NCBI GenBank assembly: GCA_903837595.1
Contig: CAILVI010000359.1
Location: 1 to 53,632 of the forward strand
Direction of reading: 5' to 3'
Source: an uncultured Thiodictyon sp.
GTDB lineage: Bacteria; Pseudomonadota; Gammaproteobacteria; Chromatiales; Chromatiaceae
DNA length: 53,632 nucleotides
The notes beneath the pieces were generated by a model. That model did not search any database. It worked only from the letters and a program-made list of their open reading frames with translations, and was not told the origin of the DNA. Of the stretch, positions 1-53,632 are shown in pieces (the first letter of the stretch is position 1; each line of letters opens with the position of its first letter). The position numbers and the translations under genes are program-made.

Positions 1-108
1 AATTCTCCCTCCCCTATTGGGGGAGGGCCGGGGAGGGGAACGGCCAAGGCGCCCGCCCCTTTCATCTTGCGGGGTGGTGCGGGCGCCATGGCCGTTACCG
101 TGAAGGCC
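1..108 (+). repeat. R1 stem-loop element, copy A (cut by window edge)
   Basis: First of three clear copies of a ~130 bp element (others at 30614-30744 and, inverted, 26922-27055). It has a CCCTCCCC...GGGGGAGGG mini-hairpin. It also has a long imperfect stem whose arms are AACGGCCAAGGCGCCCGC and GCGGGCGCCATGGCCGTT, 17 of 18 positions pairing. The left end is missing because the window begins inside it. No coding potential. The size and structure fit a REP- or MITE-like element. Confidence 0.8.
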
Positions 109-121
109 AGGCTCGTACCCA

Positions 122-193
122 GTGGGAGCGGCTTTAGCCGCGACGGGACCGCGCAAGCTTCCGTGTCCTCGTCGCGGCTAAAGCCGCTCCCAC
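122..193. repeat. Inverted repeat, GTGGGAGCGGCTTTAGCCGCGAC family
   Basis: Two perfect 23-bp inverted arms (122-144 and 171-193) enclose a 26-bp loop. It belongs to the same GC-rich (G)TAGGAGCGGC...GCCGCGAC family as the 54-bp palindrome at 12171-12224 and the degenerate copy at 36058-36140. The stretch from 1 to about 397 is a mosaic of such repeats; I see no gene in it. Confidence 0.8.
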
Positions 194-195
194 GG

Positions 196-250
196 CGGAC
201 TTTCATCGTCCAGGGTGGTTAGTCTGGCTGCCATGGCCGTTAGCCGGTCC
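196..250 (+). repeat. Diverged partial R1 copy
   Basis: This stretch keeps the ACTTTCATC block and the GCCATGGCCGTTAGCCGGT right end of R1, identical at that end to the copy at 30614-30744. The middle is diverged. It is probably a decayed fourth copy. Confidence 0.5.
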
Positions 251-397
251 GACGTGCAGGCGCCACTGACTTCGCTTGGGCATCTCGGGTACCGCCACCG
301 GCTAAAGCCTCGACCTCCAGTTGCTGACGAGCCGCCACTGGCCGGAATGATGACCAAGGCTGAAGGGCGAGGGATACAAGGGATCGTATTTCATCCT

Positions 398-436
398 TCA
401 TACTTGATCCGGGCTGGCATTGGATACGACAATCAC
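398..436 (-). pseudogene. DUF3368 (PIN-like) toxin, 5' stub only
   Basis: A GTG start overlaps the TGA stop of the UPF0175 gene (GTGA) and opens a 12-codon frame reading MIVVSNASPDQV, then TGA. MIVVSNASP is the typical N-terminus of DUF3368 PIN-like toxins, which normally follow UPF0175 antitoxins in just this overlapping arrangement. Everything after the first nine codons is missing. The junction leads into GAAGGATGAA sequence resembling the heptanucleotide repeat at 2071-2112. The identification rests on nine residues plus the gene arrangement. Confidence 0.6.
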
Positions 437-702
437 GCCTTGTCCATCAACTCAACAAATCGACGATAGCTCTCGTCCAGGTCTTGAGTGCTGGCGTTGA
501 TCGGGCTGAGCCCCTTGCTGCTAAGGAGCTCAAAGACTTCGGGATAGCTAATACCGAGCAACTCCGCCGCCTTACCCAGGCTGATGACGCCGCGTTGGCG
601 CTGCTCGATGACGAAATCCTCGAACAGCGCCCTACGGATCGCGTCGGGGGTATCGAAATTGGCCGCGAGTTCATCGGGGATGTCAACGGTAATGGCAAGC
701 AT
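433..702 (-). CDS. UPF0175 family protein (orphan antitoxin-like)
   Basis: 89 residues. The UPF0175 pattern is clear: an N-terminal strand (MLAITVDIPDELA), a central helical part with RALFEDFVIEQRQRG, and a helix-turn-helix-like SLGKAAELLGISYPEVFELL segment. In this family the protein is usually the antitoxin or DNA-binding partner of a DUF3368 PIN-like nuclease encoded immediately downstream. Here only a 12-codon stub of that partner remains (398-436), so the antitoxin appears orphaned. Its own frame is intact. A GTGACACCGC hairpin lies about 75 bp upstream. Confidence 0.8.
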   Translation of the reverse strand: MLAITVDIPDELAANFDTPDAIRRALFEDFVIEQRQRGVISLGKAAELLGISYPEVFELLSSKGLSPINASTQDLDESYRRFVELMDKA

Positions 703-777
703 GGATCGGCTCCGGGCAAAGTACGTTGATCATCATTCCGGTCGCCGGCACTCGGGACGCACAGCGCCTGGGACACG

Positions 778-803
778 CGTGACACCGCCGGAGCGGTGTC
801 ACG
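778..803. repeat. GTGACACCGC hairpin repeat
   Basis: CGTGACACCGC and GCGGTGTCACG arms flank a 4-bp loop. The same hairpin recurs at 1914-1939, 12059-12084 and 20650-20676, and the same arm forms the termini of the element at 25823-26004. It is a dispersed intergenic repeat family, not a gene. Confidence 0.8.
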
Positions 804-884
804 AGAACGGGGTCAGATGCTGCGGCCGGCAATAATCAAAGACAACGGGGATAGCTGAAGCAGCAATTGCGGCTCGACGCACGC

Positions 885-1763
885 TTAATGCAAAACCTCA
901 TCAATATTCCCGGCAGTCAAGACGCGATCCGACCATGTCAACAACGTATCGGCATCGGCGGCCTGGATGTGCCGGCGCTGCTGATCCGATACCGCACCAA
1001 ACTTGCCCTCCAGGATTCGCAGTAGCATGGCGGCTTCACCAATCTGCTTGCCGCGCTGCTCGCCGATCTGCTCAAAACGGGTCTGGAATGAAACCATGGC
1101 CTTCGTCTCCTCGGGATAGTCGTGTTGATACTGTTCGCGTTCAGCGTCACTCAAGGCGGCATAGATATCGACAAACTGGACGTATTTGAGTTGCTTCTCG
1201 GGGTTGGGTTCGAGGGCCAGCAGACCACGCACCGCCCACGCATAAACTGCGACGCGCTCTTCGGCGCGGTAGCGCATGTTGGGGAGGTTCAGCCTTGCGA
1301 CCAGGTTATCGCTGTCGCGGTAAGTCTGCCAGTCTAAATCGAACAGGCTACACGACAGATAGCGGAACGCGAGATAGCGCTGGCGATCGCCGCCGAGCAG
1401 CAACTGCGCTGGTCGCTGCCCCTTGTGCAGGAAGATGGCGACCGGCACGACGCGCTCGGTGCCGAACAGTTCGGCCAGATCCAGGCAATAGTGGGCGAGC
1501 CGATGGATCGAGAACCGGCGTGCCTCGGTCTCCTCCTCCAGCACGAACAGCAGGGCCTCGCGGCGACCGTCCGGCCACTCGACCAGCAGAGGCACGTCCA
1601 GTTCACGGAAGCGCTCGCCCAGTCGCTCCTTCAGTTGCTCCTCGCGGATCGGAATGATCCGGGCCTGGTCGTCAACGCCCTCGGCCTCGTCGGCCGCGAA
1701 GAACCGCAGCGACTCCCGCGGATAATCAACGATCAGGTTCTTGAAGTTCTGGTCGTGGTCCAT
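885..1763 (-). CDS. Rpn-like PD-(D/E)XK protein with DUF4351 tail
   Basis: 292 residues. The N-terminal half (about 1-180) resembles the transposase-related, Rpn/DUF4351-associated PD-(D/E)XK nuclease fold: VEWPDGRREALLFVLEEETEARRF is the probable core, followed by a conserved HRLAHYCLDLAELFG helix. The C-terminal ~50 residues (from GEAAMLLRILEGKFG to the end) match a DUF4351 domain. Such proteins are multicopy in repeat-rich Chromatiaceae and cyanobacteria, and their role (recombination or DNA nicking) is poorly defined. It stands alone between repeats. The start is the ATG at MDHDQNFKNLI, which begins the conserved domain. I did not verify catalytic residues beyond this pattern. Confidence 0.75.
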   Translation of the reverse strand: MDHDQNFKNLIVDYPRESLRFFAADEAEGVDDQARIIPIREEQLKERLGERFRELDVPLLVEWPDGRREALLFVLEEETEARRFSIHRLAHYCLDLAELFGTERVVPVAIFLHKGQRPAQLLLGGDRQRYLAFRYLSCSLFDLDWQTYRDSDNLVARLNLPNMRYRAEERVAVYAWAVRGLLALEPNPEKQLKYVQFVDIYAALSDAEREQYQHDYPEETKAMVSFQTRFEQIGEQRGKQIGEAAMLLRILEGKFGAVSDQQRRHIQAADADTLLTWSDRVLTAGNIDEVLH

Positions 1764-1913
1764 GGCGGTTCCTCAAGCGTTCTCGGTCAGCCGTCCTCGG
1801 GTGTGTCTGGCGCTGTCATACGCGAATTCTGAGGAGAAGCGGGCGTGGCTGCAAGCGGTCCTTCGGTGGCCCTGACGGCTTCCGCGCTCCCGGCGCAGAG
1901 CGCCAAACACAGG

Positions 1914-1939
1914 CGTAACACCGCTGGAGCGGTGTTACG
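1914..1939. repeat. GTAACACCGC hairpin repeat
   Basis: Second copy of the GTGACACCGC hairpin family (here CGTAACACCGC...GCGGTGTTACG). Its left flank (CAAACACAGG) is shared with the copy at 12059-12084 in the opposite orientation, so the repeated unit is longer than the hairpin itself. The 1764-2095 stretch otherwise holds no gene I can support. Confidence 0.75.
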
Positions 1940-2070
1940 AGCGCCACCCCGCCACGAACCGCGCCGCTGCGGCTTAGGGCGAGGCCGGGCCGCACTGGGG
2001 TGCGGCGCTCCCAGGGCCGCAGCGCTTCGCGCCAGTTGCATCAGTGGCCGAAACGCTGATCGAGTCCCCA

Positions 2071-2112
2071 CCCTTCATCTTTCACCCTTCATCCTTCATC
2101 CTTCATCCTTCA
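2071..2112. repeat. Heptanucleotide TTCATCC tandem repeat
   Basis: Three to four copies of TTCATCC with degenerate flanking units. The array runs into the 3' end of the MazG-like gene and supplies its last codons and its TGA stop (2096-2098). Array length could therefore alter that protein's C-terminus. Confidence 0.75.
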
Positions 2113-2461
2113 AACCATACTCCCCCGCCCGCCGCGCATCCCCTCGCACCAACTCCGCCGGATAGCGCTGCTCATTGATGGCGATCTTGCGGTAGGCGGC
2201 AGCGATGGGGTCGATCCCGAGCCGCTCGGCGAGCCGGATCAGATAGATCAGACAGTCGGCCACCTCCAGTGCCACCTGCTCCTTCTTGTCCGGCGCCAGG
2301 TCCAAACTCTGCTCTTCCGTCAGCCATTGGAAGTGTTCCAGCAGTTCGCCCACCTCCCCGGCCAGGGCCATGGACAGGTTCTTGGGTGAGTGGAACTGCT
2401 CCCAGTCGCGCTCCTGGGCGAAGCGGACCAGGCGGGCATTGAGATCGTCCAGGCTGTCCAC
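2096..2461 (-). CDS. MazG-like nucleotide pyrophosphohydrolase (RS21-C6 type)
   Basis: 121 residues. It has the EVGELLEHFQW helix and the later ALEVADCLIYLIRLAERLGID helix, i.e. the two EXXE/EXXD metal-binding helices of all-alpha NTP pyrophosphatases of the MazG/dCTPase group. Family members hydrolyse noncanonical or excess dNTPs in the cytoplasm. The start is GTG, five bases after the argH stop, so it is probably cotranscribed with argH. The C-terminal KDEG and the stop codon lie in the TTCATCC tandem repeat, so the natural C-terminus may be slightly altered. Confidence 0.85.
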   Translation of the reverse strand: MDSLDDLNARLVRFAQERDWEQFHSPKNLSMALAGEVGELLEHFQWLTEEQSLDLAPDKKEQVALEVADCLIYLIRLAERLGIDPIAAAYRKIAINEQRYPAELVRGDARRAGEYGLKDEG

Positions 2462-2466
2462 GGCCG

Positions 2467-3882
2467 CTAGCCCTGCGCCAGCCGGACCCGGGCGCGGGCG
2501 ATGGCGGCACGCACCTGGGCCGGCGCCGTGCCACCCAGGTGGTCGCGGGCGGCCACCGAGCCATCCAGGGTCAGGACGGCGTAGACATCGGGTTCGATGC
2601 GATCCGAAAACCCGCGCAGTTCCTCGATGGTCAGCAGTGAGAGGTCACGCCCCTCCCGCACCCCCAAGGCCACCGCCTGGCCGACGATCTCGTGGGCGTC
2701 GCGGAAGGGGATGCCCTTACGCACCAGATAGTCCGCGAGATCGGTGGCCGTGCTGAATCCCTGGGCGGCGGCGGCGCGCATCCGCTCCCGCCGACAGGTG
2801 ACATGGCCCATCATGTCGGCATAGACCTTGAGACAGCCCTTCACATTGTCCACGGTGTCGAAGAGCGGCTCCTTATCCTCTTGATTGTCCTTGTTATAGG
2901 CGAGCGGTTGACCCTTCATGAGGGTCAGCAGCCCCATCAGATGGCCGAAGATGCGCCCGCTCTTGCCGCGCACCAGCTCCGGCACGTCCGGATTTTTCTT
3001 CTGCGGCATGATGGATGAGCCGGTGCAGAAGCTGTCCGACAGCTCCACGAAGGCGAACTGGGCGGAGGACCAGAGGATCAGCTCCTCGGAAAAGCGCGAT
3101 AAATGCATCATCAGAATCGCCGCCGCGGCGCTAAACTCAATGGCAAAGTCCCGATCCGAAACGGCGTCCAAGGAGTTCTCCGCCGGGTGGTCGAAACCCA
3201 GGAGTTCCGCGGTAAACTGGCGGTCGATGGGGTAGGTGGTGCCGGCCAGGGCGGCGGCCCCCAGGGGCATGACATTGACGCGGCCGCGGCAATCGGCCAG
3301 GCGTGCGCGGTCGCGCTCCAACATCTCGAACCAGGCCATCATGTGATGGCCGAAGGTGATCGGCTGGGCCACTTGGAGGTGCGTGAACCCGGGCATGACC
3401 GTGTCCGCCTCGCGTTCCGCCAGGTCCAGCAGGGCGCCCTGAAAGCGGGTGATTGCCTCACGGATGGTGTCGATCTCATCGCGCAGCCACAGCCGCACGT
3501 CGGTGGCGACCTGGTCGTTACGTGAGCGCCCGGTGTGAAGGCGCTTGCCGGCCTCCCCGATGGCCGCCGTGAGGGCCGTCTCCACATTCATGTGGACATC
3601 CTCCAGCGGGATGGACCAGACGAAGTCGCCTGCGTCGATGCGGTTGCGCACCGCCGTGAGGCCGGCGACGATCTGATCGACCTCGGTCTGGCTCAGGATG
3701 CCCTGGCGGGCCAGCATGGTGGCATGGGCGATGGAACCCTGGATGTCGTAGCGGTAGAGTCGACGATCGAAGTCGACCGAGGCGGTAAACGCCTCGACGA
3801 AGGCGTCCGTCGGGGCGCTGAAGCGCCCGGCCCAGGGTTTCTCGGCGACGGCGAACGGGGTTTGACTGGGCTCGTGCATCAT
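2467..3882 (-). CDS. argH: Argininosuccinate lyase
   Basis: 471 residues, the usual length. It catalyses the last step of arginine synthesis, splitting argininosuccinate into arginine and fumarate. Fumarase/aspartase superfamily blocks are clear: [12 protein letters not shown] at the N-terminus, [13 protein letters not shown], the catalytic-loop signature [12 protein letters not shown], and [12 protein letters not shown]. Two Met codons open the frame and the first was kept. In pseudomonads argH lies beside the fimS(algZ)-algR two-component genes. The diverging remnant at 3966-4459 fits that synteny. Confidence 0.97.
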
Positions 3883-3965
3883 GAGGTCGGACCGGTGATA
3901 AATTGGTCATTCTACATGGGCACCCGTCGGCACAGGACAGCAAGACGGACAAGCCCCCCTTGTAG

Positions 3966-4061
3966 ACTCGAGAACCGGCCGCGCGACGACTCCAGGCCCT
4001 TGCCGACGCGCGCCCCCGCTGGCCCTTCAACCCACTGGTGGAGAACGCGGTCCATCCATGA
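3966..4061 (+). pseudogene. Probable LytS/FimS-type histidine kinase relic
   Basis: A short open frame (31 codons, no start codon, TGA at 4059-4061). It reads RLQALADARPRWPFN, resembling the H-box of His_kinase (PF06580) sensors (RLQALQARIRPHFLFN, with the phosphorylated His lost), and runs directly into PLVENAVHP, resembling the LQPLVENA N-box. The ~80 residues normally between these boxes and the ATPase domain after them are missing. Its stop overlaps the start of the LytTR gene (ATGA), the usual coupling of a kinase and regulator pair. Position next to argH supports FimS/AlgZ. The match is short, so this is an inference. Confidence 0.45.
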
Positions 4062-4459
4062 ACACAGCGACGACAAGCCGGGTGGTTGACGACGACTCCC
4101 GCGCCGCACCCCACCCGCAGCGACGGCTCTCGCTCAGCGCCCATTACCGGGGCGGCGTGCACACCGTGCCGATCGATGACATCATTTTTCTCCAGGCCGA
4201 GCACAAATATGTCACGGTCCGGCACACCGGGGGCGAACTCCTGGTGGACGAATCGCTGAAGGCACTGGAGGAGGAGTTCGCCGATCGTTTCCTGCGCGTC
4301 CACCGCAACGCGCTGGTGGCGCGCTCCCGGCTGTTGGCCCTGGAGAAGACCGCGACCGGCGGCCCCGCGGTGCGGCTGCACGACTGTCCGGAGCGACTGC
4401 CGGTCAGCCGTCGACACCTGCCCGAGCTGCGCCGTTGGCTGCAGGGCGACACGCACTGA
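4058..4459 (+). CDS. LytTR DNA-binding protein, AlgR-like without receiver domain
   Basis: 133 residues, about half of AlgR. Residues 29-131 are a complete LytTR domain: YRGGVHTVPIDDIIFLQAEH, KYVTVRH, ERFLRVHRNALVA-like and LPVSRRHLPELR blocks all fit AlgR. The ~120-residue receiver is absent. The N-terminal residues SRVVDDDSRA look like the first strand and acidic pocket of a receiver (VDDEPLAR) joined straight to the linker, as if an internal deletion removed the rest. It may still bind DNA but cannot take a phosphate. It could be a functional receiver-less LytTR regulator or a remnant; the frame is intact. Confidence 0.8.
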   Translation: MNTATTSRVVDDDSRAAPHPQRRLSLSAHYRGGVHTVPIDDIIFLQAEHKYVTVRHTGGELLVDESLKALEEEFADRFLRVHRNALVARSRLLALEKTATGGPAVRLHDCPERLPVSRRHLPELRRWLQGDTH

Positions 4460-4519
4460 TCCGTCGCGTCACCGCGATGGGCCCCGCCCGGGCGGCCCGA
4501 GCGTGCGCCGCCGCGAGTG

Positions 4520-5695
4520 CTATGGTTTCAAACGCACCAGCGGCAGCTCGAAGTCGATATCGGCACCGGGCTCAACCTCCAGGTTGGTCGGCAGGTCCGC
4601 GTAGCCGTCCTTCTTGATGATGATCGCGTGCCGACCGGCGGGCAGTTCGAAGCGGTACGGGGTGGTGCCGAGCGGCCGGTCGGCGAGCCAAACGGTGGCC
4701 CCGGGCGGTTGAGTGGCGACCTGGATCGTCCCCGGTTTGGTAGGCGGTGCGACCGGCCAAAAGAGCCAGGCCCCGCTCGCGGCCAGGGCCACGACGATGA
4801 AGGCCGCGGCCGGCCACACCAGGCGCTGCCATGGGCGCACCTTGGGCCCTGGTTGGAGTCCCGCCAGGGCGGCGGCGAACTCATCCGCGCTCTGAAACCG
4901 GTCCGCGGGCCGCAGGGCCAGGGCCTTGCGCAGCACCTTGTCGACGGCCGGGGGCAGTTTCGGGTCGACCGAGGTCACCGACCGGTAGTGGATGTCCGGC
5001 ATCCGTTGTCCAGCGAACGGGCGCGCGCCCGTCAGCAGTTCATACAGGACGATACCCGCGGAGAACAGGTCGCTACGGATGTCGATCGTCTCGCCGAGAA
5101 ACTGCTCCGGGGACATATAGGCGGGTGAACCCAGCTGGTCACCGAAGTGTGTCAGGTCAGAGTTCAGGACGCGGGCGATACCAAAATCGGCAATCTTGAT
5201 CAGGCCATTGGATAACCTGAAGCAATTGGCCGGTTTGAGGTCGCGATGGACGATGCCTTGGGCATGGCAGTAGGCCAGGCCGGCGAGCAGTTGGCGCATC
5301 AGGTCCAGGGTCTGCACCAGCGGCGGCAGGCCATTGGCACGGACATGGGCGCCCAAGTCCTGACCGTCGATCAGCTCCATGGCGATATAGGGGATACCGT
5401 CGTCTTCACCGTACTCATAGACCGTGACGATATTAGGGTGATTGAGCGCGGCGGCGGCCTTGGCCTCGCGGCGGAAGCGTTCCAGGTATTCGCCGTCCTG
5501 GCCGGCATCGAGCAGCAGACTGCGCAGGGTCTTGATCGCCACCACGCGTTCGAGTACCGGGTCGAATCCCTGATAGACGGTCCCCATGGCGCCCTCGCCC
5601 AAGACCTTGTCGATCCGATACTTGCCCAGGGTCTGCGGGGGGCTCGGCGTCACCAGGGTGCGGCGGCCGGTCTGCAGAATGGTCGGTGTAGACAT
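4520..5695 (-). CDS. Membrane Ser/Thr protein kinase with PEGA domain
   Basis: 391 residues. The N-terminal eukaryotic-like kinase domain (about 20-280) is complete: glycine loop GEGAMGTVYQG, VAIK lysine, HRDLKPAN catalytic loop, DFGIAR magnesium motif, SPAYMSPEQ activation segment. One transmembrane helix follows (about 295-318, WPAAAFIVVALAASGAWLFW). A periplasmic PEGA repeat (TQPPGATVWLADRPLGTTPYRFELPAG) ends the protein. The kinase is therefore cytoplasmic and the sensor periplasmic. It is the last gene of a tightly packed operon after OmpA-like, DUF4384 and CPBP protease genes (11-bp gap to the OmpA stop). Substrates are unknown; the operon context suggests envelope sensing. Confidence 0.93.
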   Translation of the reverse strand: MSTPTILQTGRRTLVTPSPPQTLGKYRIDKVLGEGAMGTVYQGFDPVLERVVAIKTLRSLLLDAGQDGEYLERFRREAKAAAALNHPNIVTVYEYGEDDGIPYIAMELIDGQDLGAHVRANGLPPLVQTLDLMRQLLAGLAYCHAQGIVHRDLKPANCFRLSNGLIKIADFGIARVLNSDLTHFGDQLGSPAYMSPEQFLGETIDIRSDLFSAGIVLYELLTGARPFAGQRMPDIHYRSVTSVDPKLPPAVDKVLRKALALRPADRFQSADEFAAALAGLQPGPKVRPWQRLVWPAAAFIVVALAASGAWLFWPVAPPTKPGTIQVATQPPGATVWLADRPLGTTPYRFELPAGRHAIIIKKDGYADLPTNLEVEPGADIDFELPLVRLKP

Positions 5696-5706
5696 GGCGC
5701 GTCGAC

Positions 5707-6360
5707 CTAGTGCACAGCCGCGGCTGATGGCACGAGCCGCAGTTCGACCCGGCGGTTTTGCGCCAAGTCCGCGGGACCCAGCTCCGGGTTGACCAGGAGT
5801 TCGGTCTCGCCCTTGCCTTCGGCCAACAGGCTGTCGGCGGGCAGACCGTAATCAGCGACCAGCGTGCGCTTCACCGCCTGGGCGCGACGCTCAGAGAGCG
5901 TCAGATTTTCGTCATCGGGGCCGCGGCTGTCGGTATGGCCGATGATCTGGAGCTGGGAGGGACCGAGGTTGAGTTGCCTGGCCGCCTCGGCGATCTGCTG
6001 GACCTGGGGGCGCGAGCGGGGATCGATGGCGTCGGACCCCGTCGCGAAGTGGATGGTGAGGTCGATGTGGCGCGGCGGTGGCGGGGCGCTCACCGGGCGT
6101 TGGGGCTTGATGCCGCGGGACCGCGGGACAGGCTGACCGGCGGGTGTAGTTGGGGGCGCCTCGGCGGACAGGGTGTTGACGATCTCAGCGGCGTTCTTGA
6201 TGTCGTCAGCCGCCAGCGGCGCGGGCAGGATGCTGGCCAGGGCACCGCTCAGCATCCAGACCCCCAGTGTCCGAAACAGGGGTTTGCAGGTCAGGGGTGG
6301 TTGAGGATTCAGCGGCATATTGTCGGTCTCCGGGACAGTCGGCAAGGTGGAACCACTCAC
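5707..6360 (-). CDS. OmpA-family peptidoglycan-binding protein
   Basis: 217 residues. A signal sequence (GVWMLSGALASILPAPLAA, cleavage near LAADD) and a proline-rich linker (AEAPPTTPAGQPVPRSRG and following) precede a C-terminal OmpA domain: IHFATGSDAIDPRSRPQ, the diaminopimelate-binding IIGHTDSRGPDDENLTLSERRAQAV, and NRRVELRL. It should be anchored by binding peptidoglycan in the periplasm. The ATG overlaps the preceding DUF4384 stop (ATGA). A second Met (MPLNPQPP, base 6318) would give 203 residues and a more compact signal peptide. Same operon as the PEGA kinase. Confidence 0.9.
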   Translation of the reverse strand: MSGSTLPTVPETDNMPLNPQPPLTCKPLFRTLGVWMLSGALASILPAPLAADDIKNAAEIVNTLSAEAPPTTPAGQPVPRSRGIKPQRPVSAPPPPRHIDLTIHFATGSDAIDPRSRPQVQQIAEAARQLNLGPSQLQIIGHTDSRGPDDENLTLSERRAQAVKRTLVADYGLPADSLLAEGKGETELLVNPELGPADLAQNRRVELRLVPSAAAVH

Positions 6361-7688
6361 TCACGGCTGGTATCGAGCAGCAATTGGGCCTCGGCGTAGG
6401 CGGCGTCCGGGCCCGCCAAACCCCTGACCCGGTCCATGATGGTCGCGGCCTTGGCCCATTCGCCGGTCAATTCCGGCGGCAGGTCGAGCGGGCGCTCCGA
6501 GGCCACGACCCAGACCCGATCCCGTCCGGGCGGTTCGGTCACCTCCAGGGCGTAGGCCATGCCGTCGTCGGGCAGCAGCAACGGCTGGCCCGCGGGCAAG
6601 GGTGTCGCCTTGACCTGAAAGGCGGGATACAGCAAGGTCGCCTCGCCCTGGGCGTCGAGATCGAACAGGTAGACATAGGCGTCGCGATTGACCCTGACCA
6701 GGAAGGCGATCTTTTCGCCGATCCGGTACTTGGCCTTGCCCTCGCCGTGCGAGGTAGACAATTCCACGGCCAATCCCCGGCGCGATAGCGGCGCCTGCGC
6801 CGCGTCGCCCGACGCGCCCGCACCGGCCAGATCGGCGGCCACAGTCGCGGGCAGCACCGCGAGCGGGACCTCCACGGCGGCCTGCACCAGGGCCTGGCCC
6901 TGAGCGTCGTGCAGCACACTGTCGATCCGGACCTGCTGTTGGCCCAAGACCACCGCGCCCGAGACCTCCCCCTGCGCCGCCACCAGGTCACCGGTCAGAC
7001 TCATGCCAGTCGCGGCCTTGGGGCGGATGCCCCGGGTCCGCAGGGTCGACTTGTCCAAGGCGGCGAGCGTCTGCGCGCTCTGCACCGCGATCAGCAGGTT
7101 GCTCTGCGCCACGGCCTGGCTCAGCCAGGTGTTGAAGAAGTCATTGGCGGGCCGGCCGCCGACGACGCTCCCGACCTCCAGGGGGCGCAGGTAGACCCGC
7201 CACGGCTCCTTGAGGTGCTCCTCCAGTGCCAGGCGGTGGACCAGGGTGCGGCCGTAAGAGGCCAAATCCGGCCGCAGCAGCTCGCTCACGGCGGGGGTGA
7301 CCGGCAACCATCCGGCGAGGACCTGGACGGTCCCGCGTTGACCCGCCACCCAGGGCGTGGCCGTCAGGGTGACGGACAGGCGCTCCCCGGCGACCTTCCA
7401 ATGGCACTCCAAGACCCAGACATCGGTCATGGCCGCCGGCGGCTGGCCCAGATGGAAATCGGCCGCTTGCAGGGCTGCCACCACCCGCGAGCGCAGTTCC
7501 ACGGCCAGCGGCAAGCTCATGCCGGTCGCGGCGTCATAACAATCGGTTGGGCTCATCAACACCGCACGCGGCGCGGCGGCACCCGACAGAGCGCTCACGG
7601 TCTTGGCCGTGAGCGCATCCAACCCCTCCAGCGACCAGGCAGGCCCGGAAAAAACAGCGAAGACGATCAGCGAGTGTAGAAAACGCAC
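6357..7688 (-). CDS. Secreted DUF4384 protein
   Basis: 443 residues with an N-terminal signal peptide (MRFLHSLIVFAVFSGPAWS). The N-terminal two thirds carries FlgO/CsgG-like alternating segments (RTLVHRLALEEHLKEPWRVYLRPL, NDFFNTWLSQAVAQSNLL). The C-terminal part is a DUF4384 domain (KAKYRIGEKIAFLVRVNRDAYVYLFDLDAQGEATLLYP, MAYALEVTEPPGRDRVWVVAS). DUF4384 often occurs beside Ser/Thr kinases and OmpA-like proteins or fused to caspase-like domains; its exact function is unknown. It lies 2 bp after the CPBP gene and overlaps the OmpA gene by 4 bp, so the three are very likely translated together. Confidence 0.85.
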   Translation of the reverse strand: MRFLHSLIVFAVFSGPAWSLEGLDALTAKTVSALSGAAAPRAVLMSPTDCYDAATGMSLPLAVELRSRVVAALQAADFHLGQPPAAMTDVWVLECHWKVAGERLSVTLTATPWVAGQRGTVQVLAGWLPVTPAVSELLRPDLASYGRTLVHRLALEEHLKEPWRVYLRPLEVGSVVGGRPANDFFNTWLSQAVAQSNLLIAVQSAQTLAALDKSTLRTRGIRPKAATGMSLTGDLVAAQGEVSGAVVLGQQQVRIDSVLHDAQGQALVQAAVEVPLAVLPATVAADLAGAGASGDAAQAPLSRRGLAVELSTSHGEGKAKYRIGEKIAFLVRVNRDAYVYLFDLDAQGEATLLYPAFQVKATPLPAGQPLLLPDDGMAYALEVTEPPGRDRVWVVASERPLDLPPELTGEWAKAATIMDRVRGLAGPDAAYAEAQLLLDTSRE

Positions 7689-7690
7689 GC

Positions 7691-8611
7691 CTACTTGCCC
7701 CTATCCGCGCCATGACTGCCGACTGCGGGGCCTGAGCACCCGCCGCGGCGCGCGACCCGCGGCCCGGTCCAGTACCAGTAGGCCAGGGTCACCACGCCGA
7801 CCCAGGCCAGCATCAGGGCACCGATGAATTCGTCATAACTCCCCACCAGGAAGGCCAGCGGAGCGTCAGGGTTCGCGTCAGTCAGGGCGCGCGTCGTCTG
7901 GATCAACCAGACCCACCCGGCATGCAGACCGATGCACCAACCGATGTGACCCGTGCGCTCGCGCACCAGCGCCAGCAGCACACCGGCCACGAACAAGGCG
8001 GCCAGTGAGTCCAGGTTCTGCCACCGCAGGCCATCGATGAAGACGTGAGAGACCATATAGAAGGCCCCTGACCAGTCGAAGGCCATCCCCGCGGGGAGTC
8101 GCCCCGGTTTCAGGAAGTGCACCAGGGCGTAGAGCGCCGCGGGCCAGAGGGCCGCGGCGACCCAACCCTCGCGCCGCCGAATCGCGCTAAACAGCGCCCC
8201 GCGAAAGAAGGTCTCCTCCAGGAGGGCGATCAGCAGACCACCGGCCAGGGCCTGCGAGGACTTACGCCCGATCAGCGCCCAGTCCGGCGCCGTGACCGGC
8301 ACCAGGACCGCCGCCTGCACCAGCAGCAGTGCCGGCACCGCGAGCAGGATCACCCCGAGCAGCCAGCCGCCGCCCAGCGCGCGGCGCAATTCGGGTCCGG
8401 GGACCCCATATCCCAGCGAAGCCCGATTGGCGAGCCCGAGGCGCCGCAGAAAGACCAACAGACCGAGCAGGATAAAGACCTGGGCCAGGCGACCCACGAC
8501 CCGCGCGGATGGCGCGTCGATCCACCCGGTCTGCACGAGCGGAACGCTCAGCACGGCGGCCAGGAGCAGACAGGCGAAGAGAAAGAGGAAAGCGAGTAAG
8601 GTCGCACGCAT
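7691..8611 (-). CDS. CPBP (CAAX/Rce1-like) intramembrane metalloprotease
   Basis: 306 residues with about eight hydrophobic segments. The CPBP signature is present: motif 1 EETFFRGALFSAIRRREG (EExxxR), motif 2 ALYALVHFL with the ligand His, and a later MVSHVFIDG and IGLHAGW, giving the further His residues. Family members cleave prenylated or hydrophobic membrane proteins, or mature secreted peptides. It is the first gene of the CPBP, DUF4384, OmpA, kinase operon. The substrate could be one of its partners, which is inference. The start is the ATG of MRATLLAFLFLFA. Confidence 0.85.
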   Translation of the reverse strand: MRATLLAFLFLFACLLLAAVLSVPLVQTGWIDAPSARVVGRLAQVFILLGLLVFLRRLGLANRASLGYGVPGPELRRALGGGWLLGVILLAVPALLLVQAAVLVPVTAPDWALIGRKSSQALAGGLLIALLEETFFRGALFSAIRRREGWVAAALWPAALYALVHFLKPGRLPAGMAFDWSGAFYMVSHVFIDGLRWQNLDSLAALFVAGVLLALVRERTGHIGWCIGLHAGWVWLIQTTRALTDANPDAPLAFLVGSYDEFIGALMLAWVGVVTLAYWYWTGPRVARRGGCSGPAVGSHGADRGK

Positions 8612-8875
8612 TGATTGTTCGCGCTCGCAACAGTCAAGAAAAGGGCGGGGCTAGGCCGGCATTGGGCACCACCTGGAGCGACCAGAACCCGCGCAACGCT
8701 GAAATGGGAATGGTAACCCCCCGGGCCACCCAACGCCGCCCCCGCCGCCAAAAAATTGAGATTCCGGCGCCGGACGTATAACCTCCCCTCTCGACGACCC
8801 CGGCGGCCCGCGCGCGCCGCCCCCAGCAACCACCAGCGACTCCCCCTGGTGCCATTTCCCCGGTGCAATTCCCCG

Positions 8876-10135
8876 GTGCAGACACCCACACACTCACGTC
8901 GCTACTGGCTCCCACAACTCTTGGCCCTGGCCTTGCTCGCCCTGATCGGTACCCTGCCCTTCTGGTTGAGCGACCTGGACCTGCGTGCCGCCGCGCCTTT
9001 CTACCACGGTGCGGCCCCGGACCCTTGGTGGGAGTCGAGCGCGAGCCTGTGGGTATTCTTCTATCAGGCATCCCCACTGCTCAGCGGTCTGATCCTGATG
9101 GGCAGTCTGCTCGCCATCGCCGCGGGTACGCTCTGGCCCGCCTGGCGGCGCCGACGCCGCTCGGCGATCTTCGTCCTGGCGGTGACCCTACTGGGGCCGG
9201 GTCTGGTCATCAACGGGGTCTTCAAGGATTATTGGGGACGCCCCAGACCGCACCAGACACTCGACTTGGGTGGCACCCACGCCTATGTCCCGCCGCTCGC
9301 ACGCACCCCCGAATTGAAGGGCAAGTCCTTCCCGTGCGGTCACAGTTCGGTCGGTTTCGCCCTGGGGGCCTTTTCGCTGATCTGGCTGCGCCGTCGGCCA
9401 CGGCTGGCCTGGGCCGCGCTCGTCGTCTCGGCGGTCCTGGGCACCCTGCTCGGGGTCGGGCGGATGACCGCCGGGGATCACTTCCTGTCGGACGTCATCT
9501 GGTCCGCGGTGATGGTCTATGGCATCGCCTTCGTCCTGTATTGGGTGGTCCTGCGGCTGCCCCAACTGGAGGACGCGGCCGCCGCCCGGCCGCCACTCGC
9601 CCCGCGGCCACTGCGTCACCCGGCCTGGACCGCCACGGCCTATCTGCTAGCCACGGTGCTCCTGCTGTTCGGTGTACTGCTCGCCACCCCGGTGCAGGAG
9701 ACGCGTAATCTGAGTATCCAGGCACTGGCCGCCGACCCCCAACCACGCACCCTGCGACTGGTGGCGGACACGGCGACCCTGATTCTGTTCCCTTTGGGCC
9801 CGACGGGCGAGGCCGCCTCCATTCGGCTGAAAGGGCGCGGCTTCGGCCTACCCACCAACCGCGTGCGGGGCCAGCTCGAGCAGACGGCCACCACCCTGAC
9901 CTACACCGTTACCCACACCGGGGTCTTCACCGAACGCGACAGTTCACTCACCGTCGGCATTGAGCCGAGCGACTGGGAGCGCATCGAGATGGTCACCAGG
10001 ACGGGCGATATCCGCATACTCCCACTGGGGAAGCCGCTGCCGCAACTGGTTCTGAAGACCGACCACGGGGTGGTGCTGGACGAAAACCGCCTACCCGCAA
10101 CCGCCGCGGCCAGTCCCCCGGAGGCACCGCGATGA
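8876..10135 (+). CDS. PAP2-family phosphatase with extra C-terminal domain
   Basis: About 419 residues from GTG at 8876. The frame is open upstream to an ATG at 8756, but that stretch encodes only Arg/Pro-rich low complexity. All three PAP2 motifs are intact: KDYWGRPRP, FPCGHSSVGFALG and RMTAGDHFLSDVIW (K-x6-RP, GH, R-x5-H-x3-D). Several membrane helices surround them. After about residue 250, a further TM helix (YLLATVLLLFGVLLATP) leads to a ~150-residue probably periplasmic beta-rich domain I do not recognise. Probable substrates are lipid or undecaprenyl (pyro)phosphates. It is divergent from the CPBP operon and upstream of glycan-type genes. Confidence 0.8.
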   Translation: MQTPTHSRRYWLPQLLALALLALIGTLPFWLSDLDLRAAAPFYHGAAPDPWWESSASLWVFFYQASPLLSGLILMGSLLAIAAGTLWPAWRRRRRSAIFVLAVTLLGPGLVINGVFKDYWGRPRPHQTLDLGGTHAYVPPLARTPELKGKSFPCGHSSVGFALGAFSLIWLRRRPRLAWAALVVSAVLGTLLGVGRMTAGDHFLSDVIWSAVMVYGIAFVLYWVVLRLPQLEDAAAARPPLAPRPLRHPAWTATAYLLATVLLLFGVLLATPVQETRNLSIQALAADPQPRTLRLVADTATLILFPLGPTGEAASIRLKGRGFGLPTNRVRGQLEQTATTLTYTVTHTGVFTERDSSLTVGIEPSDWERIEMVTRTGDIRILPLGKPLPQLVLKTDHGVVLDENRLPATAAASPPEAPR

Positions 10136-10172
10136 GCGCCACTCGCCACCACGAAACTGGGGGGCAGACGCC

Positions 10173-11990
10173 ATGTGCGGCCTAGCCGGTATCCTGATGC
10201 GCCCGGGTCTGCGCCCGGACCCGGACCAACTCCGCGCCATGGCCGCGACCCTGGCCCACCGTGGACCGGACGACCACGGCAGCCACTACCATGGTCCGCT
10301 GGGGCTAGCCCAGACCAGGCTGTCCATTATCGGGCTCGCCACCGGCCACCAACCCATGGTCAGCACCGACGGGCAACTCACCCTGGCCGCCAATGGCGAG
10401 GTCTACAACTATATTGAGCTGAACGAGGAACTGCGCCGGGCCGGGCGACACTTCCTGACCGACTCAGACTCCGAGACCATCCTCCACGCCTACGCGGTCC
10501 ACGGGCTCGACTGCTTGGCGCGCCTGCGCGGCATGTACGCCTTTGCCCTGCACGACGCCCGCTCCGGTCAACTGCTGCTCGCGCGCGACCGACTCGGGAT
10601 CAAGCCACTGTTTTACGTCAGGCTGCCGGATCGGATCGCCTTCGCCTCCGAGATCAAGGCCCTGCTGCCCTGCCTCCCGGGCCGGCCGGAGATCGACCCG
10701 GGGGCACTGCGGCGCTTCCTGCAGAACCAGTTCGCCGGGGGGGAGGAGACCGTGCTCCAGGGCATCCGCCGGGTGCTGCCCGGCGAGGCCCTGATCGTCC
10801 ACCCGGATCTGAAGCTCGAGCACCACCGCTATTGGTCGCCGCTGACCGTCACCCGCCGCCGCATCGGCCATGAGGAGGCCCAGGCGGAACTGGACGAACT
10901 CATGCACCTGGCCATGCAGGAGCACATGCGCTCGGATGTGCCGTTCGGGCTCTTCCTCTCCGGCGGGGTGGACTCGGCCGTCCTGGCGGCACTGCTCCAC
11001 GCCCACGGGGCCGGACGCATCCGCTCCTTCTCGGTCGGCTACCGCGGCACCGCCATGGCCCATGAACTGGACGAGGCGGCGCGGGTGGCGGCCCACTTCG
11101 GCTTCGACCACCGGCCGCTGGAGCTCAGCCTGGAGCAGGTCTTTGAGCGCATCCCCCATACCATCTGGGCGGCGGATGAGCTGATGCGCGACTACGCGAG
11201 CCTCCCCACCTCCATCCTCGCCCAGACCGCCGGGGCCGAACTCAAGGTCGTCTTCTCCGGCGAGGGCGGCGACGAGGCCTTTGCCGGTTACCGCCGCTAT
11301 CACCCGCGTCCACTGGAGCGCTGGTTCAAGGCCCTGATCCACCCCGGCAGTGGGGGTTTCCGCACCCGCGGACAGTGGTCGCGGCACTGGTCGCAGCGGG
11401 TCTTCGGCCCGACCTTGCGCGGCGCCCCCGGGACCGACCGCGCCCCCTTCCTCGCCGCCTGGGCCGCGACGCCCAAGCGGTGGTCGGCGATGCAGCGCCG
11501 CCAATACACCGATCTGGTCACGTCCCTGCCGGACAACCTGATGGTCAAGACCGACCGGATGCTCATGGCGTTTGGGGTCGAGGGTCGGGTGCCCTTTCTC
11601 GACCACCGGATCGTCGAATTCGGCCTCTCGCTCCCGGACCGGCTCAAGGTGCGGCGGCACCACGGCAAATGGCTGCTGCGGCACTGGGCCGAGCCGCTGC
11701 TGCCGCCTGGCCACTTGGAGCACCCCAAGCGCGGCTTCCACGTCCCGGTCGGTGACTGGCTGACCGGCGACCTGGCACGGCGCCTGGGTGAGCGTCTGGC
11801 CGCCAACCAGGGCATCCGCGAGTGGTTCGAGCCCGACGCCCTACCCGCCTTGGTCGCGGCCCGCCAGGCCGGCCGGGGCGGCGCCCGGGAACTCTTCGGC
11901 CTTATGCAATTCGCCATCTGGCACCGGATATTCATCGAAGAGCCGGGGCTCAAACCGGCACCGGATGAGGACCCGTTGGAGTGGGTCTGA
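10173..11990 (+). CDS. Asparagine-synthase-like glutamine amidotransferase
   Basis: 605 residues. The N-terminal class II glutaminase has Cys2 as nucleophile (MCGLAGIL), HRGPDDHG, and GEVYNYIEL. The C-terminal synthetase part has the PP-loop ATP motif LSGGVDSAVLAALL and FSGEGGDEAFAGYRRY, then DNLMVKTDRMLMAFGVEGRVPFLDHR. It transfers ammonia from glutamine to a carboxylate activated by ATP. In this setting (PAP2 upstream, two glycosyltransferases downstream) it more likely amidates a glycan or exopolysaccharide intermediate than makes free asparagine, as in exosortase/EPS loci; that is inference. GGGGGG lies 8 bp before the ATG as a strong ribosome binding site. Confidence 0.9.
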   Translation: MCGLAGILMRPGLRPDPDQLRAMAATLAHRGPDDHGSHYHGPLGLAQTRLSIIGLATGHQPMVSTDGQLTLAANGEVYNYIELNEELRRAGRHFLTDSDSETILHAYAVHGLDCLARLRGMYAFALHDARSGQLLLARDRLGIKPLFYVRLPDRIAFASEIKALLPCLPGRPEIDPGALRRFLQNQFAGGEETVLQGIRRVLPGEALIVHPDLKLEHHRYWSPLTVTRRRIGHEEAQAELDELMHLAMQEHMRSDVPFGLFLSGGVDSAVLAALLHAHGAGRIRSFSVGYRGTAMAHELDEAARVAAHFGFDHRPLELSLEQVFERIPHTIWAADELMRDYASLPTSILAQTAGAELKVVFSGEGGDEAFAGYRRYHPRPLERWFKALIHPGSGGFRTRGQWSRHWSQRVFGPTLRGAPGTDRAPFLAAWAATPKRWSAMQRRQYTDLVTSLPDNLMVKTDRMLMAFGVEGRVPFLDHRIVEFGLSLPDRLKVRRHHGKWLLRHWAEPLLPPGHLEHPKRGFHVPVGDWLTGDLARRLGERLAANQGIREWFEPDALPALVAARQAGRGGARELFGLMQFAIWHRIFIEEPGLKPAPDEDPLEWV

Positions 11991-12058
11991 AAACACTAGC
12001 GGGCACCCGATGGCGGCCGATGCACCGTCGTTTAGCTCTCGTGACACCGCTTACCTCT

Positions 12059-12084
12059 CGTGACACCGCTCCAGCGGTGTCACG
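12059..12084. repeat. GTGACACCGC hairpin repeat
   Basis: Perfect CGTGACACCGC/GCGGTGTCACG hairpin with a 4-bp loop. A half copy (CTCGTGACACCGCTTAC) lies immediately before it, so the arm has been duplicated. The flank GCCTGTGTTGGGCG is the inverse of the flank at 1900-1913. Confidence 0.8.
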
Positions 12085-12170
12085 CCTGTGTTGGGCGGTG
12101 CGCGCCCCGAGTGCCGATGGCCCGAATGGCGGCTTTGACCATGATTCCGGCCACTGCCGGGGTGGCTTTG

Positions 12171-12224
12171 GTCGCGGCCTGGGGGCCGCTCCTACGGCCG
12201 TAGGAGCGGCCCCCAGGCCGCGAC
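12171..12224. repeat. 54-bp perfect palindrome
   Basis: A palindrome without a loop, centred between 12197 and 12198. Each 27-bp half reads GTCGCGGCCTGGGGGCCGCTCCTACGG or its reverse, here given by its ends GTCGCGGCC and CTCCTACGG. It belongs to the TAGGAGCGGC...GCCGCGAC family seen at 122-193 and 36058-36140. It lies in the 350-bp gene-free gap between the amidotransferase and GT4 genes, where it could also act as a transcription stop although no T-run follows. Confidence 0.9.
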
Positions 12225-12340
12225 GGGTTGCCGGTGATCAAGGCCCGAATAGCGATCAAGGTGTCACGAGCGCTGTGACAGGGGTCGGCGAATCGCCAAC
12301 CGTTTCTTTCGCGTGTTTCGCCGACTGATCACCGAATCCA

Positions 12341-13501
12341 ATGACCGCTTTGACTGAAGCCCGAACCAACGCGCCCATGCCCACCCGTATCGCCTGTTTC
12401 TTCTCCACCTCCGGCCACAGCGGTGTCGACCGGGCAGCGGGGCACCTGATCCCGGCCCTCGCGCGGCGCGGCTACCGGGTGGATCTCCTCAAGGTGCGTC
12501 GGCACGGACCGAACCTGCCGGAGATCCCGCCGGGGGTGCGGGTCATCGATCTGGGCTCCCGCCACACCTACGCCTGTCTCCCGGCCATCGCCCGCTATCT
12601 GCGGCGCGAACGCCCGGCAGTGCTGCTCTCAGACAAGGACCGGGTCAACCGCACCGCGCTGTTCGCCCGCACCCTGGCCCGGATCGGGACCGAGATCCCG
12701 ACCCGCCTCGTCTTCAGCTCCGGCACCACCATCTCGATTGATCTCGCCACCCGCGGCCCGCTGGAACGCTGGGTGCAGCGCAACTCCATGGGCCGGCTCT
12801 ATCCCTTCGCCGACCAGGTCATCGTCACCAGCGCCGGGGTCGCCGACGACATGGCCGCCTATACGGGACTCGCTCGCCACCTGATCCGGGTCGTACCCTC
12901 ACCGGTGGTGCCGGAGTCACTGTTCACGGCCGCGCTGCCCCGCCCGGACCACCCCTGGCTCGGCGACCCAGCGGCGCCCCTGATCCTGAGCGCGGGGGAA
13001 CTGTGTTACCGCAAGGGTTTCGACACCCTGCTGCGCGCCTTTGCGCGGGTGCGGGCACAGCGCCCCTGCCGACTCATGATCCTGGGCCGGGGCGGGGAAC
13101 GCGACACACTGCTTGCCCTGGCCGCACAGTTGGGTGTGGCGGACGCCTTCGCCCTTCCCGGTTATGTTCCGGAACCCTATGCCTACATGGCCCATGCGGA
13201 CGTGTTCGCCTTCACCTCACGCTGGGAGGGGCTGGGATTCGTACCGATCGAGGCCCTGGCAGTCGGCACCCCGGTGGTGGCAACCGACTGCCCGAGCGGC
13301 CCGCGGGAGATACTGGCCGACGGCCGCTACGGCCCACTGGTCCCGGTGGACGACGACGCGGCCCTGGCGCAGGCGCTGATCGCGACCGTGGACCACCCGC
13401 TCCCCCCCGAGCGTCTGCGCGAGGCCGCTCGCCCCTATGGGATCGAGGCCAGCGCCGACGCCTACCTGAACGCGCTGGGACTACCACCATGCCCCGAATA
13501 A
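12341..13501 (+). CDS. Glycosyltransferase family 4
   Basis: 386 residues. GT-B fold: the N-terminal acceptor domain begins IACFFSTSGHSGVDRAAGHLIPALARRGYRVDLL. The C-terminal GT4 Rossmann half has ILSAGELCYRKGFDTLLRAFARV, LMILGRGGERDTL, the GYVPEPYAYMAHADVFAFTSRWEGLGFVPIEALAVGTPVVATDCPSGPREIL signature (in pieces) and the E-x7-E type nucleotide-sugar site EGLGFVPIEALA. It probably acts cytoplasmically, adding a hexose to a polysaccharide or lipid precursor. Its stop overlaps the GT2 start by 13 bp. An alternative start is the in-frame Met at MPTRIACFF. Confidence 0.93.
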   Translation: MTALTEARTNAPMPTRIACFFSTSGHSGVDRAAGHLIPALARRGYRVDLLKVRRHGPNLPEIPPGVRVIDLGSRHTYACLPAIARYLRRERPAVLLSDKDRVNRTALFARTLARIGTEIPTRLVFSSGTTISIDLATRGPLERWVQRNSMGRLYPFADQVIVTSAGVADDMAAYTGLARHLIRVVPSPVVPESLFTAALPRPDHPWLGDPAAPLILSAGELCYRKGFDTLLRAFARVRAQRPCRLMILGRGGERDTLLALAAQLGVADAFALPGYVPEPYAYMAHADVFAFTSRWEGLGFVPIEALAVGTPVVATDCPSGPREILADGRYGPLVPVDDDAALAQALIATVDHPLPPERLREAARPYGIEASADAYLNALGLPPCPE

Positions 13502-14418
13502 CCGCCGTCATCCCAGCCCACAACGGCGCGGCCTTCATCGGCAGCGCCATCCGCAGCGTGCTGGCCCAGACCTGCACCGATCTGGAGGTCCTGGTGGCGG
13601 ACGACGGCAGCAGCGACGACACCGCCGCCATCGTCGATGCCTTCGGCCCGCCGGTGCGCCTGATCCGGGTACGGCACGGCAACACCCAGGCCACCCGCAA
13701 TGCCGCCATCGCCGCCAGCGACAGTGAGTTCGTCGGCCTGCTGGACCAGGACGACACCTGGTGGCCGCAGAAGCTCGAACGCCAACTTGCCCTGATGGAC
13801 GCCGACGCGGCGCTTGGACTGTGCTACACCGACACCCGCGGGGTGGACCCGGCCGGCCGGGAACTGCCGGAGCGGCACAACCCCTTGCAGGTCCCGCTGG
13901 ACCAGACCGACGCCCTGGGCCGACTGCTGCGGGTCAACATCATGGCCGCCTCCACCGTGCTACTGCGCCGTTCGGTGCTCACGCGGGTCGGCACCTTCGA
14001 CCCCGCCTACCACCTGGCGGGGGACTGGGACCTGTGGCTGCGGCTGGCCGAAGAGGCCCCCATCGCCGCGGTCCCGCAGGTCCTGATCGACTACTGCTGG
14101 CACGGCGGCAACCTCTCTCACGGGCGCATCGCCATCCTCGACGAAGGGATCGCGGTCCAGGAGACGGCCCTGGAGCGCATCGCCCGCCACCCGCGCTGGT
14201 CCAGCGACACGCGGCTGCAAACGTACCTGCCCGCCGCGCGCCGCAAGCTCGCCGCCCGCTGCTCAGAGGTTGGGCTCCTCTATGCTCGCGCGGGCCAACG
14301 CACCCAGGCGCTGGCCTGGCACGCCCGGGCACTGCGTTTGAGCCCCTGGACGCCACGCACTTGGTCGCGCTGGGCGCGCGCCTTCGTGAGGGGCGGGCAC
14401 ACGAAGACGGGGTCCTGA
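13489..14418 (+). CDS. Glycosyltransferase family 2
   Basis: 309 residues from ATG 13489, which overlaps the GT4 stop and marks the natural start of the GT2 fold (ITAVIPAHNGAAFIGSAIRSVLAQT). It has VADDGSSDDT, the GLLDQDDTWWPQKLERQ metal-binding DxD region, and GTFDPAYHLAGDWDLWLRLAEEAP with its acceptor-side acidic residues. The C-terminal ~80 residues are helical. It shares an operon with the GT4 gene and likely acts on the same glycan. The frame is open far upstream, but that part is only the GT4 gene read out of frame. Confidence 0.92.
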   Translation: MPRITAVIPAHNGAAFIGSAIRSVLAQTCTDLEVLVADDGSSDDTAAIVDAFGPPVRLIRVRHGNTQATRNAAIAASDSEFVGLLDQDDTWWPQKLERQLALMDADAALGLCYTDTRGVDPAGRELPERHNPLQVPLDQTDALGRLLRVNIMAASTVLLRRSVLTRVGTFDPAYHLAGDWDLWLRLAEEAPIAAVPQVLIDYCWHGGNLSHGRIAILDEGIAVQETALERIARHPRWSSDTRLQTYLPAARRKLAARCSEVGLLYARAGQRTQALAWHARALRLSPWTPRTWSRWARAFVRGGHTKTGS

Positions 14419-14419
14419 T

Positions 14420-15049
14420 TCACGCGAACTCGGGATCATCGTCATCGTCATCGTCCAACTCGCAGAACGACAACTGGCCCGGTAGCGATACGGAGCCGCC
14501 ACCCTCCGCCTCGTCGGTAAGCGCGATCCACTGCCCCGGCAACGCCTGCTGCTCATCCCCCAGAGTGCCATCGAATACTGAGAGCAGAAGCCCGTAGGAT
14601 ACCCGCCAGCGCATCGCATCGACCTGCACCGACGCGGATTTTTGGTTCAGCTTGACCACCTGGCCGAACCGCTCCTGGCCGCTGCCGTCCTTAAAGCCCA
14701 CCCGATCGCCGACGCGCAGACTATTGCGATCAAGCCGCTGGCGCTTCTGCGCGGCGATGGCCACGTCCTGACCGTCGAGATCGATGAAATAGAACGGAAT
14801 GTTCCAGATCTTGCCGTCGGCGACATTTTGCACCCGCGCCCGCGTCCGGTTGACGCTCACGAGCTTCGCTTCCACCAGCCGGTTCTCCGCGCTGTCGAAC
14901 CAACGCAGGGTCTGACCGATCCGCAGCACCCCCTTCACTGCAGCGATGCGCGCCGGGTCATCGAGTTGGTTGGTGATGGCCGCGTTCAGGCGATAGAGCT
15001 GAAACAGGCTGGCCTGGCCCAGCGCGTCGAGGATGGCGGTATAGTTCAT
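14420..15049 (-). CDS. Hypothetical protein with SH3-like segments and acidic tail
   Basis: 209 residues, convergent with the GT2 gene (2-bp gap). I do not recognise a family. Two segments look like small beta-barrel, KOW/SH3-type modules: LRIGQTLRWFDSAENRLVEAKLVSVNRTRARV (about 42-75) and LRVGDRVGFKDGSGQERFGQVVKLNQKSASVQV (about 110-145). Both follow the pattern 'G-x-x-V/L ... G/A-x-V-x-x-V-N'. The C-terminus is an Asp run (DDDDDDDPEFA). There is no signal peptide, so it is probably cytoplasmic. A nucleic-acid-binding role is possible but unproved. Confidence 0.65.
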   Translation of the reverse strand: MNYTAILDALGQASLFQLYRLNAAITNQLDDPARIAAVKGVLRIGQTLRWFDSAENRLVEAKLVSVNRTRARVQNVADGKIWNIPFYFIDLDGQDVAIAAQKRQRLDRNSLRVGDRVGFKDGSGQERFGQVVKLNQKSASVQVDAMRWRVSYGLLLSVFDGTLGDEQQALPGQWIALTDEAEGGGSVSLPGQLSFCELDDDDDDDPEFA

Positions 15050-15072
15050 CTTTAATACTCAAAGTCGAGTGA

Positions 15073-15489
15073 TCAAACCGGCGGCTCGCGCCGCCCCAGG
15101 CCCTCGACGATGAAGGTCAACGCCAGCGCGTTGATCGAGACACCCTCGGCCTTGGCGCGATAGGCCAGTCTGGTGTGAATGGATTTCGGCAGGCGCGCCA
15201 CCAGCCGGCCAGCCGCATCGCGCGCCCCTGCCGTGTCCGGACTGAAGGTCGGTGCGGGGATCTCGCGACCCAGCGCGTACAGCGACGACACGGTGGCGGT
15301 AAAGGCAGCGCGCGCGTTGGCGATGGCGTCGGCCGCGGTTGCGCCATCGGCCATGCAGCCCGGCAAATCCGGGAAGGTCATCAAAAAACCCCCACCATCC
15401 TCGGCGGGCACCGGGCTGATGGTATAGGCATAGGCCTCAAATGGCCAGGGGGCCGCAGCGCAGGGGCAGGTCTTGACGTCATCGTTCAT
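15073..15489 (-). CDS. HicB-family antitoxin-like protein (no hicA seen)
   Basis: 138 residues from ATG 15489. Residues 15-65 form a HicB-type partial RNase-H-like domain (AYTISPVPAEDGGGFLMTFPDLPGCMADGATAADAIANARAA). Residues about 95-135 form a ribbon-helix-helix DNA-binding domain (GRLVARLPKSIHTRLAYRAKAEGVSINALALTFIVEGL). HicB neutralises the HicA mRNA interferase. No HicA-sized frame with its conserved His is visible on either side; upstream is only the AAA remnant. It therefore looks like a solitary antitoxin or regulator. The frame is open upstream, but that part reads through pseudogene sequence. Confidence 0.82.
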   Translation of the reverse strand: MNDDVKTCPCAAAPWPFEAYAYTISPVPAEDGGGFLMTFPDLPGCMADGATAADAIANARAAFTATVSSLYALGREIPAPTFSPDTAGARDAAGRLVARLPKSIHTRLAYRAKAEGVSINALALTFIVEGLGRREPPV

Positions 15490-15539
15490 GCTGGCGAGTC
15501 CTCCTCGTGGGCAAGTCCGCACAGCTTGGCGCGGAAAAA

Positions 15540-15822
15540 ATTGAAGCTGGCCGAACGATTGGCATCCGGATCCATGTGTGGCGCGGCAGATAGGCGAAGA
15601 CCTTGAGAGTTCCGTCGGACATCTGACCCGCTTAGAACGGATCGGTAAGACCCTTGTCGTTGAAGCGCAGGACCAGCGGGTTATCGATCGTCTTTGCGTA
15701 ATCGATCCGGTCGATACCCAGGATCTTACGGCGATCCGATCCAAGATACGCTGGAAGCGCTCGGGGTACTCGCGCTCAATGAAGCGGAAGTTCTTGACGC
15801 GAAATCCTTCGATCTTTGCCAT
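15540..15822 (-). pseudogene. AAA-family ATPase remnant (internal deletion, frameshift, stop)
   Basis: The minus strand starts MAKIEGFRVKNFR, the standard opening of OLD/SMC-like AAA ATPases. It then jumps to FIEREYPERFQRILDRIA, losing the Walker A region. After a probable 1-nt deletion it continues in another frame as LGIDRIDYAKTIDNPLVLRFNDKG, then LTDPF, a TAA stop, and AGQMSDGTLKVFAYL. That last block is the conserved 'Q-M-S-D-G-T-L-K' motif that precedes Walker B. In relatives the stop position is usually Tyr (TAC/TAT to TAA). Walker B and the rest are absent. A clear non-functional relic. Confidence 0.7.
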
Positions 15823-15977
15823 AAGGTCGATCCGAGGGTTTACCAAAAATGTATGAACCAGTGACGCATAACCGCAGCAGCGGCCCGGCGCGCCAGCTGC
15901 GAGCCTGCCAAGTATCGCACCGCACGCACCCATCCCCCAACGCTGCCGGGTGCTCCAGACCGCCAGTCCCGACCTGA

Positions 15978-16021
15978 GTTGAGCGCAGCGGATCGATCGC
16001 GAGCAGTCGGGTCTTGACCGT
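15978..16021 (+). repeat. 44-bp dispersed repeat, copy 1
   Basis: It matches 37247-37290 at 39 of 44 positions, starting GTTGAGCG, with the core CGGATCGATCGCGAGC and ending TTGACCGT. Both copies are noncoding, one in the decayed 15.5-16.4 kb region and one just upstream of hemE. I see no gene between about 15830 and 16150. Confidence 0.75.
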
Positions 16022-16153
16022 CTTCCTCTGCGCGGACTATGAGCGCAAGGAAGTGGTGCGGGCTGGAGTGGTGCGCCCTGCGCGACCTAATCAAGCGTCG
16101 CCAGGCGGACTCGACACGCGAAGCTCGGACAGCCCCTCGACGATAGGTTTTCA

Positions 16154-16261
16154 CTAGCGCGCCCGCGTCAGCACGAAGTCGGACACGCTGGTCCGGGCAT
16201 AAGCGGCGGCCTTGTCGAGCAGTTGCAGGGCGCGGTCGTCGCAGCGGATGTGCAGGCCCAC
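16154..16261 (-). pseudogene. Partial DUF1778 (TacA-like) antitoxin
   Basis: A 35-codon frame from GTG 16261 to TAG reads HIRCDDRALQLLDKAA followed by AYARTSVSDFVLTRAR. This is the ribbon-helix-helix pattern of DUF1778 antitoxins (…R-x-x-x…LIEQAA…SVSDFV…). Full-length relatives have about 90 residues and are followed by a GNAT acetyltransferase toxin. Here the C-terminal toxin-binding half is gone and no GNAT gene follows. Either the gene is truncated or a very short form remains. Confidence 0.5.
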
Positions 16262-16435
16262 ATCCCTGGTCCTTGGGGTGTGGATGGAGGAATCCGGAAA
16301 CTCAAGCGATGAAAAACCTTACTCCGGTTGTGGTAAAATCTCCAGGCAACCGGCATCAGGCCGACAAGCCCGCCCCCCCAGACCGTCAACGGCGCGCCCG
16401 CGCGCGGGACCCGCGCGGGCGCGTAGAATGCCGCC

Positions 16436-18619
16436 ATGGATGTTTCAAAAATTCTCGATCCCTTAAACGATGCCCAACGCGAGGCGGTCAGCGCCCCGGC
16501 GGGCACCCGTCTGGTGCTGGCCGGTGCCGGCAGCGGTAAGACGCGGGTGCTGGTGCATCGCATCGCGTGGCTGATCCAGGTGGAGCAGGCGCCGCCCTGG
16601 TCCCTGCTGGCAGTCACCTTCACCAACAAGGCGGCGCGCGAGATGCGCACCCGCATCGAAGAGATACTCGACCACCCGGTGGGCGGCATGTGGGTGGGCA
16701 CCTTCCACGGGCTCACCCACCGCTTCCTGCGCGCCCACTGGCAGGACGCGGGGCTGCCCCAGCACTTCCAGATCCTGGACGGGGACGACCAGTTCCGGCT
16801 GATCCGCCGCGCACTCAAGACCCTGGAGCTGGACGAGGCCAAGTGGCCGCCGCGCCAGGCCCAGAGCTTCATCAACAAGCAGAAGGACGAGGGTCGGCGC
16901 CCGGACCATGTGGACGCCGCCGGTGACCGCTATCTGACCCAGATGGTCACCATCTACCGGGAGTACGAGACGGCGCGCCTGCGCAGCGGGTCGCTCGACT
17001 TCGCCGACCTGCTGCTGTGTGCACACGAGCTGCTGCGCAGCCGTGCGGACCTCCTGCACCACTACCGGGAGCGCTTCCACCACATCCTGGTGGACGAGTT
17101 CCAGGACACCAACGCCATCCAGTACGCCTGGTTGCGGCTCTTGGCGGGCACCAACGACAACCTGTTCGCGGTGGGTGATGACGACCAGTCGATCTACGGC
17201 TGGCGCGGGGCGCGGGTGGAGAACATCCAGTCGCTGGAGCGCGACTTCCCCGGTTGCCAACTGGTCCGCCTGGAGCAGAATTATCGCTCCACCGGCACCA
17301 TCCTCAAGGCCGCCAATGCACTGATCGCCCGCAACCCCCACCGGCTCGGCAAGAACCTCTGGACCGAGGACGGCGAAGGGGAGCCGATCCGCCGCTATGC
17401 CGCCTTCAACGAGGTGGACGAGGCGCGCTTCGTGGTGGAGCGCATCCGCAAGTACACCACCGAGGAGGGCTACCGCCGCGCCGAGTGTGCCATCCTCTAT
17501 CGCACCACGGCCCAGTCCCGGCTGTTCGAAGAGGCACTGATGAACGCCCAGGTCCCCTTCCGGGTCTATGGCGGGCTGCGCTTCTTCGAGCGCGCGGAGG
17601 TCCGCGACACCCTGGCCTACCTGCGCCTGCTGAACAACCCGGACGACGACGGCGCCTTCGAGCGCGTCATCAACACCCCCACCCGCGGTATCGGTGATCG
17701 CACCATCGACCTGCTGCGTGAGCAGGCCCGCGGGTCCGCGGTCTCACTGTGGCGGGCGGCGCTGGACCTGATCGACGCCGGCACCCTGGGGCCCCGCGGC
17801 ACCACGGCACTCGCGCGTTTCGTCGATCTGATCCGCGCCTGCAACACCGCCACCCAGGGCATGGACCTGGCCGAGATGGCCACCCATGTCATCGAGGCCG
17901 CTCAACTGGCGGACTTCTACCGCAAGGCCAAGGACGGTAAGGGCGAGGAGCGTATCGAGAACCTGGCACAGTTCGCGGAAACCGCCGGGCGCTTCCGCCA
18001 GGAGATCGAGGACGCCGAGGCCGACCCCCTGGGTGCCTTCCTGGCCCACGCCGCGCTGGAGGCGGGCGAGGCCCAGGCCGATGCCTTCACCGACGCGGTC
18101 CAGCTCATGACCCTGCACAGCGCCAAGGGGCTGGAATTCCCCAACGTCTTTCTGGTCGGCCTGGAGGAAGGGCTCTTCCCCCACAGCATGTCCGCCGAGG
18201 ACCCGGCACGGCTGGAGGAGGAACGCCGACTCTGCTATGTCGGCATGACCCGCGCCATGCACCGACTCTATGTGACCCATGCCGAATCCCGGCGGCTCTA
18301 TGGCAAAACGTCCGACCAAGCGCCCTCCCGCTTCCTGCGCGAGGTCCCTTTGGCGCTGATGGAGGAGGTGCGCGCGCGCGGGATCTCCTATCCGGCGGCG
18401 GCGAGCGCCCGGGCGCCGGCGCCCTTCGCGACTGGCTCCATGGCGGGCGATGCCGGCGGCTTTCGCCTTGGTCAGCAGGTCACGCACCCCAAGTTCGGGG
18501 AGGGCGTGGTGCTCAACAGCGAGGGGCACGGACCCCAGGCGCGGATTCAGGTCAACTTCAAGGAGGCGGGCGCCAAATGGCTGGTGTTGGCGTATGCACG
18601 GTTGGAACCTGTGACTTGA
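16436..18619 (+). CDS. uvrD: DNA helicase II
   Basis: 727 residues, the usual UvrD length. SF1A 3'-5' helicase for nucleotide excision and mismatch repair. Motifs in order: Q-motif LNDAQREAV, Walker A AGAGSGKTRVL, TFTNKAAREM, Walker B VDEFQDTN, GDDDQSIYGWRGA, QNYRS, TLHSAKGLEFPNVFL and VGMTRAMHRLYV. The C-terminal Tudor-like tail (LGQQVTHPKFGEGVVL) used for RNA polymerase contact is present. The stop overlaps the ATG of the broken HicB gene (TGATG), so that gene was cotranscribed. Confidence 0.97.
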   Translation: MDVSKILDPLNDAQREAVSAPAGTRLVLAGAGSGKTRVLVHRIAWLIQVEQAPPWSLLAVTFTNKAAREMRTRIEEILDHPVGGMWVGTFHGLTHRFLRAHWQDAGLPQHFQILDGDDQFRLIRRALKTLELDEAKWPPRQAQSFINKQKDEGRRPDHVDAAGDRYLTQMVTIYREYETARLRSGSLDFADLLLCAHELLRSRADLLHHYRERFHHILVDEFQDTNAIQYAWLRLLAGTNDNLFAVGDDDQSIYGWRGARVENIQSLERDFPGCQLVRLEQNYRSTGTILKAANALIARNPHRLGKNLWTEDGEGEPIRRYAAFNEVDEARFVVERIRKYTTEEGYRRAECAILYRTTAQSRLFEEALMNAQVPFRVYGGLRFFERAEVRDTLAYLRLLNNPDDDGAFERVINTPTRGIGDRTIDLLREQARGSAVSLWRAALDLIDAGTLGPRGTTALARFVDLIRACNTATQGMDLAEMATHVIEAAQLADFYRKAKDGKGEERIENLAQFAETAGRFRQEIEDAEADPLGAFLAHAALEAGEAQADAFTDAVQLMTLHSAKGLEFPNVFLVGLEEGLFPHSMSAEDPARLEEERRLCYVGMTRAMHRLYVTHAESRRLYGKTSDQAPSRFLREVPLALMEEVRARGISYPAAASARAPAPFATGSMAGDAGGFRLGQQVTHPKFGEGVVLNSEGHGPQARIQVNFKEAGAKWLVLAYARLEPVT

Positions 18620-18948
18620 TGGACATCGACGGCTATCGTGCGACGGTTGAGTACGACCCGGACATCGAGATGCTGCGCGACGCATTTGTTGACCTGAACG
18701 GCGGGGCCGATTTTTATGCAGCCGACCTGGCCAAGCTTCGCGAAGAAGGGCGGCAGTCTCTAAAGGTCTTCCTCCAGATGTGTGAAGAAGACCACGTCGA
18801 ACCGCGCAAGCGATAGACCGGAGATATCGACGTGCATGTCCCGCCGCAGTTACATGCAGAGATTGCAGCCCTGGCAAGGGCGCAGGGGAAGTCGCCTGAA
18901 GCCTGGGTCACTGAGGCCATCGGGCAACAGATGATAGCGAGTCGATAG
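18619..18948 (+). pseudogene. HicB-family antitoxin interrupted by an in-frame amber codon
   Basis: An ATG overlapping the uvrD stop opens a frame coding GYRATVEYDPDIEMLRDAFVDL and SLKVFLQMCEEDHVEPRKR, then TAG at 18814-18816. The same frame continues without a shift as TGDIDVHVPPQLHAEIAALA and RAQGKSPEAWVTEAIGQQM to a second TAG (18946-18948). The two parts are the N-terminal HicB domain and the C-terminal ribbon-helix-helix domain of one ~109-residue antitoxin. A single nonsense change separates them. TAG is the normal stop of several intact genes here (argH, psiE), so suppression is unlikely. Confidence 0.75.
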
Positions 18949-18979
18949 CGGCAACACGAGAATTAGAGAGCGACGCGTC

Positions 18980-19276
18980 ATGGCAAAATTCAAGTTTATC
19001 TTTAGCTTCAAAAGCCCCAATGCCTTCGGGTTTAAAGAGGAAGAAAAACAAGAGATTACTGATGTCGCATCTAGCCTCAATCCATTGCCATCCGAGCTAT
19101 CATACTCGAGTCCGGATCCCAACAAAGCCGATATTGGGTTTTGTGTCGAATGCGACAGTCAGTTTGCCGCCCCCCAAATCCAAAACGATCTACGGAAGCA
19201 GATTGCCAATTCATCCCTTGCTCGCTATGAGTGCAACTCTGAGCATCCAGTGCAATTCCGAGCATCCATCCGATAG
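18980..19276 (+). CDS. Hypothetical protein, AT-richer than its surroundings
   Basis: 98 residues beginning MAKFKFIFSFKSPNAFGFKEEEKQEITDVA. No family recognised. Codon use is visibly AT-richer (AAA, TTT, GAA) than the flanking genes, suggesting a later arrival or a rapidly evolving gene. The last ~20 residues run into sequence with a repeated GAGCATCCA motif, so the natural C-terminus may be lost. The 52-residue amphipathic start is soluble in character, with no signal peptide. Confidence 0.45.
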   Translation: MAKFKFIFSFKSPNAFGFKEEEKQEITDVASSLNPLPSELSYSSPDPNKADIGFCVECDSQFAAPQIQNDLRKQIANSSLARYECNSEHPVQFRASIR

Positions 19277-19310
19277 AGGATAGTTCTGGCCGCTGGAGCG
19301 GCCAAGGCTG

Positions 19311-19337
19311 CATTCCCACGCGGAGCGTGGGAACGAG
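19311..19337. repeat. CATTCCCACGC...GCGTGGGAACGAG hairpin
   Basis: An inverted repeat (TTCCCACGC/GCGTGGGAA) preceded by GAGCGGCCAAGGCTG. Nearly the same unit, with GAGCGGCCAAGACTG before it, lies at 45174-45216. It belongs to a hairpin family known to be widespread in intergenic DNA of Chromatiales and cyanobacteria. Confidence 0.8.
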
Positions 19338-19369
19338 TATAGAGAAGCACTAGAGAGGCGAACCTGACC

Positions 19370-19891
19370 ATGGAAAAGCAGCACAAAACACTGAGCATGA
19401 CCCTGCTGATGACCCCGGACATGGCCAATTTCTCCGGCCATGTCCACGGCGGCGCCACACTACGCCTGCTCGATCAGGCGGCCTATGCCTGTGCCTCACG
19501 CTATTGCAATCATTACGTGGTCACGCTGTCCGTGGATCAGGTATTCTTTCGGCAGCCGGTGCGGGTGGGTGAGTTGCTGACCTTCCTCGCCTCGGTGAAC
19601 TACACCGGCACCACCTCCATGGAGATCGGTATCCGCGTCATGACCGAGGATATCATTCACAAGACGACCCGCCATGCGATGACCTGCTATTTCACGATGG
19701 TGGCGGTCGATGAGCAGGGCCAGCCGGTCCCGGTCCCGCCGCTCGCCATCGAAACACCGAATGAGCTGCGGCGTTATGAAACCGCGGCCCTGCGACGTGA
19801 GTTCCGGCGGGAGATCGAAAAGCGCCACAATGAGATACGCCAGATGCACAAGGCGGCGGCCAAGGTGACCGACGTGACCCGGCAAGGATGA
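19370..19891 (+). CDS. Acyl-CoA thioesterase (hotdog fold, YciA/BACH type)
   Basis: 173 residues. The hotdog helix GHVHGGATLRLLDQAAYACASRY carries the catalytic HGG/Asp pattern, followed by VVTLSVDQVFFRQPVRVGELLTF and YTGTTSMEIGIRV strands. It hydrolyses acyl-CoA thioesters in the cytoplasm. A basic coiled-coil-like tail (RREFRREIEKRHNEIRQMHKAAAK) extends beyond the hotdog domain. GAGAGGCGAACC precedes the ATG. It is followed after 4 bp by psiE, likely one transcript. Confidence 0.9.
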   Translation: MEKQHKTLSMTLLMTPDMANFSGHVHGGATLRLLDQAAYACASRYCNHYVVTLSVDQVFFRQPVRVGELLTFLASVNYTGTTSMEIGIRVMTEDIIHKTTRHAMTCYFTMVAVDEQGQPVPVPPLAIETPNELRRYETAALRREFRREIEKRHNEIRQMHKAAAKVTDVTRQG

Positions 19892-19895
19892 ACCT

Positions 19896-20336
19896 ATGCT
19901 GACCAACGAACAACGACTCGACCGCTATCTATCCACCCTCTTCCGCTATGTCGAAAAGGGCGTTCTGCTCCTAGTCGGGGGGCTGGCCCTGGTCGCGATA
20001 GCCCAACAAGTCATAGGGATTTTCGGCAAGCACCAGGTGCGGCTGGAAGACGTGCTCCTGATCTTCATCTTCCTCGAAATCATGGCGATGGCGAACATAT
20101 ACTTCATCCGCCACAGCGTCCCTTTCACCTATCCCATGTTCATCGCCGTGACCGCCCTGTCACGACTGGTCGTGCTGCAAGGCAAGAATATCGCCCCCGA
20201 GAACCTGCTGTTCGAGGGGGGCGCCATCCTGCTGGTGAGCATCGCCATCCTGGTCATCCGCTTCAGTCAGCGCTACAGCAGCGACGCCACGGAGCACTGC
20301 GAGAACGCGGCGGCCGAGGATGACAAGACGCAGTAG
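19896..20336 (+). CDS. PsiE-family membrane protein
   Basis: 146 residues with four predicted membrane helices: VEKGVLLLVGGLALVAIAQQ, VLLIFIFLEIMAMANIYF, TYPMFIAVTALSRLVVL and GGAILLVSIAILVIRF. The pattern fits phosphate-starvation-inducible E proteins, whose function is unknown. The C-terminus is acidic. Four bases separate it from the thioesterase gene. No Pho box is evident just upstream, so phosphate control is not supported by what I can see here. Confidence 0.85.
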   Translation: MLTNEQRLDRYLSTLFRYVEKGVLLLVGGLALVAIAQQVIGIFGKHQVRLEDVLLIFIFLEIMAMANIYFIRHSVPFTYPMFIAVTALSRLVVLQGKNIAPENLLFEGGAILLVSIAILVIRFSQRYSSDATEHCENAAAEDDKTQ

Positions 20337-20374
20337 AGCATTGATCTAGCACCCTAATTCCGCGCTATCTTGTG

Positions 20375-20575
20375 TACCGACCCCAACGGGGTCGAACATA
20401 CCAGCCCAGGGCAACGCCCTGGGATACCATTGAGCCATTAAGCCCAGCCCTGAAGGCGCGCGACATAACGGCGGAGCACTGTATGTCACGCCCTTTCAGG
20501 GCTGGTTTTCCTACTAGACCTTCATGCCCAGGGCGTTGCCCTGGACTGATATGTCACGCCCCTTTGGGGCTGAGA
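20375..20575. repeat. ~200-bp inverted-repeat element (CCCAGGGC family)
   Basis: Outer arms carry the small palindromes GACCCCAACGGGGTC (left) and GCCCCTTTGGGGC (right). The inner arms are GCCCAGGGCAACGCCCTGGG and the reverse-related GCCCAGGGCGTTGCCCTGG. The centre has AGCCCTGAAGGCGCG and CGCCCTTTCAGGGCT facing each other. Short frames across this element are only reading through repeats. The gap between psiE and pepN holds nothing else except a GTAACACCGC hairpin (20650-20676) and a 17-bp tandem duplication (GTTACGAGATATTCCAT twice) ending at the pepN stop. Confidence 0.8.
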
Positions 20576-20702
20576 CGCCTCACAAGACACGGCGGGACAC
20601 CCTACCTGCTCCGACGACCGATACTCGCAACACGAAGCGCCTGATACTTTCGTAACACCGCGCAGCGGTGTTACGAGATATTCCATGTTACGAGATATTC
20701 CA

Positions 20703-23363
20703 TCAGGTGCCTTCCAACGCCTTGGACGCCACCTCATAGGCGTCTTTGGACAACAGGGCCGCCGCGTCCAGTACACGCGCCAATTGCGCACGCATCAGCT
20801 CTTGGCGACCCTGATCGAAGCGGCGCCAGCGAATCATTGACTTGAGCAGCCGCGAGGCAATCTGCGGATTCAGCGGATCGAGTTCCAGTACGCGGTCGGC
20901 CAGGAAACGGTAGCCGGCACCGTCCGCGGCGTGGAAACGCACCGGGTTGCCGGTGCAGAAGGCGCCGATGAGGCTACGCACCCGATTGGGATTGCGCAGC
21001 GAAAAGTCCGGGTGGTCCATCAGGTGAAATACCTGTTCCAGGGTGTCGGCCCGGATGCTGGTGGCCTGGATGCTGAACCACTTGTCGATGACCAGGGGCT
21101 CCGTGGACCAGCGGCGATAGAACTCGACCAGTGCCGCCTCGCCCGCCGGACCGCCGCGGTCGACCAACAGCCGCAGGGCGACCATCACGTCGGTCATGCT
21201 GTGGGCGGCCGCGAACTGGTCGCGGCAACGGGTCAGTGCCTCCTCGCCCCCGCCCGCCATCAGATAGGCCAGGGCCAAACCCTTCAGTGCCCGGCGACCG
21301 GCACTCTCCGGGTTGAAGGCATAGGGGCCGGTTTCCGCCTGGGCCGCATAGACAGCCATCAGGTCGTCACGCAGTTCCTCACCGATACGCCGACGCAGAA
21401 ATTCCCGGGCGCGGTGGATACCGTCCACGTCCACCACCCGCATCTGATCGGCCAGATACGATTCCCCGGGCAGGGTCAGCACTTCAGCGCGCAGTGCCGC
21501 CGCTACGTCAGTGTCCAGCAGGGCGAGCCGACAGGCCCCGAAGAAGGCGCTCGGTGCATCGCTCCCGGGCTCCGCCACCAACCGCAGTAGTACACGCTGC
21601 ATCAGGGTCTGGGCGGCATCCCAACGGGCGAAACCGTCGGTGTCCCGGGCCATGAGGAACTCCAGGTCCTGGTCGCTGTAGTCGAAGTGCAGCTTGACCG
21701 GGGCCGAGAAGCCGCGTAGCAGCGAGGGCACCGGTCGCTCGGGCAGGCCGACGAAGCGAAAATGCTCCACCGCGGCACGGACCTCCAGCACCCGGGTGCC
21801 GGGCGGCAGCGGTGCCTCGCACGCATCGCCCACCTCATCGCTCAGACGCAGCGCCAGTTCCTGACCGCCCGCATCCAGCAAGCCGATGGCCAGCGGCAGA
21901 TGCAGCGGCCGCTTCTGCTGTTGGCCCGGGGTCGCCGGGGTAAACTGGCGCACACTCAGCCGATAGCTGCCATCCGCCCCGTCATATTCGCCCTTCACCC
22001 ACAGCTGCGGGGTCCCCGCCTGCTCGTACCAGCGGCGGAACTGGGTCAAGTCCCGGCCGCTCGCATCTTCCATACAGGTCACGAAGTCGTCGGTCGTCAC
22101 GGCCTGGCCGTCATAGCGCGCGAAGTAGAGGTCGGTGGCCTTGCGGAACAGCGCGGGGCCCAGCAGATTGGCCTGCATCCGCACCACCTCGGTACCCTTC
22201 TCATACACGGTCGACGTATAGAAGTTATTGATCTCGATATAGGCCGTGGGGCGCACCGGGTGGGCCAGGGGACCCGCATCCTCGGCGAATTGGTGGGCAC
22301 GTAGTCCGCGCACGTCATGGATGCGCTTCACGGCGGACGAACCCATCGCCGCCGAGAACTCCTGGTCGCGGTAGACCGTAAATCCCTCTTTCAGACTCAA
22401 CTGAAACCAGTCCCGGCAGGTGATGCGGTTACCGGTCCAGTTGTGAAAATATTCGTGTGCAATGACCCCCTCGATCCCGGCAAAATCCTGGTCCGTGGCG
22501 GTGTCCGGTCGCGCCAGGACATATTTGTCGTTGAAGACGTTAAGCCCCTTGTTCTCCATGGCGCCCATATTAAAATGACTGACCGCAACGATCATGTAGA
22601 GAGCCAGGTCATATTCGCGCCCGAAGCGCTCCTCGTCCCAGCGCATGGCCCGCTTCAGGGATACCATGGCGTGTGCGCACTGGTCCAGGTTGTGGGGTTC
22701 GACATAGATGCGCAGACCCACTGGACGCCCTGAGGCGGTTGTGTACTGATCCTCGACCAAACCCAGGTCCCCGGCGATCAGCGCGAACAGGTAGCACGGC
22801 TTGGGAAAGGGGTCTTCCCAGCGGATCTCATGGCGACCATCCCCCAGGTCACGCGACTCCCCGGGATTGCCGTTGGACAGCAGCACCGGGAAACGCGCCT
22901 TATCCCCCACCAGGGTGACGGCGTAGCGGGCCATCACGTCCGGGCGGTCCAGAAAATAAGTGATACGCCGGAACCCTTCCGCCTCGCACTGGGTGCACAA
23001 CATCCCTCCGGACTGGTAAAGTCCCTCTAGGGCCGTGTTGCTGGCGGGATGGATGTGGACCCAGGTCTGGAGCAGGAAGCTGTCCGGCACCCGTAACAGG
23101 GTCAGCGACTCGGCGTCCAGTCGATACTCGGCAGGGGTCAGGGGGTAGCCGTCGAGGCTGACCCCGTCCAGTTCCAACTGCTCCCCGTGCAGGGTCAGAC
23201 TGCCGTCCCCACGGGTTGCGGCCGGGTTGCGGCGGACCTGTAGGCTCGCCGCAACCCGGGTCAAGTCCGGGTCCAGGTCGAAGTTGAGATCCACCCGGTC
23301 GATCAGGAACTCGGGCGGGCGATAGTCCTCCAGCCGGATCGGGTGCGGGGCGTCTCGGTACAT
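20703..23363 (-). CDS. pepN: Aminopeptidase N (M1 family)
   Basis: 886 residues, the expected size. Zinc aminopeptidase removing N-terminal residues from cytoplasmic peptides. Substrate motif GAMENKGLNVFND, zinc site HEYFHNWTGNRITCRDWFQLSLKEG (HExxH plus downstream Glu), and the Tyr region of YEKGTEVVRM are intact. The DUF3458 Ig-like and ARM C-terminal domains follow (LARVLDAAALLSKDAYEVASKALEGT at the end). The start is the ATG at MYRDAPHPIRLEDYRPP. A repeated ATTCCAT motif abuts the stop codon. Confidence 0.96.
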   Translation of the reverse strand: MYRDAPHPIRLEDYRPPEFLIDRVDLNFDLDPDLTRVAASLQVRRNPAATRGDGSLTLHGEQLELDGVSLDGYPLTPAEYRLDAESLTLLRVPDSFLLQTWVHIHPASNTALEGLYQSGGMLCTQCEAEGFRRITYFLDRPDVMARYAVTLVGDKARFPVLLSNGNPGESRDLGDGRHEIRWEDPFPKPCYLFALIAGDLGLVEDQYTTASGRPVGLRIYVEPHNLDQCAHAMVSLKRAMRWDEERFGREYDLALYMIVAVSHFNMGAMENKGLNVFNDKYVLARPDTATDQDFAGIEGVIAHEYFHNWTGNRITCRDWFQLSLKEGFTVYRDQEFSAAMGSSAVKRIHDVRGLRAHQFAEDAGPLAHPVRPTAYIEINNFYTSTVYEKGTEVVRMQANLLGPALFRKATDLYFARYDGQAVTTDDFVTCMEDASGRDLTQFRRWYEQAGTPQLWVKGEYDGADGSYRLSVRQFTPATPGQQQKRPLHLPLAIGLLDAGGQELALRLSDEVGDACEAPLPPGTRVLEVRAAVEHFRFVGLPERPVPSLLRGFSAPVKLHFDYSDQDLEFLMARDTDGFARWDAAQTLMQRVLLRLVAEPGSDAPSAFFGACRLALLDTDVAAALRAEVLTLPGESYLADQMRVVDVDGIHRAREFLRRRIGEELRDDLMAVYAAQAETGPYAFNPESAGRRALKGLALAYLMAGGGEEALTRCRDQFAAAHSMTDVMVALRLLVDRGGPAGEAALVEFYRRWSTEPLVIDKWFSIQATSIRADTLEQVFHLMDHPDFSLRNPNRVRSLIGAFCTGNPVRFHAADGAGYRFLADRVLELDPLNPQIASRLLKSMIRWRRFDQGRQELMRAQLARVLDAAALLSKDAYEVASKALEGT

Positions 23364-23516
23364 GCTGCTCTCGGTGGACCATGGCAGGGGGAACCCCTGC
23401 GGATCGACAATTGTATGCCCATGGCCGCAACCATGAGCAAGGCATGCGCAACCTTAAATTTCTTGAACGGCGGGCGGGCAACCGACCCGGGAAACGCCAA
23501 GCACCAGAGCACGACG

Positions 23517-23771
23517 ATGCCCGAAGTCCAGATTTATACCAAAACGCCATGCAGCTACTGCACCCGCGCCCGCAACCTGCTCCAGCGCAAGGGGGTCGAG
23601 TACACCGAGATCCCGGTGGACCACGACCCGGCGCAGCAACAGCAGATGTTCGAGCGCAGCCGCCGCCACACCGTACCCCAGGTCTTCATCGACGACCGGC
23701 ACGTCGGCGGCTACTCCGACCTGGCCGAACTTGACTCGTGCGGTGAACTGGACCCCCTGCTCGGCCGATGA
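23517..23771 (+). CDS. grxC: Glutaredoxin 3
   Basis: 84 residues. Thioredoxin fold with active site TPCSYCTRA; the usual CPYC proline is replaced by Ser. The cis-Pro TVPQVFIDD and GGYSDLAEL glutathione-binding motif are present. It reduces protein disulfides and mixed glutathione disulfides in the cytoplasm. The start was set at MPEVQIYTKT because the frame upstream is not conserved. It overlaps hslR by four bases (ATGA). Confidence 0.93.
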   Translation: MPEVQIYTKTPCSYCTRARNLLQRKGVEYTEIPVDHDPAQQQQMFERSRRHTVPQVFIDDRHVGGYSDLAELDSCGELDPLLGR

Positions 23772-24160
23772 ACCAGATCGACGAGGTCCGCCTGGACAAG
23801 TGGTTATGGGCCGCGCGTTTCTTCAAGACCCGCCACCTGGCGGTCGAGGCCATCAACGGCGGCAAGGTGCAGGTCAATGGCAGCCGTGCCAAACCCGGTC
23901 GGGACATCCGCCCGGGGATGCAGGTATCCATCCACAAGGGATCGCTCGTTTGGGAGGTGCAGGTGCTGGCAGTCAGCCAGCAGCGCCGCCCGGCCGCCGA
24001 GGCCGCGCAACTCTATCTGGAGGACGCGGCGAGCCGCACCCGGCGCGAGGAACTGCTGCTGCGCCAACGCGAGGCCGGCCCCCAGGATACGTTCGGAGAA
24101 CGACCGACCAAGCGTGACCGGCGGCAGTTTGAACGTTTTACCATGGACCAGGGCGGCTGA
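23768..24160 (+). CDS. hslR: Ribosome-associated heat shock protein Hsp15
   Basis: 130 residues. N-terminal S4 RNA-binding domain: VRLDKWLWAARFFKTRHLAVEAI, then NGGKVQVNGSRAKPGRDIRPG. A basic C-terminal tail ends KRDRRQFERFTMDQGG. Hsp15 binds free 50S subunits carrying nascent chains and helps recycle stalled complexes after heat shock. It is translationally coupled to grxC. Confidence 0.93.
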   Translation: MNQIDEVRLDKWLWAARFFKTRHLAVEAINGGKVQVNGSRAKPGRDIRPGMQVSIHKGSLVWEVQVLAVSQQRRPAAEAAQLYLEDAASRTRREELLLRQREAGPQDTFGERPTKRDRRQFERFTMDQGG

Positions 24161-24297
24161 GTCGGCACCGGTCGGCGCCCCCCCACATCCGGACCACGGC
24201 ACGCTGCCCGGGCCTCAATCATCGCCCTCGTCCCCACGCGCCGCGTGCGGATGTAGTCGCGCCGCGGTGCGCGGCCGGGCGCAGCGCGCCGCGGCCC

Positions 24298-24413
24298 TGG
24301 GCCGGACGGGGCATTCGCCCCGTCCGTAACGTTTTCTCCCGACCCGCGGGCCAACTGCACCGATCACCAGCTGAGCAAACATTCGGGACGGGGCGAATGC
24401 CCCGTCCCGCGCG
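24298..24413. repeat. Pair of GACGGGGC...GCCCCGTC hairpins
   Basis: Two related inverted repeats, GGACGGGGCATTCGCCCCGTCC (24302-24325 area) and GGGACGGGGCGAATGCCCCGTCCC (24386-24409 area), about 60 bp apart in the gene-free 24161-24888 gap. The same gap holds a CCAAGGCTGAAGTCCTGG hairpin (about 24434-24456), the LuxR relic, and a TTCGCCCTGAGC/GGTCGAAGGGCG repeat (about 24780-24820). Confidence 0.75.
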
Positions 24414-24483
24414 AGGCTTCAGCCTTAGCGTCTCTCCAAGGCTGAAGTCCTGGACTCCAGGGGGTGCTGCGACGCTTCACTTA

Positions 24484-24612
24484 ATGGCAGTGACGCGGCG
24501 CGTGGGGACCAGATCCAAGACCGCGTCGCGCCCCAGCTCGCATTGGGATTGGAGGCCCAGCTTCGCCATCATGCGCCAAGGCTCGGTAGCGGCCGTCTTG
24601 ATCACCGCCCCC
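24484..24612 (-). pseudogene. LuxR/NarL helix-turn-helix relic
   Basis: The minus strand reads AVIKTAATEPWRMMAKLGLQ and SQCELGRDAV to a TGA. The intact response regulator at 27885-28595 reads AVKTVDTYRRRMMAKLGLQS, QAELVRYAV at the same place; MMAKLGLQSQ is identical. Only the last two helices of the HTH domain survive and nothing upstream codes for a receiver. It is a decayed paralogue left in the intergenic region, about 3.3 kb from the live copy and in the same orientation. Confidence 0.7.
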
Positions 24613-24888
24613 GGTGGTTTCACTCGCTGCGCTTCACACAAACTTAACCGAGCAGTCCCTCAAAGAGGGCTATCCTGCTGCGCTTGCCTTAAGCGACGGC
24701 GGCGCAGAACGCCGCACACCGCCTGCCCGGCAGCGGTTTCAACGGTTCAACCGAATGCCGACAAGTTAAGGCTTTTCCGTTCGCCCTGAGCGGCGAGCTG
24801 GTCGAGCGGTCGAAGGGCGGCATAGAGTGACCGCCGTCGACGAGCACGGTCGCGTGCCGAGGTCCGTGCAATCGATTTAAGGCCTGTT

Positions 24889-25827
24889 ATGAAACTGCGG
24901 CAATTGGTCTACCTCAACGAGGTCGTCCACCAAGACTGCAACATCTCGGCCGCGGCCAAGGCCCTCTACACCTCCCAGCCCGGCATCAGCCGCCAGCTCC
25001 AGGATCTGGGTGCGGAGCTGGGCTTGGAGATCTTCCAGCGCCAGGGCAAACGCCTGATCGGCTTGACCCAACCGGGCCTGGAGATCGCGGCGGTCGCGGC
25101 GCAGGTGATGGCGAATATCAAACACATCCGGAAGATCGCCGCTGCCCATGGCAGCGGGCAGTCCAGCCGACTCGTGGTGGTGGCAAGCCGCTATGCCGTG
25201 GCGACCCGCGTTCACGATGCCGTGGTGCGCTGCCGCACTGAATTGCCCGGACTCCACTTTCAGATTTCCGAAGAGGAGCCCGGCGCCGCCACCGCGATGC
25301 TGCGCTGCGGCGAGGCGGACCTGGGGGTCTTCGTCGAGTCAGCCACGCGGTACCCGGACCTGGCCTATTTCCCGCTGGAGGAGTGGCGACTGATCCTGGT
25401 CATCCCCCGGGACCATCCCATCGGCGCGCTGCCGCGGGTGACCCTCAAGGCGCTGGCCGGTTATCCCTGTTGCAGCTACAACCGCTCCGCGCGTACGCGC
25501 CAGGTGCTGGATGAGGCCTTCGCGTCAGCGAGGTTGGAGTCTCCCATCACCGTCTCGCTGGGCAGCAGCGCCGAGATCCTCAATTACGTGGCGACCGGGA
25601 TCGGCATCGGCCTGGTGGGCGAGGCCGCCTTCGACCCCGCGCACTATCCGGACCTGCGCCCCGTCGACCTCGGCCACCTGATCCGCCCCCTGACCACCAA
25701 CCTGGGGCTGCGCCACGCAGCACTCCAGTCGCAGGCCGTCCGCGCCTTCGTGCAGGTCATCGATCCGACGCTGTCACTCGATCGGCCGGAGCCTGCGCAA
25801 GGCAGCGCCGCGCCGCCGGTTTCGTGA
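24889..25827 (+). CDS. LysR-family regulator, CysB/Cbl type
   Basis: 312 residues. The N-terminal winged HTH is typical of CysB (MKLRQLVYLNEVVHQDCNIS, AAAKALYTSQPGISRQLQDLGAELGLEIFQR). The effector domain includes YNRSARTRQVLDEAF and the VATGIGIGLVGEAAFDP loop. CysB-type proteins activate sulfate assimilation and sulfonate genes with N-acetylserine or sulfate-ester ligands. No cys gene is adjacent, so the target is unknown. The C-terminal ~10 residues and the TGA lie at the boundary of the inverted-repeat element 25823-26004, which supplies the stop codon. Confidence 0.9.
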   Translation: MKLRQLVYLNEVVHQDCNISAAAKALYTSQPGISRQLQDLGAELGLEIFQRQGKRLIGLTQPGLEIAAVAAQVMANIKHIRKIAAAHGSGQSSRLVVVASRYAVATRVHDAVVRCRTELPGLHFQISEEEPGAATAMLRCGEADLGVFVESATRYPDLAYFPLEEWRLILVIPRDHPIGALPRVTLKALAGYPCCSYNRSARTRQVLDEAFASARLESPITVSLGSSAEILNYVATGIGIGLVGEAAFDPAHYPDLRPVDLGHLIRPLTTNLGLRHAALQSQAVRAFVQVIDPTLSLDRPEPAQGSAAPPVS

Positions 25828-26004
25828 CACCGCCCTAGAGACCGGGCAAGTATTCCGTAGGATGGGTAGAGCGCAGCGAAACCCATCGTTTGCGCGCGCC
25901 TAAGGCGTTGATTGCTGGGTTTCGCTGCGCTCTACCGAGCCTACAGGTCGCGCGCGCAAGGGACCGGCAGCGAATACTTGTCCAGTCTCTCTAGCGGTGT
26001 CACG
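25823..26004. repeat. 182-bp nested inverted-repeat element (MITE-like)
   Basis: The outer 32-33 bp inverted arms begin CGTGACACCGC and end CAAGTATTC on both sides, with a few mismatches. Inside lies a second palindrome: GTAGGATGGGTAGAGCGCAG facing CTGCGCTCTACCGAGCCTAC-type sequence, separated by GGCGCGCGCAAACG/CGCGCGCC-like sequence. The outer arm is the GTGACACCGC repeat seen as short hairpins elsewhere. It overlaps the cysB-like stop codon. Confidence 0.8.
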
Positions 26005-26241
26005 CCAATGTCGGGCACGGTGTGCCCCAAACGCTGCTGGAATCCAAGGCTGAAGCCTTGGACTCCGGCCCCCGGGGTGGCCGAGGGGCTATGCGATTTT
26101 GGCATAGAAGCCAGATCCCGAAGTAATTCTCCAAAACAGGTGAGTTTTACTATCGTCATCACCAAGAAACGACGGCCACCGCGCGCACCGCACAGCGACC
26201 GCACGCAGTCCGCCCCGATCGCCGGACCACAGGACACGCGC

Positions 26242-26826
26242 ATGAAGCCCAGCCACCGCCTCGCCGACGCCGGACGCCTTAGCGCCAGGACGTTGTTGGG
26301 CACCGCGCTCTGGGTACTGCTCACCGCAACGGCCGCGGCCGCCACCAAAGCCCAGACCCCGCCCACCCAGGCGACCAAGCCGGCACCCCAGGGGCAGGCA
26401 GGCAAGCCCGGCGCAGCGGCCCCAGCGGCGGAGTGCGCCAAGCCGGCGCGGCCCCAGGCGCGGCTGCTCGACGACGGCCTCATCGACCAGGGCGTGCTGG
26501 AAGGCACCGACCTGATGGAACAGGGGCTGGAGATCGGCGGCCTGACCACCGACCAGATGGTCACCAAGTTCGGCCACGACCTCTTCGACGCCTTCATCCT
26601 CTACTGGCGGCCGCCGCAAGGGGTGAACCACAACCTCTTCTTCAGCGAACTGCCCGATGCGCAGCGCGGCAGCGTCGCCACCATCCGCTTGAACGACCAG
26701 GTGATCTTCGAGGGGCTGCTGGTCCCGCGCGACGAGGTCATCCAGGAGCTCGGCAAGGGGCTGGCCCGGGACATCCGCAACCTGCTGCTCAGCAACGCCC
26801 GGCTGGAGGAGGAGGAATATTACTGA
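26242..26826 (+). CDS. csgE: Curli secretion specificity factor CsgE
   Basis: 194 residues from ATG 26242, which gives a signal peptide (TLLGTALWVLLTATAAAA). An Ala/Pro/Gln-rich linker follows. The CsgE domain (about 85-194) is clear: IGGLTTDQMVTKFGHDLFDAFILYW, FFSELPDAQRGSVATIRLND and VIFEGLLVPRDEVI. CsgE caps the CsgG nonamer in the periplasm and directs curli subunits to it. In this locus csgF is absent and csgG is cut by a repeat (27020-27340), so export should be impaired. The linker is longer than in enterobacterial CsgE. Confidence 0.87.
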   Translation: MKPSHRLADAGRLSARTLLGTALWVLLTATAAAATKAQTPPTQATKPAPQGQAGKPGAAAPAAECAKPARPQARLLDDGLIDQGVLEGTDLMEQGLEIGGLTTDQMVTKFGHDLFDAFILYWRPPQGVNHNLFFSELPDAQRGSVATIRLNDQVIFEGLLVPRDEVIQELGKGLARDIRNLLLSNARLEEEEYY

Positions 26827-26921
26827 TTTCGCAGCGCGCCCCAAAGACGGGAGTATCTGGGCATCGGTGGCCACACTGAATTCCAGCGCGACACCGTGAC
26901 GGTGTCACTGCGCGCCGTCTC

Positions 26922-27055
26922 GGTAACGGCCATGGCGCCCGCGCCACCCCGAACGATGAAAGTGGCGGGCGCCTTGGCCGTTCCCCCTCCCCGGCCCTCC
27001 CCCACAAGGGGGGGGAGAAGTGGAGCGCGCTCCCGGCGCGACTTTCACGGTAAAG
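26922..27055 (-). repeat. R1 stem-loop element, copy C, inside the curli locus
   Basis: Inverted copy of R1, running from the AACGGCCATGGCGCCCGC arm to the ACTTTCACGGTAA end; it aligns along its whole length with 30614-30744. It occupies nearly all of the space between csgE and the remaining csgG codons. A GACACCGTGACGGTGTC hairpin abuts its outer end (26889-26905). Confidence 0.85.
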
Positions 27056-27340
27056 GACGGCCGGGTGCTCAAGTCAGTGGAGACGCGCAAGACCATCCTG
27101 TCCTACAAGGTGGACGCCAGCGTGTTCAAGTTCGTCGGGCTCAAGGACCTGCTGGAGGGGGAGTCCGGCTTCAGCTCCAACGAGCCGCCGCAGATGGCGG
27201 CGAAGGAGGCGATCGAGGGTGCCGTCTACAGCCTGGCGCTGGAGGGGGCGGCGGACAGACTCTGGTCGTTTAAGGACCCGGAGCCGGGCAAGCGCCTGAT
27301 CCGCAAATACGAGGAAGAAAAGCAGGTCCAGCCGGGGGTG
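27020..27340 (+). pseudogene. csgG: csgG, C-terminal third only (5' end replaced by R1)
   Basis: From about base 27056 the frame codes DGRVLKSVETRKTILSYKVD, ASVFKFVGLKDLLEGESGFS, SNEPPQMAAKEAIEGAVYSL and DRLWSFKD. These match the last ~90 residues of CsgG (GEVLSSVNTSKTILSYEV...LLEGEVGYTSNEP...AIETGV...GLWDL). The ~190 preceding residues, with the lipobox and most of the beta-barrel, are missing. The first ~12 codons after a GTG at 27020 are R1 sequence. After the family's natural end the frame stays open to 27904, with no stop where csgG should end. It cannot make a working pore. Confidence 0.85.
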
Positions 27341-27398
27341 CGCGGCACGAGCGCTGGGACTGACCCTGCTGGCAGCGGGACTCTGCCCGGGCGGGTCC

Positions 27399-27851
27399 TT
27401 GGCCGGACCGCCAGCGGACAACAGTGTCAGTTTGGACGGCCTGAGGTGCCGCTATGCAACCCGGGCGCACTGGCTGGCGGACCAGGCCGAGCCCCCCGGC
27501 GGCCCCCGGCGGCTGGCCTTGGACGTCATCTGCGAGACCGCGAGCGGACGCGACGCGCGCACCGCCGCGCTTGCGGCACTCACGCTGCTGGATGCGGCGG
27601 GCCAGTCCTACCCGGGGGCAACCCAAGCGGCGTCCCCGGAGCCGGCCGGCGCCGCGTCCAAGCCGGCGCTGCCACAGGCGGACCGCGCGCCAGGGCTCCG
27701 CTCGCGAATCACTGCACCGCCGCCGGGGGAGGCCATGCGCGTGCGCACCCTCTTCACCGTGCCGGCCGTTCTGCCCGCCGGCCCCTGGCAGTTGCAACTG
27801 ACCGCGCCGGACCGGACCATCCGGTTGCCGCTGGAACTGCCGCCCGAATGA
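27399..27851 (+). CDS. Curli-locus periplasmic protein of unknown function
   Basis: 150 residues from TTG 27399, but the same frame is open upstream from 27300 and encodes a convincing signal peptide (ARALGLTLLAAGLCPGGSLAG) with no ATG, GTG or TTG before it. A GTG at 27338 is one base out of frame, so a single extra base near 27341-27350 would explain the loss of the start. The mature part has paired Cys (LRCRYATR, DVICETAS) and a final beta-rich segment (RVRTLFTVPAVLPAGPWQLQLTAPDRTIRLPLELP), Ig-like in character. I do not recognise the family. The gene may itself be damaged. Confidence 0.55.
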   Translation: MAGPPADNSVSLDGLRCRYATRAHWLADQAEPPGGPRRLALDVICETASGRDARTAALAALTLLDAAGQSYPGATQAASPEPAGAASKPALPQADRAPGLRSRITAPPPGEAMRVRTLFTVPAVLPAGPWQLQLTAPDRTIRLPLELPPE

Positions 27852-27884
27852 GCGCAACCGCAAGAGCAACCGCGGACAGACCGC

Positions 27885-28595
27885 TCAAGGCGGCGATGAA
27901 TTGATCGGCGGTGCGGCCGCCAGCACCCCCTCACGATCGGTACGCGGCATGGCGCCCGAACACGGCGTTACCCCGCCCAAGGTGACCGCATAGCGCACCA
28001 GTTCAGCTTGGGACTGGAGGCCGAGCTTGGCCATCATGCGCCGGCGATAGGTATCGACCGTCTTGACCGCCACGCCCAGCTGTTCCGCGATCTGACTGCC
28101 GCGTTGCCCGGCCGCCAGACAGACCAACACCTCCCGCTCGCGCCGCGAGAACAGGGTGCGCCCCGGCCGGATGGGGGTCGGGGTCGGGGTCGGGGTCGGC
28201 GAGCCCGACGGCGTCGGCAGCCAGGTCCCGCCCGCATAGACCTGGCGCACGGCCTCAACCAGGGTAGTCAGCGGTTCACTCTTGAGCACATAGCCCTTGG
28301 CCCCCGCCTCCACCATCTGCTTGACGAAGCACTCCTCACCCAGGGCCGACAGGGCAAGCACCCGACACCTCGGCGCCAACTTGCGCATGCGCATCGCGGC
28401 CTCAATGCCGTTCAGATCCGGCATCCGCACGTCCAGGATCAGGACATCCGGGCGCAACGCCTCAACCTGCGCCAGTGCCTCGCGGCCATCCGCCGCCACC
28501 CCAACCACCTCCACACCGGGGGCCGTGTCGAGCATCCCGGCGAGGGCCTCACGCACCATCATGTGATCGTCCGCCAGCACCACCCGTATGGTCAT
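27885..28595 (-). CDS. NarL/LuxR-type response regulator
   Basis: 236 residues from ATG 28595, which sits 9 nt after GAGGAGG; the longer frame upstream is not conserved. The receiver (about 1-120) has ADDH, the phospho-acceptor Asp in LILDVRMPDLNG, and the Lys of GYVLKSEPLTT. The LuxR HTH (about 155-215) has SRREREVLVCLAAGQRGSQI and VKTVDTYRRRMMAKLGLQSQAEL-type helices. Between them is a linker with five Thr-Pro dipeptides encoded by GGGGTC hexamer repeats (about 28173-28200). It is paired with the kinase upstream at 28654. Position next to the curli genes suggests it once controlled them. Confidence 0.92.
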   Translation of the reverse strand: MTIRVVLADDHMMVREALAGMLDTAPGVEVVGVAADGREALAQVEALRPDVLILDVRMPDLNGIEAAMRMRKLAPRCRVLALSALGEECFVKQMVEAGAKGYVLKSEPLTTLVEAVRQVYAGGTWLPTPSGSPTPTPTPTPIRPGRTLFSRREREVLVCLAAGQRGSQIAEQLGVAVKTVDTYRRRMMAKLGLQSQAELVRYAVTLGGVTPCSGAMPRTDREGVLAAAPPINSSPP

Positions 28596-28653
28596 CTGTC
28601 CCATCCTCCTCACCGTCACTGGTACTAAGAAGAGCCTATGCGCGCATTCGCGT

Positions 28654-29481
28654 TTATCTGCAGACACCGTCATTTTGATGGGTGGCGACGGCCTCCCACG
28701 CCAGGGGGACCCACAGGCTCGCCTGGGTCCCACCGCCCTCCCGCGCGTCCAGGTTCAACTGGCCGCCGATCAATTCGATGCGCAGTCGCAGGCTGAAGAG
28801 CCCGAAGCCGTCACCCGCCAAACCCTGGCAGGGCCGCAGCGCCCGCCCCGGAGCGATCCCGATCCCATCGTCGCTCACCACCAAATGCGCGGCCTGTGGC
28901 TCGCCCCGCACCAGCACCTCGGCCTGGTTGGCCTGCGCGTGCTTGCAAACGTTGGTCATGAGTTCCCGGGCGGCCTGGAACAGTGTCACCTTCATATCAT
29001 CGGGGACCAGCGGCAACTCACCCTCCAGGCGACAATCGAAGCGTACCGGCCAGCGTCGGTTGAAGTCACCCGCCAACCATTGGATGGCCGGGGCCAACCC
29101 GGCCTGATAGAGAATCGGCGGGCTCAGTTCGAACACCAGGGTCCGCAACTGGCCCAGTGAGAGGTCAAGCAACTCGCGCAACTGCTCCAGCCGCTCCGGC
29201 TTGGCCAGCCACGACCCCGCCGCCCCCTCGGCCCCCGATCCAAGGAGCATCCGCGCCAAGGCCAACTGCTGGATGGTGCTATCGTGGAGCCGATCGGCCA
29301 GACACCGGCGCTCGCGCTCCTGCGCCAGACTGAGCTCGGCGGCCATTTCGCGCATCCGTTGGTGGGCCAGGCGCAGACTCTCGGTACGGGCCTCCAGGCT
29401 CGCTTGGAGACAGACCAACCGGGCGCCGACCGAATCATCATCGATGCACGGCAATCGGGACGAAGCAGGATCGCAATTCAC
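28654..29481 (-). CDS. HisKA_3 (NarX/DegS-type) sensor histidine kinase, soluble
   Basis: 275 residues from GTG 29481, 10 nt after AAGGAG. The frame upstream of that point is open but not kinase-like. A coiled coil (LQASLEARTESLRLAHQRMREMAAELSLAQERERR) leads to the phospho-acceptor LADRLHDSTIQQLALAR. The HATPase part has ELMTNVCKHAQA (N box), SDDGIGIAPG (G1) and GFGLFSLRLRIELIGG. No membrane segment or sensor domain is present, so the input is cytoplasmic or through a partner. It is 58 bp upstream of its response regulator, same strand. Confidence 0.9.
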   Translation of the reverse strand: MNCDPASSRLPCIDDDSVGARLVCLQASLEARTESLRLAHQRMREMAAELSLAQERERRCLADRLHDSTIQQLALARMLLGSGAEGAAGSWLAKPERLEQLRELLDLSLGQLRTLVFELSPPILYQAGLAPAIQWLAGDFNRRWPVRFDCRLEGELPLVPDDMKVTLFQAARELMTNVCKHAQANQAEVLVRGEPQAAHLVVSDDGIGIAPGRALRPCQGLAGDGFGLFSLRLRIELIGGQLNLDAREGGGTQASLWVPLAWEAVATHQNDGVCR

Positions 29482-29743
29482 GAAGCGACATCTCCTTAAA
29501 CGAACCCGGGAACCGGGAATCAAGTTGGCCGCGAAAGTCGGCAAGGGCCTGGTCGCAGTGCACCGCAAAGTGTCCCGGCGGCGCTCCTTGCCATGACGCA
29601 TATTAAACCGCCTGCGTGTCAGGCCGTCACCTACTTTGTCAAGGGGCACGACCCGACGCCCGCAACCGGGGTCGGCCTATTGCTTTTCCGACCGGCCGCG
29701 GCCACTTGGGAAGCACCTGTTCGCCCCCTACCCCGCGCACCCC

Positions 29744-30565
29744 ATGCCCGAGACGCTCCTGATCGATAACGGCTCCTCCCGCCCGGAGTCCACCTTGGCC
29801 CTGCGCGCCTTGGCCCGGTCACTCGGGGACCTGAGCGGCCGACTGGTGCACCCGGTCTCGCTCCTGCATGCCGATCGGATTGCCGCCCACACCGTGGGCG
29901 GGCAACCGGCAGATACGCTCGAACCCTGGTTGCGCCGAGCCCTGGCCGCGGGCCGCCGCGACTTCTTGCTGGTCCCCCTCTGGTTTGGACCCAGCCGCGC
30001 ACTGACCGAATTCATCCCCACGCTGGCGTTGGAACTGAAGCGCGACTATGGCCCCCTGCGGCTGCGCTGCGCCCGCGAACTCTGCCCGCTGCCGGGTGGC
30101 GAACTGCGCCTGGTGGACATCCTGTTCGACCACCTTCGGGCGACCGCCGCGGCTCAGGGCTGCCCCCTGCGGCGCCTGATCCTGGTGGACCATGGCTCAC
30201 CGCGACCGGAGGTCACCGCGGTGCGCAACTGGCTGGCCGCGAAATTACGCGACCGACTCGGCCCTGACATGCAGCTGTACGAGGCCGCGATGGAGCGTCG
30301 AGCCGGTGTTGACTATGACTTCAATGGCGAGCGGCTGGAGGGCGTCCTGCAGCACCTCGCCGCCGCAGACCCGACGAGCCCCGTGATCCTCCCCCTGCTC
30401 TTCCTCTCCCCCGGCCACCACGCCGGACCGGGCGGCGACCTCGCGGCCATCTGCGGCCGCGTGCAATCCGCGGTCCCCGGCTTCCGGGTCTACCCGACGC
30501 AGGTGGTGGGCACCCACCCGGCGCTCATCGAGATCCTGGCGGAGCGGATGGCGCGGCGGCCTTGA
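29744..30565 (+). CDS. CbiX/SirB-type chelatase-like protein
   Basis: 273 residues from ATG 29744. It has two tandem CbiX half-domains: TLLIDNGSSRPEST, then FLLVPLWFGPSRAL in the first, and RLILVDHGSPRPEVTAVRN, ILPLLFLSPGHHAGPGGDL in the second. Class II chelatases insert cobalt, iron or nickel into sirohydrochlorin-type rings. In the first half the usual catalytic His of DHGS is replaced by Asn (DNGS), while the second half keeps DHGS and the SPGHH pair. The second half is therefore the likely catalytic one. No other cobalamin genes are nearby. Confidence 0.85.
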   Translation: MPETLLIDNGSSRPESTLALRALARSLGDLSGRLVHPVSLLHADRIAAHTVGGQPADTLEPWLRRALAAGRRDFLLVPLWFGPSRALTEFIPTLALELKRDYGPLRLRCARELCPLPGGELRLVDILFDHLRATAAAQGCPLRRLILVDHGSPRPEVTAVRNWLAAKLRDRLGPDMQLYEAAMERRAGVDYDFNGERLEGVLQHLAAADPTSPVILPLLFLSPGHHAGPGGDLAAICGRVQSAVPGFRVYPTQVVGTHPALIEILAERMARRP

Positions 30566-30613
30566 TCATCATCCCGGCCAGCGGCGATCCATCCGCAACC
30601 GGAGGTCGAGACT

Positions 30614-30744
30614 TACCGTGAAAGTCGCGCCGGGAGTACGCTCCAATTCTCCCTCCCCTATTGGGGGAGGGCGGGGTGGGGGAACGGCCAAGGCGCCCGC
30701 CACTTTCATCTTGCGGGGTCGTGCGGGCGCCATGGCCGTTAGCC
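30614..30744 (+). repeat. R1 stem-loop element, copy B, at the break of the DUF4338 gene
   Basis: Full-length copy from ACCGTGAAAGTCGCGCCGGG to GCCATGGCCGTTA. It aligns with copy C (26922-27055, inverted) and copy A (1-108). Its right end joins directly to the truncated DUF4338 reading frame at about 30745. Confidence 0.85.
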
Positions 30745-31008
30745 GGTAGCCGAAGGCACCTTTATAGCCCAAGGGATGCCAACGCGCGACAACCGTATTC
30801 CACTGCGCCACCGCCACAGCGTGGGCGCGCACCGGCTCGAGGGGCACCGGGCGAGCGCAGCCAAGCGGCCGTGAATCGGCGCCGGCGCATCCACCACCGG
30901 CGCCGCGGGTGCCGGGCGGGGACGCCGCGCGACCTGCAACGGGGGCAGCGCCACCAACCCGGCGGTCTCCAGGCCGCCGACGCGTACAGGTGGTTCATTC
31001 GCGTGCAC
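30742..31008 (-). pseudogene. DUF4338 (DruA-like) gene, truncated by R1
   Basis: The minus strand from ATG 31008 reads VGGLETAGLVALPPLQVARR, then GRLAALA. After a 1-nt frameshift it continues as PVPLEPVRAHAVAVAQWNTV and VARWHPLGYKGAFGYRL. This matches the N-terminal part of DUF4338 proteins (…GLI-LPP…WN-L-ARYHPLG…G-QLRYL), a family that includes the Druantia defence protein DruA and transposon-associated members. Translation then runs into R1 and the remaining ~200 residues are gone. Confidence 0.65.
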
Positions 31009-31017
31009 GGGCTGCGC

Positions 31018-31506
31018 TCAGCGCCGCAGCGGCGCGACCTCCCGGGTCTTCAGGTCGAGGGTGAATCGCTCGCCACGCTCGTTGCGCAAGGTCAGGACGT
31101 TGCCCAGCCAATCGAGTTGCATGTCCGTGATGAACACATCCTGCTTGTCCGACTCCATCGCCGCGTCATAGCGGATGTCGTAGACCTTGCGCAGCCACAA
31201 CTCCTCGCCGGTCGCTTCGCGCGTCGCCAGGATGTAACCGCCGTTCTGGCCGAGCCCCCGCTCCTTACCCCAGCGCAGTTCGCGGTAACGAATGCCACCG
31301 TGGATCACCGAGCGAGGCTCCCCGGTATCGACAAAGCGTTTCTTGGCGATCCGCCCCGGCGACGCGTCCTGAGACTGAGGATCGGACGCTGTCTGCGCAG
31401 GAAGGGGATAGACCCACGCGAATAACGGCGCCGTCAGCAGCAGCGGCGCCAACCAGTACCGGCATGGACCCTTACCGCCGCGGTACCGGGTGTGCCGGCA
31501 GTTCAC
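31018..31506 (-). CDS. Secreted paralogue of the 31503-31832 protein
   Basis: 162 residues, GTG start overlapping the stop of the upstream gene (GTGA). A signal peptide is likely (CRYWLAPLLLTAPLFAWVYPLPAQTA). From about residue 68 it is homologous to its neighbour: RYRELRWGKERGLGQNGGYI, ATGEELWLRKVYDIRYD, SDKQDVFITDMQLDW, and NERGERFTLDLKTREVA. I do not recognise the family. The motif set (WGKERG-GQNGGYI, KQDVFIT, NERGERF) looks diagnostic. One copy is exported and one is not. Confidence 0.7.
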   Translation of the reverse strand: MNCRHTRYRGGKGPCRYWLAPLLLTAPLFAWVYPLPAQTASDPQSQDASPGRIAKKRFVDTGEPRSVIHGGIRYRELRWGKERGLGQNGGYILATREATGEELWLRKVYDIRYDAAMESDKQDVFITDMQLDWLGNVLTLRNERGERFTLDLKTREVAPLRR

Positions 31507-31832
31507 TGCTTGAGGATCTCGCGCGTCGCGAGATCGATCAGGAACCGCTCCCCACGCTCGTTGTCGACCCGTAGACGGGGGTCGAACCAGCCGATGGACA
31601 AGCGGGTGATGAAGACGTCCTGCTTGTCGCCCTCCCGATCGTCGTCGTAGCGCACATCATAGACTTTGAGATGCCAGAGCTCGGCACCGGTCTGTTCGTC
31701 GACCGCGACGATGTAACCCCCGTTCTGCCCGAACCCCCGCTCCTTGCCCCAGTGCAGGGCCTCGTAGCGGACACCCCCTTTGCGGACCGGATTAACCGCG
31801 GCCGGCGCCTCGCGCTTTTTCTGGATTGCCAT
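31503..31832 (-). CDS. Small protein, cytoplasmic paralogue of 31018-31506
   Basis: 109 residues from ATG 31832, preceded by GGGAGG; a longer frame to 31901 has no such site. It has the same core as its neighbour: RYEALHWGKERGFGQNGGYI, GAELWHLKVYDVRYDDDREG, DKQDVFITRLSIGW, NERGERFLIDLATREIL. No signal peptide. It lies 34 bp after the M35-like peptidase gene, so the three probably form one transcript. The function is unknown; an inhibitor or immunity role for the peptidase is possible but only inferred from the arrangement. Confidence 0.7.
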   Translation of the reverse strand: MAIQKKREAPAAVNPVRKGGVRYEALHWGKERGFGQNGGYIVAVDEQTGAELWHLKVYDVRYDDDREGDKQDVFITRLSIGWFDPRLRVDNERGERFLIDLATREILKQ

Positions 31833-31866
31833 CACTGCCTCCCGTTTGATAGTGAGCCCCGGACCT

Positions 31867-32916
31867 TCACTTGGTGCCGGCCAACGCGGCGTTACGATCA
31901 CACTTGGACAGCATGCCCTTCAGATCAACGCAGAAATAGGCCCAGCTATCCGCGTTGTTTGTGGCATAGTCGAAGGTGAAGGTCCCATCAGGCTTCAGAC
32001 CCCGACCGCCGACTTTACCGGGAGAACCATTGTCGTATCGATTATCGTCGGTGGCGGCGACGCGATGGGAGACCTCGTGTACTAGTGTCAGAACGCATTT
32101 CCACAGATCGCCGGAGTTACCGCTCGCCTTGAGAAAGGCATTTTGCAGGTAAACCACATCCATTTTTTCGCTGCTGTAGACAAATCCCCAGTCCTTCCAG
32201 CCGCCGGACGTGCGATCCTTCGGCTCGTCGGAAAACACCAGGAGGTTCGAGCCCAAAACGGCGGCGATACGGGTAAACTCAGTGCCCATGCTGGTCATCT
32301 TGGCGGCAATGTCCGTCTCGGACGCGGTGCCGTCGGCGAACCAGCGCTCGAACACCGTCGTGGTCGCGGGGTCTGGGCTGCCCAATTTGACCGCACTGTA
32401 CTGGGCACAGGCGACGGCCTGGTGCAGCGCCGTGCACATGGTCTTGCGATTGGCCGCGGAATAGACCTCAGCCTCCTTGCTCAGCAACGCCGTGAGGTTC
32501 TTTTCGGTACCGACGATCTCGTCGAAGACCCACTTGGAATACGCCTTAGGCGGCGATAGAATCCACACGCTCTGGGCGCCGGTTTGTTCTGCGCGATACA
32601 GATGCTTGAGCATCTTGAGCGCGGCGCAACGCCTGGCCAACCCGGCCTCCGCGCCAGTCTTCTTCGCCGCGGCGACGATGGCTTCCCCGACCAAGCCGCC
32701 CAAGAAAAAGGAGGCGAAACCGCCCCCGCTGCTATCCTCGATCCGCTCGCGTAATTTGTCGAGGCCGGCGGCATGTGCGGAGTCCGGTCCGCTCGTGCCC
32801 AGTATCGGAACAACCTCCTTATTAAGGAATTTTTGCCATTCTGCGTCGAACTCCGCCTGGGTGACAACCACCTTGCGGAGTGCGTCGTATGCCTCGGAGA
32901 ACATTGACATGGCCAT
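31867..32916 (-). CDS. Aspzincin (M35-like) metallopeptidase domain protein
   Basis: 349 residues. The C-terminal third has the zinc site LTLVHEVSHRVAATDDNRYD (HExxH) and a later NNADSWAYFCVDL, where the Asp of the aspzincin GTxxxxYG/ADS-type motif supplies the third ligand. The N-terminal 220 residues are helical and not recognised, with a Gly/Ala-rich hydrophobic stretch (GGGFASFFLGGLVGEAIVAAAKK) that may insert into a membrane. There is no classical signal peptide. Deuterolysin-like domains occur in secreted proteases and in bacterial toxins. Two paralogous small genes follow downstream, giving a possible toxin/immunity layout. Confidence 0.75.
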   Translation of the reverse strand: MAMSMFSEAYDALRKVVVTQAEFDAEWQKFLNKEVVPILGTSGPDSAHAAGLDKLRERIEDSSGGGFASFFLGGLVGEAIVAAAKKTGAEAGLARRCAALKMLKHLYRAEQTGAQSVWILSPPKAYSKWVFDEIVGTEKNLTALLSKEAEVYSAANRKTMCTALHQAVACAQYSAVKLGSPDPATTTVFERWFADGTASETDIAAKMTSMGTEFTRIAAVLGSNLLVFSDEPKDRTSGGWKDWGFVYSSEKMDVVYLQNAFLKASGNSGDLWKCVLTLVHEVSHRVAATDDNRYDNGSPGKVGGRGLKPDGTFTFDYATNNADSWAYFCVDLKGMLSKCDRNAALAGTK

Positions 32917-33167
32917 CTTGAATCAGCCCTCTGGGTTACCCTGACGGGGTGGCGCGGGTCGGTACCCGCATGGATGACTGGAACAGGTACTCATAAGCGT
33001 AGCAAGAACAGCCTCCCTCGGGGGACCGGTTACGTTTGGATGAAGCCGGCAGCCGCCATGGTAGCCCGCGGCGCACCGCAGCGCCGCGGCACTTGCAGGC
33101 GAACGACCGAGCACCAGGGCGGTTGCTCTGGTAGAGTCCGGGTAAGTGCCCATTCCACGATGCGACG

Positions 33168-34328
33168 ATGACTGCCCAAGACCAGCCACTAACCCTAAGC
33201 GGTGAGCGCTTCACCGCCGTCTATCACCTCAGCGGCGCGCCCACGGCAGCGCAGGCGAGCCGACGGGCGCAAGACATCTGTCTGGAACAGACGGTGGAGT
33301 TTCCGCCCGACCTGATCCCGAGTGCCGCTATCCGCGACCAGATCGTCGGTCAGGTGGCGAGCCTGGAGCCGTTGGGCGCGGACCGTTGGGAGGCGGTCAT
33401 TCGCTATCCGCTGGAGGTCGCGGGACGGGAACTGACCCAACTCGTCAACTGTCTGTTCGGCAATATCAGCATCAAACCCGGCATCCGCCTCACGCGTTTC
33501 GACTTGGGCGAATCACTGGCGCGACTCTATCGGGGTCCACGCTTCGGTCAGGCCGGCCTGCGGGCGCTGCTCGGGGTCCAGGACCGGCCACTCCTGTGTA
33601 CCGCGATTAAGCCCATGGGGCTCAATCCGCGGGAGCTGGCGGACCTGGCCTACCGACTGGCCCTGGGCGGGATCGATCTGATCAAGGACGACCACGGTCT
33701 GACCGACCAGTCATTCTGTCCCTTCGACGAGCGCGTCTCACGCTGTACCGCCGCGGTGGCACGCGCCAATCGGGAGACGGGCGGACGCGCGCGCTATCTA
33801 CCCAATGTCACCGCCCCGGCCACCGAGATCGTCCGACGCGCCCGGCTGGCCCAGGGGTGCGGGGCCGGGGGCCTGCTGTTCTGCCCGGGCCTGGCCGGAC
33901 TCGATGCCATGCGCACGCTGGCGGACGACGACGCCCTAGCCCTGCCGATCCTGAGCCACCCGGCATTTCAGGGGAGTTTCACCCTCAACCCTGACGGGGG
34001 TCTGACACACGGCGCACTCTATGGACAACTCAACCGCCTGGCCGGCGCGGACGCAACGATCTTCCCGAGCTATGGCGGGCGTTTCGCCTTCACGGCGCAG
34101 GAGTGCCGTGACATCGTCGACGCGACCACCCAGCCGATGGGCGCATTGCAGAGCATCTTCCCCGTGCCGGCGGGGGGTATGGGACTCAAGTGGGTGCCTG
34201 AATTGGTCCGCTTCTATGGACGCGACTGTTGTCTGCTGATCGGTGGGGACCTGCACGCACAGGGGGCGGACCTTACGGCCAACTGCCGGGGCTTCCTGGC
34301 CGCGGTCAGGACGGCCTGCGCGGGATGA
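33168..34328 (+). CDS. RuBisCO-like protein (form IV)
   Basis: 386 residues, shorter than RuBisCO large subunit. RuBisCO fold is evident, but catalytic positions differ. KPKLGLS is KPMGLNP (second Lys lost). GGLDFTKDDEN is GGIDLIKDDHGL (Lys201 and Asp203 kept, Glu204 replaced by His). The loop-6 Lys region reads YGQLNRLAGAD (Lys334 replaced by Gln). The HR pair reads SHPAFQG, and SGG is AGG. It therefore cannot carboxylate RuBP. Characterised relatives act as enolases or isomerases in methylthioadenosine/sulfur salvage or in sugar-acid catabolism. The nearest neighbour is a convergent flavoprotein; no salvage genes are adjacent. Confidence 0.92.
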   Translation: MTAQDQPLTLSGERFTAVYHLSGAPTAAQASRRAQDICLEQTVEFPPDLIPSAAIRDQIVGQVASLEPLGADRWEAVIRYPLEVAGRELTQLVNCLFGNISIKPGIRLTRFDLGESLARLYRGPRFGQAGLRALLGVQDRPLLCTAIKPMGLNPRELADLAYRLALGGIDLIKDDHGLTDQSFCPFDERVSRCTAAVARANRETGGRARYLPNVTAPATEIVRRARLAQGCGAGGLLFCPGLAGLDAMRTLADDDALALPILSHPAFQGSFTLNPDGGLTHGALYGQLNRLAGADATIFPSYGGRFAFTAQECRDIVDATTQPMGALQSIFPVPAGGMGLKWVPELVRFYGRDCCLLIGGDLHAQGADLTANCRGFLAAVRTACAG

Positions 34329-34360
34329 AGCGCCGCGGGCGGCGACTGCGCGCCGGGGCG

Positions 34361-35809
34361 CTACCCGCGGGCGCCCAGCACCGGCCCAGGGTGATGGCGG
34401 GCACCACCGCCGCACTGAACGCCCGCCCAAGTCAACCGACCCCAAGGCCAAGGCTTGGCCTGTTTGTGCCCGACCCGAGAAACTAACTCATTGAATATAT
34501 TTTGCATGACGACCGTAACCGCCGACTGATCCAGCGGCATCTCGACCATCTCCTGCGCGGTCAACCGCCGTTGGACGCACCACGCGAGTGCCTGGGCCAG
34601 GCGCTCGCAGCCGGGGCCGATCATGGCACCACCCAGAACCCGACCGTCGCGCCGGTCGGCGTAGACCCGCAACAGGCCCGGGTGGCGGCCCCGACTCGGG
34701 GACGGGTCGCCGTCCAACGCATCGACACCCATCTGCGCAGTCATCAGGAATGACTGGTCCAACGCCGACCAGGAAGGACCAACCCAGGCGATATTGGGCT
34801 CGCTGAAGACCAGGGTGGTAGGGACCCCGGTGGCGAGCGCGATCGGTATGCGGTGGCAGGCGTTATAGCCGGCCACCCGCCCCTGCTCCGCCGTGCGCGC
34901 CAAACCGCCAACTCCACCCGCAGCGTCACCGGCGATATAGATGGACAAGCGCCCGAGTCGCAGATGTTGTGCATGGTGGAGCGGCACGCCCCGGGCATCA
35001 AGGGCGCAGCCGGCCTGGGATAGACTCAGGCGTTCCAGGTTCGGGTGACGGCCAACGGCGACCAGCACCCGATCAACCAGGGCCTCGTGCGGTCCCGCCC
35101 GCACCAACACTTGGTGACCACGGGGCTCGACCAGGGCCGGGGCGCCAAGCCAGAGCGGAAACTCGCGGCCCAGAAGGTCCACCGCCAGCGCCTTGACGAG
35201 CGGGTCCTGCAGGCGGGCGATCGTCTGACTGGACTCAATACCGATCACCTGCACCCCCAGCCGGTGCAGGACCTGAGCCACCACCAACCCGGCAGGTCCA
35301 AGACCGATCACCGCCACCGACGCGGGCAATCGCTCCTGCTCGAATGCCGTCTCGACCGTCAGTAGCCGGTCGCCGAGTATGTCCCGCCAATAGGGCGGCA
35401 CCTCACTCCCGGCACCGGTCGCAATCACGATGGAGCGTGCTTGAATGGTTTGGCCGCCGGCCCGCAGGGTGTTGGGGCCGATGAAGCGGGCCTCACCCAT
35501 AATCAGCGCGTCGGCCGGCAGGCCCTCCCGATCGGGCGGCAGCGCGGTGGCGTGCGCCGGGGAGCGATGAGCGTTCCCCAGCAGCTCTGACCGGGGCAGG
35601 CCACCGACGCCCAAGACGCGGCGCCGCGCCAGGCCCGCCGCCAGATGGGCAGCCACCGCGGACGGTTGGCAGCCGATCCGGGCACAGGTACTGCCGAAGC
35701 CGCCGTTGTCGATGAGTACGAAGTCACGCGTCGTCTTGCAGACTTCCGCCGCCGCGGCGAGGCCCGCCGGGCCGGCGCCGATGATCGCCACCGCTACTTG
35801 TCTGTACAT
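34361..35809 (-). CDS. Disulfide-oxidoreductase-like flavoprotein (Lpd/mercuric reductase family), atypical
   Basis: 482 residues. FAD-binding VAIIGAGPAGLAAAAEV, redox Cys pair in STCARIGCQPSA (C-x4-C as in lipoamide dehydrogenase, but the following Lys of PSK is Ala), NAD(P) site VAVIGLGPAGLVVAQVL, and second FAD motif IYIAGDAAG. The C-terminal dimerisation domain lacks the His-Glu catalytic dyad (HPHPTLSE is replaced by EMPLDQSAVTVV). So electron transfer to a disulfide by the usual route seems impaired. It lies convergent with the RuBisCO-like gene. Substrate unknown. Confidence 0.87.
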   Translation of the reverse strand: MYRQVAVAIIGAGPAGLAAAAEVCKTTRDFVLIDNGGFGSTCARIGCQPSAVAAHLAAGLARRRVLGVGGLPRSELLGNAHRSPAHATALPPDREGLPADALIMGEARFIGPNTLRAGGQTIQARSIVIATGAGSEVPPYWRDILGDRLLTVETAFEQERLPASVAVIGLGPAGLVVAQVLHRLGVQVIGIESSQTIARLQDPLVKALAVDLLGREFPLWLGAPALVEPRGHQVLVRAGPHEALVDRVLVAVGRHPNLERLSLSQAGCALDARGVPLHHAQHLRLGRLSIYIAGDAAGGVGGLARTAEQGRVAGYNACHRIPIALATGVPTTLVFSEPNIAWVGPSWSALDQSFLMTAQMGVDALDGDPSPSRGRHPGLLRVYADRRDGRVLGGAMIGPGCERLAQALAWCVQRRLTAQEMVEMPLDQSAVTVVMQNIFNELVSRVGHKQAKPWPWGRLTWAGVQCGGGARHHPGPVLGARG

Positions 35810-36057
35810 GAACCTGCCCTCTGTTGAGTCCGGGGCGGCCCGTGCGTCGGGGGCCTAGGTTCACGCCAACCCCGACTTCTAGGTTCGGTGGCAGCGAGGA
35901 CCCGACTTCATCAATGACAAGCATAACCGTGATGGCAGTCACAGTCACTAAGACATCGGCTGCAACTGGGGTAGGAATAATCTGAACCGGGCACGGCTGG
36001 AGCAGGAACCGTCTTGACGGTGAGGTGCAGGAGAAAGGGCACAGGCGAACGCCCGGG

Positions 36058-36140
36058 TAGGAGCGGCCCCCCGGCCGCGACGCGACGCCGCGGTAACCCG
36101 CGACGCCACGCCGGTCTCACACGGCCGCGTCGCGGCCGGA
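36058..36140. repeat. Degenerate TAGGAGCGGC...GCCGCGAC repeat
   Basis: GGTAGGAGCGGCCCCCCGGC at the left and GCGTCGCGGCCGG at the right bracket a GC-rich region with CGACGCCGCGGTAACCCGCG. Third member of the family at 122-193 and 12171-12224. The 35810-36153 gap holds nothing else I can support beyond a partly duplicated CCCGACTTCTAGGTTC / CCCGACTTCAT motif near 35870-35910. Confidence 0.65.
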
Positions 36141-36153
36141 GGCAGGTCAGAAC

Positions 36154-37224
36154 TTAGACGCCTTGGTGATAGGCGGGGCTCAGTTCATGGACCGCGGCCA
36201 CCATGGCCCCGGCGTGCTCCGGATTGACGTCCGGGGTGATCCCGTGGCCCAGGTTGAACACATGGCCGTGGCCGTGGCCGTAGCTCGCCAGCACCGTCGC
36301 CACTTCCTCTCGGATGCGCTCTGGGGAGGCGTAGAGGACACAGGGGTCCAGATTGCCCTGCAGGGCCACCTTGTCCTTGACCGCCAGACGGGCGGCGGAC
36401 AGGTCCGTCGTCCAGTCCACGCCCAGTGCATCGCAGCCGGTCTCGGCCATCCGATCCAGCCATTGACCGCCGTTCTTGGTGAACAGGACCACCGGCACCT
36501 GCCGGCCCTCGGCCTCGCGGGTCAGACCCGACACCACGCGCTGCATGTAGGCCAGCGAAAATTCCAGGTACTTGGCCGGGGTGAGCGCACCGCCCCAGGT
36601 ATCGAAGATCATCACCGCCTGGGCGCCGCGGGCGATCTGGGCGTTGAGATAGACGGTCACCGAATCCGCCACCTTGGCCAGCAGGCTGTGGAGCAGTTCC
36701 GGGCGGTCATACATCATGCCCTTGGTGAAGGCATAGTTCTTGGTGCTGCCACCCTCGACCATGTAGGTGGCCAGGGTCCAGGGGCTGCCGGAGAAGCCGA
36801 TCAAGGGCACGCGGCCGTTGAGTTCGCGCCGGATCAGGCTCACCGCGTCCATCACATAACGCAGACCATCCTCCGGGTCAGGTACAGCGATTCGCTCCAC
36901 ATCGGCGGCGGAGCGCACCGGGTGCTCGAAGTGCGGTCCCTCACCCTCGGCGAAATACAGCCCCAGGCCCATGGCGTCCGGGATGGTCAGGATGTCGGAG
37001 AACAGGATGGCCGCGTCGAGCGGGAAGCGCTCCAGCGGCTGGAGCGTGACCTCGCAGGCCAGTTCCGGGTTCATGCACAGGTCCATAAAACTGCCGGCAC
37101 GGGCGCGGGTGGCGCGGTACTCGGGCAGGTAGCGCCCGGCCTGGCGCATCATCCACACGGGGGTGTAGTCCACGGGCTGGCGCAACAGGGCGCGCAGGAA
37201 GGTATCGTTCTTGAGCTGAGTCAC
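36154..37224 (-). CDS. hemE: Uroporphyrinogen decarboxylase
   Basis: 356 residues from GTG 37224 ([14 protein letters not shown]), the normal start of the family; the open frame further upstream is not conserved. It converts uroporphyrinogen III to coproporphyrinogen III for heme and bacteriochlorophyll. Substrate motifs [15 protein letters not shown] (Arg pair), [35 protein letters not shown] and the final [15 protein letters not shown] are all intact. Confidence 0.97.
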
Positions 37225-37246
37225 GGTGCAGAGGCTTCCAGAGCTG

Positions 37247-37290
37247 GTTGAGCGGAACGGATCGATCGCGAGCGGTCGGGTTTTGACCGT
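37247..37290 (+). repeat. 44-bp dispersed repeat, copy 2
   Basis: It matches 15978-16021 at 39 of 44 positions. It lies 23 bp upstream of the hemE start codon and so may contain or disturb its promoter region. Confidence 0.75.
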
Positions 37291-37473
37291 ACAGGATACA
37301 CCAGGGCGGGGGGTTAGGCCCAAGGGCGGGCGTTGCTCGGCGCCGCTCGCCGTCTGATGCGACCAGCGCCGCAATCGACGCTGATGTTGGCGACTGCAAC
37401 CCGATGCCCCCAGCTGGAGTGATGATCAAGCCCTCCATCCGGACTAAAGGAAAGAGCCCGACGCCCCGTCAGG

Positions 37474-38760
37474 TCACCCCAGTCCACCCAGACTGAGATT
37501 GCGCCCCGCCCGCTCCAACTTCTCCGCGATCCGCCGGCAGCGCCGCTCCCGCTCCGGCCCCGGCGGGAGGGCCAGTGCAAGTTCCAGGGCCCGGCCCAGG
37601 TCGCCGCCGCGGTGCTCGTGGAAGCGCGCCAGGGCGGCGTGGGCCTGCGGGTCGCCGCGCGCCGAGAGTTCCTCCCAGATGCCGACCGCCCGCCCCCAGT
37701 CCTGGGCGTGGCGATAGAGTCGCGCCAGGTCGTGCAGGCCCGCCGCGTCCAGGTCGCGCCGGTTGGCGGCCAGGATGCGCAGGGCCTGCGCCTGATCGCC
37801 CCGTGCCTGGTGGGCGGCGGCGACTGACCGGCAGTCGGCACCGAAGGCGGCCGGGTCACGGTAGACGGCATCCAGCACCGGAAGCAGTCCGGCTAGGGAC
37901 AAGAGATCCGCCCGGTTGTGGCGCAACACGGCGGCGAGCGGTCCGGTCTCACCGCGCCGCAACCAGCCGAGCCAGGCAGCCGGGGCGGCGGAACCCGGGA
38001 GGTCGTCGGCCCGCTGGACGCCGAGCAGGCGGGACTCCGCGGTGGCGAGCCGGCAGTCGGGCCAGACGCGGGCGAAGGCACGGCGCGTGGGGGCCAGGAG
38101 ATCCAGATGGGGGAGCGCGACCAGTGGGGCCGAGCGGTCGGCGAGGCGGAAGCGGGTGGTGAGCAGCGGGGCATCGAAGCTGCGGCCATTGTAGGTGAGC
38201 AGGCAGGCAGGCCCGGCGTCCGCGCCCAGTTCGGCACCCATCAGTTCCAGATAGGCGGCCTCCGCGTCCAAGCGGGCCAGCAGGTATTGGCGCAGGCACC
38301 AACCGGAGCCCTCGGCGCGCAACAGTCCGGTGAGGAAGGCCCAGGTGCCGGTGCCGCCGGCCAGGCCGCTGGTCTCGGTATCGAGGCAGAGCCAGGCGCC
38401 GGGCGGATGGGCTTCTGGTGGATGCGCTGCGCTTATCCACCCTACGGGATGGACCGGCATCCAGGGCAGGTGTTGGGGGACATGGGCCTGCCCGAGCAGA
38501 CCCCGGCCGTGCCGCAACCGCGCATCGATGCGCCGCTCCAGCCGCAACACCCCAGGGGCCAGAATGTCGGCGCCCAGGACGGCGGCGAGCGCGGCCTCGT
38601 CGGGCGTCCGGGTCACGGTAGGCTCTGGCACCGCCCGCCCGGTCGAGACCCGACGCAACCGCTCGGCCAGCGTCGGCCCGTCGGTCGGGGACGGCACCGG
38701 CGGCACCTCAGTGCCCCCCCCCTGACCGCGGATGCGCCGCAAGCGGTCTTCAAACCCCAT
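37474..38760 (-). CDS. DEDD-type exonuclease with TPR tail, MrfB-like
   Basis: 428 residues from ATG 38760, overlapping the helicase stop by 11 bp. RNase-H-like exonuclease core: WLCLDTETSGLAGG (Asp127, Glu129), LLTYNGRSFDAPLL (third acidic residue) and LRHNRADLLSL (His/Asp motif III). The C-terminal ~120 residues are TPR-like helices (ALRILAANRRDLDAAGLHDL, ARFHEHRGGDLGRALELALA). The arrangement after an MrfA-like helicase matches the Bacillus mrfAB pair for mitomycin-type DNA damage. Residues about 103-117 (VHPVGWISAAHPPEA) are encoded by a GTAGGGTGGAT repeat placed in frame just before the first catalytic motif. Confidence 0.85.
   Translation of the reverse strand: MGFEDRLRRIRGQGGGTEVPPVPSPTDGPTLAERLRRVSTGRAVPEPTVTRTPDEAALAAVLGADILAPGVLRLERRIDARLRHGRGLLGQAHVPQHLPWMPVHPVGWISAAHPPEAHPPGAWLCLDTETSGLAGGTGTWAFLTGLLRAEGSGWCLRQYLLARLDAEAAYLELMGAELGADAGPACLLTYNGRSFDAPLLTTRFRLADRSAPLVALPHLDLLAPTRRAFARVWPDCRLATAESRLLGVQRADDLPGSAAPAAWLGWLRRGETGPLAAVLRHNRADLLSLAGLLPVLDAVYRDPAAFGADCRSVAAAHQARGDQAQALRILAANRRDLDAAGLHDLARLYRHAQDWGRAVGIWEELSARGDPQAHAALARFHEHRGGDLGRALELALALPPGPERERRCRRIAEKLERAGRNLSLGGLG
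38412..38445 (-). repeat. GTAGGGTGGATAAGCGCAGC repeat inside the mrfB-like gene
   Basis: Reverse orientation of the dispersed unit GTAGGGTGGATAAGCGCAGC that continues GCATCCACCAGA. An essentially identical copy lies in noncoding DNA at 41335-41366. Here it is a multiple-of-three addition that keeps the reading frame open and codes for WISAAHPPEA. Confidence 0.85.
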
Positions 38761-41224
38761 GCTCAGCCACGACCTCGACCGCCCCTCCCAGAAGCCCCAG
38801 CACGGCCAAGGCCGCCGCCCGCGGCGTGATGGCCCGCGCCTCATCCCCCGGCATGATGGGTCCCACGCAGGCCGGGCACCCGCCGGTACAGGCGCACCCG
38901 GCCACCAAGTCGCGGGCATCCCGCACCAGGGTATCCGCCGCGTCATAGAGCGGCGCCGAGAGCCCCACCCCGCCCGGATAGTTGTCATACAAAAAGAGCG
39001 TGGGCTCGAAACGGTCGACGCCCTCCCCGTCCACCGGTGCATTGTCCGGCCCGCGCAACTGGCCGCGCCCCTCGGCCCCGGTCACGGCAAACCAGGTCCC
39101 CTGCCCGTCCCCCACCGCGCGGCCCAGGTCGTGCAGCTCGGCCATGGAGCGCAGCGCAGCGACATGGTGCAGGGCATAGGCGGCGCCCAGGAAACCCTCA
39201 ATCGCCTGTGCGCGGTCAGGCAAGGCCGACTCCAGCGCGCGCGGCTCGGCCTGCCACCAGACTGAGGTCGTGTGCATCTCCTGGTCCGGCAGGTCGATGT
39301 TGCCGTAGCCGATGTTGTCGTGGCTGTAATAGCGGATCTTCTTGTAGCCGGGATAGCGGCGCACCAGGTGGACCTCGCCGTTGGCCGTGGCGCCCAGCCC
39401 GCACGTGCGCCCCTGGAAGCGGTCCAGGATCTTGAGCCGGGTGTAGTCGATGGCGTCGGTGTAATAGTCCGCCTGGGTGCGGGTGACGAAGGCCTTGCGC
39501 CCCGGCCAGTCCAGGCGCTCCACCTGGTAAGGCTGGGCCTGGATCATATAGATGGCGCCGACATAGAGGGTGCCGGGGGCACTGGACCAGTCCACCTCGG
39601 CGATGATGGTCTGGCGTCCGCCGGTGGTGTCGATGACCACAAAGTTGCCCTCAGCCACCGAGCGCAGTGAGACCGCGTTGGCCGGATAGCTGTCGGCCAC
39701 CCAGAACCATTGGTCGCCCTGGTGTTGCAGCACGCCCTGGTCGCGCAGATAAGAGAGCATCTCGGTGAGATCCTCGGCGCCGAAGGTCTCGCCGTCGCGG
39801 AACGGCAGCTCAAAGGCCGCGCAGCGCACGTGCTCCAGCAGGATCAGCAGCTGGTCCGGGTGGATGCGCGCGTGCTCCGGGGAGGCGCCGAAGAAGAACT
39901 CCGGGTGCCGCACCAGATATTGGTCGAGCGGGTCACTGGTCGCGACCAGCACCCCGAGCGATGGCCGCAGCCGCCGCCCGGCCCGCCCCAGTCGCTGCCA
40001 GGTGGCGGCGACGGTGCCCGGGTAGCCGTTTAAGATCGCCACGTCCAGTGCGCCGATGTCCACCCCCAGTTCCAACGCGGATGTGCTCACCACCAGGTCC
40101 ACCCGCCCGGCGCGCATCGCCTGCTCGGCCAAACGCCGCTCACTCGGCAGATAGCCGCCGCGGTAGGCCAGCACCCGCGGCGGATGGCGCGGGTCCTTGT
40201 CGAACACGTCCTTAAGATACTTGGTGATCACCTCCACCATCAGCCGGGAGCGGGCGAACACGATCGCCTTGAGCCCGACCACCGCGGCCATGCGGGCGAT
40301 GCGGGTGGTCTGGGAGCGGGCGGAGGCGCGAATCCCCAAGTCCGGGTTGATCACCGGCGGGTTCCACAGCAACAGGTGACGCTCACCCTGGGGGGCGCCG
40401 CTCTCGGTAATGGCCGTCACCGTCTCACCGCACAGGCGCTGCGCGAGTTCCGCCGGATTGGCGATGGTGGCGGAGGTGAAGATGAAGGTCGGCCTGACCC
40501 CGTAGAAGCGGCACACCCGCCGCAGCCGGCGGAACACGTTGGCCACATGGGAGCCGAACACGCCGCGGTAACTGTGCAGCTCGTCCACCACCACGTAGGC
40601 GAGCCCCTCGAAGAACTGCGCCCACTTGGTGTGGTGGGGCAGGATCGCCTGGTGGAGCATGTCCGGGTTGCTGACGACGATGTCACCGCGGGTGCGCACC
40701 GCCTTGCGCGCGTCGCCGGGGGTGTCGCCGTCGAAGGTGTAGGCGCGCACGCCCTCGCCGCCCGCCGTCTTGAGCGCCCGACCGAGTTCGATCAGCTCAG
40801 CCACTTGGTCCTGGGCCAGGGCCTTGGTGGGAAAGAGATAGAGCGCCTTCTTACCGCCCCGGAGTACGGCGTCCAGGACCGGCAGGTTGTAGCAGAGCGT
40901 CTTGCCGGAGGCGGTCGGGGTGGCGACCACCAGGTGCCGGCCGGCCTGGGCCAGGTCGAAGGCCTCGCGCTGGTGGGAATAGAGCTGGGACAGACCGCGG
41001 TCGCTCAGTGCCTCGCGCAGGCCCGGGGCGAGGTCCGGCGGCAGCTCGAGCAGGCTGGCCGCGGTGGCCGGGCGGACCAGGTCACCGCAGATCCGGGCGC
41101 GGTAGCTTCGCAGCAAGCGGGCCTTGAGGCGGATGACGGCCTGGTCCGGTGCGGGCATTTTGGTTGATTCTGGCCCTGAATCTCGCATAAGGGACTGGTC
41201 CCGTGATGGTATCAGCAATTCCAA
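38750..41224 (-). CDS. SF2 DEAD/DEAH-like helicase with Zn-binding C-terminus, MrfA-like
   Basis: 824 residues. Motif I TPTASGKTLCYNLP, motif Ia FPTKALAQDQ, motif II VVDELHSYRG, motif III FTSATIANP, motif V VSTSALELGVDIG, motif VI TWQRLGRAGR. The C-terminal DUF1998-type domain ends with GCACTGGCPACVGP, the C-x-C-x3-C-x2-C zinc motif of MrfA. MrfA is a 3'-5' helicase acting with the MrfB exonuclease on mitomycin C adducts independently of UvrABC. The start is uncertain; MPAPDQAVIRLKARL (about 41158) is a plausible alternative, since the first 22 residues are not family-like. Confidence 0.9.
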   Translation of the reverse strand: MELLIPSRDQSLMRDSGPESTKMPAPDQAVIRLKARLLRSYRARICGDLVRPATAASLLELPPDLAPGLREALSDRGLSQLYSHQREAFDLAQAGRHLVVATPTASGKTLCYNLPVLDAVLRGGKKALYLFPTKALAQDQVAELIELGRALKTAGGEGVRAYTFDGDTPGDARKAVRTRGDIVVSNPDMLHQAILPHHTKWAQFFEGLAYVVVDELHSYRGVFGSHVANVFRRLRRVCRFYGVRPTFIFTSATIANPAELAQRLCGETVTAITESGAPQGERHLLLWNPPVINPDLGIRASARSQTTRIARMAAVVGLKAIVFARSRLMVEVITKYLKDVFDKDPRHPPRVLAYRGGYLPSERRLAEQAMRAGRVDLVVSTSALELGVDIGALDVAILNGYPGTVAATWQRLGRAGRRLRPSLGVLVATSDPLDQYLVRHPEFFFGASPEHARIHPDQLLILLEHVRCAAFELPFRDGETFGAEDLTEMLSYLRDQGVLQHQGDQWFWVADSYPANAVSLRSVAEGNFVVIDTTGGRQTIIAEVDWSSAPGTLYVGAIYMIQAQPYQVERLDWPGRKAFVTRTQADYYTDAIDYTRLKILDRFQGRTCGLGATANGEVHLVRRYPGYKKIRYYSHDNIGYGNIDLPDQEMHTTSVWWQAEPRALESALPDRAQAIEGFLGAAYALHHVAALRSMAELHDLGRAVGDGQGTWFAVTGAEGRGQLRGPDNAPVDGEGVDRFEPTLFLYDNYPGGVGLSAPLYDAADTLVRDARDLVAGCACTGGCPACVGPIMPGDEARAITPRAAALAVLGLLGGAVEVVAEHGV

Positions 41225-41250
41225 ACTTGGGTGGCATCATGCAACGGAAT

Positions 41251-41366
41251 GGTGGATGCGGCGCGCGCGACCCGGGAGCCCAGTCCCCAACAGCGTGCGG
41301 CGCGCCTGATCCACCCTACGGCCGCGCTGGTTTCGTAGGGTGGATAAGCGCAGCGCATCCACCAGA
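41251..41366. repeat. GTGGATGCG/GTAGGGTGGAT inverted repeats
   Basis: GGTGGATGCGGCGCGCG (41251-41267) faces GGCGCGCCTGATCCACCCTAC (41299-41319 area), forming a long hairpin. It is followed by a direct copy of GTAGGGTGGATAAGCGCAGC (41335-41366). This is the same family that entered the mrfB-like gene. No gene lies between 41225 and 41825. Confidence 0.8.
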
Positions 41367-41491
41367 AATCCGGCTAACGCCCAAATTTGGAACGGCTGTG
41401 ATGGTATGGCGCAACCGACAGGTTACACCAGGGAGCCCCACGGGGTCCGCCGGGCAGACCTGAGCGGACCGCGGCCCAGACATGGGCCCAC

Positions 41492-41701
41492 GCATCCCTA
41501 TCTTGGGGCCCTGCGTTCCTATCTTTGGTCCATGTGTTTCTATCTTTGGTCCGTGCGTTCCCATCTTTGGTCCATGCATCCCTACCTTGGGCGCATGTTA
41601 GCCTGTCTTGGGCTCAAGTCGACCTACCATGGGCCCAAGGCCGGCTCGCTGGGTCCCAAGGGGGAAAGCCGGGGCACCAAGTTGAGAAACCACGGCATCA
41701 A
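41492..41701. repeat. 21-bp minisatellite, about ten units
   Basis: Tandem 21-bp units with consensus G-GTTCCTATCTTTGGTCCAT. The first five are well conserved (41492-41596); the next five keep only the CCTTGGGC-CAA/C-ACCAA ends. Because the unit is 21 bp, both strands give seven-residue repeats with no stop (THGPKIG on minus; variants of LVHASLP/WAHVSLS on plus). No start signal or family match supports translation. The decay gradient shows the array grew from the left end. Confidence 0.85.
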
Positions 41702-41825
41702 GCCCCGCGGGGTCCGCTGCACGAACCGAATCCCGCGCGAACCCGGCCGATGAAAGGTCCGCACGGCGGACCCTACCGGCCAAGACCCCTTCTGTTCCAG
41801 GGGAACAAGGACCGGTCAAGAACGC

Positions 41826-43498
41826 CTATGCGCCATCCCGATAGCGCCGCAACCAATCCTCAAAGAGCGGCACCCGCAGCCGCACCCGAGCCCCGTCCGC
41901 CACCACATAGCCATTGTCCAGCAGACGCCGCAAGGCCGCCCGGTCGGTCGGCGGCTCACCCGCCAATACCTGCTCCACACAATCACGGCAGGCCGGTTCC
42001 CGGCAGAACTCGTGCCAAAAGCGCTCCATCGGCGGCGTCTCTCGCGCGAGCACCTGCCCAAGCGACTCATCCAGGTCCGCCATGGTCATGGCATGACGCC
42101 CCTCGCGGTTGGCGATCGACACCAGTTGGTAACACAACCGCTGGAGCAACTCCGGATGCCCCTGGGTCAGGTCAAATCTGTGGCGGTCAGGACCTCGCGC
42201 GCGAGCGCCTGGCGCAAGTCCTCGCGGCCGAAGAAGACCGCCTGGTCCTGACCCGGACGCAGCGGGGTACCGGCGCGGTAGCGGTTGGGTGCCATCGGCT
42301 CCAATGCACTGGCCTGGTCGGCGAGATTGCGGCGCTCCTTTCCCGCCTCATCCAGCCAGGCGTCCAGCGCCTGCAGGTACCAGCGGTTCCAGCGCGGCGG
42401 CTCGGCCAGGGTCAATCGGCGCAATGCCTCCAGCCGGCGATAAAAATGCTGGAAGGCGTCGCGCTTGAGGCGGATATTGGTCTGGGTGCGCACCGCACAC
42501 AGGTCGGCCCTCAGGGCGGCGAGCGCCGCTTGCCAGTCTGCGCTGGGTTGGAAGCCGGTCTGTTCCTTGGGCAGTAGCGGCGGCACCAGGACCCCGGGTT
42601 CCAGCGGATGGAGCCGCCAGCCCCCGGCGTTGGCGGCGTGCAGGACGGCGGCGGCGAGTCCGGCCTGGAACGGGCGATATTCGAGCAGGAAGGCGCCGAA
42701 GGCCGCGCCGGTCTCGGGATCGGCAAAGGACTCATCGGACAGGCGACGCCGGGCGCGCCAGAGCGGAAGCCGCACCCCGACATCGTAAAGATAGGGATTG
42801 TGGCGCAGGTCCAGGCGGACCAATGCGATCAATGATTGGGGGACATAGACGGGTAGCCGCAGCCAACCGGCTAGCCAGCCCGCGCAGAAACCACCCCCCA
42901 AACCCACACCGCTGAGCAAGCCATCTGTCAGGCCCACTGCCAGGCCCCCTGCCAGGCCAAATGCCAGGCCCCATGCCAGGCCCACTGCCAGGCCCAATGC
43001 CAGGCCAAATGCCAGGCCCAATGCCAGGCCCAATGCCAGGCCCGCTGCCAGACCCCCTGCCAGACCAAATGCCAGGCCCAATGCCAGGCCCAATGCCAGG
43101 CCAAATGCCAGGCCTTCTGCCAGACCCGATGCCAGGCCCACTGCCAGGCCCAATGCCAGACGTCGGAGAACTGCTAATGCAGAATCAGCGACTAGCCAAT
43201 AGAACCGCCCACCCCAGTCGGTCGTGTCCTTGAAGGCCGCAACGACGCCGGACCTGAACTGATCGGGAAAGTGCAGCGGCAGGTCGGTCGTCGCGATGAG
43301 CGCGGAGGACAACAGGTAACAGACGATGGCCAGGGACGCCAGCCAGGGCAGTGCCCGCAGATAGAGTGCCTGGACCCGCCGCCGCGGCAGCCGCTGCGAC
43401 CAGGCCACCAACCGTGGCCACTCGAAATAGGTCCACCACAGCAGGTCCAACCCGGTCTTGGGCTCGGCCGGCAACCGGAAAGGCGTCCGGCGGTCCAT
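41826..43498 (-). pseudogene. STAND-type membrane NTPase, core deleted
   Basis: From ATG 43498 the frame has membrane segments (PWLASLAIVCYLLSSALIA), an 80-residue GLAx repeat region (about 113-194), a conserved cytoplasmic part (DESFADPETGAAFGAFLLEY), then QAVFFGREDLRQALAREVL. In relatives FFGREDLR opens a STAND/AAA ATPase domain. Here it is joined at once to TDLT, stop (42167). In another frame the true C-terminal end of such a domain follows: DLTQGHPELLQRLCYQLVSI, then the winged-helix-like part to 41826. The whole P-loop core of ~200 residues is missing and the two ends are out of frame. Confidence 0.75.
42920..43160 (-). repeat. 12-bp tandem repeat coding for GLAx units
   Basis: About 20 units of the 12-mer GCCAGGCCCAAT and variants (third and fourth codons vary between AAT, ACT, CCT). 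On the coding minus strand it gives Gly-Leu-Ala-(Leu/Phe/Val/Gly/Ser) tetrapeptides, very hydrophobic with a glycine-zipper character. The plus strand reads proline-rich shadow protein only. Confidence 0.9.
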
Positions 43499-43502
43499 GC
43501 CT

Positions 43503-44390
43503 TCAGTCCCCCCCATTCTTGCCGCCCAGCCACCGCTCGACCGCCTTGGCGAGCCCTGCCAAAGGCCAGCGGATTTCATGGCCGCCGATGGCACGCCACC
43601 AGACCCGCAGCCGTCGGCGCAGCCGCTGCGCATCCGCCGGGGTGATTCCATGCCCTTGCCGGGCGGCGAATTCGCGCCGCCAGCGCCCATGCTGGTTCCG
43701 TCGGGTCAGCCAGGACCCCAAGCGCTCGCCGTCGCCGACGCGACCCGCCACGAAATCGAGAAAGGACAACGGCATGGGGTGCCCGGCGATCCACTCGGCA
43801 AGCCGCGCCCGCTCGGCCTCGGTCAGTTCGGGCAGACGCCGGGCGACCTCGGCCGCCGCCTCGCCCCGGGTCAAGGGGCGCAGGTCTTCGCGCTCCAGGA
43901 TCAGGGTGGAGACCCGCCGCTCCCCGGCCCTGGTCACCATCACATAGTTCGTATAACCCCGTTCGGTCACCCCCAACAGGGTCAGGCCGTGCGCCTTGAG
44001 TGCATTGAGCCCGTTGAGGAATTGGACATCGAAGCCGGCATCGACATCCGGCTCGTCGAGCACGGCATCGAAGTGGTGCAAGAGCAGGCAGGCGCTGCGC
44101 CCGCGCAGCCGGTCGGCCAGCTCGCCCAGGGTCGCGGGCTGACCGCCGGGCAGCCCGGTCTGGTCCCAGAGCCTGGCGATCAGGCCCGGGAAGTCATAGC
44201 GGTATTCCTTGAGGTCGGCGCAGAGCCAGAGGGTCGTACCCCCGGTGCGCTGGAGGTCGGCGAGGAGCCGCCCGCGCCCCTGACCGGGAGCCCCAACCAG
44301 GTTGATGCAGCGGCGCTGCTCGGTCAGGTCCCGGGCCAGACGCGCCGTGAAGGCCGGGCGTAGACACTGTGCACAGTCGGTTTGCGTCAT
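43503..44390 (-). CDS. AAA-like ATPase with unusual P-loop
   Basis: 295 residues. The nucleotide-binding part opens INLVGAPGQGRGRLLADLQ, where the usual GK(S/T) is RGR, so ATP binding may be weak. Walker B is likely SACLLLHHFDAVLDEPD. ERGYTNYVMVTRAGERRVST precedes the sensor-like segment, and a C-terminal helical/winged part (ARRLPELTEAERARLAEWIAG) follows. There is no signal peptide. It lies 4 bp upstream of the broken STAND gene, so the two worked together. The system type is unknown; conflict-related STAND modules are one possibility. Confidence 0.65.
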   Translation of the reverse strand: MTQTDCAQCLRPAFTARLARDLTEQRRCINLVGAPGQGRGRLLADLQRTGGTTLWLCADLKEYRYDFPGLIARLWDQTGLPGGQPATLGELADRLRGRSACLLLHHFDAVLDEPDVDAGFDVQFLNGLNALKAHGLTLLGVTERGYTNYVMVTRAGERRVSTLILEREDLRPLTRGEAAAEVARRLPELTEAERARLAEWIAGHPMPLSFLDFVAGRVGDGERLGSWLTRRNQHGRWRREFAARQGHGITPADAQRLRRRLRVWWRAIGGHEIRWPLAGLAKAVERWLGGKNGGD

Positions 44391-44522
44391 TGTGGCGGGT
44401 CAATCCCTCGGTTGGAGAGGGGCGATAGTGTAACCCGGCGGCGCAACGGCGAACACCCGACCGGTTGGCATTGCAGTGATCGCTATCCGCGGTGACTGCC
44501 GGACGCGGCCAGGCGAACCAGA

Positions 44523-45107
44523 TCACGCGGGCGCGACCACCGCCAGCCCCGGCACCTCGAACACCTCCCACAGCGGTATCTCAATCGCCGCCAGGGTGGC
44601 TGAACTCAAGACCTCATCGGCGGCAAAGACGGTGCCCTTGTCATACCCGTCGGCGGTCCGTAGAAAACGGATGGCGTACTGCTCGAGCGGGTCGACGACC
44701 AGATATTCGCGCACGCCGGCACGTTCATAGAGTGCCTTCTTGTCGCGCAGGTCCTTGGCGGAGGTTCCAGCGGAGAGGACCTCGACGATCAGGTCCGGGG
44801 CGCCTTCGATGTGGCTGGGGGTGATCTTACCGGGGTCGCAGACCACCAGGATGTCCGGCTGGACCACGTCTGATTCCGAGAACTTCACATCGGTGGGAGC
44901 GACAAAGGGTCGGCAGGGCTTGCCTCGCAGCTGCTGCTCGATCCGACTGGACAAGCGCAAGACAACATCCTGGTGTCTGATCGATGGCTCCGGGGACATG
45001 GCATAGGCCACCCCGTCGATCAACTCCCAACGCTGGTCATCCGGCTAGGAGCGGTAGTCACTCCAGGTGAAACGGTCCGCGGACCGGGCAAGCACGGGTA
45101 GCGACAT
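44523..45107 (-). pseudogene. Uma2-family PD-(D/E)XK gene with an amber codon near the start
   Basis: From ATG 45107 the frame reads MSLPVLARSADRFTWSDYRS, then TAG at 45045-45047, then PDDQRWELIDGVAYAMSPEP in the same frame. Relatives have Trp at the stop position (…YRSWPDDERWELIDG), so TGG to TAG is the simplest change. The rest is intact: VVQPDILVVCDPG (PD), LIVEVLSAGTSAKDLRDKKALYERAGVREYLVVDP (E-x-K). The remaining frame from 45023 would lack the first strand. Uma2 (DUF820) proteins are putative nucleases, often multicopy in phototrophs. Confidence 0.8.
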
Positions 45108-45188
45108 GGATGCCTCCGATTGGGTGGATTTCTGGCTCCAGGCTCCGGCGTCGCGTGCGGATTCGGGCCGCAGGAGCGGCCAAGACTG

Positions 45189-45216
45189 CATTCCCACGCT
45201 GGAGCGTGGGAACGAG
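45189..45216. repeat. CATTCCCACGC...GCGTGGGAACGAG hairpin
   Basis: Second copy of the unit at 19311-19337, with the same GAGCGGCCAA leader (here GAGCGGCCAAGACTG). It lies between the Uma2 pseudogene and minE. Confidence 0.8.
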
Positions 45217-45261
45217 ATCACGCAGAGGTAGGAACGCGGTCAACCCGCCGGCCGGCTGCCG

Positions 45262-45531
45262 TCAGACCACATGCCGCACCGTATCCGGCAAGATGATGTT
45301 GAACTCCAGTACCTCGTGGGACTCCTCTTGCTCGTAGTTGACTGAGACCGCGCTCATATCCACGTCTACATACTTGCGGATCACCTCCAGGATCTCACGC
45401 TGAAGCTTGGGCAGATAGGAGGGGCGATGGCGCTCGGCCCGGTCATGGGCGACCAGGATCTGCAATCGCTCCTTGGCCACATTCGCCGTCCCGTCGGGCC
45501 GGGAGTTGCGGAAGTAGTCGAGTAGACCCAT
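45262..45531 (-). CDS. minE: Cell division topological specificity factor MinE
   Basis: 89 residues. The N-terminal membrane/MinD-contact part (MGLLDYFRNSRPDGTANVAK, ERLQILVAHDRAERH) is followed by the topological domain (YLPKLQREILEVIRKYVDVD, VSVNYEQEESHEVLEFNIILP). It stimulates the MinD ATPase and drives pole-to-pole oscillation. It lies 3 bp after minD. Confidence 0.97.
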   Translation of the reverse strand: MGLLDYFRNSRPDGTANVAKERLQILVAHDRAERHRPSYLPKLQREILEVIRKYVDVDMSAVSVNYEQEESHEVLEFNIILPDTVRHVV

Positions 45532-45534
45532 GGC

Positions 45535-46344
45535 TTATCCCCTGAACAGGCGGTTGAAGAAGCCTTTTTTCTCCGCGGTCATGAAGCGGTGTGGTACCTC
45601 TTCCCCCAGGTACCGACTCACCGCATCACTATAGGCCTGACCGGCATCACTCTCGCGGTCGAGGATCACCGGCACCCCGGCATTGGAGGCGGTGAGCACC
45701 GCCTTGGACTCCGGGATGATGCCCAGCAGATCGAGTGAGAGGATGTCCTGCACGTCCTTGACGCTCAGCATCTCCCCGGTCTCCACCCGCGGCGGGTCAT
45801 AGCGGGTCAGCAACAGGAGTTCGCGGATCGGCTCCGCGTTGGTCTCGGCGCGGCGCGACTTGCTCGCCAGAATGCCGAGCATGCGGTCAGAGTCACGCAC
45901 GGAGGACACCTCCGGATTGGTCACCACCACCGCGTCGTCGGCGTAGTACATGGCCATGGTGGCGCCGTGCTCGATCCCAGCCGGGGAGTCGCAGACGATG
46001 AACTCGTAGCTTTGGGAGAGTTCGTCCAGCACCCGCCCCACACCCTCCTTGGTCAGGGCCTCCTTGTCGCGGGTCTGCGAGGCCGGCAACACATAGAGGT
46101 TGTCGCACCGCTTATCGCGGATCAGGGCCTGATTCAGATTGGCCTCGTGGTTGATCACGTTGACGAAGTCATACACGACTCGCCGTTCGCAGCCCATGAT
46201 CAGGTCCAGGTTGCGCAGCCCCACATCGAAGTCGATGACAACGGTCCGATGGCCCCGCTGGGCCAGCCCCATGGACAGTGCAGCGGAGGTGGTGGTCTTG
46301 CCCACACCACCCTTACCCGACGTGATTACGATGATTCTCGACAA
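45535..46344 (-). CDS. minD: Septum site-determining ATPase MinD
   Basis: 269 residues. Deviant Walker A GKGGVGKTTTSAAL, RNLDLIMGCERRVVYDFVNVI, VCDSPAGIEHGA (Walker B) and C-terminal amphipathic membrane helix KKGFFNRLFRG. It recruits MinC to the poles to block FtsZ rings. 66 bp separate it from minC. A GGAGGG ribosome binding site precedes the ATG. Confidence 0.98.
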   Translation of the reverse strand: MSRIIVITSGKGGVGKTTTSAALSMGLAQRGHRTVVIDFDVGLRNLDLIMGCERRVVYDFVNVINHEANLNQALIRDKRCDNLYVLPASQTRDKEALTKEGVGRVLDELSQSYEFIVCDSPAGIEHGATMAMYYADDAVVVTNPEVSSVRDSDRMLGILASKSRRAETNAEPIRELLLLTRYDPPRVETGEMLSVKDVQDILSLDLLGIIPESKAVLTASNAGVPVILDRESDAGQAYSDAVSRYLGEEVPHRFMTAEKKGFFNRLFRG

Positions 46345-46410
46345 GTTACGACCCTCCTTTTGGGGTATACCGGCACCTGCTCAAGGTACCTTGGACCCGC
46401 CGTTAAAGCC

Positions 46411-47133
46411 TCAAATTCGCTCGATCCGCAAGACCTTCTGGTCCAGAAAGACCTGCACCGGGACCCCCCTCAGGTCAGCCGGGATATTCTCGGCGACCCG
46501 GTAATGCCCGGCCACCGAGACCAGTTCGGCCTGGAGGTCCTGGCAGAAGATGCGCGCGTCGGCATTGCCGCGGTTACCCGCCAGCGCGCGTCCGCGCAGG
46601 CAACCGTAGATATGGATGTTGCCGTCTGCGGCCACCTCGGCACCGGAACTCACGGACGCCACCACCGACAGGTCACCGCCCGCCGCATAGATCTCTTGTC
46701 CGGAGCGCACCGGGCGGGTCACCAGGGTGAAGGTCGGCAGACCCCGCCGGGGCGTCTCCGGCGCCGGTTCGGGCGCCGCCTTGGTCGGGCGCAGGTAGGC
46801 GTCACCCAGGATGGCCAGCTCCATCGCCTCCGCCGCGACATTTTGCGCCTTGTTCCCGCCGCGCACACCGAACGGTATCATTCCATAGCCGCGCAGCAGA
46901 CCTACCAACAGTGGAAACTCAACCTCCGTCCCGTCCGGGAAGGCCCCGAGGTCGATCACCACTGGCGTATTGCGAAAAAAGTCCGGGGCCTGCTCCACCT
47001 TGGCCCCGATCTGCTCGGCCAGCACCTCCATGTTGCCATTCAACAGGCGGATAACTGGCAGGGTAAAGCCCGCCGCCTTCAGTTCGAAGGCGGGGGACGC
47101 CTCGCCCGTGGATGATCTGGAATTCACTGCCAT
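46411..47133 (-). CDS. minC: Septum site-determining protein MinC
   Basis: 240 residues from ATG 47133 (MAVNSRSSTGEASPAF), preceded by GGGTAG; an upstream ATG at 47154 would add seven residues. The N-terminal FtsZ-inhibiting domain (ELKAAGFTLPVIRLLNGNME) and the C-terminal beta-helix (RSGQEIYAAGGDLSVVASVS, IHIYGCLRGRALAGNRGN, ARIFCQDLQAELVSVAGHYR) are joined by a Pro-rich linker (APEPAPETPRRGLP). First gene of the minCDE operon. Confidence 0.96.
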   Translation of the reverse strand: MAVNSRSSTGEASPAFELKAAGFTLPVIRLLNGNMEVLAEQIGAKVEQAPDFFRNTPVVIDLGAFPDGTEVEFPLLVGLLRGYGMIPFGVRGGNKAQNVAAEAMELAILGDAYLRPTKAAPEPAPETPRRGLPTFTLVTRPVRSGQEIYAAGGDLSVVASVSSGAEVAADGNIHIYGCLRGRALAGNRGNADARIFCQDLQAELVSVAGHYRVAENIPADLRGVPVQVFLDQKVLRIERI

Positions 47134-47215
47134 AATGCTACCCGTTAACGGCAAGACGGCCTAGTACCGTCGTGTTCCTTCGGCCTGCGGTGCCTGACCC
47201 TCAACCCGGTGGCAC

Positions 47216-47560
47216 TCAACCCGGCGGCCACTGCATCGGGCGCCCACCCAGTACGTGCAGGTGCAGGTGAAACACCTCCTGCCCCCCGGCCGCGTTGCAA
47301 TTGAGCACGGTACGATACCCGCTATCCGCAATGCCGGTGAGGGCCGCTGCCTTGGCCGCCGCCAGCAGCAGCTTGCCGAGCAACTGCGCGTCTGCGGGTT
47401 GCGCGTCGTTCAGGGTGGCGATGGGCTTGCGCGGAATCACCAGCAGATGGACCGGGGCCTGGGGGCCCAGATCGCGGAAGACGAGGACCTCGTCGTCCTC
47501 ATAGACCACATCCGCCGGAACCTCGCCGCGGGCAATCTTGCCGAAGATGGTGTCGCTCAT
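47216..47560 (-). CDS. HIT-family purine nucleoside phosphoramidase (HinT)
   Basis: 114 residues. DTIFGKIARGEVPADVVYED, VLVFRDLGPQAPVHLLVIPR, and the histidine triad EVFHLHLHVLGGRPM with the preceding NAAGGQ loop. It hydrolyses nucleoside phosphoramidates in the cytoplasm. It lies between minC and recR. Confidence 0.94.
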   Translation of the reverse strand: MSDTIFGKIARGEVPADVVYEDDEVLVFRDLGPQAPVHLLVIPRKPIATLNDAQPADAQLLGKLLLAAAKAAALTGIADSGYRTVLNCNAAGGQEVFHLHLHVLGGRPMQWPPG

Positions 47561-47596
47561 AGGCCAGTCATCCGTGGTTAGTGGTTAGTGGTTGGG

Positions 47597-48193
47597 TCAC
47601 AGCGTGCGCCGCCCGCTAAAGGCGAGCGCCAGGGTACCGCCGTCGACATGCTCCAATTCCCCCCCCAAGGGGACGCCGTGGGCGATGCGGGTGACATGGA
47701 CCCCGGTCGCCCCAGCGCACTCGGCAATATACTGGGCGGTGACGCTGCCCTCCACCGTCGGGCTGATGGCCAGAATCAACTCGCTGACCAGACCCTCGCG
47801 CAGCCGCGCCTCCAGGAGATCCAGCCCCAGGTCCGCGGGCCCGATGCCGTCCAGCGGCGACAGGTGCCCGCCCAAGACGAAATAATATCCGCGAAAGTCA
47901 GTGGCGTGCTCGATGGCGACGATCTCCGAGGGCTGCTCCACCACACACAGCAAGCTCGGATCGCGGTTGGGGTTGGCGCAGAGTCCGCAGCGTTCATGCT
48001 CGCTCAGGGTCCGGCAGCGGCTACAGCGGCGGATGCGGGCCATCGCCTCACCCATCACGCGCGCCAACCGGCTACCGCCGTCGCGATCGCGCTCCAGCAG
48101 GTGGAAGGCAATGCGTTGGGCGGACTTGGGCCCGACCCCCGGCAAACAGCGCAGGGCATCGATCAACTGATTGAGTAGAGTGCGCTCGGCCAT
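47597..48193 (-). CDS. recR: Recombination mediator RecR
   Basis: 198 residues. Helix-hairpin-helix [17 protein letters not shown], zinc finger [16 protein letters not shown], Toprim [20 protein letters not shown] and [19 protein letters not shown]. With RecFO it loads RecA on gapped DNA. It follows ybaB and dnaX, the classical dnaX-ybaB-recR order. Confidence 0.97.
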
Positions 48194-48278
48194 GGGGTAT
48201 CAGTGCGCTCGGCCATGAATGGTCATAATGGATCGCTCGGGGATCGCCGCCGGACCGGACGCCAGGCCGCGATCCGCA

Positions 48279-48602
48279 CTAAAACGGTAGCTTGAAGCCG
48301 GGGGGCAAGGGCAGACCCGCGGTCAGCTCGGCCATATTTTCTTTCGTCTTCTCGGCCACCCGCTGGGAGGCGCCGTTGAACGCGGCGGCCAACAAGTCCT
48401 CCAGCATGTCCTTGTCGTCGCCCATGAGTGCGGCATCGATCTCGATGCGCTTCACCAGGTGCTGGCCGGTCATGGTGATCTTGACCATGCCGCCGCCGGC
48501 CTCACCCACCACCTCCTCCGCAGCGAGCCGTTCCTGGGCGTTCTTCATATCCTCTTGCATCCGTTGCGCCTTCTTCAACAGATCACCGATTCCGCCTTTC
48601 AC
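48279..48602 (-). CDS. ybaB: YbaB/EbfC nucleoid-associated protein
   Basis: 107 residues from GTG 48602 (MKGGIGDLLKKAQRMQEDMK). Longer in-frame starts would cross into the dnaX 3' region and are not conserved. The family pattern AQERLAAEEVVGEAGGGMVKITMTG and DMLEDLLAAAFNGA, LPPGFKLPF is complete. It binds DNA as a tweezer-like dimer. Confidence 0.95.
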   Translation of the reverse strand: MKGGIGDLLKKAQRMQEDMKNAQERLAAEEVVGEAGGGMVKITMTGQHLVKRIEIDAALMGDDKDMLEDLLAAAFNGASQRVAEKTKENMAELTAGLPLPPGFKLPF

Positions 48603-48672
48603 AATGCACTGCCTCCAGGTTGGCGACGACGGCCGCACGGCCAGGTCGCCGGGTTGATGAAAAAGGGCACAG

Positions 48673-50319
48673 TCAGTCCACGGGCTCAATACTACCCGGA
48701 ACCCACTGGCCATCGAATTGATCACGCAGGCGCCGCCCCATCGGATCGGCCGCCAGGGTGTCCTGGGCGGCCTGCGCACGCGCCTCCTGCTCCCGGCTGA
48801 GCCGTTGCGCCGGGGTCTCCTGCAGCGGCCGCAGCACACGGATCTCAAGGCGCAGGGGGGCACCCAGGGCGGCCTCCAGAGCGGCGCGCAGGCGCTCCTC
48901 GGTCCCCGGCGAACGCAGTTGCTCCGCGGCCGGGTCCAGGCTCAAAACCAGCCGACCCGCGCCCTGCTCGATGAATCCGCAGTGGTGGGCGAGCTGACTG
49001 GCAATGCCGCCCACCCCCAACCGATCGACCAACTGGTGCCAGTCGGCGGTGCTGGTCAGCGTCGCCGCTGGCGCCGACGGTGCCGACGGCCGCTCGGACT
49101 CAGGACCCGGCCGGGGACTGACCGCCGCGCGAGTCTCCTCGCCCCCCCCGCCGACCACCCCGGCGGGCGGTACGCGGGCCGGCGGACGTGGGCCCTGACT
49201 CGCGGTACCCGCCAGCGCCCGCAGCTCCGCGCCCTCCGCGGGCCGGAAGGCCAGTGCGCGCAGCAGGACCATTTCGAATCCGGCACGCGGGTCCGGGGCC
49301 AGGGCCAGGTCCGCCTGACCGGTGAGTGCGACCTGATAATAGAGCTGGATGTCAGCCGCGGCGAGCCGCCCGGTCAGGGCCGCGATGCGCGTGTACTCAG
49401 GGTCGTCGGCCGCCAGCGTCTCCGGTACCTGCTGGAACAGCGCCAGGCGGTGCAGCAAGCCGATCACCTCACGCAGCAGCTCGCCGAAATCAGGCGTCAG
49501 AGTACTGGCGCGCTCCACCTCGGCCAGCAGCCGGGCGCCGTCGGCATCGGCCAGGGACTCGACCAGGCCGAAGGTCAGATCACCGCTGACGCTCCCCAGC
49601 ATGGCCCGCACCTCGGCCTCGGTGACCCGGCCGGCCCCGTAGGCGATCGCCTGATCCAGCAGGCTCAGGCCGTCGCGCATGCTGCCATCCGCCGCCCGCG
49701 CCAACAGGGCCAGGGCGCCGGCCTCGGCGTCGATGCCCTCGGTCTCTAACACGAAGCGCAGACGCTCTCGGATCTCCTCGGGCAGCAAGCGGCGCAGATT
49801 GAACTGGAGACAGCGCGACAGGACCGTCACCGGCACCTTCTGGGGGTCGGTGGTGGCGAGCAGGAACTTCACATGGGGCGGCGGCTCCTCCAATGTCTTC
49901 AACAGCGCATTAAAGCTGTTGTTGGAGAACATATGTACCTCGTCGATGAGGTACACCTTGAAGCGCCCGCAGGCCGGGGCATAGGGGACATTGTCCAGCA
50001 GGTCGCGGGTCTGTTCGACCTTGGTGCGCGAGGCCGCATCTACTTCCAGCAGGTCCACGAAGCGCCCCGCATCGATCTCCCGACAGGCGCTACAGACCCC
50101 ACACGGGGTGGAACTCACGCCCCGTTCACAGTTCAATGCCTTGGACAGGATGCGCGCCAAGGTGGTCTTGCCGACCCCGCGTGTCCCGGTGAACAGATAG
50201 GCGTGGTGGAGCTGATCACGGTCGAGCGCGTTGCTCAGTGCCCGCACCACATGCTGTTGGCCCACCATATCGGCGAACGACTTGGGACGCCATTTGCGGG
50301 CGAGCACCTGGTAGGTCAT
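48673..50319 (-). CDS. dnaX: DNA polymerase III subunit tau
   Basis: 548 residues from ATG 50319 (MTYQVLARKWRPKSFADMVG). Clamp-loader AAA+ motor: Walker A TGTRGVGKTTLARIL, zinc module CERGVSSTPCGVCSAC, Walker B YLIDEVHMFSNNSFNALLK, sensor SRC motif VLSRCLQFNLR. Domain III and a Pro/Ala-rich linker precede a C-terminal domain V-like segment. I see no A6G slippery heptamer at the gamma-frameshift position, so only tau may be made. First gene of dnaX-ybaB-recR. Confidence 0.97.
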   Translation of the reverse strand: MTYQVLARKWRPKSFADMVGQQHVVRALSNALDRDQLHHAYLFTGTRGVGKTTLARILSKALNCERGVSSTPCGVCSACREIDAGRFVDLLEVDAASRTKVEQTRDLLDNVPYAPACGRFKVYLIDEVHMFSNNSFNALLKTLEEPPPHVKFLLATTDPQKVPVTVLSRCLQFNLRRLLPEEIRERLRFVLETEGIDAEAGALALLARAADGSMRDGLSLLDQAIAYGAGRVTEAEVRAMLGSVSGDLTFGLVESLADADGARLLAEVERASTLTPDFGELLREVIGLLHRLALFQQVPETLAADDPEYTRIAALTGRLAAADIQLYYQVALTGQADLALAPDPRAGFEMVLLRALAFRPAEGAELRALAGTASQGPRPPARVPPAGVVGGGGEETRAAVSPRPGPESERPSAPSAPAATLTSTADWHQLVDRLGVGGIASQLAHHCGFIEQGAGRLVLSLDPAAEQLRSPGTEERLRAALEAALGAPLRLEIRVLRPLQETPAQRLSREQEARAQAAQDTLAADPMGRRLRDQFDGQWVPGSIEPVD

Positions 50320-50520
50320 GCGCTGAAGGGGCCTGGCAAGGGTTGGGCCGAAAGTGGCGCTGGGGTGGCGCACAGTGTAACCGAATGCGGCAGCGCGCGG
50401 GGATGCGCGGACCGCGACAGGCGACCCGACCCGCCCCGCCCCGCAGGGCAAGAAGCCCCGCTCGAGAGTGTACCGGACCCGCAGCCCCGACGGGACGCCG
50501 AAGTCCGACAAGCTGCTAAC

Positions 50521-53500
50521 TCATTGCCCCAGGACGGCACGCCAACCGCCGCGGCTCGGCAGTACCAGCGCCGTCTTAAGATACATTGCCGTGACGGCCT
50601 TGGCTGAGGTGACGTTGCTCAGAGTGCAGGTCGCGCCGACCTGCCCCGCGCAGTCCCCGCGCCAACCGGCGAAGATAAAACCAGCGCCAGCCCGGGCGGT
50701 GCAGATGCCGGTACCGGCCGGCGTGACCGGGTTGGGCGTGCAACTGGCCGTCCCGCCGGCCGCCGGGTTGGCGGTAGCGGTGATGGCGTAAGTGTTGAGG
50801 GTAAAGGTCGCGGTGCAGGTGGTGTTGGCCGTCAGCGCAAAGGCACTGGCGCAGGTGTCGGGGCTCCAGCCGGTGAAGGTGGAGTCGATCGCGGCGCTGG
50901 CGACCAGGGTGACGGCGGTACCTTTGGGATAGCTTTCGGTACAGTCCGTTCCGCAGTCGATCCCGGCTCCGGTCACCGTACCCGAACCCGTTCCGGCCTT
51001 GGTCACGGTCAGCAGCGGTCGGCTGAAGGTGGCCGTGACGCCCTTGGCCGCGTCCATCGTGACCGTGCAGGCACCCGAGCCCGTGCAGGCCCCGCTCCAG
51101 CCGGTGAAGATGGAAAGGCTGTCGGCCACGGCCGTGAGGGTCACGCTGGTGCCACTGACCAAGAGCTCATTGCAATCAGTGCCGCAATCGATGCCGGTGC
51201 CGGTTACTGTGCCGCCCCCCACACCGGGCTTGCTGACCATGAGGGGGTAGATACGGTTCTGCGCAGTGGCGACCCAAGCACCCTTGCTCGCAGCGGAACA
51301 CGTTATATTGAGTGTACCGTTATTATAAGGTAGCTGTCGGCTGTCAGTGTCTGTAAAATCAAACGTCCCCCCCACACTATTGGGTGTATCGAAAGAGCCA
51401 TTTACCAACAGCACTTGTCTCCAGCAGCGGTTGTCATTTGTGCCGCACCCTTCGAAAGAACCACCAATAGCGCTAAATTTTGAATTTTCAATGCTGATTG
51501 GGAGGAAACCAGCGCCATTCCTAGGATTGTATGGACCATCGTAAAATGGGCACAATGGCGAAGTGCCAGAACAGTGACAATATCCTGTAGCTCCAATATC
51601 AGCAAGAGACTGCATCCCGGATATTGCGCCATCCGCGGCTACATCGAATTGTTCCACAACACCATTACCATACCAACGCCCCAGAGCAATATTCAAAGGG
51701 GCGGGGCTGACGACATAGCCCGTGGTGTATTGGTTATTGCCGTCGTCGGTCTCCGCGGTCTGACAGGCGCTGTCGATGAAGGCGCGTAGGGTCTTGGCCC
51801 CGACCACACCCGCCGGCAGGCCGGTGAGCGTGACCGTCTGGCTGGCGCCCGCCGCCAGGCTAGCCAGGGTAGTGGACTGGTCGCCCACGGTACCGCACGT
51901 CTGCACGGTGGCCTGGTTGGACCAGACCTGTAACGTCCCCGCCGGACCGGCCATGCCGCCCTGATTCTGTACCGTGATGGCGGCGCTGAAGGTACCGTTG
52001 GCCGTCGGGCTGCTCGGAGTGAGGACAGCCCCGGTAATCACGAAGTCCGGGGGTGGCGGTGCCGCCACGGTATAGGCCGTAGTAGATTGGTTGTTGGTCT
52101 CGTCGGCCTCTGCGGTCTCACAGGCGCTGTCGATGAAAGCGAGCAGGTCCTTGGCGCCGGCCACACCCGCCGGCAGACCGGTGAGCGTGACCGTTTGGCT
52201 GGCACCCACAGCCAGGCTCGCCAGGGTGGCGGATTGGTCGCCCACCGCGCCGCACGCCTGCGCAGCAGACTGGTCGGACCAGACCTGCAACGTCCCCGGA
52301 GTACCGGCCACGCTGCCCTGGTTTTGCACCGTGACCGCGGCACTGAAGGTGTCACCGGTCGTTGGGCTGCTCGGGGTGAGGACGACACCGGTTACCACGA
52401 AGTCGGGGGACGGTACCGCGACGGTATAAGCAGTAGTAAATTGGTTGTTGGTCTCGTCGGCCTCTGCGGTCTGACAGGTGCTGTCAATGAAGGTGCGCAA
52501 AGTCTCGCCCACACCCGCCGCCAGACCGCTGACTATGACCGTCTGGCTGGCGCCCGCCGCCAGGCTCGCCAGGGTGGCGGATTGGTCGCCCACAGCGCCA
52601 CAGTCCTGTAGGCTGCCCTGGTTGGCCCAGACTTGCAGGACCCCTGGAGTACCGGCCACGCTGCCTTGGTTCTTCACCGTGATTGAGGTACTGAAGGTAC
52701 CGTTGACCGTCGGACTGCTCGGCGTCAGGATGACACCGGTTACCATAAAGTCCGGCTTGGGGAAGAGCCCGATCTCGACCGGACTGCAGCGATCAGTGGC
52801 CGTACCGTCGCCGATCTGTCCATACCGATTATCTCCCCACGCCCAAAGACTACCGTCAGTCTTGAGAGCCAGGTTGTGATCGACAAGGCTTGCCATCGCC
52901 GAGACTCCGGTAAGCACCAGGTTGGGTGTCGGGCGTGTCGTGGTTGTACCATCGCCGAGTTGGCCGATCCAGTTGTTCCCCCAGGCCCAGAGGCTGCCGT
53001 CGGTCTTGAGGGCTAGGGTGTGAAAATAACCGGCCGCCACGGCCGCGACACCGCTCAGGACCTGGACCGGACTCAGGCGGGGCGTGGTAGTGCCATCGCC
53101 GAGTTGGCCGTCGCTGTTCGCCCCCCAGGCCCATAGGCTGCCGTCGGTCTTGAGCGCTAGGCTGTGATAGGAGCCAGCCGACACTGCCGCGACCCCGGTG
53201 AGTACCGCGACCGGAACCCTATGACTTATGGTCGTGCCGTCGCCGAGTTGGCCGGTCCAGTTGTCCCCCCAGGCCCAGAGGCTACCGTCGGACTTGATGG
53301 CCAGCGTGTGCTTACCTCCGGCCGCCACGCCAACGACCCCGGTCAGGATCTGCTCTGGATTCTGGCGATTCGCCAAGCTGCCGTCGCCGAGTTGGCCATC
53401 TTCGTTATGTCCCCACGCCCACAGGATACCGTCGGTCTTGATGGCGAAGCTGTTACCATCAACGCCGCCCGTCACCGCCGCGACCCCGGCCAGTATTTGA

Positions 53501-53632
53501 ACCGGCATCAAGCGCTCCATGTCATTGCCGTCGCCGAGTTGGCCGTACCAGTCTGCTCCCCACGCCCACAGACTGCCCTCGGACTTGATGGCCAGCGTGT
53601 GCCGATCACCAGCCGCCACCGCCGCCACCCCG
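50521..53632 (-). CDS. Large RCC1/CARDB repeat surface protein (5' end outside window)
   Basis: At least 1036 residues; the frame runs out of the window, and the apparent GTG start at 53628 lies within a repeat. Six RCC1-type propeller repeats come first ([33 protein letters not shown]). Three CARDB modules follow ([47 protein letters not shown]), each about 105 residues. Then a ~150-residue unrecognised Cys-containing domain ([36 protein letters not shown]). Last come three to four InlB-like beta-repeats ([29 protein letters not shown]). The base composition of the middle domain (about 51250-51720) is AT-richer than the rest. Probably secreted or cell-surface adhesin-like. Confidence 0.85.

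Follow-up and report, generated by a model that had tools for sequence, protein, structure and literature searches.

What removed csgF and most of csgG from the curli secretion locus of this uncultured Thiodictyon, and was it the small palindromic repeat that lies there? In the window, the whole 53,632-nucleotide stretch of DNA analysed, csgE is intact (26242-26826, + strand; open frame, Pfam CsgE E 2.6e-13, NCBIfam CsgE E 4.4e-12, under that model's cut-off) and by eye has a signal-peptide-like start. A 130-bp repeat, R1 (26924-27053, + strand; TAACGGCC...CACGGTAA), whose left 60 bases can form a strong stem-loop, precedes the C-terminal piece of csgG. Two more copies lie in the window, one at 1-97 (- strand) truncated by the contig end and one of full length at 30613-30741 (- strand); three occurrences are far more than chance would give. 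The preliminary description was right about the intact csgE, the three copies of the repeat and the csgG piece that follows one of them. It went on to place R1 exactly at the break of csgG, as the agent of the loss and the supplier of a new start. Our analysis makes a different reading very probable: R1 is a dispersed mobile element that inserted in csgG, and a separate upstream deletion removed csgF and 171 csgG codons.

The csgG remnant lies on both sides of R1. The left piece (26854-26925, + strand; YLGIGGHTEFQRDTVTVSLRAVSV) is 75% identical to residues 172-195 of CsgG from Methylolobus aquaticus (locus L034; E 1.6e-12). The right piece (27053-27328, + strand; KDGRVLKSVETRK...KYEEEKQV) is 67% identical to residues 196-287 (E 1e-50) and covers positions 137-207 of the 210 in the Pfam CsgG model. 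Both E-values were computed against a small set of open frames taken from 10 loci, and the right query ended at 27331. When genome contigs were scanned with the right piece, two relatives matched at 66%, M. aquaticus and Methylotetracoccus oryzae (L035). The reference locus has csgE, csgF and csgG in a row, each matching its own Pfam family (E 3e-16, 2e-22 and 9e-55). As the left piece ends at residue 195 and the right begins at 196, no residue is missing between them. Four genomes of the same family also gave two adjoining CsgG matches, at about 49-57% (L014/L100, L015/L098, L013/L099 and L096), and the CsgG frame of L097 gave no match in the same two-piece comparison. The remnant had been described as starting only at the last ~90 residues of CsgG; it starts 24 residues earlier, at 26854, and 26821-26925 read in one frame as the end of csgE, a stop and then FRSAPQRREYLGIGGHTEFQRDTVTVSLRAVSV.

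Joining the csgG flanks without R1 gives LRAVSVKDGRVLKSVETRK, against LRLVSVKDGRILKSVETRK in M. aquaticus. A direct repeat, CGGTAA, stands at 26921-26926 and again at 27048-27053 (both + strand). The net gain is 127 bp, and as this is not a multiple of three the insertion breaks the csgG frame. These alignments show R1 as an insertion within continuous csgG sequence and not as an element at the csgG break. The preliminary description was right about the arrival of a small repeat in the locus. Comparison with an intact csgEFG locus had been proposed as a way to find the join and any target-site duplication. Against M. aquaticus the join falls at 26827-26853. The CGGTAA copies fall short of proving a target-site duplication, since empty sites elsewhere are without GGTAA and the bases may have come with the element.

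The break itself is at 26827-26853, where csgF and csgG codons 1-171 are missing. From the csgE stop to the Tyr172 codon of CsgG there are 27 bp here and 1,079 bp in M. aquaticus, as computed from coordinates; the deletion of about 1.05 kb is thus sized against a distant relative, 67-75% identical, across a join known from the assembly alone. R1 begins about 70 bp or more downstream of this join. Compared with R1, the first 24 bases after the csgE stop reach a score of 17, and 486 of 3980 random 24-base windows of the contig score equal or higher; with so common a score, nothing ties R1 to the join. The sequence shows a separate deletion just upstream of R1 that took csgF and the first 171 csgG codons, and the earlier claim that R1 removed them is not supported. 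Part of the join region matches the M. aquaticus codons for KDGRIL at 14/16 bases, which was set aside as chance.

R1 might still have made the deletion if a copy behind csgE had recombined with another in csgG, taking csgF and the 5' part of csgG with it. The repeat has many copies, and the one here is no more than about 70 bp from the missing segment. However, a deletion of this kind would end at R1, and 72 bp of csgG are kept between the join and the repeat. An extra deletion or gene conversion would be required, and the bases after csgE are no closer to R1 than many random windows are. We regard this recombination as very improbable. Even less probable is an assembly artefact that joined two unrelated contigs through R1: several draft contigs do start or end in R1, but the two sides of the repeat are adjoining parts of one csgG, no other CsgG piece was found in the assembly, and the deletion join has no trace of R1. 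The insertion and the separate deletion remain our preferred account. R1 in csgG is an ordinary kind of insertion into a curli remnant with an independent deletion, and the causal lesson is that a repeat adjoining a lesion need not be its maker.

The apparent new start is real as sequence. A GTG at 27020 leads through 11 R1 codons (27020-27052, + strand) in frame into csgG, as had been noted. Of 60 R1 copies, 23 have GTG and 20 have TTG at this position (43/60 together), which makes the start a feature of the repeat, and we take it as chance. Agreement of the R1 frame with that of csgG is roughly a one-in-three event, and we assign it no function. Part of CsgG carries the signal and lipid anchor, and a short product started in R1 would be without that region. 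That such a short CsgG is made and used is the least probable reading of all: the GTG and its 11 codons are in frame, but this start is common among R1 copies, the first 195 CsgG residues would be absent, the frame goes on to 27904, and no CsgF or curlin partner was found.

The 3' end of csgG is altered too. Likeness to CsgG of M. aquaticus fades just past KQV, at about 27331 (by eye; the query ended there), and the csgG frame has no stop at that point and continues to 27904. At its 3' end csgG is fused to an open frame with a signal-like segment (27332-27851, + strand); within that segment lies the open frame's first candidate start (ATG, GTG or TTG), a TTG at 27399. The csgG-frame run to 27904 is in a different frame from this next signal-bearing open frame. 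The open frame from 27399 on had no Pfam match. A second deletion, at the junction of the csgG 3' end and the signal-bearing frame, is probable.

What is left of curli in this genome is small. CsgE has one match and CsgG only the C-terminal piece at the R1 locus. Searches of the genome's own assembly gave no match for CsgF, for a second CsgG or, with the Pfam curlin model, for the curlin repeat; the E. coli control was positive in the CsgE, CsgG, CsgF and curlin-repeat searches. A full csgG elsewhere, which would have made the remnant a duplicate fragment, is thus not seen in the assembly. This is rated 100% complete in 576 contigs, from which a small contig could have been lost. In PMC3521004, 47 of 401 curlins (12%) escaped the Pfam curlin model, so that the absence of curlins here is not certain. 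Neither a full csgEFG secretion locus nor a curlin gene was found. CsgE had no match in the other seven Thiodictyon genomes, and across the family CsgF occurs in 5 genomes out of 210, none of them among the eight of Thiodictyon. Since the searches gave no CsgF, curlin repeat or full CsgG, this genome is not expected to secrete curli, and the locus would be a decaying remnant, dead through separate lesions.

R1 itself is a well-defined element. The R1 query gave at least 43 matches in the genome's own assembly (40 of 160 candidates scored), and its ends, with up to one mismatch, occur there 64 (left) and 67 (right) times, against 1 and 0 for reversed control patterns. We listed 63 copies with flanks, 60 fetched and three from the window; 60 have both ends, the set leaving out L055, L075 and the window copy at 1-97. 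All 60 are 127-132 bp and 36 are exactly 129 bp, with TAACGG as the usual start and CACGGTAA as the usual end. TAA forms the first three bases in 53 of the 60, the last three in 49 and both in 43. The ends hardly vary between copies; the flanks mostly do, save that G stands two bases before the element in 53/60 and the preceding base is C in 35 and G in 23. The csgG copy is at most 96% identical to other copies (median 92%). Whole-element DNA folding gave z values of -4.6 on one strand and -3.4 on the other, and of the three forward frames, numbered from the left end, two stay open in most copies, one in 51 and the other in 52 of 60.

R1 matched in all eight Thiodictyon genomes, as whole elements in G000, G035, G107 and G118; among the matches listed, those in G079, G116, G117 and G119 are only partial. 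A phage search for R1 gave no match, and a plasmid search gave one record, a 484,824-bp plasmid of Thiodictyon syntrophicum (74.6%). R1 is a genus-wide dispersed palindromic element, mostly of 129 bp. A limited literature search on the Thiodictyon genome, curli with insertions, RPE, RAYT/REPIN and in-frame palindromic repeats found no description of the family. This repeat family matters for Thiodictyon, as it breaks genes and stands at many contig ends.

Empty sites in relatives bear on how R1 arrives. Within the genus, 14 of 47 joined flank pairs were searched and continuous matches were aligned for four. At a site in hsdR (L036) all four relative loci are empty and gap-free at the join, with GGTGAA. 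At a site in a repeat (L078) the same is true of five out of five loci, four in G035 and one in G118, with GGGTAGAG. The L090 site was gap-free in one of five comparisons (GCTAAC), the other four having indels, and the L080 site showed a one-base gap in its single comparison. Because the relatives are without GGTAA at the three gap-free sites, GGTAA may be a duplicated target or partly borne by the element. These joins show that R1 is genuinely inserted, at sites resembling GGT or TAA. Such clean empty sites are a way into how small palindromic elements move.

Tandem copies are a further clue. They overlap by exactly three bases on contigs C489, C544 and C331 (TAA) and C369 (CAA), and tandems with three shared bases occur also in two relatives' loci, L086 and L020. 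It seems likely that R1 is a non-autonomous mobile element, with its enzyme supplied from elsewhere. Its insertion sites would resemble GGTAA, or TTACC when read on the opposite strand, and each inserted copy would have GGTAA or TAA at either end. An existing copy could offer its own end as a target, giving tandem copies that share three bases.

Transposases of the Y1 type are present in seven of the eight Thiodictyon genomes (83 matches). At 30 Y1 loci from these 83 matches, R1 ends gave only short matches (E 0.04 or weaker) or none, and no transposase there could be tied to R1; in one Y1 locus (L107) there is a partial R1-like core at a distance of about 0.9 kb. A long element bounded by R1 ends was sought in one genome's end lists and the loci fetched, in a draft that often breaks at R1, and no end pair about 1-2 kb apart was found. 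Among 20 stretches fetched after pairing of R1 ends, several stopped at a contig end near R1 and the others held diverged partners or other cores.

R1 has entered other genes with different effects. In hsdR (L036 66-1199, + strand, contig C556) it lies between the HSDR_N and ResIII matches, in frame and without a stop, adding about 42 residues; the type I restriction hsdR of relatives (L133, L134) is without R1. In dinB, for DNA polymerase IV (L039, about 290-418, contig C107), it splits the gene and leaves parts of the Y-family polymerase in different frames. Pfam was run on 30 of 47 stop-free frames that span R1. Five had domain matches, and only in hsdR do these flank R1 within one reading frame.

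How does R1 compare with known small elements? Bacterial MITEs, with the Correia element as type, are described in part of PMC10969869 as short, multi-copy, dispersed elements with no internal transposase gene, which interrupt genes and sometimes fuse frames. R1 is likewise short, dispersed and high in copy number, has no transposase gene inside, interrupts genes and sometimes fuses frames, but it lacks their terminal inverted repeats: between TAACGGCCATGG and TTACCGTGAAAG few bases agree by eye, and TAACGG against the reverse complement of the other end, TTACCG, makes a poor inverted repeat. No parent insertion sequence was found for R1. As to target-site duplication, CGGTAA stands on both sides at csgG; the relatives' empty sites have GGTGAA, GGGTAGAG and GCTAAC.

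With REP/REPIN elements, whose RAYT is also called TnpA-REP, R1 shares its palindromic form, its many copies, some of them in tandem, and the presence of Y1 transposases in seven of eight genomes. Elements of that kind flank a Y1/RAYT gene; R1 ends were not found at the 30 Y1 loci drawn from 83 matches, beyond short matches of E >=0.04. The R1 consensus is also without the GTAG tag that a portion of PMC3733652 gives for REP/REPIN, and at about 129 bp R1 exceeds the 20-40 bp of REP units. Rickettsia palindromic elements (RPE), in the portion of PMC10969869 on them, are about 150 bp, palindromic and found inside genes. Their insertions in protein genes are mostly in frame. R1 is of similar size and palindromic, and one copy is in frame in hsdR; however, the dinB and csgG copies are out of frame, there is no CGTC tag, and most copies were not placed in genes.

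A fourth group was compared. Non-autonomous elements of the IS200/IS605 type, a family described in part in PMC6006769, insert site-specifically beside a short target, without duplication, and have end hairpins. In R1 the site resembles TTACC and one end folds into a strong hairpin, and the bases at the relatives' empty sites vary. We suggest, tentatively and with more doubt than belief, that R1 represents a novel type of small cassette, with fixed ends and interchangeable palindromic cores, GGTAA-specific insertion via a joined, TAA-sharing, stackable form, sometimes about 42 in-frame residues, and an enzyme not yet known.

Several minor observations concern R1 and its surroundings. A subset of copies, the csgG copy not among them, has longer arms, GGTCGAGGCTTTA and AAAGCCTCGACC. 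GGTCGAGGCTTTA lies far to the left of some copies, and CCTCGACC stands at most 20 bases from the right end in 10 of the 63 listed copies (L038, L042, L045, L060, L069, L070, L072, L076, L084 and L091), a pattern that would fit a larger inverted-repeat element with R1 at its core. Two loci of G119 (L021, L027) and one of the window's own genome (L165) have outer ends as in R1 around a different palindromic core; by eye, the L165 core looks like the GTGGGAGCGGCTTTAGCCGCGAC repeat found at 115-200 of the window. Contig ends of this genome often fall in R1 (for example C15, C28, C33, C204, C272 and C309, and window 1-97), and with R1 at so many of them it probably breaks short-read assemblies of Thiodictyon.

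An Rfam scan of 25700-27400 gave four microRNA-type matches, all under gathering scores, which were taken as chance. Another palindromic repeat lies at 25863-25945 (GGTAGAGCGCAGCGAAACCCATCG...), and sequence of its type forms the left flank of two R1 copies (L051, L055), which by eye suggests nesting. Tandem repeats have periods of 21 bp at 41485-41610, 12 bp at 42869-43204 and about 144 to 357 bp at 51710-53601, and are perhaps in repetitive proteins.
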